From contig NZ_CP097269.1 in NCBI RefSeq assembly GCF_028473645.1, positions 4,482,001-4,546,000 of the forward strand: a stretch of DNA of 64,000 bases, read 5' to 3'. How positions within the stretch are numbered: position 1 is the stretch's first letter; every line of letters begins with the position of its first letter. The DNA is from Acidovorax sp. GBBC 1281. GTDB lineage: Bacteria; Pseudomonadota; Gammaproteobacteria; Burkholderiales; Burkholderiaceae_C. Positions 1 through 64,000 of the stretch are shown in pieces. The position numbers and the translations under genes were made by a program. Below the pieces are notes generated by a model, which was not told where the DNA came from, did no database searches, and worked only from the letters and a program-made list of their open reading frames with translations.

Positions 1-942
1 GGCTACGTGGGCACGTGGATCCACTGGCTCTACCCGCTGCGCGGCAACGCACTGCAGCCCTACTGGAGCGCCACGGTGAACACGCTCGCCGTGGCCGGCA
101 CGCTGGCGGCGCTGGCCGGCACCGTCGTGGGCCTGCAGCGCTGGCGCTTTCGCGGGCGCTATCGCAGCGGCGCGCGCACGCCCTACCCCACGCCCGCGAT
201 GCGCTGGCACCATGCGCTGGGACTGGTGTTTTCGGCGGCGACCATCGCGTGGATCTTCAGCGGCTTCATGTCGATGAACCCGTGGAAACTGTTCGACAGC
301 GGCGCGCCGCCGCTGAATCTGGCGGCCCTGCAGGGCGGGCCGCTGGCCGTGGGCCCGCCGCAGGGCCCGCACCCGCCCGCGGCCTCGCTGGCCGCGCTGC
401 TCACCCAGTCTGGCGGCGCCACGCGCGAACTGCGCTGGGTGCGCGCCACGGGCCGCACGCTGGTGCTGGCACAGCCCGCCCAGGGCGCGCCCGAGGTGCT
501 CGATGCCGCCACGGCCGCGCCCACCGCCATCGACACCGCCGCGCTGCGCGAGGCCATCGCCCGCCTGGTGGCGGCGCCCCTGGTGCGCGTGGACACGCTG
601 GCGCACTACGACCTGTACTACTACGCCCGCGCGCCCCACACCATGACGGGTGCGCCCGCCAAACCCCTGCCGGTGCTGCGCGCGGTGTTCGCCGACGAAC
701 ACGCCACCTGGGTGCACGTGGACCCGCTCACCGGCGCCGTGCTGGGCCGCCTGGACGGCCACCGCCGCGCCAGCCGCTGGCTCTTCGCCATGCTGCACAG
801 CTGGGACTGGGTGCCGCTGCTGGAGCGGCGCCCGCTGTGGGACGCGGTGATGCTGGTGCTGGGCCTGGGGGGCGCGGCGTTGAGCGCCACGGGCATGGTG
901 ATCGGCTGGCGGCGGCTGCGGCGCAAGGCGGGCCGGGCGTGA
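1..942 (+). CDS. PepSY-associated membrane protein, 5' partial
   Basis: The reading frame is open at base 1, so the start codon and N-terminal part lie upstream; 313 residues are visible. Hydrophobic segments occur near residues 23-43, 70-92 and 280-304. The stretch VDPLTGAVLGRLDGHRRASR, followed by LFAMLHSWDW, is typical of the C-terminal half of PepSY-associated TM proteins, where a PepSY repeat precedes the last membrane helix. Such proteins are inner-membrane proteins, often found beside siderophore receptors or as flavin-linked reductases. Which role applies here cannot be decided without the upstream half. The gene ends convergently with the cardiolipin synthase operon. Confidence 0.8.
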   Translation, partial: GYVGTWIHWLYPLRGNALQPYWSATVNTLAVAGTLAALAGTVVGLQRWRFRGRYRSGARTPYPTPAMRWHHALGLVFSAATIAWIFSGFMSMNPWKLFDSGAPPLNLAALQGGPLAVGPPQGPHPPAASLAALLTQSGGATRELRWVRATGRTLVLAQPAQGAPEVLDAATAAPTAIDTAALREAIARLVAAPLVRVDTLAHYDLYYYARAPHTMTGAPAKPLPVLRAVFADEHATWVHVDPLTGAVLGRLDGHRRASRWLFAMLHSWDWVPLLERRPLWDAVMLVLGLGGAALSATGMVIGWRRLRRKAGRA

Positions 943-982
943 GCGCGGGCCCGGCCCGCCTTGCGCCCGCACGCGCCCACCG

Positions 983-1006
983 GGCGGTTTCGATATAAAA
1001 ACCGCC
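983..1006. terminator. hairpin between convergent genes
   Basis: GGCGGTTT (983-990) pairs with AAACCGCC (999-1006) across an 8-nt AT-rich loop. It lies between the ends of the PepSY gene and the cls operon, so it may terminate transcription from either side. Confidence 0.5.
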
Positions 1007-1011
1007 TCATG

Positions 1012-1056
1012 CCCTAGTACTCATTGCCGATGAAGCTATAAAAACAATAGCAAAAC
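1012..1056 (+). repeat. dispersed palindromic element, copy 1
   Basis: The core palindrome is GCTAT (1035-1039), AAAAACA, ATAGC (1047-1051), preceded by CCCTAG and ATTGCC and followed by AAAACA. Copy 4 near 61.95 kb shares the CCCTAG...ATTG...GCTAT-N7-ATAGCAAAACA layout. It sits between convergent genes. Confidence 0.6.
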
Positions 1057-1096
1057 ACCGCTGTGCGGGAGTCCCATGCCGGGCGAACGGCCGGTC

Positions 1097-2497
1097 CTAC
1101 AGCTGAAAGCCCACCGCCCGCACCACGCCCTCGCCGATGTCGCGCGGCCAGGACGGGCGCCGGGGCACATAGGGCCGCGCCAGGGCGATCTGGCGCGCGC
1201 ACCACTCCGACAGCCATTGCACCTCGGCCGGGCCGTAGAAGGCCGTCATCGCCTCGTAGTTGAGGAACAGGCTGCGCGCGTCGAGGTTGAGCGAGCCGGA
1301 CAGGGCCAGGTCGTCGTCGATCAGCACGGCCTTGGCGTGCACCATGCCCGGTGCGAGCCACACCTCGGCGCCGGCCAGGCCCAGCTCGCGCAGGGCGCGT
1401 TCGCGGGCCCAGTCGGCCAGGCGGTGGTTGGACCGCCAGGGCACCAGCAGGCTCACGCGCACGCCGCGGCGGCAGGCCATGCACCAGGCTTCCAGCAACG
1501 CGTCGTCGGGCACGAAATACGGTGTCACGGCCACGATGCGCTCCTGCGCGTGGTAAGCGCCGGCCAGCAGCAGGGCATGCACGGTGTCGTCGGCGTGGTC
1601 CGGTCCGCTGGGCACCCACTGGGCCAACGGGCCATCGGGCGGGCCCGGGGGCAGCGGCTGGGGCAGCGCGGCGCGCACCAGGCGGCCGCTGGCGGTGCTC
1701 CAGTCGGCCTCGAACTGCGCGGCGGCCTGCAGTGCCAGGGGGCCGTGCACCTCGTAGCTCAGGTCGATCCAGGCCGGATGGCCGGGCTGGTCGAGGAAGT
1801 ATTCGCAGGCCAGGTTGCGCCCGCCGCTCCACAGCCGCTCGCCGTCGGCCACCACCAGCTTGCGGTGGTTGCGCAGGTTGGTGCGCCCGCGCATCGGGTT
1901 GTGCAGCATGGGCATGAAGCGGCGCACCTGCACGCCCTGCGCCTGCAGCGTTTTCACCAGCGCGCCGGGCGTGGCCAGGCTGCCCACCGCGTCCAGCAGC
2001 AGCCGCACGGCGACGCCGCGCTGCGCGCATTCGCCCAGGGCCCGTGCGACCTGCCGGCCCACCGGGTCGTCGCCGAAGACGAAGGTGCACACGTCCAGCC
2101 GGTGCCCCGCCGAGGCGATGGTCGCGAGCAGCGTGCGCAGGGCCTGCGTGCCGTCGGCGTGCAGCACGACGCGCGCGTTGCGCACGGCCGGCTCCAGCTC
2201 CATGCTGGCCAGCAGCCGCGCGGCCCAGGGCGGGCCGGCGGGCTGCGCGGCGGCCGCGGCGGTCTCCTGCTGCGCCTTGCGCGGGCGGCGCAGGGGCCGC
2301 GCGAACTTGCGAGCGCCGAACAGCACGAACAGCGGCACCGCCACGTACGGAAAGGCCACGATGGCCAGCACCCAGGCCACCGCCGCGGAGGGGTGGCGCC
2401 GCTGGCGCCCGATGCGCGTGCCCATAACATAGATCAGCAGGCCCACCGCCACGAACACCGCGTGGCCCAGACCCGAGAGGACGGCGAAGCCGGTCAA
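1097..2497 (-). CDS. cls: cardiolipin synthase (phospholipase D family)
   Basis: This inner-membrane enzyme joins phosphatidyl groups to form cardiolipin. The 466-residue protein has two N-terminal hydrophobic segments (about 4-25 and 38-60). It also has both PLD HKD motifs, H211-x-K213-x4-D218 (HRKLVVAD) followed by GGRN, and H387-x-K389-x4-D394 (HAKAVLID) followed by SGSLN. The start is TTG at 2497; its bases overlap the kinase stop (TTGA). The next in-frame Met (residue 25) would delete the first membrane segment, so TTG is preferred. It is the last gene of a response regulator / kinase / cls operon, which suggests that envelope-stress signalling controls cardiolipin supply. The co-regulation is inference. 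Confidence 0.9.
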   Translation of the reverse strand: MTGFAVLSGLGHAVFVAVGLLIYVMGTRIGRQRRHPSAAVAWVLAIVAFPYVAVPLFVLFGARKFARPLRRPRKAQQETAAAAAQPAGPPWAARLLASMELEPAVRNARVVLHADGTQALRTLLATIASAGHRLDVCTFVFGDDPVGRQVARALGECAQRGVAVRLLLDAVGSLATPGALVKTLQAQGVQVRRFMPMLHNPMRGRTNLRNHRKLVVADGERLWSGGRNLACEYFLDQPGHPAWIDLSYEVHGPLALQAAAQFEADWSTASGRLVRAALPQPLPPGPPDGPLAQWVPSGPDHADDTVHALLLAGAYHAQERIVAVTPYFVPDDALLEAWCMACRRGVRVSLLVPWRSNHRLADWARERALRELGLAGAEVWLAPGMVHAKAVLIDDDLALSGSLNLDARSLFLNYEAMTAFYGPAEVQWLSEWCARQIALARPYVPRRPSWPRDIGEGVVRAVGFQL

Positions 2498-3987
2498 GCG
2501 CCGTCCCCGGCCGATGGCGCCTCCGGGACCGGCGCGGAGGGTGCGGCCCCCGCCAGCGCATCGAACCGCACCGACACCCGCAAGCCCCCCAGGCGCGGCG
2601 AGCCCTCCAGGGCGACCTGCGCCTGGTGCATGCGGGCGATGGACTGCACGATCGCCAGGCCCAGCCCGCTGCCCGGCACCTGCGCACCGCCCTCGACCGC
2701 CTGCGGCGCGCGGTAGAACCGGCCCAGCACGCGTTCGCGGTCGCCTTCGCCGATGCCCGGGCCGCTGTCGTCCACCACCAGGGTGACGGCGCCGCCCGGT
2801 TCCGCGCCGTTCGCGGGCGCGTCCGCGATCACATGCACATCCACCACGCCGCCGTCGGGCGTGTACTTGACCGCGTTGTCCACCAGGTTGCGCAGCAGGA
2901 TGCGCAGGGCCTCGGCATGGCCCGCAATGGGGGTGGCATCCGCCCGGGCCAGGCCCAGGTCGATGCCGCGCTGCTGCGCAGCAGGCGCCGCATCGGCCAC
3001 CGCCTGCAGCGCCAGGTCGGCCAGCACCACGGGCTGCGCGGGCGCCCCGGCGGCCACGCTGGATTCCTGCCGCGCCAGGGCCAGCAACTGCTCGACCAAC
3101 CGCGTGGCCCGGTCGATGCCGGCCGACAGGCGGGCCACGGCCACGCCGCGGGCCTCGGCATCCGGTGCGCGCAGCAGCCCTTGTGCCTGCAGCTTGAGCG
3201 CGGCCAGGGGCGAGCGCAGCTCATGCGCCGCATCGGCCACGAAGTGCTGCTGCGCCTCGAAAGCCCGCTGCACCCGCGCGAACAGCAGGTTCAGTTCGTC
3301 CACCAGCGGCTGCACCTCGGCGGGCAGGGCATCGCCGTCGACGGGCGAGAGGTCGTCCGCCTGGCGTTGCGCCACCTCGCGGCGCACGCGCTCCACCGGC
3401 GCGAGCGAGCCGCTCACCACCCACCACACGGCCAGCGCCAGCAGCGGCGCCATGAGCGCGATGGGCCCGGCCGTGCGCAGGGCCAGGTCGCGCGCCATCG
3501 CCTTGCGCACGGCCATGTCCTGCGCCACCTGAATGACCTGAGAGCGCGTCTGCACCGAAAACACGCGGTAGGTGGTGCCGTGCGCCTTCACCCTGGAAAA
3601 GCCCAGCACCGCGCGCTGCGGCAGGGCAGCGCCCACGGCGGACTCGAACACGCGCAAGCCTTCGGCCGACCAGACCTGCACGACGAACTCGTAGTTCTCG
3701 TCGTCGTGCACCAGCGGTCCGGGCGCGTTGGCCGGCACCTCCGGCAGGCCGGGCCGCAGGGCCATCGCCATCTGCTCCATGTGGTAGTCGAAGATCTCGT
3801 CGGCCTCGGACAGCGCCGAGCGGTACGACAGGAGGATCTGCAGCAGCGCCGTGCACACGATCGCCGCCAGCAGGAACCACAGCAGCCGCGCGCGCAGCGA
3901 ATGCGCCGGTGCGCCCGTGCGCGGCGCCGGCCCGCCGGGGCCCGGGGGCTGGCTGTGGGGCGGATCCTGGGCGGCGGGCGGCATCAT
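2494..3987 (-). CDS. sensor histidine kinase, QseC/PmrB type
   Basis: This 497-residue inner-membrane kinase should phosphorylate the response regulator encoded just upstream. It has TM helices near residues 35-55 and 173-192 enclosing a periplasmic sensor of about 115 residues. A HAMP-like linker and the HisKA box follow, with phospho-acceptor H255 in AAHELRSPL. The HATPase domain shows NLVDNAVKYTPDGG (N box), DDSGPGIG (G1) and GSGLGLAIV (G2). The start at 3987 gives an ATGA overlap with the regulator stop, and its stop overlaps the cls TTG. An in-frame extension to 4182 exists but lies wholly inside the regulator gene. The signal sensed is unknown. Confidence 0.92.
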   Translation of the reverse strand: MMPPAAQDPPHSQPPGPGGPAPRTGAPAHSLRARLLWFLLAAIVCTALLQILLSYRSALSEADEIFDYHMEQMAMALRPGLPEVPANAPGPLVHDDENYEFVVQVWSAEGLRVFESAVGAALPQRAVLGFSRVKAHGTTYRVFSVQTRSQVIQVAQDMAVRKAMARDLALRTAGPIALMAPLLALAVWWVVSGSLAPVERVRREVAQRQADDLSPVDGDALPAEVQPLVDELNLLFARVQRAFEAQQHFVADAAHELRSPLAALKLQAQGLLRAPDAEARGVAVARLSAGIDRATRLVEQLLALARQESSVAAGAPAQPVVLADLALQAVADAAPAAQQRGIDLGLARADATPIAGHAEALRILLRNLVDNAVKYTPDGGVVDVHVIADAPANGAEPGGAVTLVVDDSGPGIGEGDRERVLGRFYRAPQAVEGGAQVPGSGLGLAIVQSIARMHQAQVALEGSPRLGGLRVSVRFDALAGAAPSAPVPEAPSAGDGA

Positions 3988-4643
3988 GCCTTGGGCACCA
4001 TGTAGCCCACGCCGCGCACGTTCAGCACCAGCTCGGCGCCCAGCTTCTTGCGCAGGCCGTGCACATACACCTCCACGGCGTTGCTGCTGATCTCGTCCTT
4101 CCAGCCGTAGAGCTTTTCTTCGAGCTGGGTGCGCGACAGCACCATGCCCGGGCGCGCCAGCAGCGGCTCCAGCACCGCCCATTCGCGCGCCGACAGCACC
4201 ACGGGCGCGCCGTTCACCGTCACCTCGCGCGTGGCCGGCAAAATCCGCACGCCCTTGTGCTCGTAGGCCGGCTCGGCCCGCCCGGCCGCGCGCCGCGTGA
4301 GGGCGCGGATGCGGGCCAGCAGCTCATCGAGTTCGTAGGGCTTGAGCACGTAGTCGTCGGCGCCGGCGTCCAGCCCCTCCACGCGCTGGGCCAGCGCATC
4401 GCGCGCGGTGGCCACCAGCACCGGGGTGCGGTCCTTGCGCGCGCGCAGGTCGCGCAGCACCGCCAGGCCGTCGCGCCGGGGCAGGCCCAGGTCCAGCAGC
4501 ACGAGGTCGTAGGTCTGCGTGCGCAGGGCGGTGTCGGCCATCTCGCCGTCGCGCACCCAGTCCACCGCGTAATGCTCGGCGCGCAGCAGATCGTGCACGG
4601 CCTCTCCGATCATGGTGTCGTCTTCCACGAGCAGCAGGCGCAT
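3984..4643 (-). CDS. OmpR/PhoB-family response regulator
   Basis: This 219-residue cytoplasmic DNA-binding regulator has an N-terminal receiver with the acidic pair in VEDD, phospho-acceptor D51 in LVLLDLGLP, a conserved Lys in the VLKPYELDEL loop, and a C-terminal winged helix (about 125-215, with SRTQLEEKLYGW and VYVHGLRKKL). It resembles the QseB/PmrA branch. It starts a three-gene operon with its kinase and cls, 163 bp after the htrA stop. A CTTAGG-N5-CTTAGG direct repeat upstream of htrA looks like a site for this type of regulator. Confidence 0.93.
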   Translation of the reverse strand: MRLLLVEDDTMIGEAVHDLLRAEHYAVDWVRDGEMADTALRTQTYDLVLLDLGLPRRDGLAVLRDLRARKDRTPVLVATARDALAQRVEGLDAGADDYVLKPYELDELLARIRALTRRAAGRAEPAYEHKGVRILPATREVTVNGAPVVLSAREWAVLEPLLARPGMVLSRTQLEEKLYGWKDEISSNAVEVYVHGLRKKLGAELVLNVRGVGYMVPKA

Positions 4644-4806
4644 GGGGCGGCCCTCCTCTTCTTTTCAGGTCTCAAACGCCACCGCGCCGGCGGCGGCTGC
4701 GGCAATCGCAGCGCCAGCGGCGCGGGTGCGTGGGGATTGCGAACAGGCGGCGTCCATGGCCGCCAAGCATAGCGGCTGGCCCAATGCCGCCGCGCAGGAC
4801 GGGGCT

Positions 4807-6336
4807 TCAGCCCAGCGGCACCGGCACGAAGATCTTGTCGCCGTCGCGCTGGATGAGCAGGGCCACCGACTTGCCCGCCTTGGCCATCGCCTCGCGCACC
4901 TGCTCCACGCCCCGCGCCGGCGTGCCGTTGATGGCCAGCAGCACGTCGCCGGGCTGCACGCCGGCCAGGGCGGCGGGGCCGCGGGCATCCTCCACCAGCA
5001 GGCCGCCGTCCACTCCGGCATCGCGGCGCTCCTGCGGCTGCAAGGGCCGCAGCGCCAGGCCCAGCCGGCCTTTGCCGCTCGACTTTTCCGAACTGGCGAT
5101 CTTGGTGGCCTTCTCGCTCGCATCGCCCAGCGTGGCGGTGAACTCCTCGCGCTTGCCATGGCGCCACACCTCCAGCCGCGCCTGCGTGCCGGGCGCCGCC
5201 TGGCCCACGATGGCCGGCAGGTCGCCCGAGGCCACGATGGGCTGCCCGTTCACGCTGCGGATCACGTCGCCCGACTTCAGGCCCGCCTTGTCGGCCGGGC
5301 CGCCCTCTTCCACGCCGGCTACCAGCGCCCCTTCGGGCTTGTCGAGCTGGAACGAATCGGCAAAGGCCTGGTTCACCTCCTGCACCGACACGCCCAGGCG
5401 CGCATGGCTGGCATTGCCCGTGGCCAGGATCTGGTCCTTGACCTTGGCGGCCACCTCGATCGGGATGGAGAACGACACGCCCTGGTAGCCGCCCGAGCGG
5501 CTGTAGATCTGCGAATTGATGCCCACCACCTCGCCACGCGCATTGAACAGCGGGCCGCCCGAGTTGCCGGGGTTCACCGCCACGTCGGTCTGGATGAAGG
5601 GCACGTAGCTGTCGTCCGGCAGCGAGCGCCCCTTGGCGCTCACCACGCCGGCCGTCACGCTGTTTTCGAAGCCGAAGGGCGAACCGATGGCCAGCACCCA
5701 CTCGCCCACCGCCAGGTTGCGCGTGCTGCCCAACTGCACCACGGGCAGGTCCTTCGCGTCGATCTTGAGCACCGCGATGTCGGTCTTGGGGTCGGAGCCC
5801 AGCACCTTGGCCCGGAACTCGCGCCGGTCGGTCAGCTTCACCGTGACCATGTTGGCGCCCTTGACCACGTGGGCGTTGGTGAGGATCACGCCATCGGCGC
5901 TCACGATGAAGCCCGAGCCCTCGCCCCGCGTGGGCACCTCGCGCTGGCGGCTGGGGGCCTGCAGGCCGGGCGGCACCATGCCGAAACGGCGGAAGAACTC
6001 GAACATCGGATCGTTCGGGTCGATGCCCTGCGCGCCGCTGCGAGGGTGGGCCGCGGTCTCGTCATCGTCGTCGTCCGAATCGGTCATGGACGTCTTGGTG
6101 GTACCGCTCACACTGATGTTGACCACCGCCGGACCGTTGCGCGCGGTGATCTGCGCGAAGTCCGGCGCCGTCACGCCGCCCGTGTACGGCATGGCCGCCG
6201 GCTGCACCGCGGCGGGCGGCATGGCGGCGCGGCTGGAATGCATGTTGGTCACCAGCCCCGCGCCGGTGGCCCCGATGGCGCCGGCAGTGAGCAGGGCCAG
6301 GGTCAGGCGGCGGGGGGTCGATAGAACGGAGTTCAT
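4807..6336 (-). CDS. periplasmic serine endoprotease, HtrA/DegP-MucD family
   Basis: This 509-residue envelope protease/chaperone degrades misfolded periplasmic proteins. It carries an N-terminal signal or anchor segment (about 10-30) and then a trypsin-like domain with catalytic H156 (LTNAHVV), D186 (TDIAVLK) and S259 (NPGNSGGPLF). Two PDZ domains follow (about 300-395 and 410-505). The start at 6336 is supported by GAAAGGA 6 nt upstream; the open frame runs further but has no such site. An Asp-rich stretch (SDDDDDE near 87-93) lies before the protease domain. It precedes the two-component/cls operon on the same strand, which fits an envelope-stress unit. Confidence 0.93.
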   Translation of the reverse strand: MNSVLSTPRRLTLALLTAGAIGATGAGLVTNMHSSRAAMPPAAVQPAAMPYTGGVTAPDFAQITARNGPAVVNISVSGTTKTSMTDSDDDDDETAAHPRSGAQGIDPNDPMFEFFRRFGMVPPGLQAPSRQREVPTRGEGSGFIVSADGVILTNAHVVKGANMVTVKLTDRREFRAKVLGSDPKTDIAVLKIDAKDLPVVQLGSTRNLAVGEWVLAIGSPFGFENSVTAGVVSAKGRSLPDDSYVPFIQTDVAVNPGNSGGPLFNARGEVVGINSQIYSRSGGYQGVSFSIPIEVAAKVKDQILATGNASHARLGVSVQEVNQAFADSFQLDKPEGALVAGVEEGGPADKAGLKSGDVIRSVNGQPIVASGDLPAIVGQAAPGTQARLEVWRHGKREEFTATLGDASEKATKIASSEKSSGKGRLGLALRPLQPQERRDAGVDGGLLVEDARGPAALAGVQPGDVLLAINGTPARGVEQVREAMAKAGKSVALLIQRDGDKIFVPVPLG

Positions 6337-6385
6337 GGCAGTCCTTTCGTTGGCTCGTTGCATGGGGGCAGTTTGGGCAACGAGA

Positions 6386-6402
6386 CTTAGGTGTGGCTTA
6401 GG
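6386..6402. promoter_or_regulatory. CTTAGG-N5-CTTAGG direct repeat, candidate response-regulator site
   Basis: Two perfect hexamers CTTAGG (6386-6391 and 6397-6402) lie 11 bp apart, about 50 bp upstream of the htrA start. The spacing and sequence resemble the PmrA-type box (CTTAAG-N5-CTTAAG) used by OmpR-family regulators. One of these is encoded by the next operon. That it is functional is inference. Confidence 0.4.
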
Positions 6403-6582
6403 GGCATCCGGGGCTGACGATGCAGGCCAGGTTGCGGCGCAGTTCATTCGTTGGACGTGACCGAGAAGGCGCACCAAAGGGAAATCCCGCAGGCGGCCCG
6501 CCACACACAACCGCCACAATGCCCCCGCCGACAGCTCATCCATAAAGGACTGCGGCCACCGATCCAAAGGGAGGAAAAACCA

Positions 6583-8829
6583 TTGAACGACCCAGAGCAA
6601 GGCACTGGCACGCCGCGCTTTTATGCGCATTCCACCGGCAACGCGGACCAGGAAGGCTGGCAGCCTCTGCCGGACCATCTGCACGCCGTGGGCCGAGGGG
6701 CCGGAGAATTCGCGGCTGTTTTCGGCGGCGAGGCGCTGGCCCGGGTGATCGGACATCTGCACGACCTGGGCAAGTACACCGAGCCCTTTCAGGACCGGCT
6801 GCGCGGCAGTCCGCTGCGTGTGGACCACTCCACCTGGGGGGCACGCATCGCGCAGGAGCGCCTGGGGGACATGGGGCAACTGCTGGCCTACGGCATTGCC
6901 GGCCACCATGCGGGGCTGGCCAATGGGCAGGGCGAGGGCGAACGCACGGCCCTGGCCGACCGGCTGTCGTCCGACCTGCCGGCGCTGCACCCCGCGTGGG
7001 AACAGGACATCCCCTTGCCCGCTCGCCTCGGGGCGCCTGCGGGCTTCAAGCCCTACAGCGGCCAGGGCCGCCAGCAGGCCAAGGACCGGTATCCGTTCCA
7101 GCTGGCGTTTCTCGCACGCATGCTGTTCTCCTGCCTGGTGGATGCCGACTTCCTCGATACCGAGGCCTTCTACCACCTCGCTGAAAAACGCCCCGACCTG
7201 CGCCGTGGCGGCGGCGCGCCGCCCACGCTCGTAGCACTGCGCGAGCAACTCAACCACTTCCTGGGCCAGTTCCAGGCCGATAGCGGCGTGAACCGCCTGC
7301 GTGCCGACATCCTGCGCCATGTGCGGGGCCAGGCGGAGCAGGAGTCAGGATTGTTTTCGCTCACGGTGCCCACGGGGGGCGGCAAGACGCTGGCTTCGCT
7401 GGCGTTCGCGCTCGACCACGCCATTCGCCACGGGCTGCAGCGCGTGATCTTCGTGATCCCGTTCACCAGCATCGTCGAGCAGAACGCCGCCGTGTTCCGC
7501 AAAGCACTGGGCCCGCTGGGCGAGGCCGCCGTGCTGGAGCACCACAGCGCCTTCGTGGAACAGCCGCCCCCGCGCAATGACCCCGAGAAGTACCAGTCGG
7601 CCCAGAAGCTGCGGCTGGCCATGGAGAACTGGGACGCTCCCATCGTCGTCACCACCGCCGTGCAGTTCTTCGAAAGCCTGTTCGCTGCCAAGCCCTCGCA
7701 GTGCCGCAAGCTGCACCACATCGCGGGCAGCGTGGTGATCCTGGACGAGGCGCAGACCATGCCGCTCCAGTTGCTGCGGCCTTGCGTGGCCGCCATCGAT
7801 GAGCTGGCCCGCAACTACCGCACGAGCGTGGTGCTGTGCACGGCCACGCAGCCCGCCCTGGAGGCGCCGGCCTTCGAAGGCGGGCTCACGGGCGTGCGCC
7901 AGTTGGCACCCGAGCCGGACAGGCTGTTCCGCCAGCTCGAACGCGTGCGGGTGCGGCATGTGGGCACGCTGAGCGACGAGGCGCTGGCCACCGAGATGCG
8001 CTCGCGCGAACAGGTGCTGTGCATCGTCAACAACCGCCGCCATGCGAGGGCCGTGTACCAGGCCATGGCCGATCTGCCCGGCGCACGCCACCTGACCACG
8101 CTGATGTGCGCCAAACACCGCAGCGCCGTGCTGGCCGAGGTGCGGCAGATGCTCAAGGCTGGAAAGCCATGCCGGGTGGTGAGCACGAGCCTGATCGAAG
8201 CCGGCGTGGATGTCGATTTCCCTACCGTGCTGCGCGCCGAAGCGGGCCTGGACTCCATCGCCCAGGCGGCAGGCCGCTGCAACCGCGAAGGCGGCAGGCC
8301 CCTGGACGCCAGCGACGTGCTGGTGTTTGCCAACGCCAACGAAGACTGGGCCCCGCCGCCTGAACTGAAGCAATACGCCCAGGCCGCCCGCGAAGTGCTG
8401 CGTCAGAACGCAGGCGACCCTTCGTCGCCCGAGGCCATTGGCCGCTACTTCGCCCTGTTGTATTGGCAAAAGGGCGGTGATTCGCTGGACAAGCCCGACC
8501 TCATGGGCCTGCTGCGCGAAAGCCGCATCGACAGCCTTCCCATGGAAACGCTGGCCACGAAATTCCGCATGATCGACAGCGTGCAGATGCCGGTGATCGT
8601 GCCGTATGACGACGACGCCAAAGGCTTTCTGCGCGACCTGGAGCATGCCGAAGGCAGCGTCGGCCTCGCGCGCAAGCTGCAACCCTATCTGGTGCAACTG
8701 CCCCGCCAGGGCTTCGATGCGCTCTACAAGGCGGGCGCGGTCATTCCTGTCGCGCCTCAAAAATGGGGCGACCAGTTCATGGTGCTCGCCCATGACGGCC
8801 TCTACGACCCGCAATTTGGATTGAGCTGA
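6583..8829 (+). CDS. cas3: CRISPR-associated helicase/nuclease Cas3, type I-C
   Basis: Cas3 is recruited to Cascade-bound DNA, nicks it and unwinds/degrades it. The 748-residue protein has an N-terminal HD nuclease domain (H60-D61 in HLHDLGKY, GHH at 107-109). The SF2 helicase follows: Walker A TVPTGGGKT (261-269), a DEAQ form of motif II (388-391, ILDEAQTMP), ATQPA as motif III, STSLIEAGVDVDF, and QAAGRCNREG as motif VI. I chose TTG at 6583 because AGGGAGGA lies 7 nt upstream and the family begins near here. The frame is open 132 nt further upstream with no ribosome site. It is the first gene of the cas operon. Confidence 0.95.
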   Translation: MNDPEQGTGTPRFYAHSTGNADQEGWQPLPDHLHAVGRGAGEFAAVFGGEALARVIGHLHDLGKYTEPFQDRLRGSPLRVDHSTWGARIAQERLGDMGQLLAYGIAGHHAGLANGQGEGERTALADRLSSDLPALHPAWEQDIPLPARLGAPAGFKPYSGQGRQQAKDRYPFQLAFLARMLFSCLVDADFLDTEAFYHLAEKRPDLRRGGGAPPTLVALREQLNHFLGQFQADSGVNRLRADILRHVRGQAEQESGLFSLTVPTGGGKTLASLAFALDHAIRHGLQRVIFVIPFTSIVEQNAAVFRKALGPLGEAAVLEHHSAFVEQPPPRNDPEKYQSAQKLRLAMENWDAPIVVTTAVQFFESLFAAKPSQCRKLHHIAGSVVILDEAQTMPLQLLRPCVAAIDELARNYRTSVVLCTATQPALEAPAFEGGLTGVRQLAPEPDRLFRQLERVRVRHVGTLSDEALATEMRSREQVLCIVNNRRHARAVYQAMADLPGARHLTTLMCAKHRSAVLAEVRQMLKAGKPCRVVSTSLIEAGVDVDFPTVLRAEAGLDSIAQAAGRCNREGGRPLDASDVLVFANANEDWAPPPELKQYAQAAREVLRQNAGDPSSPEAIGRYFALLYWQKGGDSLDKPDLMGLLRESRIDSLPMETLATKFRMIDSVQMPVIVPYDDDAKGFLRDLEHAEGSVGLARKLQPYLVQLPRQGFDALYKAGAVIPVAPQKWGDQFMVLAHDGLYDPQFGLS

Positions 8830-8863
8830 GATCACCCGGCATTCATCCGCACCGAACACCTGA

Positions 8864-11423
<2,560 letters not shown>

Positions 11424-11427
<4 letters not shown>

Positions 11428-12305
11428 CCGCCATCACCCACCGCTACGAATTCGTCTACCTTTTCGACATCACCAACGGCAACCCCAATGGCGATCCAGA
11501 CGCCGGCAACCTGCCGCGCCTGGACCCCGAGACCAACCGGGGCCTGGTGACCGACGTGTGCCTCAAGCGCAAGATCCGCAACTTCGTCAGCCTGGACAAA
11601 CCGGCCGACGCGGGCTATGCCATCTACATGCAGGAAAAGGCCGTGCTCAACAACCAGCACCGCAAAGCCTACGACGCCCAGTCGCTGAAACCCGAAGACA
11701 AGAAACTGCCCAAGGAAGAAGAGAAAGCACGCGCCATCACGCAATGGATGTGCAACAACTTCTTCGACGTACGCACCTTCGGCGCGGTGATGACCACGGG
11801 TGTCAACGCGGGCCAGGTGCGCGGGCCGGTGCAGATGGCTTTCGCCACCTCCATCGACCCGGTGGTGCCGCTGGAGATTTCGATCACCCGCATGGCCGTG
11901 ACCACCGAGAAGGAGGCCGAGGCGCAGAGCGGCGACAACCGTACCATGGGCCGAAAGCACATCATTCCCTACGGGCTGTACCGCGCGCACGGCTTTGTCT
12001 CGGCCAAGCTGGCCGAGCGCACGGGCTTTTCCGATGCGGACCTGGAGCTGTTCTGGCGCGCGCTCATCAACATGTTCGAACACGACCGCTCGGCCGCACG
12101 CGGCGAAATGGCGGCCCGCAAGCTGATCGTTTTCGAGCATGAAAGCGCCATGGGCAATGCACCAGCGCATGTGCTGTTCGATGCCGTCCGGATCACACCG
12201 GCACAGGCCGATGCAGACAGCGCTCCACGCCGGTTCGCGGATTACCGCGTGGAGATCGACCGAGCGGCCATTCCTTCGGGCGTGGCCGTTCGTGAATTAA
12301 TCTAG
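11424..12305 (+). CDS. cas7c: Cas7 (Csd2), type I-C crRNA backbone subunit
   Basis: Cas7 subunits polymerise along the crRNA spacer to form the Cascade backbone. The 293-residue protein has the signature [17 protein letters not shown] near residues 10-26, [11 protein letters not shown], a glycine-rich [20 protein letters not shown] region, and [13 protein letters not shown]. Start and length fit the family. The ATG overlaps the cas8c stop. Only 28 nt separate its stop from the cas4 GTG. Confidence 0.95.
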
Positions 12306-12333
12306 CGCGGCTTCGCACGCCTGGAGGCAGGCC

Positions 12334-12993
12334 GTGGACGAATCGGACTTCATTCCCCTTTCGGCGCTGCAACACTACCTGTATTGCCCTCGCCAGTGCG
12401 CCCTCATCCACGTGGAGTAGCTGTGGGCGGAAAGCCGCCACACCGCAGAGGGGCGGGTGCTGCACGAGCGCGCCGACAAGCCCCGGGACGAGCGCCGACG
12501 CGGTGTGCGCACGGTCACGGCCATGCCGCTGGCGCACCCGGGGCTGGGCATCACCGGCATTGCGGATGTGGTGGAGTTCCACGAGATCGAAGACGGCGAA
12601 CAGGCGTTTCCCGTGGAATACAAACGCGGGCGGCCCAAGGCCCATCGCGCAGACGAAGTGCAACTGTGCGCGCAGGCCCTGTGCCTGGAAGCGATGCTGG
12701 AGCAGCCGATTGCGCAGGGCGCCCTGTTCTATGGCGAGACACGCCGGCGCACCAATGTGCCGTTCGATCAGGCCCTGCGCCAACTCACGCGGGAAACCAT
12801 CGGTGCCACACGCGCCATGCTGGACGCGAACATCACACCCACCGCGCAATACAGCCCCAAGCGCTGCGATGCCTGCTCACTGCTCGACCTGTGCCAACCC
12901 AAGCTGCTGGGACGCCAGAGCAGCGTGAACGACTGGCTCGCCAGACAACTGAAAGAAGACAGCGAAGCGGAGCCACCATGCGCAGACAGTTGA
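12334..12993 (+). pseudogene. cas4: cas4 interrupted by an in-frame amber codon
   Basis: Cas4 is a 4Fe-4S RecB-like nuclease that trims prespacers to set PAM and orientation. From GTG at 12334 (GGAGG 6 nt upstream) the frame reads [20 protein letters not shown] then HVE, and hits TAG at 12418-12420 (codon 29). It then continues as LWAESRHTAEGRVLHERAD to a normal end at 12993. All else is intact: C18, H44, D78, E95-x-K97 and the C178/C181/C187 cluster. Family members usually have Gln here (HVEQ, from memory), so a single CAG-to-TAG change explains it. Restart at GTG 12457 would give 178 residues lacking the first cluster cysteine and H44's upstream context. The 3' end overlaps cas1 by 16 nt. 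Confidence 0.88.
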
Positions 12994-14018
12994 ACACCCT
13001 GTATGTGACCACCGAAGGGGCTTGGCTTCACAAGGACGGTGCGAACATCGTGATGGAAGTCGAGCAAACGGTGCGTGCCCGGCTGCCCGTGCACATGCTG
13101 GAAAGCCTGGTGTGCTTTGGCCGCGTGCTGGTGTCGCCTCCTTTGCTGGGCTATTGCGCGGAGCAGGGCATCAGCACCTGCTTTCTCACGACCAACGGCA
13201 GGTTTCTGGCAAGGGTGGAAGGCCCCGTGTCCGGCAACGTCCTGCTGCGGCGCGCGCAATACCGCAACGCGGACAACCGCGAGGGGTGTGCCAGCATCGT
13301 GCGCAATCTTTTGCAGGGCAAGCTGCACAACCAGCGCGCCGTGCTGGGCCGGGCCCTGCGCGATCACAGCAGCAAGCTGGCGGCCGGAGACGAAGCCGCC
13401 CTGGCGCATGCCCACCAGCGTCTGGAACGCATCGCGGGCAAGCTGGCCCAGACACCGTCGGTGGACCTGCTGCGCGGGTACGAAGGCGAAGCGGCGCAGG
13501 CTTACTTCGGGGTGTTCGATCACCTCATCCGCGTGCCCGGCACCGCCATGCGGTTCACCGGGCGCAGCCGCAGGCCGCCGCTGGATGCGGTCAACGCCCT
13601 GCTCTCTTTTTTATACACGCTGGTGACCCACGATTGCCGCTCGGCCCTGGAAAGCGTGGGGCTGGACCCGGCGGTGGGCTTTCTGCACCGCGACCGGCCA
13701 GGCCGGCCCAGCTTGGCGCTGGATCTTCTGGAGGAGTTTCGGCCGCTGCTGGCCGACCGGCTGGCGCTGTCGCTGATCAACTTGCGCCAGATCGGCGAGC
13801 GCGATTTTCAGACGATGGACAACGGCGCCGTGCTGCTGCGCGAAGAATCGCGCAAGACGGTGCTGACGGCCTACCAGGAGCGCAAGCGCGAAACGCTGCG
13901 ACACGTTTTCCTGGAAGAGAAGGCACCCATCGGGCTGTTTCCATTCATTCAGGCCCAATTGCTGGCCCGCCATTTGCGCGGCGACCTCGACGCCTACCCA
14001 CCCTTCCTTTGGAAATGA
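12978..14018 (+). CDS. cas1: Cas1 integrase, type I-C
   Basis: Cas1 with Cas2 inserts new spacers at the leader-proximal repeat. The 346-residue protein has the beta-strand N-terminal domain (about 1-85) and an alpha-helical catalytic domain with the metal-binding triad E169 (RGYEGEAA), H237 (GFLHRDRPGR) and D249 (LALDLLEEFRP). The start at 12978 overlaps the end of the broken cas4 by 16 nt. The length is as expected for I-C, and no damage is visible. Confidence 0.96.
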   Translation: MRRQLNTLYVTTEGAWLHKDGANIVMEVEQTVRARLPVHMLESLVCFGRVLVSPPLLGYCAEQGISTCFLTTNGRFLARVEGPVSGNVLLRRAQYRNADNREGCASIVRNLLQGKLHNQRAVLGRALRDHSSKLAAGDEAALAHAHQRLERIAGKLAQTPSVDLLRGYEGEAAQAYFGVFDHLIRVPGTAMRFTGRSRRPPLDAVNALLSFLYTLVTHDCRSALESVGLDPAVGFLHRDRPGRPSLALDLLEEFRPLLADRLALSLINLRQIGERDFQTMDNGAVLLREESRKTVLTAYQERKRETLRHVFLEEKAPIGLFPFIQAQLLARHLRGDLDAYPPFLWK

Positions 14019-14031
14019 GGCATCGCCGATC

Positions 14032-14322
14032 ATGATGGTGCTTGTGAGCTATGACGTCCGTTCACAGGACAAGGTGGGTGCCCGGCGCCTGCGGCACATC
14101 GCCAAAGCGTGCCTGGATTTTGGCCAGCGCGTGCAGTACTCGGTGTTCGAGATCGAAGTGGACTCGGCACAATGGGTGGCCCTGAAAAACCGCTTGGTCC
14201 AGATCATCGACCCGGCCACGGACAGCCTGCGGTTTTACTACCTGGGCCAACAATGGAAAGACCGGGTGGAACACGTGGGGGCCAAGCCCGTTCTCGACCT
14301 GAACGCTCCGCTCATTCTCTGA
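14032..14322 (+). CDS. cas2: Cas2, type I-C adaptation protein
   Basis: This 96-residue dimeric structural partner of Cas1 begins MMVLVSYDV, with a ferredoxin-like fold pattern and the conserved Asp at the end of the first strand. It also has RLRHIAKACLDFGQRVQYSVFE and ends in PLIL. It lies 13 nt after cas1 and is the last gene before the leader and array. Confidence 0.96.
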   Translation: MMVLVSYDVRSQDKVGARRLRHIAKACLDFGQRVQYSVFEIEVDSAQWVALKNRLVQIIDPATDSLRFYYLGQQWKDRVEHVGAKPVLDLNAPLIL

Positions 14323-14525
14323 CACGCCTTGGGCACCAGCGGTGCCATTTTGCGAACCCCAAGTGACTGGGCACGGCCATCGCGCTTCGCAGAGTTCCAA
14401 CTCTTTGATTGATCGATGATTTTTCTCTTGGCACGTGGGAGAGGCGCTGGTACGCCTGCCAAAGGGAAGGGGTTCGCGGAGAGAGGGGATTTTTGCTAGT
14501 GGGGACAGGCGGTTATAAATGGGCC
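14323..14525 (+). other. CRISPR leader region
   Basis: These 203 nt between the cas2 stop and the first repeat contain no convincing gene. They are more AT-rich than the flanks (for example TTTGATTGATCGATGATTTT), as expected of a leader that carries the array promoter and integration signals. Confidence 0.6.
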
Positions 14526-14736
14526 GTCGCGCCCCGTGCGGGCGCGTGGGTTGAAACTGGTAGCGGTAAACCGTGTCGAGCGTGGCACGGTGTCGCGCCC
14601 CGTGCGGGCGCGTGGGTTGAAACAAAGGGCGGTTAGAACAACTAAAGGAAGGCGCCGTCGCGCCCGTGCGGGCTCGTGGGTTGAAACTTGCCCACAGTCT
14701 TGGGCTGCAGGGACGCGCTGGCGTGTGGGTCGAAAC
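14526..14736 (+). CRISPR. short, decaying type I-C CRISPR array
   Basis: Two identical 32-nt repeats lie at 14526-14557 and 14592-14623. They start GTCGCGCCCC, end GTGGGTTGAAAC and contain a GC-rich hairpin (CGCCC/GGGCG). A third at 14657-14687 is 31 nt, with one C missing and a G-to-T change. The spacers are 34 nt (14558-14591) and 33 nt (14624-14656). A fourth, degenerate copy ends at 14736: its last 23 nt match at 19 positions, but its 5' part is lost. It lies 49 nt after the third repeat end instead of about 65, so roughly 17 nt were deleted. Repeat type and position after cas2 fit type I-C. Confidence 0.93.
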
Positions 14737-14770
14737 AGGCTCTGAAAAGCCGCCCCCCTCTATCTCCCCC

Positions 14771-16399
14771 TCACCCCCGGCTCCGCAACGTCCGACTCAA
14801 CAGCACAACCGGCACCAGCCCCACCGCCACCAGCGCCAGCGACGGCAAGGCCGCCTCGCCCAGCCGCTCGTCGCGCGCCAGCTGGTAGGCGACCACGGCC
14901 AGGGTGTCGCTGTTGAAGGGCCGCAGCACCATGGTGGCGGGCAGTTCCTTCATCACGTCGACGAACACCAGCAGCGCCGCGGCGGCCGTGGAGCGCTTGA
15001 GCAGGGGCCAGTGCACCCGGGCCAGCAGGCCGGCACCGCCGGCGCCCAGCATGCGGGCGGAGTCGTCCAGGCTGGAGGGAATGCGCGCGTAGCCGCTTTG
15101 CATCGATTGCAGCGCCACGGCGCAGAACCGCACGAGGTAGGCCCACACGATGCCGACCGCAGTGGCGGTGATGATCGACGGCAGGCCCCACTGGGGGGCT
15201 GCCGCCTGCAGCCAGCCCACGGGCAGCAGCAGGCCCACGACGATCACGGCGCCGGGCACGGCATACCCCAGGCTGGCCAGTTGTGCCACGCCGCGGGTGA
15301 GCGCGCCGGCCCGCCGCCGCACGGCGAACGCCAGCACCAGGGCGATGGCCACGGCCAGCACGGCGGTGATGCTGCCCAGGCGCACGCTGTTGCCGGCCCA
15401 CTCCAGAAAGCGCGACCAGGGCAGCACGGACCAGTCGGCCGCCAGGGGCCGCAGCATGAAGGCCACCGGGGCCACGAAGCCGAAGACCACCGGCAGCAAG
15501 CACACTGCCCACGCGGCGGCGCAGCGCAGCCCCTGCAGCCGCTGCGGCTGGGCCTCGGCGGAGCCCGCACGGCCCGCCCCGCCCGCAGCAAAGCGCATGC
15601 GCCGCTGCGCACGCTGCTCCAGCTGCAGCAGCAGCATGACGAGCACGAGCAGGATGGTGGCCAGTTGCGCCGCGGCCAGGCGGTTGTCCATCGACAGCCA
15701 GGCCTTGTAGATGCCGGTGGTGAAGGTCTGGATGCCGAAGTAGCTCACCACGCCGAAGTCGGCCAGCGTTTCCATGAGGACCAGCGCCACGCCGGCCGCG
15801 ACCGCAGGGCGCGCCAGCGGCAGCGCGACCGTGCGCACGCGCCGCGCCAGCGGCGCCCCCAGCAGGCGGGCGGCCTCCATGAGGTGGGCGGCGCGCTCGC
15901 CCAGCGCCGTGCGGGCCAGCAGGTACACATAGGGATAGAGCGAGAAGATGAACACCCACACCGCGCCGCCCAGGCTGCGCACCTCGGGCAGCAGCCGGCC
16001 TTGCAGGCCATAGGTTTCGCGCAGCCACACCTGCAGCGGGCCGCTGAACTGCAGGAAGTCGGTATACGCGTAGGCGGTCACATAGGCCGGCATGGCCAGC
16101 GGCAGCAGCAGCAGCCATTCCAGCGTGCGGCGGCCGCGAAAGTCGAACAGCGTGACGGCGGCGGCCGTGGCCGCGCCCACCACCGCCGCGCCGATGGCCA
16201 CGGCCAGGCCCAGCCACACCGTGGTGGCGAAGTAGCCGGGCAGCACGGTGGCGGCCATTTCGCGGAGGATGGCGCCGGCCTCGGCGCCACCCGCGCTGCC
16301 CGGCAGCCACGACGCGAGCACGGCCAGCACCGGCAAGGTCAGCGCAGCGGCGAGCAGCAGCAGGGGAATGGATCGCAGGGCGGAAAGAAGGCGTGGCAA
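14771..16399 (-). CDS. Fe(III)-type ABC transporter permease (FbpB/AfuB family)
   Basis: This inner-membrane permease of 542 residues has the duplicated layout of FbpB proteins: two sets of about six TM helices, each ending in an EAA-type loop (EAARLLGAPLARRVRTVALP; DSARMLGAGGAGLLARVHWP). It probably imports ferric iron or another trivalent metal/complex with the ATPase encoded divergently. No ATG lies in frame; TTG at 16399 is the most plausible start, just before the first helix (SIPLLLLAAALTLPVLAVLA). No periplasmic binding protein gene is nearby. The 3' end lies 34 nt from the CRISPR array. Confidence 0.85.
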   Translation of the reverse strand: MPRLLSALRSIPLLLLAAALTLPVLAVLASWLPGSAGGAEAGAILREMAATVLPGYFATTVWLGLAVAIGAAVVGAATAAAVTLFDFRGRRTLEWLLLLPLAMPAYVTAYAYTDFLQFSGPLQVWLRETYGLQGRLLPEVRSLGGAVWVFIFSLYPYVYLLARTALGERAAHLMEAARLLGAPLARRVRTVALPLARPAVAAGVALVLMETLADFGVVSYFGIQTFTTGIYKAWLSMDNRLAAAQLATILLVLVMLLLQLEQRAQRRMRFAAGGAGRAGSAEAQPQRLQGLRCAAAWAVCLLPVVFGFVAPVAFMLRPLAADWSVLPWSRFLEWAGNSVRLGSITAVLAVAIALVLAFAVRRRAGALTRGVAQLASLGYAVPGAVIVVGLLLPVGWLQAAAPQWGLPSIITATAVGIVWAYLVRFCAVALQSMQSGYARIPSSLDDSARMLGAGGAGLLARVHWPLLKRSTAAAALLVFVDVMKELPATMVLRPFNSDTLAVVAYQLARDERLGEAALPSLALVAVGLVPVVLLSRTLRSRG

Positions 16400-16505
16400 G
16401 GGCGGGCCCTGAAGGGAAGGGTCGGGAGAATCGGACGGGGCATTCCGCTCGAAGATGGCTTCGGTCGAGCGCTGAAGGGCACGCCGGCAGGGCCGTCTGG
16501 ATGCA

Positions 16506-16524
16506 AATGCGAATTCTACGCATT
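16506..16524. promoter_or_regulatory. Fur-box-like palindrome in the divergent promoter
   Basis: AATGCGAATTCTACGCATT is a 6-7-6 inverted repeat, 23 bp before the ATPase ATG and 107 bp before the permease start. Its arms and length resemble proteobacterial Fur sites (AATGAGAAT...CATT type). It could repress both iron-transport genes when iron is plentiful. Confidence 0.5.
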
Positions 16525-16546
16525 GGCGCCTTCTAGAATCGCGGCC

Positions 16547-17614
16547 ATGTTCCTTGAAGTCTCCCAACTGGAAGTGCGCTACGCCGGCCGCGCGCAAGCC
16601 GCCGTGCGCGGCGTCACCCTGGGCCTCGCAGCGGGCGAGATCGGCGTGCTCATCGGCCCTTCCGGCTGCGGCAAGACCACGCTGCTGCGCGCCGTGGCCG
16701 GGCTGGAGCCCGTGACGGCCGGCGAGATCCGGCTCAGCGGCGCCGTGGTGAGCGGCGGCGCAGGCCGCAGCGTGCCACCGGAGCAGCGGCGCATCGGCAT
16801 GGTGTTCCAGGACTACGCCCTTTTCCCCCACCTGTCCGTGGGGCGCAACGTGGCCTTCGGCATCCACCGCCTGACGCGCGCCGAACAGGCGGCGCGCGTG
16901 GACGAGGTGCTGCAGCTCGTGGGCCTGGAGGGTAGCGCCGCCCGCTTTCCGCACGAGCTGTCCGGCGGGCAGCAGCAGCGTGTGGCGCTGGCCCGCGCGC
17001 TGGCGCCCCGGCCGCAGCTGATGCTGCTGGACGAGCCGTTTTCCAACCTGGACGTGGACCTGCGCGAGCGCCTGGCGCACGAGGTGCGCGGCATCCTGAA
17101 AGCCGCTGGCGCCACGGCGCTGTTCGTCACGCACGATCAGCTGGAGGCCTTCGCCATCGGCGACCGCATCGGCGTGATGGAAAGCGGCCAGTTGCACCAG
17201 TGGGACGATGCCTATGCGCTCTACCACCGCCCGGCCACGCGCTTCGTGGCCGACTTCATCGGCCACGGGGTGTTCGCGCCGGCCACGCTGGAGCAACGCG
17301 GGGACAACGTGGTGGCCCGCACGCCGCTGGGCGACCTGACCGATGCGGCCGAGTGCCCCCTGCCCACGAGCTACCCCAGCGGGGAATGCGACGTGCTGCT
17401 GCGGGCCGACGATGTGGTGCACGACGACGCCTCGCCTGTGCAGGCGCGCATCGTCCGCAAGTCGTTCCGGGGTTCGGAGTTCCTGTACACGCTGCAGCTG
17501 CGGGACGGCCTCACGGTGATGGCCCACGTGCCGAGCCACCACGACCACGCCGTGGGCGAATGGATCGGCATTCGCCCGCAGGTGGACCACGTGGTGGCGT
17601 TTCCGCGGGCCTGA
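16547..17614 (+). CDS. Fe(III)-type ABC transporter ATP-binding protein (FbpC family)
   Basis: This 355-residue ATPase energises the divergently encoded permease. It shows Walker A GPSGCGKTT (about 38-46), the Q loop VFQDYALFP, signature LSGGQQQR, Walker B LMLLDEPFSNLD, and switch His in VTHDQLEAF. A C-terminal TOBE-like domain (about 250-355) follows, as in FbpC/CysA-type ATPases. The ATG at 16547 starts the family sequence MFLEVSQLEVRY; the frame is open far upstream through the array but that part is not coding. Confidence 0.93.
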   Translation: MFLEVSQLEVRYAGRAQAAVRGVTLGLAAGEIGVLIGPSGCGKTTLLRAVAGLEPVTAGEIRLSGAVVSGGAGRSVPPEQRRIGMVFQDYALFPHLSVGRNVAFGIHRLTRAEQAARVDEVLQLVGLEGSAARFPHELSGGQQQRVALARALAPRPQLMLLDEPFSNLDVDLRERLAHEVRGILKAAGATALFVTHDQLEAFAIGDRIGVMESGQLHQWDDAYALYHRPATRFVADFIGHGVFAPATLEQRGDNVVARTPLGDLTDAAECPLPTSYPSGECDVLLRADDVVHDDASPVQARIVRKSFRGSEFLYTLQLRDGLTVMAHVPSHHDHAVGEWIGIRPQVDHVVAFPRA

Positions 17615-17682
17615 TCTCGCGATGGGTGCGTCGATGGTGGCGGCGGCTTGCCTCGCCCCCATACAAGGCGAACAGCGGCCGT

Positions 17683-18615
17683 CTAGGACAGGAAGAAGGC
17701 GATGAAGACGGGGGCCAGGATGGTGAGGATGAAGCCGCTCACCAGGGCCAACGGGACCGCATCCGGATGGCAGGCCTGCTTGACGATCGGAAGCGTGGAG
17801 TCCAGTGCCGTGGCGCCTGCACTGCCGATGCCGATCGCGGGCTGGTAGCGACCGATGGCGTAGAGCGCGACGATCGCTATCAGCTCCCTGAACAAGTCGG
17901 TCATCAGCGCCATGGTCCCATAGGTCTGCCCGAGGTGGTGCCCCACCATGACGCTCGACAGGGTGAACCAGCCGAAGCCGCTCGACAGCGCCAGCGAGGT
18001 TCTCATGGCCTCGCCCGTGGCCCAGGAGGCCGCGGCCGCGCCCACGAACGAGCCGATTACCACCAGCACCGGCACCGACAGTACGGCCCATGAAAACCAA
18101 TGGGAACTGAGCTTGACGTGGGCCAGGTCGATGCCCACCAACACGATCAACGCCAGCAGGATGGCGGAGCTCGACGGCAGCCAGAGGGCACCGGCCAGAT
18201 AGGCCTGATTGACGAAAAACAGGGCACTGCCCAGCGCCACCATGGACAGGGCGATGCAGCACTCCTTCAGCGGCGGCCAGATGGTGTGAAAGCCCAGTTT
18301 GCCGGCCTTGGCGCCCGCCGTGCCGCTGCTGCGAATGCCGGCCGCAAAAATCAGGCCGCAGGGCACCAGGGTGGTCAGCAGGGCGAAGATCACGGCCGTC
18401 TTGACCACCTGCCCGACCGATTGCGCAGAAAGAATGACCTCGCCAAACTCCACGCCGATCAGGAAAAGCAGCAGCCAGACCAGGGGCAATATCCAACCGA
18501 TCAGCCGCTTGCAAAATCGGAGCGGAATGATTTTCCCGGCAAGAAAACCGCCCACCAGCGCCAGCACGATCGGGAGCAAGGGGCGCTGTTGCACAAATCG
18601 AATTGCAGACGGCAT
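17683..18615 (-). CDS. lysO: LysO/DUF340 family lysine exporter, N-terminus supplied by an IS
   Basis: The protein is 310 residues of mostly TM helices. From residue 12 on it matches LysO (YbjE), the L-lysine exporter: LLPIVLALVGGFLAGKIIPL, GFGWFTLS, DLFRELIAI, GATALDSTLPIV, and FILTILAPVFIAFF at the C-terminus. The first 11 codons (MPSAIRFVQQR) are read from the end of an IS903-group element that starts at 18582, so only the first few native residues have been replaced. The native promoter is gone; transcription would have to come from the IS, whose transposase remnant points the same way. Function may be kept, but expression is uncertain. Confidence 0.82.
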   Translation of the reverse strand: MPSAIRFVQQRPLLPIVLALVGGFLAGKIIPLRFCKRLIGWILPLVWLLLFLIGVEFGEVILSAQSVGQVVKTAVIFALLTTLVPCGLIFAAGIRSSGTAGAKAGKLGFHTIWPPLKECCIALSMVALGSALFFVNQAYLAGALWLPSSSAILLALIVLVGIDLAHVKLSSHWFSWAVLSVPVLVVIGSFVGAAAASWATGEAMRTSLALSSGFGWFTLSSVMVGHHLGQTYGTMALMTDLFRELIAIVALYAIGRYQPAIGIGSAGATALDSTLPIVKQACHPDAVPLALVSGFILTILAPVFIAFFLS

Positions 18616-19486
18616 GACCCCAACCCCAGACGGACCTATGCCACAGCAGTCACCGACACGGTGTGAGGACGGCCGATCTGACTGAACCGATTGAGCAAGG
18701 CCACGCGGACATGCAGCTCCACAACCTGGCGGTCGAACGTGCGCGCGATCACCCGTTCGCCCAGTCGCTTGAAGCAGTGCATCTTCGTCTCCACAAGGCT
18801 GCGCCGGTGGTAGCCGCTCCACTTCTTCCAAATGCCGCGACCCAGGCGCTGGCACGCCCGAATGGCCTCATTACGATGCGCCGAGCCCGGACTCGACTTC
18901 TTCCAATGGCTGGCGTTCTTGCGGGGCGGGATCACCGCCATCGCGTGCCGCTCGGCAATGGCGTCCAGGCAGGCGCGCGTGTCGTAGGCGCCATCGGCAC
19001 TGACGCTTTCGATGGATTCGTCAGTGGGAATCTGAGCCAGCAACCCGGGCAACATCGGCGCATCCCCAATGGCGTTGCTGGTCACCTCGATGGCGCGTAT
19101 TTCCAGCGTCTGCGCGTCGATGCCCAGATGGACCTTGCGCCATTCGCGCCGGTATTCAGCACCATGCTTCTTGCGTTTCCACTCTCCTTCGCCCAGGAAC
19201 TTGATGCCGGTGCTGTCCACCAGCAACTGCAGCGGCGAGTTGGTTCGCTGGTAGCTCAGTTCGACCTGCAAGGTCTTTTGGCGCCGGCAAACAGTGCTGA
19301 AGTCAGGTACCGGCCAGTCCAGCTTTGCCAGCCGCAGCAGGCTCTGCACCATGCCCAGCGCCTGTCGCAAGGGCTGGCCGAACAGGCACTTGATGCTCAG
19401 GCAGAACTGGATTGCTGCGTCCGAGAAGGTTCGGCTGCGTCCACGCCTGCCGGTCGGCGTGCCAAACCACTGCATGCCCTCATCTA
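18582..19486 (-). mobile_element. IS5 family (IS903 group) remnant, 5' part lost
   Basis: The terminal repeat GGCGCTGTTGCACAAATCG begins at 18582. The sequence then matches the intact copy at 58618-59668 up to 19486, where an IS630-type element starts. The missing part includes the other terminal repeat and the first 34 transposase codons. The 9 bp beside the retained end are GGAGCAAGG; no partner duplication remains. Confidence 0.93.
18636..19486 (-). pseudogene. truncated IS903-group transposase
   Basis: Codons 35-316 of a 316-residue DDE transposase are present; the translation from residue 38 on is identical to that of the complete copy at 58664-59614. The first 34 codons were removed where the IS630 element joins (the break is in the Leu-34 codon CTA). 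The DDE residues themselves (LLVDSTG, SADGAYD, RSLVETK) remain, but there is no native start. An internal ATG at 19475 could in principle give 279 residues. Confidence 0.9.
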
Positions 19487-20645
19487 GTGTCCTGTCCCGT
19501 TAATTCGCAGGCACGATAGCTGCATGGTTTCGGGCCATCCTTGAGGTGCCGCCATGCCCAATGCAACGACCCGAACAGAAATTGCGCTTAGTGAAGTGGA
19601 GCGCGCGGAACTGACGTCCATGGCGCGATCACGTTCGCTGCCAGCGGCGTTGTCGCTCAGGGCGCGCATCGTGCTGACTTGCGAAGGCACAGATAAAGCC
19701 AGCACCGCGGTTGCGCAGGCTCTGGGGATCAGTCGTAGCACTGTCACCAAGTGGCGCGGGCGCTATGCGCGCCATCGCATTGCAGGGCTTTACGACGAGT
19801 TGCGCCCGGGTCGCCCCCGCACGGTAGATGACGAGCGTGTTGCTGAGTTGATTACCAAGACGTTGCACACCAAGCCTGCTGATGGGGGTACCCACTGGAG
19901 CACCCGCACGCTGGCCGCCGATACGGGCATCAGCAAGAGCACGGTGGCGCGCTATCTGCAGACCTTCAACCTCAAGCCGCACCGGGCCGACAGCTTCAAG
20001 CTGTCGACCGATCCGCTGTTCATCGAGAAGCTGCGCGACGTTGTGGGGCTGTACCTGAACCCACCTGACAACGCGCTGGTGCTGTGCGTGGACGAGAAGA
20101 GCCAATGCCAAGCTTTGGAGCGTACGCAGCCGATGCTGCCAATGGGGTTTGGCTATGTCGAAGGTGTCACGCACGACTACGTGCGCCACGGCACCACCAC
20201 CTTGTTCGCGGCCCTGAACGTGATGAATGGCCAAGTGATCGCGCAGTGCCGGCCCCGGCATCGTCATCAAGAGTTCCTTGCCTTCCTGCGCGCCATCGAC
20301 AAGGCAGTGCCCGACGAACTGGATGTGCACTGCATAGCTGATAACTACGCCAGCCACAAGCATCCAAAGGTGCGCGCTTGGTTGGCCGAGCGGCCTCGCT
20401 GGCACATGCACTTCGTTCCGACCTATTCAAGCTGGCTCAATCAGGTCGAGCGCTTCTTCTCGATCATCACCACGCGGGCAATCCGCCGTGGCTCGTTCAC
20501 CAGCGTGAAGGATCTGATCAACAAGATCGACACATTCATCGCGAATTACAACCAGTCCTGCCAGCCGTTTACTTGGACAGCTACAGCAGACTCCATCCTC
20601 GAAAAACTCGCCAGACTATGCGGGCGAATTAACGGGACAGGACAC
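19487..20645 (+). mobile_element. IS630 family element, copy A
   Basis: The element is 1159 bp with perfect 22-bp terminal inverted repeats (GTGTCCTGTCCCG...; 19487-19508 and 20624-20645), flanked by TA on both sides (19485-19486, 20646-20647). The left flank is IS903 sequence. The right flank is not the continuation of IS903, so the two flanks were not adjacent before insertion. It is the same length as copy B, with an identical predicted transposase. Confidence 0.95.
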
Positions 20646-20648
20646 TAG
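19554..20648 (+). CDS. IS630 family transposase, copy A
   Basis: This 364-residue DDE transposase has an N-terminal helix-turn-helix region (STAVAQALGISRSTVTKWRG, and a second near TGISKSTVARYL). The catalytic core has D in LCVDEKSQ, D in IADNYASHKH and E in SWLNQVERFF. The frame runs through the right inverted repeat (…GRINGTGH), and its TAG stop is made of the TA target duplication plus the next G, so the stop is not inside the element. Confidence 0.95.
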   Translation: MPNATTRTEIALSEVERAELTSMARSRSLPAALSLRARIVLTCEGTDKASTAVAQALGISRSTVTKWRGRYARHRIAGLYDELRPGRPRTVDDERVAELITKTLHTKPADGGTHWSTRTLAADTGISKSTVARYLQTFNLKPHRADSFKLSTDPLFIEKLRDVVGLYLNPPDNALVLCVDEKSQCQALERTQPMLPMGFGYVEGVTHDYVRHGTTTLFAALNVMNGQVIAQCRPRHRHQEFLAFLRAIDKAVPDELDVHCIADNYASHKHPKVRAWLAERPRWHMHFVPTYSSWLNQVERFFSIITTRAIRRGSFTSVKDLINKIDTFIANYNQSCQPFTWTATADSILEKLARLCGRINGTGH

Positions 20649-21862
20649 TCCCCGTCGGTCGCGTGATTAAGCGCTCTCCCCGCGACCACAGCGAAGGGGT
20701 CCTTAACACCCAATCTCAGGCAGGAGTCCTCAGGCTTGAGATCGAGCTCGACCGTCACGGAGAAACTGATACATTGGTCGCCAACGTCGACGTCTATCCA
20801 GCCAAGTTCGATGTCGTCTCCTACCGGTCGATGATCGACGATATCTGCAGACACTCCCTGTCACTGGCGTTGCGACTGAGCGCTGTGACAGCAGTACCTC
20901 TGAGCGTCTCCGAACGAACCGAAGAGTCCGGCATCGCTCAGCGCTTTTTTTTCATCCGACACTTGCTGGGCGACACGGGATTCCGATTGGCACTAGAGCA
21001 GGTCACCAGGAGTCCGCACACCAGAGTCGAACGCGAGCTTTCGAGCCGCTCGCTGGCGAGTGCGAAGCGATTGGACGCACGAAGCGTTCGCGCTTTGGCG
21101 ACTGGGCGCGACCGCGTGCCTGTACCCGCCGGACATGCGCTCGCGCGCTTTGGTTCGTTACCGAGAAGCGGCGTGTCGCGGCTGCCCGTCGAGACAACAG
21201 ATACCGCGGAAAACCGTTTCATACGCTTTGCGTTGCACGAGTTCGCGCATGCACTGTCGACGATCGTGTCGATCTGCAGCAAGAGCGACAAGGCTTCTGA
21301 TCGACGTATCGCGAAAGAAGCTACTCGGATGGACGCACGGCTCAGGGGAACGCTCGATCATCCCGTCTTGAGGGATCTAGGAGAGAGTTCGATGCTGCCG
21401 CTCGGCAGTCCGGTTCTTCATAAGCGTGCCGGGTACCGCGAGATCTTCGGAGTATGGCTGCAGTTCCACATTGCCGCTTCCCTGGTCTGGGAAGGAAGCG
21501 CGGATGTATTCGGTGCGGGAAAGCGGGACACCGATAAACTGTACGAGTATTGGCTGTTCTTCCAATTGCTCGCAGTGCTGTCGACGCATCTGGGGGTGAC
21601 AATGCCGCCGCCCGAAGATCTGGTGTCGGATTCGGACGACGGGCTTTCGCTGCGTCTCAAAGCGGGGCGAAGCTTCGTGCACGAAGGCGTGACGCTCAAG
21701 GGCATTTACCCCCTGACTGCGAGATTTTCTTATAACCGCACATTCGGCAGCAACATCGACGAATCCGCTGCGGGCTCGTGGTCGTTGACCATGCGCCCCG
21801 ACTTCACGGTGAGCCTGTGGCCAGCAGAAATCGACGCGGAACTCGCCGAACAACTGCATCTA
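20648..21862 (+). pseudogene. DUF2357 / PD-(D/E)xK nuclease gene, 5' fragment
   Basis: The frame is open from the IS630-A junction; the first usable start is GTG at 20663. The 400 codons visible contain a DUF2357-type (McrC N-terminal-like) region and ENRFIRFALHEFAHAL. They end with SWSLTMRPDFTVSLWP, which fits the first (PD) part of a PD-(D/E)xK active site. IS630 copy B interrupts the gene at 21862. The N-terminus is probably also missing, because the frame continues into copy A and the family is usually longer. Such proteins pair with AAA+ McrB-like ATPases in modification-dependent restriction. No such partner is in the window. Confidence 0.75.
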
Positions 21863-22954
21863 GTGTCCTGTCCCGTTAATTCGCCCGCATAGTCTGGCGA
21901 GTTTTTCGAGGATGGAGTCTGCTGTAGCTGTCCAAGTAAACGGCTGGCAGGACTGGTTGTAATTCGCGATGAATGTGTCGATCTTGTTGATCAGATCCTT
22001 CACGCTGGTGAACGAGCCACGGCGGATTGCCCGCGTGGTGATGATCGAGAAGAAGCGCTCGACCTGATTGAGCCAGCTTGAATAGGTCGGAACGAAGTGC
22101 ATGTGCCAGCGAGGCCGCTCGGCCAACCAAGCGCGCACCTTTGGATGCTTGTGGCTGGCGTAGTTATCAGCTATGCAGTGCACATCCAGTTCGTCGGGCA
22201 CTGCCTTGTCGATGGCGCGCAGGAAGGCAAGGAACTCTTGATGACGATGCCGGGGCCGGCACTGCGCGATCACTTGGCCATTCATCACGTTCAGGGCCGC
22301 GAACAAGGTGGTGGTGCCGTGGCGCACGTAGTCGTGCGTGACACCTTCGACATAGCCAAACCCCATTGGCAGCATCGGCTGCGTACGCTCCAAAGCTTGG
22401 CATTGGCTCTTCTCGTCCACGCACAGCACCAGCGCGTTGTCAGGTGGGTTCAGGTACAGCCCCACAACGTCGCGCAGCTTCTCGATGAACAGCGGATCGG
22501 TCGACAGCTTGAAGCTGTCGGCCCGGTGCGGCTTGAGGTTGAAGGTCTGCAGATAGCGCGCCACCGTGCTCTTGCTGATGCCCGTATCGGCGGCCAGCGT
22601 GCGGGTGCTCCAGTGGGTACCCCCATCAGCAGGCTTGGTGTGCAACGTCTTGGTAATCAACTCAGCAACACGCTCGTCATCTACCGTGCGGGGGCGACCC
22701 GGGCGCAACTCGTCGTAAAGCCCTGCAATGCGATGGCGCGCATAGCGCCCGCGCCACTTGGTGACAGTGCTACGACTGATCCCCAGAGCCTGCGCAACCG
22801 CGGTGCTGGCTTTATCTGTGCCTTCGCAAGTCAGCACGATGCGCGCCCTGAGCGACAACGCCGCTGGCAGCGAACGTGATCGCGCCATGGACGTCAGTTC
22901 CGCGCGCTCCACTTCACTAAGCGCAATTTCTGTTCGGGTCGTTGCATTGGGCAT
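21860..22954 (-). CDS. IS630 family transposase, copy B
   Basis: The 364 residues are identical to the copy A transposase, with the same DDE residues. The stop TAG (21860-21862, complement) is again formed by the target TA and the adjacent C/G base, not by the element. Both copies look complete, so either could be active. Confidence 0.95.
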   Translation of the reverse strand: MPNATTRTEIALSEVERAELTSMARSRSLPAALSLRARIVLTCEGTDKASTAVAQALGISRSTVTKWRGRYARHRIAGLYDELRPGRPRTVDDERVAELITKTLHTKPADGGTHWSTRTLAADTGISKSTVARYLQTFNLKPHRADSFKLSTDPLFIEKLRDVVGLYLNPPDNALVLCVDEKSQCQALERTQPMLPMGFGYVEGVTHDYVRHGTTTLFAALNVMNGQVIAQCRPRHRHQEFLAFLRAIDKAVPDELDVHCIADNYASHKHPKVRAWLAERPRWHMHFVPTYSSWLNQVERFFSIITTRAIRRGSFTSVKDLINKIDTFIANYNQSCQPFTWTATADSILEKLARLCGRINGTGH

Positions 22955-23021
22955 GGCGGCACCTCAAGGATGGCCCGAAACCATGCAGCTATCGTGCCTG
23001 CGAATTAACGGGACAGGACAC
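21863..23021 (-). mobile_element. IS630 family element, copy B
   Basis: The element is 1159 bp with the same 22-bp terminal repeats as copy A but in the opposite orientation. TA duplications lie at 21861-21862 and 23022-23023. Removing the element plus one TA restores an uninterrupted reading frame (CAT CTA GCG GTT), so this is a simple insertion at a CTAG site inside the nuclease gene. Confidence 0.96.
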
Positions 23022-23023
23022 TA

Positions 23024-23815
23024 GCGGTTCACCTACATTTCGACTCCAAGTACCGTCTGCGCGACGTTTCGGAGCAAACGCAGGAACTGCGGGGCTCGTT
23101 CAGGCGCGAAGACCTCTTCGTCGCACATACCTACCGTGACGCCATCCGTCGTTCCTGGGGGGCATTCGTGATCTATCCCGGGGACGAGGAGCCGCCGACG
23201 CTGCACCGTGCCCATCGGAAGGCGATGCCCGGAGTCGGCGCGTTTCCCGTGAAGCCGACGGTTGACGGGCAGCCGAACGGCATCGAGTCGATCGGCGAAC
23301 TGCTTGAACAGGTCGTACAGCACTTCGGAGAATCGCTGGCACCCCGAGAACGCCTGAGGAATGCCGCTTGGGTGGCCTGCGGATCGCGCTTCGACCTGCC
23401 GGGTGAAGGTCTGATACTCGTGCCGGATGCGGAGTGTTGCTTTCCGCTGCCCTCCGAAAAAGGGGATGGTTGTTTCGCTCTGCGACTGTCCGGTCGTGCG
23501 GGAGAATCGATCCTCGACGTCGAGGCCTGGAAGATTAGCGGCTCCATTCTCATCGACGGCGAGGACACATCCTCGTTGCTGCTTGTGCCTATCAGCTCAG
23601 TCGAGCAGGGGCCGACAGCGCTCGGGTTTTCCGAGCCACCGGGCCTGCATGACTCAAAACGGCTTTGCGTGATCCTTCGGCTCGATCTGGAGGCCGCCGT
23701 GCGGCTCGCTCCGAAAAACTTGTCGTCTCTCCTCGATCTCAGAAGATTCACCGCGAACTATCTCGGATGCTGCGCGACGCCGGCGGTGGTGAAGACGTTC
23801 ATGGTTCGGCTCTGA
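23024..23815 (+). pseudogene. DUF2357 / PD-(D/E)xK nuclease gene, 3' fragment
   Basis: The frame continues exactly in phase from the 5' fragment after IS630-B. It opens with AVHLHFDSKYRL, where D-x-K forms the second half of the PD-(D/E)xK nuclease site. The next 250 residues follow without a stop to 23815. Both active-site halves are intact but separated by the insertion, so no functional nuclease should be made. The gene ends 10 nt from the convergent vsr gene. Base composition is less GC-biased than the core genes around it, in line with an acquired origin. Confidence 0.78.
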
Positions 23816-23825
23816 GCGGCTCAGA

Positions 23826-24260
23826 TCAGAACTCACCGGCGCGTGGCGTAGAAGATCGGATCTTGGCGGCAAGATCGGTGGCCGACTTGTGAACCGCATT
23901 GCCTTTGGTTTCGCATTCCCAGACGACAAACACCCTCCAGCCGAGCTTTCCTAGTTCATCCGACTTGCGGCAGTCCCTTGCCACGTTGGCTGCAATCTTC
24001 GGGATCCAGTAGTCGGTATTGGTCGTAGGAAGGCGACCCGCCCGACACGTATGACTGTGCCAGAAGCAACCGTTGACGAACACTGCGGCCTTATGTTTCG
24101 GAAAGATCATATCGGGCCGCCCTGGAAGGTCAGTCGGATGCAATCGAAACCTTAACCCCAACCGATGAAGCGCCCGGCGAAGCGTCAGCTCCGGCGCAGT
24201 ATTCTTTTGCGCGATCCGTGCCGTCAAGGCACTACGCTTGGTCTTGGAAAGAAAATCCAT
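23826..24260 (-). CDS. vsr: very short patch repair (Vsr) type endonuclease
   Basis: The 144-residue protein is of the Vsr family, which nicks DNA at T:G mismatches arising at methylated cytosines. It shows PELTLRRALHRLGLRFRLH, GRPDMIF (catalytic Asp), FVNGCFWHSHTC (zinc-binding Cys and the His after Trp) and WRVFVVWECE. E. coli Vsr has Thr-His where this has Val-Asn before GCFWH, a change common in Vsr relatives not tied to Dcm. The start at 24260 matches family N-termini; an extension to 24395 is possible. No cytosine methyltransferase is present in the window. It probably belongs to the same defence cargo as the nuclease gene. Confidence 0.87.
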   Translation of the reverse strand: MDFLSKTKRSALTARIAQKNTAPELTLRRALHRLGLRFRLHPTDLPGRPDMIFPKHKAAVFVNGCFWHSHTCRAGRLPTTNTDYWIPKIAANVARDCRKSDELGKLGWRVFVVWECETKGNAVHKSATDLAAKIRSSTPRAGEF

Positions 24261-24406
24261 CAAAGTGTCGCCTTCGTCGGAAGCACGAGGTGGCGTACGT
24301 CCTGTTTCGCCGGCTTTTCGTTGCGGCAATCCGTCAAAGGGTACCGTACAAATGATCCTTTCTTCCGTTGGACTAAATTTTCGCCGGCCATCCAAGCCAA
24401 AAACTT

Positions 24407-24472
24407 GTCCACGACTTTATTGCGATGTCTACGACTCTATTGCCACGTCTACGACTTTATTGGCACGGAACA
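24407..24472 (-). mobile_element. right end of a Tn7-like transposon at attTn7
   Basis: Three tandem 20-bp units lie at 24407-24426, 24427-24446 and 24447-24466. Read on the minus strand the first is GCCAATAAAGTCGTAGACGT, close to the Tn7 TnsB site GACAATAAAGTCTTAAACT (from memory). The outermost unit is preceded by TGTTCCGT, an 8-bp terminus beginning TGT as in Tn7 (TGTGGGCG). The end at 24472 lies 36 bp past the glmS stop, in the orientation Tn7 uses (right end with close-packed sites next to glmS). A 5-bp duplication would be ACTGT (24473-24477). No tns genes or left end are seen. Confidence 0.82.
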
Positions 24473-24508
24473 ACTGTCGCGCAGCAGTGCGGGAGCCGCC
24501 ACAAGCAC

Positions 24509-26431
<1,923 letters not shown>

Positions 26432-26569
26432 AGACGATCTCCTGAAAGGAATGTGGATGGGCGATGGTAGGCAGGGCATCAAGAAATATGTACAAATTAT
26501 TCAAACAATCTTTGGAATTAAATTTCTCATAAAACACCTATTGAAATTTAATTCCATAAAATTAGCCAC
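26432..26569. promoter_or_regulatory. AT-rich divergent promoter region between glmS and the Lrp-type gene
   Basis: These 138 bp contain long A/T runs (AAATATGTACAAATTATTC, TTAAATTTCTCATAAAAC) that contrast strongly with the GC-rich surroundings. Such tracts are typical of Lrp-type binding regions and of strong promoters; autoregulation by the adjacent gene is plausible. Confidence 0.4.
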
Positions 26570-27082
26570 ATGGAATCATTATTTCTCGACGACACCGACC
26601 TTCAACTGCTGAGTGCCCTGCAAGACGATGCCACGACCAGCAACCAGGACCTGGCCGCAGCGGTTCGCGTGTCGCCTCCCACCTGCCTTCGCCGGGTCAA
26701 GCGCCTGCGCGAGGCGGGCCTGATCGAGCGGGAGGTGGCCCTGGTCCAGCCCGATGCCCTGGCGCGGCACCTGGGCCACGGCATCACCGCGATCGTGGAA
26801 GTGACGCTGGACCGGCAGGACACCGAACGCCTGGCAGCCTTCGAGCAGCGCATGCAGCCGGAAGCCTCTGTGCAGCAGTGCTACCGCGTCTCGCCGGGGC
26901 CCGATTTCATCCTGGTGATCTACGCGCAGGACATCCCGGGCTACCTGGCCCTGGCCCAGCGCCTGTTTTCCAGCGACGGCAACGTGCGCAACGTGAAGGC
27001 CTTCTTCAGCCTCAAGCGCAGCAAGTTCGAGCCGAAGCTGCCGTGCGTGCGTCCGGAGAGCCTGGCTCCCCACACCCCATGA
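26570..27082 (+). CDS. Lrp/AsnC family transcriptional regulator
   Basis: The 170-residue DNA-binding regulator has an N-terminal winged helix (LLSALQDDATTSNQDLAAAV, then SPPTCLRRVKRLREAGLIE) and a C-terminal RAM ligand-binding domain (about 70-150, with CYRVSPGPDFILVIYAQDI). It is divergent from glmS, with an AT-rich intergenic region that probably holds its own operator. The amino-acid ligand cannot be told from sequence. Confidence 0.92.
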   Translation: MESLFLDDTDLQLLSALQDDATTSNQDLAAAVRVSPPTCLRRVKRLREAGLIEREVALVQPDALARHLGHGITAIVEVTLDRQDTERLAAFEQRMQPEASVQQCYRVSPGPDFILVIYAQDIPGYLALAQRLFSSDGNVRNVKAFFSLKRSKFEPKLPCVRPESLAPHTP

Positions 27083-27115
27083 GCCGCCCGACTGGCGCGG
27101 CGGCCATCGCAGCGC

Positions 27116-27994
27116 TCAGCCGGTGCCGGCGTCCGGCCCAGGCGCCCCCGCGGCCGGCAATTGCAGGCACACCGTGCAGCCCTGGTGGGGCGCCGCACTG
27201 ATGCCGATGGTGCCGCCCATGCGCGCCACCAGGCGCCGGCACCGCGCGAGCCCCAGGCCCAGGCCCTCGAACTGGCTGGCCGGATGCAGCCGCTGGAACA
27301 CCTGGAACAGCTGCCCCGCCTGCGCGGCGGGAAAGCCCGCGCCGTTGTCCCGCACGGTGATGTCCACCCGATCGCCAGGTGCCGGCCGCACGTGCACGGC
27401 GATGCGTGGCGGCTGGGCCCCGCGCGAGAACTTGAGGGCGTTGTCCAGCAATGCCACCAGCACCTCCTGCAGCCAGCCCGCGTCCGCCCACAGCACGGGA
27501 CAGGCCTCGGCCGCGGGCAGATCCCATTGCACGGCGTCGAGCCAGGGACCGGCCGGTCCCTCTCCGGAAGACGCAGGCGCTTTCGCCGCCGCGCTTTTTG
27601 GTGACGGCGCCGCCGCGGCAGCCGTCCGCGCCGCAGCCACCGCGCTCTGCAGCACCGGGCCCAGCGCGACCGGGCCCGGCGTGGCGGGGGCCGCGCCGAT
27701 GCGCCCCAGCTGGATCAGCCCGTCGATCATGCCGCCGAGCTGCTGGCCCGCCTGCGCGATGGTGTCCAGGAACTGCAGCGCCTCGGGATCGGCATTGCTC
27801 TCTGCGACGGTCTCGCGCAACAGCCGGCCGTAGGCGAGGATGTGGCGCACGGGCGCGCGCAGGTCGTGCGACACGGCCCGCAGGAACGCTTCCTGCTCCT
27901 GCCGCGCCGCGTCCAGCTCCATCCGCAGGCGCGCCACCTCATCGGCCTGCACGCGGCCCGCTTCATTCGGCAGATCGCTGCGGGGGGCCTCCAT
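27116..27994 (-). CDS. soluble sensor histidine kinase
   Basis: The 292-residue protein has no TM segment. A short coiled-coil start (about 15-38) leads into a HisKA domain with phospho-acceptor H43 (AVSHDLRAPVRH), followed by an Ala/Pro-rich linker (about 125-155). The HATPase domain has LLDNALKFSRG, VRDNGAGFP and EGLGLGLARC. The ATG lies 3 nt after the glmU stop, so it is probably translated with glmU. No response regulator is adjacent. It resembles the kinase end of phytochrome-like or hybrid sensors, and without an input domain it may act through another protein. Confidence 0.85.
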   Translation of the reverse strand: MEAPRSDLPNEAGRVQADEVARLRMELDAARQEQEAFLRAVSHDLRAPVRHILAYGRLLRETVAESNADPEALQFLDTIAQAGQQLGGMIDGLIQLGRIGAAPATPGPVALGPVLQSAVAAARTAAAAAPSPKSAAAKAPASSGEGPAGPWLDAVQWDLPAAEACPVLWADAGWLQEVLVALLDNALKFSRGAQPPRIAVHVRPAPGDRVDITVRDNGAGFPAAQAGQLFQVFQRLHPASQFEGLGLGLARCRRLVARMGGTIGISAAPHQGCTVCLQLPAAGAPGPDAGTG

Positions 27995-27997
27995 GGC

Positions 27998-29434
27998 TCA
28001 GGCCTTGGGCACCTTGGCGGGCCGTTTCCAGTTCTCGATGGTCACCTGCCGGCCGCGCGCCACGCTCAGGGCGCCGGGCGGGGCGTCTTTCGTGATGGTG
28101 GAGCCACCGCCGACCGTGCCGCCGGCGCCGATGGTGACGGGCGCCACCAACACGCTGTTGCTGCCGATGTGTACGTCGGCTTCGATGACGGTGCGGAACT
28201 TGTTGGCCCCGTCGTAATTGGCCGTGATGCTGCCCGCGCCGTAGTTCACACGCTCGCCCACCGTGGCATCGCCCAGATAGGCCAGGTGGTTGGCCTTGGC
28301 GCCATCAGCCAGCGTGGAGTTCTTCACTTCGACGAAGTTGCCGATGTGCACCTCGCGGCCCAGTTGGGCACCCGGGCGCAGGCGGGCGAAAGGCCCGATG
28401 AGGGCGCCCGGGCCGACCTGCACACCGGCTTTCTCGCCATCGATGTGGGTGTAGGGGTGGATCACCGCGCCCGCCGCGATGGTGGCGTTGGCGATGCAGC
28501 AGTGCGCACCGATCTGCACGCCCTCGCCCAGCTCCACGTGGCCGGTGAAGACGCAGTTCACGTCGATCTCCACGTCCTGCCCGCAGACCAGCCGGCCCCG
28601 GACCCCGATGCGGGCATCGTCGCGCAGATCGAAGCGCGCCGGGTCGGCCAGGCGCACGCCCTGCTCCATCAGCGCCGCGGCCTGGCGGGCCTGGTGGGCG
28701 CGCTCCAGCTCGGCCAGTTGCAGCGGGCTGTTCACGCCCGCCACCTGCAATGCGTCGGTGATGCGGTGGGCCACCACCGGCACCCCGTCGGCCACGGCCA
28801 TGGCGACGATGTCGGTCAGGTAGTACTCGCCCTGGGCGTTGTCGTTGCGCAGCCGGGCGAGCCAGCCGGCCAGCCGCTGCGCCGGTACGGCCATGATGCC
28901 GCTGTACACCTCGGTGATGGCGCGCTGGGCCTCGCTCGCGTCCTTGTGCTCCGCGATGCCCTGCACTGCACCGGCGGCATCGCGCACGATGCGGCCGTAG
29001 CCGGTCGGGTCGGGCAGCGTCACGGTCAGCAGCGCGAGCCGCTCCTGCGCCGAGGCCTCCACCAGCGCGTGCAAGGTGGCGGCCTGGGTCAGGGGCACGT
29101 CGCCCGACAGCACGACCACGGTGCCGTCACCCGCCAGCGCGGGCATCGCCTGCTGCACGGCATGGCCGGTGCCGAGCTGCGGCTCCTGGCGGGCGAACTT
29201 CAATTCGAAACCGGCGCCGGAATCGCCCCCCGGACCGCCGGCGACGGCGGCCTCCACCTGCTCCGCCCCGTGGCCGGTGATGACCACCACGCGCCGCGCC
29301 TGCAGGCTGGCCGCCTGGTCCAGCACGTGGCGCAGCAACGGGCGCCCCGCCAGGCGCTGCAGGACCTTGGGGGTGCGGCTTTTCATGCGCGTGCCTTTGC
29401 CCGCCGCCATGATGATGATGTCCAGTGCTGTCAT
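27998..29434 (-). CDS. glmU: bifunctional GlcNAc-1-P uridyltransferase / GlcN-1-P acetyltransferase
   Basis: GlmU makes UDP-GlcNAc in two steps: acetylation by the C-terminal left-handed beta-helix and uridylation by the N-terminal pyrophosphorylase. The 478-residue protein begins MTALDIIIMAAGKGTRMKS with the nucleotide-binding signature. It has EYYLTDIVAMAV, and hexapeptide repeats from about residue 260 including KNSTLADGAKANHLAYLGD and NYDGANKFRT. The start at 29434 fits the family; the frame is open 11 codons further. With glmS 2.5 kb away it serves the same pathway. Confidence 0.96.
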   Translation of the reverse strand: MTALDIIIMAAGKGTRMKSRTPKVLQRLAGRPLLRHVLDQAASLQARRVVVITGHGAEQVEAAVAGGPGGDSGAGFELKFARQEPQLGTGHAVQQAMPALAGDGTVVVLSGDVPLTQAATLHALVEASAQERLALLTVTLPDPTGYGRIVRDAAGAVQGIAEHKDASEAQRAITEVYSGIMAVPAQRLAGWLARLRNDNAQGEYYLTDIVAMAVADGVPVVAHRITDALQVAGVNSPLQLAELERAHQARQAAALMEQGVRLADPARFDLRDDARIGVRGRLVCGQDVEIDVNCVFTGHVELGEGVQIGAHCCIANATIAAGAVIHPYTHIDGEKAGVQVGPGALIGPFARLRPGAQLGREVHIGNFVEVKNSTLADGAKANHLAYLGDATVGERVNYGAGSITANYDGANKFRTVIEADVHIGSNSVLVAPVTIGAGGTVGGGSTITKDAPPGALSVARGRQVTIENWKRPAKVPKA

Positions 29435-29535
29435 AAAAGGGTCCGTTCGGTTGCAGCCGCGCGGCACGGCGACCGGCGTCCCAGGGGAATCCGCCGATTA
29501 TCGGCGCCCTGCCGCGCCCGCCAGGGGTTTTAAGA

Positions 29536-29590
29536 TTGCTACAAAATTAATAGCAAAATGCCATAGTACTTATTGCACTGGAGGCCGATT
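29536..29590 (-). repeat. dispersed palindromic element, copy 2
   Basis: TTGCTA (29536-29541) and TAGCAA (29551-29556) form the core palindrome. Beyond it, read on the minus strand, GGCCTCCAGTGCA matches GGCCTCCAGCGCA of copy 3. It lies between glmU and the Crp/Fnr gene. Confidence 0.6.
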
Positions 29591-29602
29591 TCACCCAAAA
29601 GC

Positions 29603-30373
29603 CTAGAGCAGGGGCACCGGCCGGGGGATGGTGTCGTAGTACTCGGCGATGCGGGCCAGCGCGCGCGGATTGATGATGCGCAGCCGCCCATCGGCGATCT
29701 CGTGCAGACCCAGTTGCGCCAGGCGCCGCAGCGTCTTGTTGGTGTGCACGAGCGACAGCCCGAGCGAGTCGGCGATGTGTTGCTGGGTGATGGGGAATTC
29801 GACGGTGCCGTTCTCGGACAGCCCCAGGCGGTCGAGCCGGCGGTACAGGTGCATGAGCAGCATGGCCACGCGCTCGGTGGCATTGCGCCGGCCGGTGGTG
29901 AGCAGGTTGTCGTCCACCATGCCTTCACCGCGCGCCGCGAGCCAGGTCACGTCGTAGCCCAGCCGGCCATGGTCGCGAAACAGCGACCACAGCCCGTCGG
30001 CCGGGAACACGCAGAACGCGCAAGGGGTGACGGCCTCCACACCGTGCATCGCGGTGTCGCCGAATTCCTGCTGCAGCCCCACCAGGTCGCCCGGCAGCAG
30101 GAAGTTGAGGATCTGGCGCCGCCCATCCGACAGCGTCTTGTAGCGAAACGCCCAACCGGTGTAGAGCGTGTAGAGCTTGCCGTTGGGCTGGTGCTCGCGG
30201 ATCAGCGTGCCCCCGGCCGCCACGGTAGCGGTGCCGCAGCGGAACTGGTCGATGAACTGCAGCTCCTGTGGCGAGACGGGAGTGAAAGCGGAAGGGGTGT
30301 TGCGCAACCGGCAGGCATCGCAATGGCGCGGAATGGCGTGCGCCAGGGATTCAGAAGCAAAGTCCACGCTCAT
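29603..30373 (-). CDS. Crp/Fnr family transcriptional regulator
   Basis: The 256-residue protein has a cyclic-nucleotide-binding-like domain (about 40-150: GGTLIREHQPNGKLYTLYTG, LNFLLPGDLVGLQQEF) and a C-terminal HTH (PITQQHIADSLGLSLVHTNK). The N-terminus carries only CDAC (two cysteines), not the full four-Cys FNR oxygen-sensing set, so an FNR-type 4Fe-4S cluster is doubtful. The start at 30373 is preferred for family length; GTG at 30460 would add 29 residues. It is a single gene. Confidence 0.9.
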   Translation of the reverse strand: MSVDFASESLAHAIPRHCDACRLRNTPSAFTPVSPQELQFIDQFRCGTATVAAGGTLIREHQPNGKLYTLYTGWAFRYKTLSDGRRQILNFLLPGDLVGLQQEFGDTAMHGVEAVTPCAFCVFPADGLWSLFRDHGRLGYDVTWLAARGEGMVDDNLLTTGRRNATERVAMLLMHLYRRLDRLGLSENGTVEFPITQQHIADSLGLSLVHTNKTLRRLAQLGLHEIADGRLRIINPRALARIAEYYDTIPRPVPLL

Positions 30374-30556
30374 AAAGGCGAATCGGTGAGAACTGGTGGG
30401 CGGCGATTCTAGGCACACCAGGGTACTCCTCCCTATGTCTTTTGACACTGTGCACGGCACGCCACAGGCATTGCGCCAACGCGCCAGCGCCGATTGACTT
30501 TCTCCCCCGCCGGTAGGGATTTCATCAGCCTGCCGGCCGGCCCTGAAATGTCAAAC

Positions 30557-30585
30557 GGGCCGGGAGCTTTGCCAGCTTCCGGCCC
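30557..30585 (-). terminator. 12-bp stem hairpin downstream of the DUF2917 gene
   Basis: GGGCCGGGAGCT (557-568) pairs with AGCTTCCGGCCC (574-585) over a 5-nt loop, with one G-T pair. On the minus strand it is followed by GTTTGA. It lies 73 nt past the end of the leftward DUF2917 gene, so it probably ends that transcript. Confidence 0.55.
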
Positions 30586-30658
30586 GCCTTCGGCGCCACC
30601 GCGCCAGTTTCCTGCGGCCTCGCTGCGATTCCCTGGAGGAACAGCAGCGAGACGGACT

Positions 30659-31030
30659 TCAGGCGCAGCAGGCTTCGCCTTGCGTGGAGCGGACCTTCAA
30701 GGCACTGTCCGCATGGCGCACCACCGCCGAAGCGCTGAAGCGGTACTGCACGGCATCGCGGCCCAGAGGCTCGATGACGGCATGCTGGCCGGCCGCCACC
30801 CACAGGGTCTGGCCGGCATTGAGGAAGACGTCGCCGGCCGCCACATCGCGCTCACCGTTCGGGCCGTCGTCCAGCGTGACCCAGGCATGGCCCGACATCA
30901 CGCGCAGGGCCATCGGCACACGGGGGCGCAGGCTGTGGGCATTGCCGGTGGCCAGCATGCAAATGTCTTTCGCCTCTCCGCGAGGCAAGACAGCGGATTG
31001 TTGAAAATTCAGAACATTTGAAGCGGTCAT
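30659..31030 (-). CDS. DUF2917 domain protein, copy 1
   Basis: The 123-residue cytoplasmic protein is of the DUF2917 family (cupin-like small proteins common in Burkholderiales, function unknown). The characteristic core is RPRVPMALRVMSGHAWVTLD, with DVFLNAGQTLWVAAGQHAVIEP. The start at 31030 has GGAGAAAG 4 nt upstream. It follows a second DUF2917 gene on the same strand. Both have the block TTTTCATTGGAC about 60-75 nt before the start codon, so they are probably co-regulated, perhaps by the divergent LysR protein. Confidence 0.8.
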   Translation of the reverse strand: MTASNVLNFQQSAVLPRGEAKDICMLATGNAHSLRPRVPMALRVMSGHAWVTLDDGPNGERDVAAGDVFLNAGQTLWVAAGQHAVIEPLGRDAVQYRFSASAVVRHADSALKVRSTQGEACCA

Positions 31031-31086
31031 TTCTTTCTCCTGGAAAACCCTAGCAATGTGCCTATCATGCGTCTGGCGCCGTGGCA

Positions 31087-31100
31087 CCGTCCAATGAAAA
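31087..31100 (-). promoter_or_regulatory. shared promoter block upstream of DUF2917 copy 1
   Basis: Minus strand TTTTCATTGGACGG includes a possible -35 (TTGGAC), with CATGAT about 17 nt downstream as a -10. The same block lies before the second DUF2917 gene at a matching distance. Confidence 0.45.
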
Positions 31101-31152
31101 CGCCCCAGGCGATTCATGCCGGAACCACATCAATGCGAAAGACCTCTCCGAT

Positions 31153-31680
31153 CTATTCGCATTGCGCATCAATGCAGGTCCGAGGGGCCGCCGTCGGCGC
31201 CCAGCGGCCTGCGACCGCCCACTGCAGCAGCCCCTTCACCAGCCGGGCTGCAGCCCACGCCGCCCCGCGCAAAGCCCCCACCAAGTCCGCCCAAGGCGCT
31301 ACGACGCCCCGCGACCAGGCCTCGGAGTGCACTGCGAGCGCTGGCAGGGCGACCGGATCCCAGCGAAATTGCACGCCTTCGGCCAGCGCGCCACCCGAAA
31401 GCGCGGCCCGACCGCCGTGCCACGGCTCGATGACGGCATGGACCCCGGGCTCGAGCACCTGCTCATCGCCTTCGCCCAGGAAACAGTCGCTGGACAACGC
31501 ACCCTCGCGGCCCGCCACCGTGAGCCAGACGCCGCCGCGCTCGATGCGCAGCCGCGCCCGCTGAGTGGGGTACAAACCCAAGGCGCGGCGCGGGGGCAAA
31601 ATCCAGCAGCCTGCCATGGTCCGGGCCGACGCAGCGCCCACCCGGGATTGTTGCGATTCCAGAACGGAAGGGTTTGACAT
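31153..31680 (-). CDS. DUF2917 domain protein, copy 2
   Basis: The 175-residue paralogue of the next gene has the matching core RLRIERGGVWLTVAGREGAL and CFLGEGDEQVLEPGVHAVIEP. It has an added C-terminal Ala/Trp-rich helix region (about 120-165: VVAPWADLVGALRGAAWAAA) that may be membrane-associated. The start at 31680 follows AAGGAG by 7 nt. It is transcribed away from the LysR-type gene. Function is unknown. Confidence 0.75.
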   Translation of the reverse strand: MSNPSVLESQQSRVGAASARTMAGCWILPPRRALGLYPTQRARLRIERGGVWLTVAGREGALSSDCFLGEGDEQVLEPGVHAVIEPWHGGRAALSGGALAEGVQFRWDPVALPALAVHSEAWSRGVVAPWADLVGALRGAAWAAARLVKGLLQWAVAGRWAPTAAPRTCIDAQCE

Positions 31681-31742
31681 GGAGCGCTCCTTGCATGGAT
31701 CTTGGTGTTGACAGGACTGGATATTCGGCCCATCACCCCCAT

Positions 31743-31757
31743 CCGGTCCAATGAAAA
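31743..31757 (-). promoter_or_regulatory. shared promoter block upstream of DUF2917 copy 2
   Basis: Minus strand TTTTCATTGGACCGG lies 63 nt before the DUF2917 start and within the divergent region shared with the LysR-type gene. It matches the block before the other copy over 12 of its bases. Confidence 0.45.
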
Positions 31758-31798
31758 GCCGGAGATAATTTGATTCCCCAGCCTCATCAATCCCAGCC

Positions 31799-32791
31799 AT
31801 GAATCTGCCTGCCCCCATCACCCACCTGCGTACCCGGCCAGTGGCGGTCGGCCACTGGCGCGCCTTTCTCGCGGTGGCCCGCCATCTGAACTTCCGGGCG
31901 GCCGCGGAAGAGCTCTCGCTCACCCAGTCGGCGGTCAGTCGCCAGATCCAGGCGCTGGAAGAAGAAGTGGGCGTGCCGCTGTTTCTGCGCCACACCCGGG
32001 CGGTGGAGCTGACCAGCGCCGGCGCGCAGCTGCAGCGGGCCGTCGCCCCGGCTCTTGAACGCATGGATGCCTGCGTGCGGCTGGTGCGGCAGACCGCGGG
32101 CCGCAAAAGCGTGGCCATCACCACCTGGGCCAGCTTCGCCTCGATGTGGCTCATTCCCCGCATGGAGGAGTTCCAGCGCGAAAACCCCGACATCGACATC
32201 CGCATCGACGCGAGCGATGTGGCCGTGGACCTGGAAACCGCCGACGTGGACCTGGCCCTGCGCTACAGCCTGCCCAGCGCCAACATGAGCGGCTCGCAGC
32301 GCCTGTTCGGCGAGCAGCTGGCCGTGGTGGCGAGCCCCTGGCTCATCAAGAGCAATCCGCCCATCCGCGGGCCCGCAGACGTGGCGCGCTTCACGCTCAT
32401 CGAAGCGGGCGATGCGCACCGCACCATGCACCTCGAATGGCTCACCTGGCGCCGCTGGTTCGAACTCAACGGGCAGGAAAAGCTGCAGCCCAAGCGCTGG
32501 CTGTACTTCAACTACGCCCATCAGATCGTGCAGGCCACGCTCACCGGCCAGGGCCTGGCCCTGGCGCGCATGCCGCTCATCGCCGACGCGCTGGCGTCGG
32601 GCGATCTGGTGGAAGTGCTGCCGGGCTACCGGCTCGATTCACCGCTGGCGTACTGGCTGCTGGTGGGGCCGCGCAGCGGGCAGCGGCCGGAAATCCGGGC
32701 GTTCTGCGCCTGGCTCACCCTGCAGGCACAGGCCACGCGCGAGGCCATCGGCGACGTGCCCGACCCCGACCTGAGCGACAACCTGGATTGA
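31799..32791 (+). CDS. LysR family transcriptional regulator, GcvA-like
   Basis: The 330-residue regulator has an N-terminal HTH (FLAVARHLNFRAAAEELSLT, QSAVSRQIQALE) and a periplasmic-binding-like effector domain (about 105-310). TWASFASMWLIPRMEEFQ and DVDLALRY are typical of the GcvA/AmpR branch. It is divergent from the DUF2917 pair with 118 bp between starts, the classic LysR layout, which points to those genes as targets. The effector is unknown. Confidence 0.92.
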   Translation: MNLPAPITHLRTRPVAVGHWRAFLAVARHLNFRAAAEELSLTQSAVSRQIQALEEEVGVPLFLRHTRAVELTSAGAQLQRAVAPALERMDACVRLVRQTAGRKSVAITTWASFASMWLIPRMEEFQRENPDIDIRIDASDVAVDLETADVDLALRYSLPSANMSGSQRLFGEQLAVVASPWLIKSNPPIRGPADVARFTLIEAGDAHRTMHLEWLTWRRWFELNGQEKLQPKRWLYFNYAHQIVQATLTGQGLALARMPLIADALASGDLVEVLPGYRLDSPLAYWLLVGPRSGQRPEIRAFCAWLTLQAQATREAIGDVPDPDLSDNLD

Positions 32792-32824
32792 CGCGCGTGC
32801 GGCGCATGCCGCGATCCGGCGCGT

Positions 32825-34060
32825 TCAGGCGCTGAGGGTGACCCGCGCGAACTTGCGCTTGCCCACCTGGAGCACGTAAGTGCCCGCTTCCAGCTTGAGC
32901 CCCTTGTCGCTGACGACACCGCCGTCCACACGCACGCCACCACCATCGATCAGGCGGCTGGCCTCGCTGCCGGAAGGCGCCAGATTGGCTTGGCGCAGCA
33001 GCGCGCCGATGCCCAGCGGCGCCCCGGCCAGGGCCACCTCGGGAATCTCGTCGGGCACCCCGCCCTTGCTGCGGTTGATGAAGTCCGCCTCGGCCGCATC
33101 GGCGGCCGCCGCGCTGTGAAAGCGCGCGGTGATCTCCTTGGCGAGCATCACCTTGGCGTCCTTGGGGTTGCGGCCCGCCTCCACCTCGGCCTTGAGCGCG
33201 GCGATCTCGGCGAGGGACTTGAACGACAGCAGCGTGTACCAGTCCCACATCAGCGTGTCGGAGATGGACATCACCTTGGCGAACATGGTGTTGGCGTCTT
33301 CCGCAATGCCGATGTAGTTGTTCTTGGATTTCGACATCTTGTCGACGCCGTCCAGACCCACCAGCAGCGGCATGGTGAGCACGCACTGCGGCTCCTGGCC
33401 GTACTCCTGCTGGAGATGGCGACCCATGAGCAGGTTGAACTTCTGGTCGGTGCCGCCCAGCTCCAGGTCGCTCTTCAACGCCACCGAGTCGTAGCCCTGC
33501 ATGAGCGGATAGAGGAATTCGTGCACGCTGATCGACTGCCCGGTCGAAAAGCGCTTGTGGAAATCGTCGCGCTCCATCATGCGTGCGACCGTGTACTTGG
33601 CGGCGAGCTGGATCATGCCGGTCGCGCCCAGCGGCTCGCTCCATTCGCTGTTGTAGCGGATCTCCGTCTTGGCCGGGTCCAGCACCATGCTGGCCTGGCG
33701 GTAGTAGGTCTCGGCATTGGCCTTGATCTGCTCGGGGGTGAGGGGCGGCCGGGTGCTGTTTCGGCCGGAGGGGTCGCCGATCAGGCTGGTGAAGTCGCCG
33801 ATCAGGAAGATCACCTGGTGCCCCAGGTCCTGCAACTGGCGCATCTTGTTGAGCACCACGGTGTGGCCGATGTGGATGTCCGGCGCCGTCGGATCCAGCC
33901 CCAGTTTGATGCGTAGCGGCACGCCGGTCGCCTCGGAGCGTGCCAGCTTCTTCGTCCATTCGTCGCGGGGCAGCAATTCGTCAGCGCCCCGCAGCGATAC
34001 CTCAAGCGCCCGTCCTACACCATCGGTGATTGGGAATGTTGTAACAGCAGATTGATTCAT
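32825..34060 (-). CDS. tyrS: tyrosyl-tRNA synthetase
   Basis: This class I synthetase charges tRNA-Tyr. The 411-residue protein has HIGH at 63-66, KMSKS at 241-245, tyrosine-pocket segments ([25 protein letters not shown]) and a C-terminal S4 RNA-binding domain (about 345-411). Length and motif spacing fit the TyrRS-II (TyrZ-like) branch of betaproteobacteria. It is divergent from the M23 peptidase gene, an order conserved in the group. Confidence 0.97.
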
Positions 34061-34238
34061 AAGGGTTTTTTGGGGGTTTCCGGGGCGCTCGTCGTTATAC
34101 TCCGGCCCACATTTGCAGTGGCGGATTCTAGTGGTCCTGCCGGTTCGGACCCTTGCACCGAATGGCTGCAGCCTGACCTAAGCTCGTGCGTTCCGCCCCC
34201 ACCCGGCCCGAACGCACCTCACCCTGGGGTAAGACACT

Positions 34239-35600
34239 TTGAACAATGGCTTGACATCCGCCAGCCTCGCACTGCTGGACCGGCTATCGCGCATCGCCCA
34301 GAACCATCCCAAACGCATCACCGCCGCCATCGCAACGCTGTTGCTGACGGGCGGCGGCGGCGCTTTCGCCGTCGCCTCCTTCGCGCCGGACCCCGCCGAC
34401 CTGCCCCGCAGCACGGTCGAATACGCGGTGGATTCGCTGGCCAGCGATCAGTCCCTGCCGGCGCTGGTGGACATTCCCAACTATTCCCTCTACCGCTCGG
34501 ACCAGACCCGCAGCAGCGACACCGCCGAAGCCATCCTGCAGCGCCTGGGTGTGGCGGACCCCGCGGCCGCGGCCTTCCTGCGCAGCGACGGCCAGGTGCG
34601 CCAGACCCTGCTGGGCCGCTCGGGCCGGTCCGTATCGGCAGAAACCACGGACGACCACCGCCTCATCAGCCTCACGGCGCGCTGGGTCCAGGACGACAGC
34701 GGCAACTTCCGCAGGCTGGTCGTGCAGCGCAAGGGCAACGAATTCACCTCGCGCGTCGAGACGGCGCCGCTCACCGTGGGCACGCGGCTGGCCGGCGGCA
34801 TCATCCGCAGCTCGCTGTTCGCCGCGACCGACGCTTCCAACATTCCCGATGCCGTGGCGACGCAGATCGCCGAGGTGTTCGCCAGCAACATCGATTTCCA
34901 CCGCGCCCTGCGCAAGGACGACCGGTTCTCGGTGGTCTACGAAACGCTCGAAGCCGATGGCGAGCCGCTGCGCAGCGGCCGCGTGCTGAGCGCGGAATTC
35001 CATAACAACGGCAAGACGCACGACGCCGTCTGGTTCCAGGACACGCCCGCCTCCAAGGGCGCCTACTACACGCTGGACGGCGAGAGCATGCGCCGCGCCT
35101 ACCTCACCTCGCCGGTGGAGTTCTCGCGCATCTCGAGCGGCTTCAAGATGCGCTTTCATCCCATCCTGCAGAAGTGGCGTGCTCACCTGGGCACCGACTT
35201 CGCAGCGCCCACCGGCACGGCCGTGCGCACCGTGGGCGACGGCACGGTCGATTTCGCCGGGGTGCAGAACGGCTATGGCAACGTCATCTACGTCAAGCAC
35301 CGCAACCAGCACGTCACCGTGTATGCCCACCTGAGCCGCATCGACGTGCGCAAGGGCCAGAGCGTGGAGCAGGGACAGACCATCGGCGCCGTCGGCGCGA
35401 CGGGCTGGGCCACCGGCCCCCACCTGCACTTCGAGTTCCGCGTGGATGGCCAGCACCAGGACCCCATGGTGATCGCCCAGCAAAGCGAAGCCGCCACGCC
35501 GGTGTCCAGCGCCTCGCGCGCCGCCTTCAACCGCCTGGCATCGAACATGCGCATCCAGTTGTCGGCCGCCGCCCAAGTGCAGCAAGCCAGCGCCCAGTAA
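34239..35600 (+). CDS. M23 family metallopeptidase (murein DD-endopeptidase type)
   Basis: The 453-residue envelope protein is anchored by one N-terminal TM (about 27-48) with the rest in the periplasm. An OapA/LysM-like middle leads to the LytM domain with zinc ligands H316 and D320 (HLGTD) and H395-x-H397 (GPHLHFEF), plus H364 (YAHLSR). It should cleave peptidoglycan cross-links. The start is TTG at 34239 by position and length. AnmK follows 22 nt later, so both probably form one cell-wall turnover operon. Confidence 0.92.
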   Translation: MNNGLTSASLALLDRLSRIAQNHPKRITAAIATLLLTGGGGAFAVASFAPDPADLPRSTVEYAVDSLASDQSLPALVDIPNYSLYRSDQTRSSDTAEAILQRLGVADPAAAAFLRSDGQVRQTLLGRSGRSVSAETTDDHRLISLTARWVQDDSGNFRRLVVQRKGNEFTSRVETAPLTVGTRLAGGIIRSSLFAATDASNIPDAVATQIAEVFASNIDFHRALRKDDRFSVVYETLEADGEPLRSGRVLSAEFHNNGKTHDAVWFQDTPASKGAYYTLDGESMRRAYLTSPVEFSRISSGFKMRFHPILQKWRAHLGTDFAAPTGTAVRTVGDGTVDFAGVQNGYGNVIYVKHRNQHVTVYAHLSRIDVRKGQSVEQGQTIGAVGATGWATGPHLHFEFRVDGQHQDPMVIAQQSEAATPVSSASRAAFNRLASNMRIQLSAAAQVQQASAQ

Positions 35601-35622
35601 ACGCGCTGCGCGTTCCGGCCCC

Positions 35623-36732
35623 ATGCCAGCGCTGTACATCGGGCTCATGTCGGGCACATCGCTCGACGGAGTCGACGGGGTGCTGGCAGATTTCTCCGAG
35701 AAGAAATGCAAGGTCGCGCAATATGCATGCGCGCCCTTTGCTCCTGATTTAAGAGCAGAGCTGCTCGCACTCAACACACCCGGTGCCGACGAACTCCACC
35801 GCGCGGCGCTGGCCGGAAACGCATTGGCGCGCGCCTATGCCGGCGTGGTGCACACGCTTTTGAGACAGGCCGGCCTGCCACCCTCCGCCGTTCGCGCCAT
35901 CGGCGCCCACGGGCAGACGGTGCGCCACCGTCCCCAGACTTTTGACGGCACCGGCTACACGCTGCAACTGGGCAACGCTGCCTTGCTGGCCGAATCGACG
36001 GGCATCGACGTGGTGGCCGACTTCCGCAGCCGCGACGTGGCGGCAGGCGGCCAGGGTGCGCCGCTGGTGCCGGCGTTTCACCAGGGGGTGTTCGGCCAGT
36101 CCGGCCGGACCGTCTGCGTATTGAACATCGGCGGCATCTCCAACCTCAGCGTGCTGGGTGCGCAGGGTGCGGTGCTGGGATTCGATTGCGGGCCCGGCAA
36201 CGCGCTGATGGACCACTGGTGCCAGCAGCACACGGGCCAACCGTTCGACCGCGACGGTGCCTGGGCCGCCAGCGGGCAGGTCCTGCCCGCACTGCTCGGC
36301 GCACTGCGGTCCGAGCCGTATCTGTCGCAGCCACCGCCCAAAAGCACAGGGCGTGACCTTTTCAACCCCACCTGGCTGGAAAGGCACCTGCCGGCGTTCG
36401 CATCGGCCGCCCCGGCCGATGTCCAGGCCACGCTGACCGAATTCACGGCCAGTGTCTGCGCCGATGGCGTTCGCCGTTTCGGCGACGGCGACAGCCCGTT
36501 GATCGTGTGCGGCGGTGGCGCCCTCAACAGCCACCTCATGCGCCGATTGCAGGCGCTTGCGCCTGGGGTCGCCGTATCGGCCTCCGACGAGCACGGCATG
36601 CCGGCCCTGCAGGTGGAAGCTGCCGCCTTCGCCTGGCTGGCCCACCGAGCCGTGGAGCGGCGCAGCGGCAATCTGGCCAGCGTCACCGGCGCGGCGGGGC
36701 CGCGCATCCTGGGCGCGATCTACCCCGCCTGA
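35623..36732 (+). CDS. anmK: anhydro-N-acetylmuramic acid kinase
   Basis: AnmK phosphorylates and opens 1,6-anhydroMurNAc during peptidoglycan recycling. The 369-residue cytoplasmic enzyme begins MPALYIGLMSGTSLDGVDGV (ATP-binding signature). It has AIGAHGQTVRH, DVVADFRSRDVAAGGQGAPL (substrate loop), LNIGGISN and DCGPGNALMD. It lies 22 nt after the M23 peptidase gene. Confidence 0.96.
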   Translation: MPALYIGLMSGTSLDGVDGVLADFSEKKCKVAQYACAPFAPDLRAELLALNTPGADELHRAALAGNALARAYAGVVHTLLRQAGLPPSAVRAIGAHGQTVRHRPQTFDGTGYTLQLGNAALLAESTGIDVVADFRSRDVAAGGQGAPLVPAFHQGVFGQSGRTVCVLNIGGISNLSVLGAQGAVLGFDCGPGNALMDHWCQQHTGQPFDRDGAWAASGQVLPALLGALRSEPYLSQPPPKSTGRDLFNPTWLERHLPAFASAAPADVQATLTEFTASVCADGVRRFGDGDSPLIVCGGGALNSHLMRRLQALAPGVAVSASDEHGMPALQVEAAAFAWLAHRAVERRSGNLASVTGAAGPRILGAIYPA

Positions 36733-36736
36733 TGGC

Positions 36737-38161
36737 TCAGACGTGCTCCGGCACGTCGGGCACATCGTCCGCAGCCGCGCCGCTTTCGGAGTCGCGTGGA
36801 GACAACTGCCAGAAGATGCCTGCCGAGGCGATGGTCACCAGCCCCATGCAGGCGAACGTACCCTGGAAGGCCCACAGCGTCTGCTGCGCGCCCCCGCTCC
36901 CGAAGTGGCCCGTGAATGCCGAGAGCACCCCGCCCGCAGCAGCCACCCCCATCCCCATGGCCACCATCTGCACCATCGACAGCAGGCTGTTGCCGCTGCT
37001 GGCCATGCCCTGGTTCAAGTCCTTGAGGGTGACCGTGTTCATCGCCGTGAATTGCAGCGAATTCACCGCGCCGAAGATCGCCAGTTGCACGATGTGCCAC
37101 CACAGCGGCTGCGAGGGGGTCGAGAGGGCAAAACTCGCCATCGTGATCCCCACCATCAACGTGTTGCCCACCAGCACGCGGCGGTAGCCGAACCGCGTGA
37201 TCAATGGCGTCGTGAAACGCTTCATCGACATCCCTGCCAATGCGACCGGCAGCATCATCAGTCCGGCATGCAGGGGGGTGTAGCCCATCGTCACCTGCAG
37301 CATCAGGGGGATGAGGAAGGGCATGCACGAGCTGCCCAGGCGCGAAAACAGGTTGCCCAGCAGCCCGATGCGCAGCGTGGCCACCGAGAACAGCCGGGGC
37401 GAGAACAGCGGGTTCGGTTTGCGCGCCGCATGGAGCCAGTACGCCACCAGGCTCGCCAGCCCGAAAATCAGCAGCACGAGCACACTCGCCTGCCGCAGCC
37501 CCAGGCTCGACAGTCCATCGAGCGCCAGAGACAGCGCCGCCATGCCGAAGGCCAGCATGAGATAGCCCGCCAGGTCGAAGCGGGCCACCGGGGCGCCGGG
37601 CACGGCCGGCATGTACCGCAGCGTCGCCAGGCACCCGATCAGGCCGACCGGCACGTTGATCAGGAAGATCCAGTGCCACGATGCCACCTCCACCAGCCAG
37701 CCACCCAGCGTGGGGCCGATCAGCGGCCCGATGAGGCCTGGGATCGCCACGAAGCTCATGGCCTGCAGGAATTTCTCGCGCGGAAAGGTGCGCAGCACCA
37801 CCAACCGGCCCACCGGCAGCAGCAGCGCACCGCCCAGGCCCTGCACCACCCGCGCCGCCACCAGTTGGTCCAGCCGGCTCGACACGGCGCAAAGCACCGA
37901 TCCCACGACGAACAGCACGATGGCGCTCAGATACACCCGCCGTGCGCCGAATCGGTCAGCCACCCAGCCCGATGCGGGGATCAGCAGCGCCATGGACAGC
38001 GAATACGCCACCACGACCGATTGCATGCGCAGCGGACTTTCCCCCAGGCTGTGCGCCATGGTGGGCAGGGCCGTGTTGACGATGGTGGCGTCCAGCGTCT
38101 GCATGAAGAACCCGACGGCCACCAGCCACAGCAGGATTTGAAGGGAGCGCTCTTGTTGCAT
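36737..38161 (-). CDS. MFS drug-type exporter, DHA2 family (MdtD-like)
   Basis: The 474-residue inner-membrane antiporter has 14 predicted TM segments. Features of the DHA2 group are MQTLDATIVNTALPTMA in helix 1 (motif D1), GWVADRFGARRVYL (motif A) and GLIGPLIGPTLGGWLVE (motif C). It is close to MdtD/YegB. The substrate is unknown. It converges with anmK (4 nt between stops) and lies downstream of erpA behind a strong terminator. Confidence 0.9.
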   Translation of the reverse strand: MQQERSLQILLWLVAVGFFMQTLDATIVNTALPTMAHSLGESPLRMQSVVVAYSLSMALLIPASGWVADRFGARRVYLSAIVLFVVGSVLCAVSSRLDQLVAARVVQGLGGALLLPVGRLVVLRTFPREKFLQAMSFVAIPGLIGPLIGPTLGGWLVEVASWHWIFLINVPVGLIGCLATLRYMPAVPGAPVARFDLAGYLMLAFGMAALSLALDGLSSLGLRQASVLVLLIFGLASLVAYWLHAARKPNPLFSPRLFSVATLRIGLLGNLFSRLGSSCMPFLIPLMLQVTMGYTPLHAGLMMLPVALAGMSMKRFTTPLITRFGYRRVLVGNTLMVGITMASFALSTPSQPLWWHIVQLAIFGAVNSLQFTAMNTVTLKDLNQGMASSGNSLLSMVQMVAMGMGVAAAGGVLSAFTGHFGSGGAQQTLWAFQGTFACMGLVTIASAGIFWQLSPRDSESGAAADDVPDVPEHV

Positions 38162-38209
38162 GCCGTTCCGATCAACGGCGGTAAGGTGTTCCGCCGCACA
38201 TGCCCAGCA

Positions 38210-38233
38210 AAAAGCCGCCCGAAGGCGGCTTTT
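38210..38233 (-). terminator. rho-independent terminator after erpA
   Basis: AAAAGCCGCC (210-219) pairs with GGCGGCTTTT (224-233) around CGAA. The T run on either strand makes it bidirectional in form. It lies 24 nt past the erpA stop and just before the MFS gene. Confidence 0.85.
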
Positions 38234-38256
38234 GAGTCAGGCGAAAAATCGCGCCA

Positions 38257-38622
38257 TCAGGCGGAGAAACTCGATCCGCAGCCACAGGTGGTGGTCGCAT
38301 TCGGGTTCTTGATGACGAACTGAGCGCCCTGCAGGTCTTCCTTGTAGTCGATTTCGGCACCGACCAGATACTGGTAGCTCATGGCATCAATGAGCAGCGA
38401 GACGCCGTTCTTGGTCATGGTGGTGTCGTCTTCGTTCGTGATTTCATCGAACGTGAAGCCGTACTGGAAGCCCGAGCATCCGCCGCCCTGGACGAACACA
38501 CGCAATTTCAGGTCGGGGTTGCCTTCTTCGGCAATCAGGTCAGCCACCTTGGCCGCCGCGCTGTCGGTGAACAGGATCGGGGCGGGCATTTCGGTCTGGA
38601 TGTTTTCGGCTACGGCGCTCAT
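38257..38622 (-). CDS. erpA: iron-sulfur cluster insertion protein ErpA
   Basis: This 121-residue A-type carrier passes Fe-S clusters to apo-enzymes. It has the three conserved cysteines C49 (QGGGCSGF), C113 and C115 (TCGCGSSF), and the family segment YGFTFDE. It has a good ribosome site (GGAG) 6 nt before the start. It stands alone between its terminator and the bactofilin gene. Confidence 0.96.
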
Positions 38623-38681
38623 GGAGTGCTCCTTCGGGAGGGTTTACCATCGATGGTACTGCAATGCCCCTCGAATGTGGG

Positions 38682-39080
38682 TCAGCTGGCGTTTGACGCC
38701 AACTTCAGTGTGGGTTTTTCCTCGACCAGCACGGTCGATGGGCTCATCTGTCCCGATATCGTGGCACCTTGGTGCATTTCAAGCGATTTGTAGTGCACGT
38801 TGCCGGTGATGCGGGCCTTGGGCTGCAATTCCAGCAGTTCTGCGGCATGCACCGGTCCGAGCACCGTGCCGTTGACGATCACGTGGGCCGCGTGCACCGC
38901 GCCTTCGACCCGGGCGGACTCCGATATCACCAGAATGCTGGGCTGCTCGTCGCTGGCCCGCACGTCCCCCGCTACCTCGCCATCGATCCGCAGGCCCTCG
39001 GAAAACCGCACTTCGCCGTTGATGCGGGTGCCATGGGCAATCAGGCTCTTGATCGGGGGCTGCTTCTTGCGAGAGAACAT
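38682..39080 (-). CDS. bactofilin
   Basis: This 132-residue cytoskeletal protein polymerises without nucleotide. The short polar ends flank a right-handed beta-helix core (about 17-115) with repeated six-residue turns: INGEVRFSEGLRIDGEVAGD, ARVEGAVHAAHVIVNG, ARITGNVHYKSLEMHQGATI. It often influences cell shape or peptidoglycan synthesis sites. It follows a TM/coiled-coil protein gene on the same strand, a frequent pairing in this group. Confidence 0.93.
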   Translation of the reverse strand: MFSRKKQPPIKSLIAHGTRINGEVRFSEGLRIDGEVAGDVRASDEQPSILVISESARVEGAVHAAHVIVNGTVLGPVHAAELLELQPKARITGNVHYKSLEMHQGATISGQMSPSTVLVEEKPTLKLASNAS

Positions 39081-39140
39081 GGAACACTCCAGTCGGTTGG
39101 CGCGGGAGGGAATGGCCCATTGCCGACGCCGCCACCGCCG

Positions 39141-39854
39141 CTATTCTTCGATGCTCAGGGTCTGGGTGGCACGCACCGCACTGCCCTCCAAGACCCGCGC
39201 GGTCACGGTTTTTACCACGGCATTGCCGGGCAAAGGCCACAACCCTTCCACCCGGCGGTACTGCTGGAACTGAAGGGGCTGCCCATCCGCAGGCATCGCC
39301 TGTGTCCAGGGGCGTCCATCGCGCGTGCCTGCCAGCAGCAACTCCAGCCGCCCACGGAACTCCGGCGCATTGCGCACCGGCTGCATCACCAGCACCTGCC
39401 AGCGCAACTGATTGCCGCCGATCACGTCGGCCTGCAGTCCACGGATGCTGACGCCCTCGGTCTTGCCTGCAGGAATGAGTTTTTCGAAAAAGCCCAGATC
39501 GTCCCGGAGGGCGCGGTTGTCCGCCTCCAGCTGGCGCATCTGGGCCATCAGGCGATCCATCGTGGTGCGCTCCGCGGTCAGCAGCGTGCCGGTAGAGCTC
39601 GACGTGTCCTTTTGCAAGCGCTGCTCCTCGCGCAACTGGGCTACCTCTTCGCGCAACCGCACCAGTTCGGCCCGGGAGCGGGAGTCCAGGCCTGCGATGC
39701 TCTTGCCGAACTCGAAGGCCCAGAGCGCCAGCGCGGCGCACAGGCCAAAGAAAATGGCCAGCAGCACCCAGCGAACAGGCCATGGCATCGCGCTGCGGAC
39801 CGACACCCGCGGGGCACTGATGGTCAAACGGCGCCGTAGCAGCTTGAGTCGCAT
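39141..39854 (-). CDS. DUF6776-like membrane/coiled-coil protein
   Basis: The 237-residue protein has one N-terminal TM helix (about 27-48: WVLLAIFFGLCAALALWAF), a coiled coil (about 58-118: LVRLREEVAQLREEQRL, MRQLEADNRALRDDL) and a beta-rich C-terminal domain. The order cytoplasm - TM - periplasmic coil is likely. The gene precedes bactofilin by 60 bp on the same strand, and the pair may form a shape- or division-related unit. Function is not known. Confidence 0.7.
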   Translation of the reverse strand: MRLKLLRRRLTISAPRVSVRSAMPWPVRWVLLAIFFGLCAALALWAFEFGKSIAGLDSRSRAELVRLREEVAQLREEQRLQKDTSSSTGTLLTAERTTMDRLMAQMRQLEADNRALRDDLGFFEKLIPAGKTEGVSIRGLQADVIGGNQLRWQVLVMQPVRNAPEFRGRLELLLAGTRDGRPWTQAMPADGQPLQFQQYRRVEGLWPLPGNAVVKTVTARVLEGSAVRATQTLSIEE

Positions 39855-39890
39855 GTTTCCCTATCCAACAAATGGAGGAGCAGAAATGAA

Positions 39891-39944
39891 AAAACCGCCG
39901 GACAGGCGGTTTTCTGAAGCCGGAAAGCACCCGAGAGTGCTTTC
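39891..39944 (-). terminator. tandem terminators after rplM-rpsI
   Basis: The first hairpin is AAAACCGCC (891-899) with GGCGGTTTT (905-913). The second is GAAAGCAC (923-930) with GTGCTTTC (937-944). Both lie between the rpsI stop at 40020 and the DUF6776 gene and would stop leftward transcription of the ribosomal operon. Confidence 0.8.
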
Positions 39945-40019
39945 GGCCGACTGACATGCCCCTCTTGCAGCCTTTGTAAAGGCGCAGTACGGCATGGCAG
40001 TCTTTTGCAGTGGCGAAGC

Positions 40020-40412
40020 TTAACGCTTGGAGAACTGCTTGGCGCGGCGTGCAGAACGCAGACCGACCTTCTTCCGTTCGACTTCACGTGCATCGCGGGT
40101 CACGAAGCCGGCTTGGCTCAGTGCGGGCTTCAGCGTTGCGTCGTAGTCGATCAGGGCGCGGGTGATGCCGTGGCGGGTGGCACCGGCTTGGCCGGATTCA
40201 CCGCCGCCGTGCACGTTGACCTGGATGTCGAAGGTTTCGACATGGTTGGTCAGCGCGAGCGGCTGCTTGGCGATCATGATCGAGGTTTCGCGGCCGAAAT
40301 ACTGCTGAATGTCTTTGCCATTCACAGTGATCTTGCCGGAACCCTTCTTGAGAAACACGCGGGCGACGCTGGACTTGCGACGGCCGGTGCCATTGTTCCA
40401 TTCACCAATCAT
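40020..40412 (-). CDS. rpsI: 30S ribosomal protein S9
   Basis: The 130-residue S9 begins [19 protein letters not shown] and has [25 protein letters not shown] and the basic tail [14 protein letters not shown] that reaches the ribosomal P site. It lies 11 nt after rplM, the universal L13-S9 operon. Confidence 0.98.
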
Positions 40413-40423
40413 CTCAAGGCTCC

Positions 40424-40852
40424 TTAGATTTCCAGCGCCTTGGGCTGCTGGGCGGTGTGGGGATGCTCAGCACCGCCATACACCTTGAGTTTCTTGATCA
40501 TCGCGTAGCCCAGGGGACCCTTGGGCAGCATGCCTTTGACAGCCTTTTCCAGCGCGCGGCCGGGGTGCTTGGCTTGCATGTCGCGGAAGTTCGTGGCCGT
40601 GATACCGCCAGGGTAGCCCGAATGGCGGTAGTACACCTTGTCCAGGGACTTGGTGCCGGTGACCTTGAGCTGAGCGGCGTTGATGATGACGATGAAGTCA
40701 CCGGTATCGACGTGAGGCGTGTAAATGGCCTTGTGTTTGCCGCGCAAACGGAGAGCAACTTCGCTGGCTACTCGTCCGAGGACCTTGTCGGTCGCGTCAA
40801 TCACAAACCACTCGTGCACGACCTCAGCGGGCTTTGCGCTGAAAGTAGACAT
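40424..40852 (-). CDS. rplM: 50S ribosomal protein L13
   Basis: The 142-residue L13 begins [20 protein letters not shown] and has [30 protein letters not shown] and GMLPKGPLG. It is the first gene of the rplM-rpsI operon. The 162-bp upstream region to the kinase gene should hold the promoter and leader. Confidence 0.98.
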
Positions 40853-41014
40853 GAGTTTCTCTTTTCAAAGAACGGGGGGTTTGTCGGTCCTTTTCCACGG
40901 TCGGTGCATCTCTGAAGGAAGCCTCTTAGGTGGTGTGAATGCTCCGCCGCGGGACCAAAAAAGCGCTGCGAAGCCCGCCATTATACGAAGCGGCGGAAAA
41001 ATGCCAAGGCAGGG

Positions 41015-42934
41015 CTATTGGGACAGCATCGTGCGGCGGCGTTCTTCGGCTTCCAGCCGGCGGCGGTTCTCGACGCACAGCGGGTGGTTGGCCACCGCCG
41101 CGTTCTGGCATTGCTGGTGGATGCACATCGGTCGGGCGATGAATCCGGCGTTGGCGCACGCTTCGTCCGGCCCCGCCACGCGTGCGGCCGCAGGCTTGGG
41201 CGCTGCCGCTGGAGCTGGAGCTGGCTCGGGCGATGCAAGCGCTTCCGCAGCCACGGCCGCTGGCGTGGGCTCAGCCACCTTGCGAGGGACAGGCTTGGGC
41301 CGTGGTGCCGATGCAACAACGAATGCGGGCGCTGCGGCCACTGATGCAGCGGATGCGGCTGGCAGCGCCGGTGCGGCGGCCGCTTCATCGACCACGGGGA
41401 TCACTTCGGCAGGCGCAGAGGCCACCGGCGCTGGCGGCTCGGCCAGTTCCGTGATGATCTGGTCTTCCGGGGTGTACTTGGTGGGATGGCGCGTGTCGCG
41501 CGAGGCGTTCCACCACAGTCCGGCAGCGATCACAGCCACGGCCGCCACGCCGGCGCCCGCCCAAAGCAAGGGACGGCGGCGCACACCAGCGGCGGCCGAT
41601 GCCGGCGGTTCCTCGCCCGCAGCCTGGCTGCGGCGGGTCTTCGGACGCCCCAGCCTTTCCGGATGCTGAGGACGGCGCTCCTCGAAAACCGTATCGCCAC
41701 CTGTCACGGTATCTGCCACCTCTTGTCCTCCATCCATGAAAACCGTGTCATGCCCATCGGACACCACGGTGTCGCCCGCCTCCTGCCGATCGATGTGCAA
41801 TTGCGCACCCGTGTCCACCGTCGGCGCCTCCACCACAGCGGCCAGAGGCGCAGGCAAGGGTGCGCCCACCGCCGGCAAAGGAACCGAGGTGATGTCGATC
41901 ATGGGCACCGCCACGCCCGTGCCATGCCGGTCGGCCGGCTCCACCCAGATATCGCCCAGCTCGGCGCGGAAATCGAACTGATCGATGCCCTCCGGCGGAG
42001 CGACCATGTCCATGGTGCGCAGGAATTCGTCGATGCTCTGGGGACGCTCGTCCGGCCGCAGGGCCAATGCCTGTGAAATCGCGGCCACGAAGGGCGGGGA
42101 ATATTCGACGCCGAACTGGCGCCGCACGGTCTTGGCCACCCGTGAAAACGGCACCATGCGGTCGCGGATCGACCGCAACGTGGCCGGCAGCGGCGTGTCG
42201 TTGCACAGGCTGCCATGCACCACAGCACCGAGGGCATAAAGATCGCTCCACGGGCCCTGCCGCAGATCGCTCTCGCCGTCGTTGTACTGCTCGATGGGCG
42301 CGTAATTGACCTTCAGGACCGCCGTGTGCTGGTGCCCGTGGTCGCTGATCGCATGGCGTGCAGCCCCCAGGTCCAGCAGCACGGGAGGGCCGCTGTCCTG
42401 CAGAAAGATGTTGTCGGGCGAAATGTCGCGGTGCAGCGTCTGGCCGTCGTGCAGCACGCGCAGCGCGCTCAGCACCGACCACAGCATCTTGCGCAGCCAG
42501 GCCTCGGGCGGCGGCGTGCGCATGTGCGCGCGGGCCTGCTTGAGCGTCATGCCCGTGTAGAGCGGCATGACCATGTAGGCGGTGTGATTGGCTTCCCAGA
42601 AGCGAAAGACCTTCACCAGCGAGGGGTGGTCGAACTGGGCAAGCAGCCTGGCCTCGCTCACGAACGAGGCCAGCCCCGCCTGGAAGGATTGTTCCTGGGT
42701 GGAAGACCGCACCCACAGCGACTGTCCCTGTGCGCGCGCCGCCAGCGCCGAAGGCATGTATTCCTTGATGGCCACGAAGCGCAGGAGCGAATGGTCGAAC
42801 GCCTTGTAGACCATGCCGAACCCGCCCACCCCCAGCAGCGAAAGCACCTCGAACTCCCCCAGGCGCGTCCCGGCCGGCAGGGCGTCGACGTGGTGGACGT
42901 CGGTCGGGGGTTCGGTGCTGGTGATGGCGGACAT
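41015..42934 (-). CDS. Ser/Thr protein kinase with TM and Cys-containing C-terminus
   Basis: The 639-residue protein has a Hanks-type kinase domain (about 25-310): glycine loop GVGGFGMVYK, K57 (VAIKEY), HRDISPDN (168-173) and D188 in LLDLG. A linker with several DTV repeats (about 388-417) may be autophosphorylated. A single TM follows (about 455-475), then an Ala/Pro-rich stretch and a terminal segment with four cysteines (CANAGFIARPMCIHQQCQ, HPLC) outside the membrane. The start at 42934 fits the domain; an ATG pair about 33 codons upstream is possible. No phosphatase is adjacent. Targets are unknown. Confidence 0.85.
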   Translation of the reverse strand: MSAITSTEPPTDVHHVDALPAGTRLGEFEVLSLLGVGGFGMVYKAFDHSLLRFVAIKEYMPSALAARAQGQSLWVRSSTQEQSFQAGLASFVSEARLLAQFDHPSLVKVFRFWEANHTAYMVMPLYTGMTLKQARAHMRTPPPEAWLRKMLWSVLSALRVLHDGQTLHRDISPDNIFLQDSGPPVLLDLGAARHAISDHGHQHTAVLKVNYAPIEQYNDGESDLRQGPWSDLYALGAVVHGSLCNDTPLPATLRSIRDRMVPFSRVAKTVRRQFGVEYSPPFVAAISQALALRPDERPQSIDEFLRTMDMVAPPEGIDQFDFRAELGDIWVEPADRHGTGVAVPMIDITSVPLPAVGAPLPAPLAAVVEAPTVDTGAQLHIDRQEAGDTVVSDGHDTVFMDGGQEVADTVTGGDTVFEERRPQHPERLGRPKTRRSQAAGEEPPASAAAGVRRRPLLWAGAGVAAVAVIAAGLWWNASRDTRHPTKYTPEDQIITELAEPPAPVASAPAEVIPVVDEAAAAPALPAASAASVAAAPAFVVASAPRPKPVPRKVAEPTPAAVAAEALASPEPAPAPAAAPKPAAARVAGPDEACANAGFIARPMCIHQQCQNAAVANHPLCVENRRRLEAEERRRTMLSQ

Positions 42935-43183
42935 GGTGACGGCTGGGCTTTCGGGCGGCAATGGTGCACCAGCAACGGCGCACCCGGCAACGGACAAGTG
43001 GATGGATTGCAACACATTGGCCGAAGCCGCCATCATGCAGCAAGCCCGCTCCCTGGCGGCAACAAGGCGCCCGGCGACTGCTCCAAGCCATCGCACCGGC
43101 AGCGCCCCGGCCTCCACTGCGCCACGATGAAGCGGGCACGATCACGCGGCACCGGGCGGTGCGTGGTTACCATTGGCCCCATC

Positions 43184-44077
43184 ATGTTCAGTTACCGCCA
43201 CGCCTTCCATGCGGGCAACCACGCCGATGTGCTCAAGCACACGGTGCTGATTGCCACTTTGCAACACCTTACGCAGAAAGACGCAGCGCTCACCGTGCTG
43301 GACACCCATGCCGGCGCCGGCCTGTTCCGGCTGGACGGCGACTATGCCGCCACGAGCGGAGAGGCGGGGGACGGCATCCTGCGCCTGGTGCCGCCTGCCG
43401 TGCTCAAAGAGCCCCTGGCGCCCGCTCTGCAGGCCTACGTCGACATGGTCGGCGCCTTCAACCAGGGCAATGTGACGCGGGTCTATCCCGGCTCGCCCTT
43501 CATCACGCAACGCCTGTTGCGCGACCGCGACAAGCTCAAGGTGTTCGAACTGCACCCGACCGACCTGCGCGCGCTGGCCGGCAACGTGGCCCAGCTGGAG
43601 GCAGGCCGCCAGGTGGCGGTGCTGCATGAGGACGGCTTCGAAGGCATCAAGAAATTCCTGCCCCCACCGGCCCGCCGCGCTCTCGTGCTGTGCGACCCCA
43701 GCTATGAAATCAAGAGCGACTACGGGCGCGTCCTGGACATGGCCGCAGACTCGCTCAAGCGCTTTGCGACGGGCACCTATGCCGTCTGGTACCCGATCAT
43801 TCCCCGGCCCGAAGCCCATGACCTGCCGCGGCGGCTCAAGACGCTGGCCACCAAGGCCGGCAAGTCGTGGCTGCATGCCACGCTCACCGTGAAATCGAGC
43901 AAGGTGACGGGGGCCGCGGACGGACAGGCCCGCCGCCCGGGACTGCCGGCCAGCGGCATGTTCCTGATCAATCCGCCGTTCACGCTGAAAGCAGCGCTCA
44001 AGCCCGCGCTGCCGCAAATGGCCGAACTGCTGGCGCAGGACCACCACGCCTCGCACACGCTCGAGTCGGGCGGCTGA
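43184..44077 (+). CDS. rlmJ: 23S rRNA (adenine-2030-N6) methyltransferase
   Basis: The 297-residue RlmJ (YhiR) enzyme begins MFSYRHAFHAGNHADVLKH, the family signature. It has LDTHAGAGLF (SAM-binding) and LCDPSYEIKSDY, a DPPY-like catalytic loop with Ser in third place. The start at 43184 is fixed by the signature. It converges with rlpA, 10 nt between stops. Confidence 0.94.
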   Translation: MFSYRHAFHAGNHADVLKHTVLIATLQHLTQKDAALTVLDTHAGAGLFRLDGDYAATSGEAGDGILRLVPPAVLKEPLAPALQAYVDMVGAFNQGNVTRVYPGSPFITQRLLRDRDKLKVFELHPTDLRALAGNVAQLEAGRQVAVLHEDGFEGIKKFLPPPARRALVLCDPSYEIKSDYGRVLDMAADSLKRFATGTYAVWYPIIPRPEAHDLPRRLKTLATKAGKSWLHATLTVKSSKVTGAADGQARRPGLPASGMFLINPPFTLKAALKPALPQMAELLAQDHHASHTLESGG

Positions 44078-44087
44078 GCCGGACCGC

Positions 44088-44744
44088 CTATTCGCCAGAG
44101 GCTGGTAGCGGGCCGGCCTGCGACAGGCCGGAAGCCGAGGCATCGGGGCACTGCGCCGCGGCATCCTCCGGCGCCTGCGACACCACGACCGGCTTGGTGC
44201 CCAGCCCCAGCAACCCCAGCGCCCCGGCGGCGGCGCGGCTCACGTCGATGATGCGGCCGGGCGAGTGGGGCCCGCGGTCGTTGATGCGCACCTGCACGGC
44301 GCGGCCGGTCACCAGGCTGCGCACGCACACGCGCGTGCCGAAGGGCAAGGTGCGGTGGGCGGCGGTGAATTCGTTCATGTCGAAGCGCTCTCCGCTGGCG
44401 GTGCGGCGGCGGTGGAAACGCGCCCCGTACCAGGAGGCCAAGCCTTCCTGCACGAACGCATCGGCGGCATCGCTCTCGGAGGACGCATCCGCGTCCGACG
44501 GTTTGGAGGGCGCATCGCCCGCCATGGCCGGCGGGGGCTTCACAGGGGCCGCGGCGCGGGGCGGCTGGGCTGGCGCAGGCAGGGGAACCAATGGCTTTTG
44601 CGGCGCCGCGACGGTGTCGTCGCCGGGCGCGGGCGCCTTGACCGCGCAGGCCACCAGGGCGCACGACAGCAGCGCGCCCGACAACAGCGCACCGAGGCGG
44701 TGGCGCAGTTCAGCGCTGGCAGCGCGTTTCGTAGGCGTCTTCAA
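44088..44744 (-). CDS. rlpA: septal ring lytic transglycosylase RlpA family lipoprotein
   Basis: The 218-residue outer-membrane lipoprotein has a signal peptide with lipobox LVAC (Cys about 33), a Pro/Ala-rich linker, and a double-psi beta-barrel domain (about 98-190: EGLASWYGARFHRRRTASGE, LPFGTRVCVRSL, VRINDRGPHSPGRIIDVS). RlpA cuts denuded peptidoglycan glycans at the septum. There is no SPOR domain, as in shorter relatives. It overlaps the preceding gene by 35 nt. Confidence 0.9.
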   Translation of the reverse strand: MKTPTKRAASAELRHRLGALLSGALLSCALVACAVKAPAPGDDTVAAPQKPLVPLPAPAQPPRAAAPVKPPPAMAGDAPSKPSDADASSESDAADAFVQEGLASWYGARFHRRRTASGERFDMNEFTAAHRTLPFGTRVCVRSLVTGRAVQVRINDRGPHSPGRIIDVSRAAAGALGLLGLGTKPVVVSQAPEDAAAQCPDASASGLSQAGPLPASGE

Positions 44745-45312
44745 AACGCTTCAGGTCCTTTCTTTCGCCTTCGGTCAGGTCCGTGCGGGCCCGCTTGGCG
44801 GTGAGGATGCGGCGCGACTCCCGGCATTGTTCGGCGTGGCGCGTGGCCTCTTCGCGGGAGGTCTGGGCCGCCACGCGCAGTTGTTGCTCCTGCTCCTGCC
44901 GCTGCTTGCGCGCCTCGCTCTGCTCCCTGGAATAGCGGGAGGAAGCGTCGGATTCCTCGTCGTGGCAATCGCGCTGGTACTCCCGGCGCATGCCGGCGTA
45001 AGCGTCGGGCTGAATGCCGGAGGAGCCTCCGCGCAGCGTGTCGCTCAGGGACCGGCAACGGGCGCTCATGTAGCGCTGGTAAGCCGGCCCTTCGGGAACG
45101 GAACGCACCGGGGGCTCATAGCGCCACGCCGGAGGCGGGGAGACAGGCCCTGCGGCCGCCACCGACGTCGTCGTGCCCGAAGGACAGGGGCGCGACATCG
45201 TGAAGCTGTTGCCTGCGGCATCCCGGCAGACGTACCGCGTCTGGGCCCACGACGGGGCAGACGCCACGCAGCACAGGGTGGCGACCAACAGGGGAGCGAA
45301 GGCGGACGTCAT
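44710..45312 (-). CDS. secreted DUF4124-like protein
   Basis: The 200-residue protein has a signal peptide (about 1-23, ending SWAQ). An N-terminal YVCRDAAGNSFTMSRPCPSG segment resembles the DUF4124 fold (C-x-D-x-G ... RPCP). The second half is charged and helical with many Arg/Glu/Gln (SRYSREQSEARKQRQEQEQQ). It probably acts in the periplasm; function is unknown. Its 3' end overlaps rlpA by 35 nt, suggesting co-translation. Confidence 0.75.
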   Translation of the reverse strand: MTSAFAPLLVATLCCVASAPSWAQTRYVCRDAAGNSFTMSRPCPSGTTTSVAAAGPVSPPPAWRYEPPVRSVPEGPAYQRYMSARCRSLSDTLRGGSSGIQPDAYAGMRREYQRDCHDEESDASSRYSREQSEARKQRQEQEQQLRVAAQTSREEATRHAEQCRESRRILTAKRARTDLTEGERKDLKRFEDAYETRCQR

Positions 45313-45363
45313 GGATGGGCACGAAAAACGAAGGGGCGATATTACCGGAGTGACCGCCGGCGT

Positions 45364-46206
45364 CTAGAGACCCAGCCGGCGGCAGATCTCCAGCGTGGTG
45401 GCGCTCTGGTTCATCGTGTAGAAGTGCAGGCCCGGCACGCCACGGTCGCGCAGCTGCTCGCACAGCCCGGTGACCACATCCAGGCCGAAGGCCTTGATGC
45501 TGGCCGTGTCATCGCCGAAGCCCTGCAGGCGCATGCGAATCCAGCGGGGAATCTCGGCACCGCAAGCGTCGGAGAAACGCATGAGCTGCGTGGAGCCCAG
45601 GATGGGCATGATGCCCGGCACCACGGGCACGTCCAGCCCCAGCCGCCGCGTGTCGTCCACGAAGCGGAAATAGGCGTCGGCATTGAAGAAGTACTGCGTG
45701 ATGGCCGAGTGCGCGCCTGCACGCACCTTGAGCGCGAAGGCCTGCAGATCGGCTTCGGGTGAACGGGCCTGGGGGTGCACTTCCGGATAGGCGGCCACTT
45801 CCACGTGGAAGTCGTCGCCCGTCTCCGCGCGGATGAAGGCCACCAGATCGCTGGCGTAGTGGAACTCGCCGCCCGCGCCGTAGCCGCTCGGCAGGTCGCC
45901 GCGCAGGGCCACCAGGCGCTTCACGCCCATGGCCTTGAGCGTGGCCAGCTGGCTGCGCACCGTCTCGCGCGTGGCGCCGATGCACGAGAAGTGCGAGGCC
46001 GCGCTCACGCCCTCCGCCAGAATCTCGCGCACGGTGGTGAAGGTGCCCTCCTGCGTCGAGCCGCCCGCACCGTAGGTGACGGAGCAGAACTCGGGCCGCC
46101 GGGCATACAGCGCCTGCCGCACGGCACGCAGCTTTTCGGCCCCTTCGGGCGTCTTGGGGGGGAAAAATTCGAAACTGACGGGTAAGGGTGGATTGGAGGC
46201 ACTCAT
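45364..46206 (-). CDS. metF: methylenetetrahydrofolate reductase
   Basis: MetF reduces methylene-THF to methyl-THF with FAD, feeding methionine synthesis. The 280-residue TIM-barrel enzyme begins with VSFEFFPPKTPEGAEKL. It has CSVTYGAGGST, ALRGDLP, AAYPEVHPQARS and ITQYFFNADAYFRFVD. The ATG overlaps the tlyA stop. It is the third gene of the ahcY - tlyA - metF unit, so it may be under the SAH riboswitch too. Confidence 0.96.
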   Translation of the reverse strand: MSASNPPLPVSFEFFPPKTPEGAEKLRAVRQALYARRPEFCSVTYGAGGSTQEGTFTTVREILAEGVSAASHFSCIGATRETVRSQLATLKAMGVKRLVALRGDLPSGYGAGGEFHYASDLVAFIRAETGDDFHVEVAAYPEVHPQARSPEADLQAFALKVRAGAHSAITQYFFNADAYFRFVDDTRRLGLDVPVVPGIMPILGSTQLMRFSDACGAEIPRWIRMRLQGFGDDTASIKAFGLDVVTGLCEQLRDRGVPGLHFYTMNQSATTLEICRRLGL

Positions 46207-47204
46207 GCCGCCCTCCTTGCATGGACGAAGAATTCACGGTTGCCGTCGCCGCCATCGATGGAACTGTCCATCCAGGCAGCCACGGTCAGGCCCAGTTCCG
46301 CGCAGCAGTCGCGGATGCGCTGCTCGACCACGGCGTAGAGCGCCACATCGCGCACGATGCCGCCCTTGCCCACCTGGCCGGGCTGCAGCTCGAACTGCGG
46401 CTTGACCAGCATGAGCAGGTCGCCGCCGGCCTTGAGCAGCGGCGCCACCGCCGGCAGGATGAGCGTGAGCGAGATGAACGACACATCGCCCGTCACCAGG
46501 TCGAACACCGGGGTGATGTCCACCTGTTCCAGCCCTGCCCGGCGCCGGCGCACGGTGGGCAGGGCGCCCTCCGCGCGGGCCCGCGCCCGGGCCGACCGCT
46601 CGGCCTTGAAGGCTTCGACGTCGTGTTCCTTGGCGTCGTCGCTGTCGTCGTATTCGTCGTCGATCAGGCCGCCGTTGCGCATCCAGCTGTAGGGAGCTTC
46701 GGGCTGGGTCTCGTTGTCGTCGGGGTCTTGCTCGACCTGCTCGGACAGGGCGTCCTCGCAGGCGTCCTGCAGCGATGCGGCCGTCAGGGACCGGGCGTTG
46801 ACGCCTTCCACGGCCACCACGCGCGGATCCTGGCGCAGGCGGTCGTGCAGTTGGCTGTGGCCCACGTCCACACCAATCACCTGGGCCGCGCCGCGCTGCA
46901 GCAGGCAGTCGGTGAAGCCCCCGGTGCTCTGGCCCACGTCCAGGCAGCGCCAGCCCGCCACGTCCAGGCCCGTGGACACGAGCGCGCCTTCCAGCTTGAG
47001 GCCGCCGCGCGAGAGGTAGCGCGCCTCGGACTGGTCGAGCAGTTGCACTTCGGCGATGTCCGGAATCTCGTCACCGTTCTTGGCCACCTTGTGCCAGGGC
47101 AGGCTGGGTGCCAGCCGCCATTGCACGCCGGCCGCGATCAGGCGCTGCGCCTGCGACCGGGTCGCGGCGTGGCCCTTGTCCACCAGATACACGTCTGCGC
47201 GCAT
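46203..47204 (-). CDS. tlyA: TlyA family rRNA methyltransferase
   Basis: The 333-residue protein has an N-terminal S4 RNA-binding domain (about 1-60: RADVYLVDKGHAATRSQAQR) and an FtsJ-like methyltransferase domain (LDVGQSTGGFTDCLLQRGA, GDVSFISLTLILP, LVKPQFELQPG). Family members 2'-O-methylate 16S/23S rRNA or were named hemolysin A. About 75 extra residues, strongly acidic (EQVEQDPDDNE, IDDEYDDSDDAKEHD) then basic, split the methyltransferase domain near 150-225. It overlaps metF by 4 nt. An SAM-using enzyme between ahcY and metF fits the methyl cycle. Confidence 0.88.
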   Translation of the reverse strand: MRADVYLVDKGHAATRSQAQRLIAAGVQWRLAPSLPWHKVAKNGDEIPDIAEVQLLDQSEARYLSRGGLKLEGALVSTGLDVAGWRCLDVGQSTGGFTDCLLQRGAAQVIGVDVGHSQLHDRLRQDPRVVAVEGVNARSLTAASLQDACEDALSEQVEQDPDDNETQPEAPYSWMRNGGLIDDEYDDSDDAKEHDVEAFKAERSARARARAEGALPTVRRRRAGLEQVDITPVFDLVTGDVSFISLTLILPAVAPLLKAGGDLLMLVKPQFELQPGQVGKGGIVRDVALYAVVEQRIRDCCAELGLTVAAWMDSSIDGGDGNREFFVHARRAA

Positions 47205-47224
47205 GCGCCCGTCCTTTTCAGAGT

Positions 47225-47280
47225 CAAAAAGGCCTCCAGCGCATATTCATCTAGCGCTAGAAGCTATTATTTTTATAGCA
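47225..47280 (-). repeat. dispersed palindromic element, copy 3
   Basis: GCTAT (47263-47267) and ATAGC (47275-47279) flank TATTTTT. GGCCTCCAGCGCA (from 47231) matches copy 2. It lies in the 137-bp gap between ahcY and tlyA. Confidence 0.6.
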
Positions 47281-47310
47281 AGACAGGGCGAACCGGCCGG
47301 AGTCGCCGGC

Positions 47311-47328
47311 CGCCGCCCCGGGGCGGCG
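47311..47328. repeat. perfect GC palindrome after ahcY
   Basis: CGCCGCCCCGGGGCGGCG is a perfect 18-bp palindrome, 13 nt past the ahcY stop, with further complementary GC blocks on both sides. It could form a stable hairpin that partly terminates or protects the ahcY message. Confidence 0.35.
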
Positions 47329-47341
47329 AAGCCCCGCCCGA

Positions 47342-48772
<1,431 letters not shown>

Positions 48773-48841
48773 GGTTTTCTCCGGTAAAGAAGGTAAAAAC
48801 CACGCATCGGAGGGGAATGGCTCACTCACCGCACAAGAAGC

Positions 48842-48938
48842 GTGGGCGAGCGTCGTTGCAAAATGATGATCCGAGCCTCGCGTCCCTGCCGCACACCGGG
48901 CACCGGGGGTAAAGACGCTGCAACGCTCCTCGGAAAGC
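48842..48938 (-). ncRNA. SAH riboswitch upstream of ahcY
   Basis: On the minus strand the leader has CCGAGGAGCGTTGCAGCG (from 48933), then GAGGCTCGGAT, then AACGACGCTCGCCC (to 48844). These are the conserved blocks and order of the S-adenosylhomocysteine riboswitch: GAGGAGCG pairs with CGCTC, and the AGGCTCGG block pairs with CCGAG in the pseudoknot-like core. In this class SAH binding raises expression of ahcY and linked genes. The element ends 70 nt before the start codon. Confidence 0.9.
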
Positions 48939-48942
48939 GGCG

Positions 48943-48948
48943 ATTATA
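48943..48948 (-). promoter_or_regulatory. -10 element of the ahcY promoter
   Basis: TATAAT on the minus strand lies 5-10 nt before the first conserved base of the riboswitch, so transcription would start right at its 5' end. No good -35 is visible 16-18 nt upstream. Confidence 0.6.
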
Positions 48949-49089
48949 AGGACATCGCGCTTCGCGCCCATACCAGCGCGCCGACCGTGGCGCGCTGCAG
49001 AACCGAGACCGGCATGGATTCGAGGTGCCGCCCATGACAACAAGACAACCAGCGATACGCCCGCAAAGGGCCAGAAGAACCCAGAGACA

Positions 49090-50127
49090 ATGTCCACACA
49101 GCACCGGGGCAACCTGTTCGATCTGATGCGCATCTGCGCGGCGAGCGCAGTGATCTTCAGCCACCACTTCCACATCACGCACACCGCGTCGCCCACCTGG
49201 CTGCATTCCGACATGGTGGGTGGCGTGGCGGTGATGACGTTCTTCACGATCAGCGGCTACCTCGTCACCCAGAGCTGGCTGCGCCAGCCCAAGGCGCTGG
49301 CGTTCCTTTCCAAGCGGTTCCTGCGGATCTGGCCCGGGGTGCTGTTCGCCGTGCTCACCAACGTCTTTCTGTTCGGGATCTTCTTCAACTCGCTGCCGAC
49401 CGCGGACTTTCTGGCCCACCCCGATACGCTCGGCTACTTTCGCAACCTGCTGCTGATCAGGGACTACCCCTATCTGCCGGGCGTGTTCGAAAACAACCCG
49501 ATCAAGCACCTGATGAATGGGCCCTTGTGGACCATCCCGATAGAAAGCCTGTGCTACCTGGTGCTGGCGGGTGCGGGGTTGCTCGGCGTGTTCCGGTCTC
49601 GCTGGCTCGCCGGCCTCGCCGCTGTGGCCTACATCGCGTTCTTTCTCACCGCCCGCAATGCCGACCTGACGGGCGAGATGCAGCACTGGTTCGAATACCC
49701 CGCCTATTTCACCTATGGCGCGCTCATCGCCGTCTTCCGCGATGCGTTCCATGCTCGCTCCGGCCGGCTGCTGCTCCTGCTGGCGCCGCTGGCCGCCGTG
49801 CTGTTCTTCGGATTGCAGATGGAGCACACGGCGGGCCTGCTCCTGCTGCCGCCGCTGCTGATCCACATCGGCTCGCTGAACGTGCCCGCGCTGGCCTTCC
49901 TGCAGCGCGGCGGGGACCCGTCGTACGGCATCTATCTGTACGGCTGCCCGGTGCAGCAGTCGGTGTATGCGCTTTGGCCCGACCTGGCGTTCATTCCGAG
50001 CCTGATGCTGTCGGTGGCACTGGCCGCCGTGGCAGGCTATGCCTCCTGGCATCTGGTGGAATCACCGGCGCTGCGGTTCAAGCGGTGGTTCCAGCGAACG
50101 CCCGTGGCGCCCCAAGCGGCCCCCTGA
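49090..50127 (+). CDS. acyltransferase 3 family membrane protein
   Basis: The 345-residue protein has about ten TM helices, of the OafA/YrhL-like acyltransferase-3 family that O-acetylates surface sugars. Family features are NLFDLMRICAASAVIFSHHF in helix 1, FFTISGYLVTQSW, SKRFLRIWPGVLFAV (R-x10-H-like basic patch after helix 2), GPLWTIPIESLCYL and SYGIYLYGCPVQQ. The ATG at 49090 is 317 bp from ahcY, divergent. The product may modify O-antigen or another glycan. Target is unknown. Confidence 0.9.
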   Translation: MSTQHRGNLFDLMRICAASAVIFSHHFHITHTASPTWLHSDMVGGVAVMTFFTISGYLVTQSWLRQPKALAFLSKRFLRIWPGVLFAVLTNVFLFGIFFNSLPTADFLAHPDTLGYFRNLLLIRDYPYLPGVFENNPIKHLMNGPLWTIPIESLCYLVLAGAGLLGVFRSRWLAGLAAVAYIAFFLTARNADLTGEMQHWFEYPAYFTYGALIAVFRDAFHARSGRLLLLLAPLAAVLFFGLQMEHTAGLLLLPPLLIHIGSLNVPALAFLQRGGDPSYGIYLYGCPVQQSVYALWPDLAFIPSLMLSVALAAVAGYASWHLVESPALRFKRWFQRTPVAPQAAP

Positions 50128-50319
50128 CCCTTGCGAGCGGCCAAGGCTGCGGCCACGGGGCCGGGCCGGTGCGGTCCCCACCGAGGTCCGGCACGAGGGC
50201 GGCCATTAGAATACGGCCACTTTTCCGCGGGCGCCCTCCGCGGCGGCACGCCAGCGCGCCGGCCCTGGCGCCCGTACTTCGGCCCACCCGCCTGCGCCGC
50301 GCCTTCACCAAAAAACACA

Positions 50320-51948
<1,629 letters not shown>

Positions 51949-51995
51949 GCGCAGACCATCGCCCGACCGTGGGAGCGACGCTGCCATCCCCTTCC

Positions 51996-53411
51996 ATGGC
52001 CCGCGCGGTCCGTGCCCCGCGGGATGGCTGGCGGGCAGCCGCCCCCTTTCTGGTGATCTGGAGCGCCCTGATGGCGCTGTACGGCACCTGGCTGATGGCC
52101 TTCTGGCCCGGCATCCTGGGGGAGGACTCGGTGTCCATCCTGCTGGAGGTGGAGCGCGGAGGCGACTTCCGCTCCGGCAAGACCGTCTTCTGGTACTACT
52201 TCGTGCGCCTGTTCTACGAGGGCACGCGGCGGGTGGAAGTGCCCGTGGCAGTGCTGCTGTGCCTGTGCGCGCTGATCTTCGCCCGCATGCTGGCGTGGTA
52301 CTGGCGGCAGGGCCTGAGAAAGAGCTTCGCGGTGGTGCTGGTGCTGGTGTGCCTGGCGCCGCACATGGTTTACTTCATGGGCACGCTGTACCCGGACGGC
52401 ATCTTCGCCGTGGCGTCCTGCGGCCTGCTGTTCGAGCTGTGGCTGGCGGCCCGCCAGCGCACGATGGGCGCGGCCTCGCTGACCATGGTGGCCGTGGCGC
52501 TGCCCTTCGCGGCCTTCGCCCGGCCGAACGGCATCGTCTTTCTGCTGCCGGCCGTGGCCGTGCTGCTGCTCCTGGACCGCCGCAGCCGCTGGACGCTGGC
52601 GGCGGTCATCGGTGCGGTGGGCGCGGCGATGTTCGCGGGCCACCAGCTGCATCCGTCCAGGACACAGGAAGCCGTCTATCCCATGGTGGTCTTCGAGACC
52701 GTGAACTTTCTCAAGCCCCGGGCCATGAACCGCCTGTGGGACCAGTACCCCCACATGAACGATCCCTGGGTGCTGGACCGTCCCAAGGTGTCGCCCGCCA
52801 CGATCGAGATGCTCGGGCGCTACCGCCCCCTGCCGCAACTGCAGGCCTATGCCGACCCGGCGTACTGGGACATGCTCGTCTTCCATCCCGAAGGCCCGCA
52901 GATGCAAGGCCTGCCGCAGCCCGACCAGAAGGCCCTGGTGCGTGAATTCTTCACTTACAACCTTTGGCAGAACCTGCCCGACTTCATCGCCAGCCGGGTC
53001 AACGTCTTCCTGGCCGCCGCGCTCGCGCAGGGCGGCTTTCCCTCCGTGACCTACGCCACGTACGTGCTGCAGCGCACGCAGGGGGTGTCGGTCTTTCGCC
53101 AGTTCGACCTGCGCGGCGTGGAGCGCCGCTTCATCGCCCTGCAAAAGGCCAGCCATGCATGGCGATGGCTGCTGTGGACCCCTTGGCTCGGCATGATTTT
53201 GCTGGCGTGGGCCCTGTGCCGGGGCATCGCCCGGCGCGACCTGCCCCTGCTGATCGTGGCGTTGCCCATGGCCGTGCAGCTAGTGGCCATCTTCCTGCTG
53301 TCCACCGCGGGCGAGTACCGCTACCTCCTGCCGTTTTTCACCCTGCCCCTGGCCCTGCTTCCCGCTTTCGCCTTGCGCCGCCCCACCCCGGCCCGCCCCG
53401 TGTCGGCATGA
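51996..53411 (+). CDS. multi-spanning membrane protein, GT-C-like
   Basis: The 471-residue protein has about 10 TM helices. The first loop holds acidic residues (FWPGILGEDSVSILLEVERG), and a larger extracytoplasmic segment follows around 215-330. This resembles polyprenol-phosphate-dependent (GT-C) glycosyltransferases or related O-antigen membrane proteins, but no family-specific motif is decisive. ATG at 51996 is chosen; GTG 27 nt upstream is possible. It begins a run of five same-strand genes with short gaps or overlaps for a surface glycan. Confidence 0.7.
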   Translation: MARAVRAPRDGWRAAAPFLVIWSALMALYGTWLMAFWPGILGEDSVSILLEVERGGDFRSGKTVFWYYFVRLFYEGTRRVEVPVAVLLCLCALIFARMLAWYWRQGLRKSFAVVLVLVCLAPHMVYFMGTLYPDGIFAVASCGLLFELWLAARQRTMGAASLTMVAVALPFAAFARPNGIVFLLPAVAVLLLLDRRSRWTLAAVIGAVGAAMFAGHQLHPSRTQEAVYPMVVFETVNFLKPRAMNRLWDQYPHMNDPWVLDRPKVSPATIEMLGRYRPLPQLQAYADPAYWDMLVFHPEGPQMQGLPQPDQKALVREFFTYNLWQNLPDFIASRVNVFLAAALAQGGFPSVTYATYVLQRTQGVSVFRQFDLRGVERRFIALQKASHAWRWLLWTPWLGMILLAWALCRGIARRDLPLLIVALPMAVQLVAIFLLSTAGEYRYLLPFFTLPLALLPAFALRRPTPARPVSA

Positions 53412-53432
53412 CACGCCCCCTGCCTTCTCACC

Positions 53433-53786
53433 ATGTCCCTTTTACTCACGTCCCTGACCCTGTTGTGCGTGCTCGGCATCTCGCTCGGGCAACTGCTGTT
53501 CAAGAAGGCGGCCATGATGCTGCCGGCCCAGCCGGTGCTGACCGACTGGATCTTCAACGGCTGGCTCATCGTGGCCCTGGCGCTCTACGGCGTGACCACG
53601 CTGCTGTGGATCTGGGTGCTGCGCAGCGCACCGCTGCACCTGGCGTATCCGTTCATGGGCCTGGCCTTCCTGATCGTGCCGGCGCTGGGGTGGCTGTTCC
53701 TCGATGAGCCGCTGCATCTGCAGACCTTCATCGGGGGGGCGCTGATCCTGGCAGGCATCGCCGTGGCGGGGAGGGCTTCGGCATGA
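53433..53786 (+). CDS. SMR/EamA-like small membrane protein (ArnE-type)
   Basis: The 117-residue protein has four TM helices (about 3-24, 43-64, 70-90, 97-115). GISLGQLLFKKAA in helix 1 and AYPFMGLAFLIVPALGWLFLDEP match the SMR/EamA fold of ArnE/ArnF-like lipid-linked-sugar flippases. It overlaps the following GT2 gene by ATGA, the usual order flippase - GT2 - GT-C of three-component glycosylation systems. Confidence 0.82.
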   Translation: MSLLLTSLTLLCVLGISLGQLLFKKAAMMLPAQPVLTDWIFNGWLIVALALYGVTTLLWIWVLRSAPLHLAYPFMGLAFLIVPALGWLFLDEPLHLQTFIGGALILAGIAVAGRASA

Positions 53787-54796
53787 CGAAGCACACCATG
53801 AGCGTCGCCGTCGCCATCCCCTGCTACAAGGTCACCCAGCATGTGCTGGAGGTGATCCGCACGATTCCGGCCAGCGTGTCCCGCATCTACGCGGTGGACG
53901 ACGCCTGCCCCGACGGCAGCGGCGCCTTCGTCCAGCAGCACTGCACCGACCCGCGCGTGCAGGTGCTGTTCAACCCCGAGAACCAGGGCGTGGGCGGGGC
54001 CGTGGTCACGGCCTACCGCCAGGCCGTCGCGGACGGCATCGACATCGTGGTCAAGATCGACGGCGACGGCCAGATGAACCCCCGCCTGCTGCCGCTGTTC
54101 GTGCGCCCCATCCAGGACGGCCGGGCCGACTACACCAAGGGTAACCGCTTCTTCCGGCCCGAATCGGTGCGCGGCATGCCCGGGATGCGCCTGTTCGGCA
54201 ACGCCGTGCTGTCGTTCATGACCAAGCTCAGCTGCGGCTACTGGTCCATCATGGACCCGACGAACGGCTACACCGCCATCCACACCAGCGTGCTGCGCGA
54301 GCTGCCGCTGGACAAGCTGGAGCGCCGCTATTTCTTCGAGACCGACATGCTGTTCCGCTTGAACACGCTGCGGGCGGTGGTGCGCGACGTGCCCATGGAC
54401 GCCGTGTACGCGGACGAAGAATCGAACCTCAAGATCGGCAAGGTCCTGCCCGAATTCCTGAAGAAGCACGCCTCGCGCCTGGCCCGGCGCTATGTGTACA
54501 GCTACCTGGTGCGCGACTTCAACGTGGGCTCCATCTACAGCCTCTTCGGTGTGCTTTTGCTGCTGGCGGGGGGCCTGTTCGGGGCGATGCACTGGATCAA
54601 CAGCGCCTACGGCACCCATCCGGCCACGAGCGGCACCGTGATGCTGGCGGCGCTGCCGGTGCTCATCGGCATCCAGTTCCTGGTGGCGTTCCTGCACTAC
54701 GACGTGGGCAGCGTGCCCACCGAGCCGCTGAGCACCTACCTGCATCCGGACGACCTCGATGCCGCCGCCGACCTGGCGGGAAAGGCCACGCCATGA
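53783..54796 (+). CDS. GT2 family glycosyltransferase (polyprenyl-phosphate type)
   Basis: The 337-residue protein has an N-terminal GT-A domain (about 5-235): VAVAIPCYKV, YAVDDACPDGS, NQGVGGAVVTAY, and the DxD metal site KIDGDGQMNP. Two C-terminal TM helices (about 255-275 and 285-310) follow. It resembles DPM1/GtrB/ArnC enzymes that load a sugar on undecaprenyl phosphate. It overlaps the genes on both sides by 4 nt. Confidence 0.88.
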   Translation: MTKHTMSVAVAIPCYKVTQHVLEVIRTIPASVSRIYAVDDACPDGSGAFVQQHCTDPRVQVLFNPENQGVGGAVVTAYRQAVADGIDIVVKIDGDGQMNPRLLPLFVRPIQDGRADYTKGNRFFRPESVRGMPGMRLFGNAVLSFMTKLSCGYWSIMDPTNGYTAIHTSVLRELPLDKLERRYFFETDMLFRLNTLRAVVRDVPMDAVYADEESNLKIGKVLPEFLKKHASRLARRYVYSYLVRDFNVGSIYSLFGVLLLLAGGLFGAMHWINSAYGTHPATSGTVMLAALPVLIGIQFLVAFLHYDVGSVPTEPLSTYLHPDDLDAAADLAGKATP

Positions 54797-56595
54797 GCGT
54801 CTCCCAGGGCCACATCGCTCCCAACGCCAGCCACACCCTCGCACCGTCCGAGCGCGCCACCCTGCACTGGATGCTGTGGGGGCTGGTCGTGCCCCTCATC
54901 TTCTACGCGGCGCGCACGGTGGAAGTGCTCACGCGGGTGGAAATTCCGTTCGACTCGCTGCACACCTACCTGCCGCTGGCGCGCCAGTTGCTGGAGGATG
55001 CGGCGCAGCTGTTCAGCGATCCGAAGATGCTCAAGGTGGCGCCCGGCGCGGTCGTCTACATGGCGCTTTCGGGGGCGGACCCGGTGGCCGTCAAGGCCGC
55101 GAATCTCGCGATCTCGCTAGTGGCGCTGGTGCTCACGTTCGATGCCGCACGCAGGATCGGTGGCCGCGTGGCCGCCGCCGCCGCGGCCTGGCTGTTCGTG
55201 CTGCCCCACATGCTGGTGGAGGCCGGGGCGGTGCTCATGGGCGAAGCGCCCTTCGTGTTCCTGGTTGCCGTGTGGCTCTGGGCCACCACCTATGCGGTAG
55301 ACACCACAGCCGGTACGCGCGCAGCGCGCTGGCGGATCGGCGCCGTGGTTTTGGCGGGCCTGGCCCTCGCCGCGGCCACCCTGACCCGCGGGACCTACAT
55401 GTACTGGCTGCCGTTCGCCGTGGTGGCTTTCTTCGCCGCATCGCGCAAGCTGCAGGGCGCGCAACGCGGGGCGGCCGTGCGCATCGCGGCGGTGCACCTG
55501 ATCGCCCTCGCACTGGTAGGCGCCTACATGGCGCGGCAGAACGAGGAATTCGGCCGGCCCATTGTCGCCACGGGCACAGGCGCGGCGCTGTACTTCGGCA
55601 GCAACCCCGTGCTGTCGGGCTACGAGCCGCCGTACTTCGGACTGGTCCATGACGAGTCCACCATCACGGACGGCCAGGGGCACCTCTCGATCGAGGGCGA
55701 CCGCCGCCTGATGGCCGTGGCCAAGACCATGCTGCGCGAAACGCCCTTCCCGGTGCTGGCGCAGATGTACGTGCAAAAGCTCGGCGCCGTGCTGTTCTTC
55801 AGCCGCGCGCACCTGGACCGCCATGTCATGAACGACCGGTCCTGGCGCGTGGTGCTGGTGATCCTGGCGTGCCTGGGGGCGTGGGGCGGGCGCCGGCACC
55901 TGATGGTGTGGATGGTCACCGGCGCCGCGGCCTACCAGTGCGCGGTGCACGTGCCGGTGCTCTACAACCCGCGCTACAGCATCAGCGCGCTCGACATCCT
56001 GTTCGTGCTGCTGGCCGCGCAAGGCGTGGCGATGCTGTGGCGCCAGCCACGCCGGGGCATGGCCCTGGGCGGCGCCCTGGCCACCATCGTGGCGGGCGTG
56101 GCTCTGGGGGCCTATCACCTGCGCAACAGCGCGCCGCTCATGCCCGACCTGAGCCTCGGGCACCCCGTGCTGCTGCAGATGGCCGAGCCCGGCACGGTCC
56201 AGACCCAGGGGTGGGAGGGCGACCCGTTCGCGGCCGAGGTGCCCATGGCGTCCGGGAAAGCCCTGGTCGAGTGGCGCGCGAAGGTCTTCAAGATGGATGG
56301 CATCTCCATCCTGCGGCTGCCCCTGGAGCGCCTGGAAGGCCAGTGCCAGCGCCTGTGGGTGGGCTACACCCGGCCCGATGGTGCCGCACGCGCCAGCCTC
56401 GTGCGCCTGGACGGCCTGAAGGCCGGGCAGGACATCACCTGGGGCACGATGCCGCTGTTGATGCCCGGCCCGCCAGGGCGCCTGACGATGGAGTTCCACT
56501 GCAAGCCGGGCACGCGCATGCAGTTCGGCGAGCCGGGCCTGTACGAGGCCAGCGAGGGACGTTTCTACCGGGAGAAGGCGCTCAGCCCGCCCTGA
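54793..56595 (+). CDS. GT-C family membrane glycosyltransferase, ArnT/GtrC-like
   Basis: The 600-residue protein has about 11-12 TM helices through residue 440, then a soluble C-terminal beta-rich domain (about 445-600). The first extracytoplasmic loop has Asp in VEIPFDSLHTYLPLARQLL, the usual GT-C catalytic position. LTRGTYMYWLPF and YNPRYSISALDIL resemble the PMT/ArnT pattern. It probably moves a sugar from undecaprenyl phosphate to a surface polymer in the periplasm. Confidence 0.8.
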   Translation: MSVSQGHIAPNASHTLAPSERATLHWMLWGLVVPLIFYAARTVEVLTRVEIPFDSLHTYLPLARQLLEDAAQLFSDPKMLKVAPGAVVYMALSGADPVAVKAANLAISLVALVLTFDAARRIGGRVAAAAAAWLFVLPHMLVEAGAVLMGEAPFVFLVAVWLWATTYAVDTTAGTRAARWRIGAVVLAGLALAAATLTRGTYMYWLPFAVVAFFAASRKLQGAQRGAAVRIAAVHLIALALVGAYMARQNEEFGRPIVATGTGAALYFGSNPVLSGYEPPYFGLVHDESTITDGQGHLSIEGDRRLMAVAKTMLRETPFPVLAQMYVQKLGAVLFFSRAHLDRHVMNDRSWRVVLVILACLGAWGGRRHLMVWMVTGAAAYQCAVHVPVLYNPRYSISALDILFVLLAAQGVAMLWRQPRRGMALGGALATIVAGVALGAYHLRNSAPLMPDLSLGHPVLLQMAEPGTVQTQGWEGDPFAAEVPMASGKALVEWRAKVFKMDGISILRLPLERLEGQCQRLWVGYTRPDGAARASLVRLDGLKAGQDITWGTMPLLMPGPPGRLTMEFHCKPGTRMQFGEPGLYEASEGRFYREKALSPP

Positions 56596-56682
56596 GACTC
56601 CGCTTTTCCCAGCCCCACACCGGGGCCCTTCTGCACGGCCGGACATGGCCTTGCAGTTCTTTTCCTTGACGGACACTCTGCC

Positions 56683-58530
56683 ATGCGCTTTTTCAACGCT
56701 CACCGGATTCTGGCAGCGGCACTGTCCCTGCTGGGAGCCGCTGCGCAGGCGGACACCACCGCCCCCCGCCCGGCGCGCGCGCCGTTCATCGTCGCCCCGA
56801 CCATCGTCGGCACGATGGTGTGCGACGAGGCCGCCAACGACCCGCGGGTCAAGACCTACGAAGCCGCCATCGATCTGTGCCGCGCGCGCAAGCGCACGGG
56901 CGCGGCGGCGATCAACCGCCTGCTCGACACGCTGGAGCCCGGCGGCCCGCGGGGGCAGGTGCAGATCGGCTTCACGTCCACGCTCCAGCTGCTGGCGCTG
57001 TACCGCAGGACCGCCACGGGCTGGGAGATCGACACCGCGCGGGTCGATGAATTCCTGCAGCTCGTGGCCGATGTGAAGCGCCCCGTCGTGCTGTACCTGG
57101 CCGGGGACCACTTCGACTCCGCCGGCCCCCTGACCAACGAGCTGGAGAAAGACCCGCGCAACCTCATGCAACTGCCTGGGGGCAAGCCGCTGGAGCTGGG
57201 CTACTTCGGCTACCGCATCGCGCCCTACACGCTGGAGACGGATGCGAGCATTCCGGTCAACCGCTACCGCTACGAGGCCCTGCGCTACGTGGCCCGGCGC
57301 ATCAAGGCCCTGCCTGCGGAGCAGCAGCAGCGCATCGTCGCCATCACGCTCGCGGGCGAACTGCACCACCTGTTCCCTGATTTCGAACACGGCATGGGCG
57401 AGTACCAGAACATCCGCACCACCGACTACAGCCCGGCCTCGGTGGCGGGCTTCCAGGCCTACCTGGCCAGGCAGTACGGCAGCATCGCGGCGCTCAACCG
57501 GCAGGCCGGGACGGCCTACGCCGCGTTCAACACCGTTCCCGCCCCGTCGCACGATGTGAGCCGCGAGCCGGCCAGCAGCCTGGGCGAGCACTACGACGCC
57601 TTCGCCGACGGCACCCTGCCGCTCTCCGGCTGGCTGTGGGACCCCGCAGGCCGCGTGACCGGCCTCGACCTGTACCTGGATGCGCGCTACATCGGCCCGG
57701 TGGGGCGCGGCTACAACCGGCTGGACGTGTACCGCGCGCTGGACGAGGTCACCACGCCGAACGTGGGCTTTCGCACCGACGTGGACTTCAGTGCCCTGCG
57801 CCCCGGCAAGCACATGGCGCAGATCGTGGCGCGCGTGGGCGGGGCGCGCTTCGAGGTGGCGCAAACCGAGTTCACGGTGATGCCGCGCGACCGCCGCGTG
57901 GCGCCGCCCACCCGCCGCCCGCCGGAGGTCTTCGGCATGAAGGCCGCGAGCGAGCTGCCCGGCGTGCGCTCGTGGCTCGACCTGCCCAAGCCGCAGCAGG
58001 GCGTGCTGTTCAACCCGCTGGCGCGGGACTGGAACCGTTACCGCGAGCAGCAGGTGGCGCGGCTGCTGGGCGAGTTCCATCGCATCGCCTCGAGCGAAGG
58101 GTTGCCGGCCGACAAGCTGTACTCCCACCAGATCGTGCCCAACGTGAACTCCTCCTGGAACCCGCAACTCTTCGCGGCGGACCAGACACTGCACGGCTCG
58201 CTGCCCTGGAAGCACGGCATCAACCTGTATGGCGGCGCCACGGACAGCGACTGGGTGCGGGGGTTCCTGGCCGAACGCAAGATCGCCGACTACGGCGTGC
58301 CGGAATTCAATCCGCAGCAGTGGAAGCGCGACGGTGCCCACCTGGCGGCCATGCAGTCGCACTACACCGGCGGCGCGCGCTTCATCAGCCCGTACTACTT
58401 TTCCGTGATTCCGAACCGGTTCAAGGGCAGCGCCGAAAACGGCGTGAACCGCATGGAGCTGGGACCGGACAACACGAAGGACGGCTCCGACCGCTTCTAC
58501 CGGGCCATCATCGAGTTCGCCAAGCGCTGA
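56683..58530 (+). CDS. secreted TIM-barrel glycoside hydrolase-like protein
   Basis: The 615-residue protein has a signal peptide (about 1-23, ending AAQA). A barrel domain contains ITLAGELHHLFPDFEHGMGE (possible acid/base Glu) and SVAGFQAYLARQYGSIAALN, a pattern seen in GH42-type beta-galactosidases (family in general terms). A beta-sandwich insertion lies near 300-405 (SGWLWDPAGRVTGLDLYLDA), and the barrel resumes to the end. It is last in the glycan operon, 87 nt after the GT-C gene, and may trim or remodel the surface glycan. The family assignment is tentative. Confidence 0.7.
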   Translation: MRFFNAHRILAAALSLLGAAAQADTTAPRPARAPFIVAPTIVGTMVCDEAANDPRVKTYEAAIDLCRARKRTGAAAINRLLDTLEPGGPRGQVQIGFTSTLQLLALYRRTATGWEIDTARVDEFLQLVADVKRPVVLYLAGDHFDSAGPLTNELEKDPRNLMQLPGGKPLELGYFGYRIAPYTLETDASIPVNRYRYEALRYVARRIKALPAEQQQRIVAITLAGELHHLFPDFEHGMGEYQNIRTTDYSPASVAGFQAYLARQYGSIAALNRQAGTAYAAFNTVPAPSHDVSREPASSLGEHYDAFADGTLPLSGWLWDPAGRVTGLDLYLDARYIGPVGRGYNRLDVYRALDEVTTPNVGFRTDVDFSALRPGKHMAQIVARVGGARFEVAQTEFTVMPRDRRVAPPTRRPPEVFGMKAASELPGVRSWLDLPKPQQGVLFNPLARDWNRYREQQVARLLGEFHRIASSEGLPADKLYSHQIVPNVNSSWNPQLFAADQTLHGSLPWKHGINLYGGATDSDWVRGFLAERKIADYGVPEFNPQQWKRDGAHLAAMQSHYTGGARFISPYYFSVIPNRFKGSAENGVNRMELGPDNTKDGSDRFYRAIIEFAKR

Positions 58531-58617
58531 GACCGCGCTCGCAATCGCGCAGGCAAGTTTGCTGATTAGTTACATCGCGCAACGCATTCATGCGCTTCGC
58601 CCGTCGAGATTTCCGTC

Positions 58618-59668
58618 GGCTTTGTTGCACAAATCGCGATGCTGATGCCCGTAGACTGACTGCGTGACAGAGACGAAGAACAGGCAGCGGAGCAAGTACC
58701 GCACGACGAACTGGAAGGCGTACAACGCGGCGCTGAAAGCGCGAGGCTCGTTGACGATGTGGCTAGATGAGGGCATGCAGTGGTTTGGCACGCCGACCGG
58801 CAGGCGTGGACGCAGCCGAACCTTCTCGGACGCAGCAATCCAGTTCTGCCTGAGCATCAAGTGCCTGTTCGGCCAGCCCTTGCGACAGGCGCTGGGCATG
58901 GTGCAGAGCCTGCTGCGGCTGGCAAAGCTGGACTGGCCGGTACCTGACTTCAGCACTGTTTGCCGGCGCCAAAAGACCTTGCAGGTCGAACTGAGCTACC
59001 AGCGAACCAACTCGCCGCTGCAGTTGCTGGTGGACAGCACCGGCATCAAGTTCCTGGGCGAAGGAGAGTGGAAACGCAAGAAGCATGGTGCTGAATACCG
59101 GCGCGAATGGCGCAAGGTCCATCTGGGCATCGACGCGCAGACGCTGGAAATACGCGCCATCGAGGTGACCAGCAACGCCATTGGGGATGCGCCGATGTTG
59201 CCCGGGTTGCTGGCTCAGATTCCCACTGACGAATCCATCGAAAGCGTCAGTGCCGATGGCGCCTACGACACGCGCGCCTGCCTGGACGCCATTGCCGAGC
59301 GGCACGCGATGGCGGTGATCCCGCCCCGCAAGAACGCCAGCCATTGGAAGAAGTCGAGTCCGGGCTCGGCGCATCGTAATGAGGCCATTCGGGCGTGCCA
59401 GCGCCTGGGTCGCGGCATTTGGAAGAAGTGGAGCGGCTACCACCGGCGCAGCCTTGTGGAGACGAAGATGCACTGCTTCAAGCGACTGGGCGAACGGGTG
59501 ATCGCGCGCACGTTCGACCGCCAGGTTGTGGAGCTGCATGTCCGCGTGGCCTTGCTCAATCGGTTCAGTCAGATCGGCCGTCCTCACACCGTGTCGGTGA
59601 CTGCTGTGGCATAGGTCCGTCTGGGGTTGGGGTCATGCCGTCTGCAATTCGATTTGTGCAACAGCGCC
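58618..59668 (+). mobile_element. intact IS5 family (IS903 group) insertion sequence
   Basis: The element is 1051 bp with terminal repeats GGCTTTGTTGCACAAATCG and, at the other end (complement), GGCGCTGTTGCACAAATCG (17 of 19 alike). It is flanked by the perfect 9-bp duplication ATTTCCGTC at 58609-58617 and 59669-59677, the size expected for the IS903 group. It lies between the glycan operon and the DUF6402-like gene. Confidence 0.97.
58664..59614 (+). CDS. IS903-group transposase
   Basis: The 316-residue DDE transposase is complete, starting at GTG 58664. The catalytic residues lie in LLVDSTGIKF (D), SADGAYDTRACLDA (D) and YHRRSLVETKMHCFKRLGER (E, with the Y-x-R-x-x-x-E-x-x-x-x-x-x-K-like signature of IS5). 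It is the full-length version of the truncated gene at 18.6-19.5 kb. Confidence 0.95.
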   Translation: MTETKNRQRSKYRTTNWKAYNAALKARGSLTMWLDEGMQWFGTPTGRRGRSRTFSDAAIQFCLSIKCLFGQPLRQALGMVQSLLRLAKLDWPVPDFSTVCRRQKTLQVELSYQRTNSPLQLLVDSTGIKFLGEGEWKRKKHGAEYRREWRKVHLGIDAQTLEIRAIEVTSNAIGDAPMLPGLLAQIPTDESIESVSADGAYDTRACLDAIAERHAMAVIPPRKNASHWKKSSPGSAHRNEAIRACQRLGRGIWKKWSGYHRRSLVETKMHCFKRLGERVIARTFDRQVVELHVRVALLNRFSQIGRPHTVSVTAVA

Positions 59669-59748
59669 ATTTCCGTCCTTCCTGCCCATAATCCGCGCCG
59701 GTCACGCATGCCTTCGCGTGCAACCAATAAAAGAGGAGAGGAAAAAAC

Positions 59749-60642
59749 ATGGTCGATCTTTTGAAAGCGCCGCAGAAGGCTCTTGATGCAATGCTCGGGC
59801 GCAAGAACACGCCGCAATACGCCACACGGTTATTCCAGTTGCGGGACATCCCCTCCGTGATGCGCTCGCGTTTGGGATGGCCGGTGGCGGCGGCGTTGAT
59901 GGAGCGGTGGTTCAACGGGGCGCCCCTTGCCATGCCACAGGAGATGAAGGAAAGCCGTCCGCCGCATCGGTTAATCCAATTGGGCGCCGAACGCCTGGAT
60001 GAAAACACCGTCTCGATGGCATGGGCGCTGGGGTTTGCCCGTGTGCAGACTGCAATGGCTAGTTTGCAAGCCAAATGGTCAAGCCCGGCAGGTATTGCCA
60101 TGCTGAAACGACGAGTAGAAACGGAGAACAGAGGCCGCAATCATCAATGCTGGCGTTTCGGCAATTTGTCCCAGCCCGCCAAAATACTCGAAGACACCTG
60201 TCAGGTGAATTATCTGGCTTTCGGCCAATGGAGCGATCCCATGGATGACTTCTATGGCGCCATGGGCGAAGCGCAGATCAACGTGGCAGTTTCTGGAATG
60301 GTGACCCCTCAAGGTATGGGCAAAGCGACCATCGAAATCAATGAACTGGGCTTTTATCTGCGCGATGCCTACGATTTCAACGATGACAATTCTTTCATTT
60401 CCCAACCCCTGGGCTGTTGGGGCTTCAATGGCGTGGAATGCGGGGTTCGTACACAGTGGAGCGTGCCGCTCGAAGAAGTGCTGGTAAACGAATCTCCTGC
60501 TGCCGTTCAGGGCTACAAATACATCGTTCAGAACAAGGACTTTCGCGATTGGCGGGCCAAGCACCAAAGAGGAGGCGACTTCATGGTGTTGTCGGACGTA
60601 CGCCGGGTGCGGCTGCCATTTCCGCAAAGAATTTCATGGTGA
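59749..60642 (+). CDS. DUF6402-like protein
   Basis: The 297-residue soluble protein has a good ribosome site (AGAGGAGAGG) before ATG. Notable stretches are RLFQLRDIPSVMRSRLGWPV, WYFN-like VNYLAFGQWSDPMDD, GFYLRDAYDFNDD, and a C-terminal FRDWRAKHQRGGDFMVLSDV. It resembles DUF6402 proteins of Burkholderiales, which I recall near type VI secretion genes, but no such gene is here. Less biased base composition than the flanks suggests transfer. It overlaps the next small membrane protein gene. Function is unknown. Confidence 0.65.
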   Translation: MVDLLKAPQKALDAMLGRKNTPQYATRLFQLRDIPSVMRSRLGWPVAAALMERWFNGAPLAMPQEMKESRPPHRLIQLGAERLDENTVSMAWALGFARVQTAMASLQAKWSSPAGIAMLKRRVETENRGRNHQCWRFGNLSQPAKILEDTCQVNYLAFGQWSDPMDDFYGAMGEAQINVAVSGMVTPQGMGKATIEINELGFYLRDAYDFNDDNSFISQPLGCWGFNGVECGVRTQWSVPLEEVLVNESPAAVQGYKYIVQNKDFRDWRAKHQRGGDFMVLSDVRRVRLPFPQRISW

Positions 60643-61043
60643 ATGCGATGAAAAATGCGCCAAGGTACCGTCGGTGGGCAGGGTGGTCTGCCTTGATCGG
60701 AATGGGGGCGATCGCGGTTTGGTACGCATTCGCCCCGACGCTCAAAGGTGTTTACATCAGTCCTCGCCACGTCTATCGGGTTGAGTATTACGACGCTTCC
60801 CTCGTCCAGCGCCTCATCCACCCTGACTTCAAGATTCCCTCTTTCGTGCGCCTGTATCGGATCGCACCCGAAACGCTGCTGGGGGAAAGCGATGTGGTGG
60901 ACCTCTGGATCAACGGACAGCTTTACTGGTGGCTGAATCCACCACTGAATGCCGTGCAGGTCGGGCGCGACATTGTTTTCGAAAATATCCCCCCGGAGTG
61001 CATCGACTGCCCACCGTTGCCCAGGTCGGCCGTCATGCCCTGA
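60636..61043 (+). CDS. small single-pass membrane protein linked to the DUF6402-like gene
   Basis: The 135-residue protein (or 131 from ATG 60648) has one TM helix near residues 18-34 (SALIGMGAIAVWYAFAPTL) and the rest is soluble: GVYISPRHVYRVEYYDASLV, GESDVVDLWINGQLYWWL, and a C-terminal PPECIDCPPLP. The start overlaps the DUF6402 stop by 7 nt, so they are co-translated. A partner or immunity role for the first protein is possible but not shown. I do not recognise the family. Confidence 0.65.
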   Translation: MVNAMKNAPRYRRWAGWSALIGMGAIAVWYAFAPTLKGVYISPRHVYRVEYYDASLVQRLIHPDFKIPSFVRLYRIAPETLLGESDVVDLWINGQLYWWLNPPLNAVQVGRDIVFENIPPECIDCPPLPRSAVMP

Positions 61044-61083
61044 GCGCTCCACCTTTCACACTGCACCCAGCCATCCCACCGCA

Positions 61084-61935
61084 ATGCTTTCCACCCTCCC
61101 CGCCACCTTGCAGCCGCTGGCCGCATGGCAGCCGCCCCCCACGCTCGCCGGGGTGTTCACCGACATCGACGACACCCTCACCACCGATGGCGCCATCACT
61201 GCCGATGCGCTGGCCGCCATTGCGGACCTGAAAGCGGCGGGCCTGCACGTGATCCCGATCACCGGGCGCCCCGTGGGCTGGAGCGAGCCCTTCGCGGCCG
61301 CGTGGCCCGTGGACGCCATCGTGGCGGAGAACGGCGCGGTGGCGCTGGTGGCGGAGCGGGACCAGAATGCCCTTGAGGGCAATGAAGACGCCGGCATCGT
61401 GCTATCGAAATGGTATCAACAGGATGCGCCGACGCGGGCGGCCAACCATGCGCGGATGCAGGCCGTGCTGGCGCAGATCGAGCGCGAAGTGCCGGGGGCG
61501 CGCCGCGCCACCGATTCCGCCGGGCGCGAGTGCGACATCGCCATCGACCACAGCGAGTTCGTGCACCTGCCGCAGGCCGCCATCGACCAGGTGGTGGGCC
61601 GCCTGCACGCGGCGGGCATGCACGCCACGGTGAGCAGCATCCACATCAACGGCTGGTTCGGGGCGCACAACAAGCTGGAGAGCGCCCGCTGGATCGTGCG
61701 CGAGCGCCTGGGGCGCGACCTGGACGCCGAGATCGACCGATGGGTCTACGTTGGCGACTCCACCAACGACCAGCTGATGTTCGAGCGCTTCGCCCACAGC
61801 GTGGGCGTGGCGAACGTGGCGCGCTTCGTGCCGCAGCTGCGCCACCGGCCGCGCTACGTCACCCGGGGCGAGCGCGGCGCGGGCTTCGCCGAGGTCGCGC
61901 AGGCCATTTTGGGTGCGATGGGCCGAACGCCCTAG
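61084..61935 (+). CDS. HAD-IIB family hydrolase
   Basis: The 283-residue phosphatase of the haloacid-dehalogenase superfamily has motif I FTDIDDTLTTDG (nucleophile D and D+2), motif II in ITGRP, a C2-type cap domain (about 85-190), a Lys in NKLESA, and motif IV GDSTNDQLMFE. ATG at 61084 fits the length. The substrate is probably a sugar phosphate, but unknown. It stands 40 nt after the small membrane protein gene. Confidence 0.88.
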   Translation: MLSTLPATLQPLAAWQPPPTLAGVFTDIDDTLTTDGAITADALAAIADLKAAGLHVIPITGRPVGWSEPFAAAWPVDAIVAENGAVALVAERDQNALEGNEDAGIVLSKWYQQDAPTRAANHARMQAVLAQIEREVPGARRATDSAGRECDIAIDHSEFVHLPQAAIDQVVGRLHAAGMHATVSSIHINGWFGAHNKLESARWIVRERLGRDLDAEIDRWVYVGDSTNDQLMFERFAHSVGVANVARFVPQLRHRPRYVTRGERGAGFAEVAQAILGAMGRTP

Positions 61936-61976
61936 AAGATATTGTCCTTGCAGCTATTATTTTCATAGCAAAACAA
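61930..61976 (+). repeat. dispersed palindromic element, copy 4
   Basis: GCTAT (61953-61957), TATTTTC, ATAGC (61965-61969) are preceded by CCCTAG and ATTGTCC and followed by AAAACA, the closest match to copy 1. It overlaps the HAD stop and lies between it and the convergent Bug gene. Confidence 0.6.
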
Positions 61977-62014
61977 CCCATCGCAAGCGGTGCCACGTCC
62001 CGGTGCGCGGGGGA

Positions 62015-62977
62015 CTACAGCGGCTTGCCCAGGCCCAGCTTTTCCACCAGCGCCTTCTCGCGGGTGAAAGTGTCCTGCGCGAACTGGCGGTAGCGCGCGC
62101 TGTCCATGTAGATCGGCACCATGTCGTAGCGCGCCAGCGCGGTGCGGTAGGACTCCTGGTCCATCGCCTGCTTGAACGCATCGTGCAGGCGCTTGACCAC
62201 GTCCGGCGGCGTGCCCTTGGGCGCGCCGATGCCGAAGGGCGAGTTCTGCACCACGTCGATGCCCAGTTCCTTGAGCGTGGGCGCATCGGGGAATTTCGCC
62301 AGGCGCTCGGCGCCCCAGGTGTTCAGCACGCGCAGCTTGCCCGCCTCGACCTGCGGTGCGAAGCCGGTGGAGTCGGCCGCGGCCATGATCTGCCCACCCA
62401 GGATGGACTGCATCAGGTCGGCGCTGCCCTTGTACGGCACGTGCAGCAGTTGCAGGCCCAGTTGCTGCGCCGCCAGTTCCATGGTGAGGTGCGGGCTGGT
62501 CAGCGTGCCGGTGGAGCCGTAGCTGAGCTTGCCGGGGTTGGCCCTGGCATAGGCCACGAAGTCCGCCCAGGTCTTGAACGGCGAATCGGCCGGCACCACC
62601 ACGCCGAAGGCGTAGCCCGTGACGTTCAGCACATAGGTGATGTCCTTGACCGGGTCCCAGTTGATCTTGGTGGTGTAGGGCATGCGGAACACGCCCAGCG
62701 GGATCTGCGCCACGGTGTAGCCATCGGCCGCCGAGGACTGCAGCAGCTGCGCGGGCAGCGTGCCGCCGGCGCCGGGCTTGTTGTCCACGATGACCGGCTG
62801 GCCCAGCGCCTTGCCGGCGCTGTCGGCCAGCACGCGCATGGTGATGTCGGTGGGCCCGCCGGCCGGGAAGGCGACCACCAGTTTGATGGGCCGGGCGGGA
62901 AAGGATTGGGCACGGGCGGTGAGGGCGGGGGCGGCCAGGGCCGCGGCCCCGAGCTGCATGAGATGGCGGCGCTGCAT
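62015..62977 (-). CDS. Bug family tripartite tricarboxylate transporter receptor
   Basis: The 320-residue periplasmic binding protein is of the Bug/TctC type. It has a Tat-like signal (MQRRHLMQLGAAALAAPALT, cleavage after ARA), FPARPIKLVVAFPAGGPTDI and VDNKPGAGG (ligand-binding loops), YGSTGTLTSPHL and VPYKGSADLMQSILGGQI. The start at 62977 is set by the signal; 31 upstream codons are non-coding. No TctA/TctB genes are adjacent, as is usual for the many orphan Bug genes in this group. The ligand is unknown. Confidence 0.93.
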   Translation of the reverse strand: MQRRHLMQLGAAALAAPALTARAQSFPARPIKLVVAFPAGGPTDITMRVLADSAGKALGQPVIVDNKPGAGGTLPAQLLQSSAADGYTVAQIPLGVFRMPYTTKINWDPVKDITYVLNVTGYAFGVVVPADSPFKTWADFVAYARANPGKLSYGSTGTLTSPHLTMELAAQQLGLQLLHVPYKGSADLMQSILGGQIMAAADSTGFAPQVEAGKLRVLNTWGAERLAKFPDAPTLKELGIDVVQNSPFGIGAPKGTPPDVVKRLHDAFKQAMDQESYRTALARYDMVPIYMDSARYRQFAQDTFTREKALVEKLGLGKPL

Positions 62978-63283
62978 GGTCGGTCGGTTCTCGCAAAGTA
63001 AGCAACCCCCATTGCAGCGCAGGGCAGCCCCATCCCTGCAGGCCGGAAACCCTGAGGCTCTGTCGCCCACGCGTCATGCACGGACCGCGGACAACGGCGC
63101 CGGCAGGGCCGGTGCGTTCGTCCTACATGGGCCGACGGGCGGAACCGACACGGCGGCGCGGGGTGCCCGCTTAACGTCACCCCCGGCGCACGCGACTTCC
63201 AGCGTGCCGCTTCCCAGCCCCAACACCCCGCACATCCGGCCCGCAGGCCATGCCCGGGAACTGCCTATTCAAGAGGAATGGTC
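62978..63283. other. divergent intergenic region without a recognised gene
   Basis: These 306 bp lie between the divergent Bug and dehydrogenase genes. I see only GC-rich partial palindromes (for example CCGGCAGGGCCGG) and no convincing promoter or small gene; the promoters of both flanking genes should lie here. Confidence 0.4.
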
Positions 63284-64000
63284 ATGCCCAACCAACGCCA
63301 CGCGCCTGTTTTCCTGGGGGTGCTTCTCGTCGTGATCGGCCTGGCCATCGGCGTGGGCGGGGTCTGGCTCATCGCCCTGGGCGGCTCGTGGTACTACCTG
63401 CCCGCGGGCCTGGCCACTTTGCTCGCCGGCTGGATGCTGGCCCAGCGCAACCCCGCCGCCCTGTGGGTCTATGCCGGGCTGGTGCTGGTGACGCTGCTGT
63501 GGTCGCTGTGGGAGGCCGGGCTGGACTGGTGGCCGCTTGCCGCACGGGGCGACGTGTTCTTCGTGCTGGGCATGCTGCTGCTCACGCCCTGGGTGTCCCG
63601 CGGCTTGGTCTCGCCATCGCAGCGCGGCCCGCGCCGTGCGCTGGGCGTGACGCTGGCGGCCTTTCTGGCCGTGGCCGTGGCCTCGTGGTTCCATGACGCG
63701 CACGACGTGCCCGGCGCCTTCGCCGCGCATGCCGCCCCCACCCCCACCACCACGGTGCCTGCCGCGGCTGGCGGCCCTGGCGACAACAGCGCCATCCCGC
63801 CCGGCGAATGGCATGCCTACGGCCGCACCGGCGAGGGCCAGCGCTATTCCCCACTGGGCCAGATCACCCCCGACAACGTGCGCGGCCTGGAGGTCGCCTG
63901 GCAGTACCGCACCGGCGACGTGCGCGGCGAGCCCGGCGACCCGCAGGAGACGACCTTCGAGGTCACGCCGCTGAAGGTCGGCAACCGCCTGTACCTGTGC
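63284..64000 (+). CDS. gcd: membrane-bound PQQ-dependent dehydrogenase (glucose/quinate family), 3' partial
   Basis: The frame is open to the end of the window (239 codons). The N-terminal ~130 residues form about five TM helices (FLGVLLVVIGLAIGVGGVWL; LPAGLATLLAGWMLA; ALWVYAGLVLVTLLWSLWEA; FFVLGMLLLTPW; LGVTLAAFLAVAVASWF), as in quinone-linked Gcd/QuiA. A periplasmic PQQ beta-propeller start follows: WHAYGRTGEGQRYSPLGQI, NVRGLEVAWQYRTGDV, EVTPLKVGNRLYLC. ATG at 63284 follows AGAGGA by 6 nt. Glucose, quinate or another polyol could be the substrate; the deciding part lies beyond the window. Confidence 0.9.
   Translation, partial: MPNQRHAPVFLGVLLVVIGLAIGVGGVWLIALGGSWYYLPAGLATLLAGWMLAQRNPAALWVYAGLVLVTLLWSLWEAGLDWWPLAARGDVFFVLGMLLLTPWVSRGLVSPSQRGPRRALGVTLAAFLAVAVASWFHDAHDVPGAFAAHAAPTPTTTVPAAAGGPGDNSAIPPGEWHAYGRTGEGQRYSPLGQITPDNVRGLEVAWQYRTGDVRGEPGDPQETTFEVTPLKVGNRLYLC

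Follow-up and report, generated by a model that had tools for sequence, protein, structure and literature searches.

A packed array of repeats lies downstream of glmS

A vsr gene and an interrupted nuclease gene lie directly 3' of glmS in this chromosome, with short tandem repeats between them and the glmS stop codon, and the locus raises the question of how this island came to be there. We analysed it within the window, meaning the whole stretch of 64,000 nucleotides (G000:C1:4482001-4546000, strand +, where G000 denotes the genome that the window comes from). A repeat search returned one direct-repeat family, with 20-nt copies at 24406-24425, 24426-24445 and 24446-24465, the second and third copies being 85% and 80% identical to the first. 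TRF placed a repeat of period 20 and 3.0 copies at 24407-24467, and its score of 87 was the highest among the 55 repeats listed for the window. Read on the minus strand, the units are of the GCCAATAAAGTCGTAGACG type. The elements at this border are:

24406..24465, minus strand: three tandem 20-bp putative TnsB-type sites in the packed right-end arrangement (repeat search, TRF, motif count)
24465..24472, minus strand: 8-bp TGT transposon terminus, TGTTCCGT (its position relative to the array matches that of 50 other measured loci)
24473..24477, minus strand: predicted 5-bp target duplication on the right-end side (by analogy with Tn7-like elements)
24509..26482, minus strand: glmS, the 3' end of which is the Tn7 attachment site (SIS and GATase domains; relatives' proteins 80-98% identical)

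A 17-mer core of the repeat, allowing up to three mismatches, matched the window three times, always within the array, and none of 100 shuffles (0/100) reached three matches. When the entire window genome was searched for the core motif with at most two mismatches, three sites were found, all within this array. The repeat search, TRF and the motif count (three matches against 0.01 expected) bear out the sequence-only reading, which had described three 20-bp tandem units and an 8-bp terminus. It had also given a gap of 36 bp between the glmS stop and the start of the terminus, and the glmS coordinates (24509-26482, minus strand) agree. The same reading had named repeats in uninserted strains as the observation that would tell against a transposon end. 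We read the 110 bases 3' of glmS in 17 genus members, the window genome included, and such a case was not seen: the array was absent from all of the others (16/16), three of which have other Tn7-type end motifs or fragments at this position.

The arrangement resembles that of Tn7, which also has an 8-bp terminus followed by tandem TnsB-type sites, turns its right end towards glmS and inserts just past the stop, at a distance given in PMC2918618 as about 20 bp. As described in PMC11406308, the two ends of Tn7 are asymmetric and the end with overlapping sites is the one nearest the attachment site; that end has four partly overlapping 22-bp sites, whereas the units in the window measure 20 bp. 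The window further differs from Tn7 in its distance of 36 bp from the stop and in that neither tns genes nor a left end were found.

Related ends are linked to tns genes

The sequence-only reading had called for full elements with the same end and tns genes, and we searched other genomes for them. The search was positive in Thiomonas sp. FB-6, where the end TGTTCCTTGCCAATAAAGTCGTAGACA comprises three units at 20 bp and starts 25 bp after glmS. An 18-kb contig of this genome (NZ_KB898522.1; L306) carries glmS at 5165-6973, the end from 6999, cargo, tnsA-tnsB-tnsC and tniQ, and terminates within the tniQ ORF. We assigned tnsA by PF08722, tniQ by PF06527 and tnsC by AAA_22, with TniB just below the cut-off. 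The tnsB product has no Pfam match; it was matched by TnsB alignment A1 at 618 bits and also by tblastn with a TnsB of the rve/Mu-C type from another cluster of the window genome. The FB-6 element is thus of the same end type as the window, with three units in register at glmS, and differs in its terminus lying 25 bp from the stop (36 bp in the window) and in its cargo, which includes a RelA/SpoT domain, a ParA-like protein and a STAND-like ATPase. TnsD (PF15978) was found neither in FB-6 nor in the genome of locus L156. The joint presence of this end type and tns genes in FB-6 supports the central claim of the earlier reading, that the array is a Tn7-like right end whose tns genes and left end have been lost.

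More distant ends gave a similar picture. In Simplicispira hankyongi (G219) a related end at glmS is backed by tnsD, tniQ, tnsC, tnsB and tnsA, again as the search for full elements had anticipated; tnsB was named here, as in FB-6, from its position and from tblastn or A1 similarity, since neither protein matches Pfam. In Rhodoferax BP02 (G125) the right end at glmS is likewise a related one, followed after approximately 18 kb by tnsD and tniQ and, in between, by PIN, UvrD, integrase, IS91, AbiTii, SLOG/TIR and ThsB-TIR genes, a cargo of defence type. Both ends differ from the window's, where the three sites are in register: they combine two close sites with one lying deeper in the element (AATTAAAGTCGTAAAC type). 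When the flank on the tns side was searched by motif, no left end emerged in G219 or G223.

To gauge how often such ends occur with transposition genes, we scored 50 array-bearing genomes, picked from 72 loci with isolates and near ends first, not all of the arrays being at glmS. TnsD exceeded its cut-off in 16 of the 50. Alignment A1 matched a TnsB in 19 of 58 entries, equivalent to 18 of ~53 distinct genomes (five were entered twice, and the window genome was included and negative), compared with 12 of 200 family genomes in a control for which at most five candidates per genome were scored; weak matches to TnsB of other types enter the survey and control counts alike. In 29/50, no TnsD passed its cut-off and no TnsB was matched, a figure weakened by the many drafts and MAGs among these genomes. 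The results suggest that Burkholderiales may often carry right ends that lack transposition genes.

The window genome retains one end

Within the window, no left end was detected by site motif, terminus or expected target duplication, and a second group of sites, as the spaced sites of a left end would form, was absent from the window and from its genome at the mismatch limits used. No TnsB of the A1 clade was matched in the window genome. By the TniQ search, TnsD was not found there either: the search returned a single protein, in another locus 0.8 Mb away. A complete Tn7-like element has a left end and tnsABC together with TniQ or TnsD; these parts were not found here and we read them as lost, which makes the locus a remnant and not a complete member of the group.

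The single TniQ belongs to a second Tn7-like cluster at ~5.319-5.324 Mb of G000:C1 (L076:10942-15469), composed of tnsA, tnsB, a tniB-type tnsC and tniQ and situated beside IS66. Its tnsB is split across two overlapping ORFs. The cluster is not at glmS, and sites of the window motif are absent from the surrounding 49 kb.

The cargo resembles part of a restriction cassette

Behind the array lie the following genes:

20651..21857, plus strand: 5' piece of a DUF2357/PD-(D/E)XK nuclease gene, cargo (PF09823, PF04411; Sinorhizobium medicae match begins at residue 133)
23025..23815, plus strand: 3' piece of the same gene, cargo (residues 514-637 of the S. medicae DUF2357 protein)
23826..24260, minus strand: vsr, cargo (ORF open to 24395, Vsr domain from an internal ATG; TIGR00632, 147.3 bits, cut-off 97.85)

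Judged by its family score, vsr looks intact. The reference DUF2357 protein of S. medicae has 653 aa and the first piece aligns only from residue 133, so the left junction probably also cut off the 5' part of the DUF2357 gene. The DUF2357 and PDDEXK_7 domains are present, and no partner gene, such as the McrB-type GTPase of McrBC-like Type IV restriction, is found in the remnant; DUF2357 is described in PMC11090510 as the N-terminal domain of McrC. In 600-base segments the G+C content of the cargo, insertion sequences included, is 0.55-0.63, below the 0.67-0.70 of glmS, with some other stretches of the window equally low.

Among the loci fetched, neither the same vsr nor the same DUF2357 gene stood behind any other right end, and DNA similarity to plasmids was confined to short vsr matches in two records. 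A comparable gene set is present on Rhizobium leguminosarum p_2 (CP050566.1, L307), which encodes, in this order, a cytosine methylase, a weakly matching ATPase-like protein, DUF2357 and vsr; in S. medicae and S. fredii the methylase, a large upstream gene and DUF2357 occur without vsr. As in the window, the R. leguminosarum DUF2357/PD-(D/E)XK gene adjoins vsr (Vsr 52.5% identity over 120 aa). The DUF2357 proteins of the two are distant (22% over 239 aa), the R. leguminosarum genes are co-directional whereas vsr and DUF2357 in the window are convergent, and the methylase and ATPase genes of that cassette are both missing from the remnant. By analogy with a methylase-ATPase-DUF2357-vsr restriction cassette, what the window has kept would correspond to the 3' half. 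Without the methylase, the nuclease would have to be inactive to be tolerated, and it seems to be so.

An IS630 junction forms the left border

The cargo is bounded and interrupted by insertion sequences:

18580..19483, minus strand: IS5-family fragment, N-terminal side missing (NF033579)
19484..20648, plus strand: IS630-family copy 1, flanked by the IS5 fragment to its left and by cargo to its right; probable recombination junction and left border (NCBIfam NF033545, from which the IS630 name is taken)
21858..23024, minus strand: IS630-family copy 2, within the DUF2357 gene, borders to within a base or two (domain and copy comparison)

The window genome harbours at least 44 full copies of the IS630 element, including both in the window, and at least 40 IS5-family matches. 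Of the 44 copies, 17 are neatly embedded in IS5, 22 lack IS5 on both sides and five are chimaeric, copy 1 of the window being one of the five. Since copy 1 joins two unrelated flanks, IS5 and cargo, recombination between IS630 copies probably accounts for the loss of the rest of the element. An inversion at this junction, instead of a deletion, is possible: at L329 and L339 two IS630 copies have the missing IS5 half beside other DNA. Against it, the flanks examined for the 44 copies showed no convincing tns or cassette gene. As an observation on the insertion sequences themselves, the 17 copies (17/44) occupy one site within the IS5-family element, one of them inverted, which suggests that IS630 within IS5 is a composite that spread.

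How far the deletion reached is less clear-cut. Among 18 glmS-downstream stretches from 14 genomes, no gene was syntenic with the left flank of the window, so that a native neighbour of glmS was not recovered. Genes common 3' of glmS in G208, G209, G190 and G088 gave weak, short matches in the window genome, which fits a deletion reaching into the chromosome. In G212, however, those genes are on another contig than glmS; they are hence not a fixed neighbour in the genus, and the point on the extent of the deletion is a soft one.

Distances and site arrangements at other glmS loci

A pattern of two units in register occurred in 89 stretches of the genome collection, 80 of which were listed as loci, mostly from Burkholderiales. 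The distance survey covered 83 loci, namely these 80, the window, L064 and L277, the last being from the same genome as L156. Both the glmS end and the terminus were recognised in 51 of the 83; the other 32 lay at contig ends, had arrays distant from glmS or escaped the search expression. Of the 51 measured loci, 47 had the terminus 21-25 bp past the stop and the remainder had it at 1, 5, 28 and 36 bp, the window's 36 bp being the largest. Inspected by eye, the spacer showed no repeated 5-bp footprint of a second element that had inserted later and been lost.

The ends nearest to that of the window among those seen were from G159 (L064, two units), L156/L277 and Thiomonas sp. FB-6 (L146, three units), with terminus TGTTCCTT in both FB-6 and G159. 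Behind the near-identical right end of G159 (L064:835-7593) a 2252-aa DUF4011/MTES_1575/DUF3320 protein is encoded, with a match to PADLOC PDC-S37. A 20-mer search with three mismatches matched 97 of 399 genomes of the order, mainly at chance level, and a reversed control pattern gave frequent matches too; apart from the window, the one informative match was in G534, the genome that contains L156. At the L133, L136 and L138 junctions, three spaced sites are followed by 5 bp and then by a packed array, which fits the left/right asymmetry of Tn7-like ends.

A Tn7-like remnant and its alternatives

Taken together, the results make it very probable that a Tn7-like transposon once inserted 3' of glmS left its right end at 24406-24472, its remainder having probably been lost by IS630 recombination. 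Directly observed are the end type, its position and the tnsABC and tniQ genes linked to it in a relative, and neither a left end nor tns genes of this type were found in the window genome. On this basis, a TnsD/TniQ protein would have directed insertion 3' of glmS, bringing the packed TnsB-type sites to lie beside the attachment gene. Recombination between IS630 copies would then have deleted the left end, the tns genes and the upstream genes of the cassette, possibly along with neighbouring chromosome. What is left would be one end, an intact-looking vsr and a DUF2357 gene split by IS630 and probably truncated at its 5' side, a remnant presumably immobile by itself. Counting against this history are the distance of 36 bp compared with the usual 21-25 bp, a deletion deduced from a single junction together with the genes not found, the possible inversion, the failure to find TnsD in FB-6 or the genome of L156 and to find this cargo at any other locus fetched, and G159, where two units of this end type are accompanied by no TniQ or A1 match.

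The last of these points would suit a non-autonomous mini-element, with two ends and cargo and no tns genes, mobilised in trans and not left behind by a deletion. The 29/50 array-bearing genomes without TnsD over cut-off or a TnsB match are in keeping with such elements, as is the defence-like DUF4011/MTES_1575 gene behind the near-identical two-unit end of G159, without TniQ or A1 TnsB. Yet neither the window nor 40 kb of G159 yielded an inverted end, the same end type accompanies tnsABC in FB-6 and the left border here appears as an IS630 recombination junction, and we regard a mini-element as very unlikely.

It is also unlikely that the right end was left by an older, lost element and that the vsr-DUF2357 DNA arrived separately. 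The region is indeed IS-rich and rearranged, and among the loci fetched no relative has vsr-DUF2357 cargo behind the same end. On the other hand, cargo and array adjoin directly, no further border being visible, the G+C content of the cargo is below that of glmS (though equally low values occur elsewhere in the window), and defence-type cargo follows such ends in G125 (AbiTii, ThsB-TIR) and in G159. The position directly 3' of glmS might finally suggest an ordinary repeat of the glmS 3' region, such as a terminator or regulator site. This is scarcely credible given the 16 other genus members without the array, three of them with other Tn7-type end motifs or fragments, and given similar arrays that have no recognised glmS end within 400 bases or that lie beside spaced left ends.

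Orphan right ends at glmS

Read as a Tn7-like remnant, a puzzling island beside glmS is explained as a transposon fossil, and the locus itself becomes an ordinary one. Such fossils can be recognised from an array of just 60 bp. The Tn7 literature, as far as it was searched, describes neither this locus nor orphan right ends beside glmS, and the survey opens the question of whether orphan ends decay passively or protect the attachment site. A further reading, which we consider improbable as matters stand, is that Burkholderiales commonly have orphan right ends at glmS and perhaps retain them for target immunity, conferred by a packed TnsB array next to attTn7; if true, the array would shield the site from incoming elements of the same TnsB specificity. 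The tandem junction at L133, with the same terminus type on both sides, indicates that such insertions do happen, and the apparent abundance of orphan ends draws on many drafts and MAGs and on 50 genomes hand-picked from 72 loci.

At L133, L136, L137 and L138 left and right Tn7-like ends abut across a short spacer (5 bp where measured), the abutting ends being those of elements stacked in tandem, in one case with the same terminus type on both sides. Repeated copies of the glmS 3' end with adjacent right ends of two motif types occur at L038 and L045 (G035:C6) and at L089, as if successive elements had accumulated 3' of glmS. A second end-motif type (AAATAAAGTCCGTCGGG) is found 3' of glmS at L048, L046 and L051, the close relative G208 being among these genomes. 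In G208, ~16 kb separate glmS from genes that lie closer to it in three other genus members.
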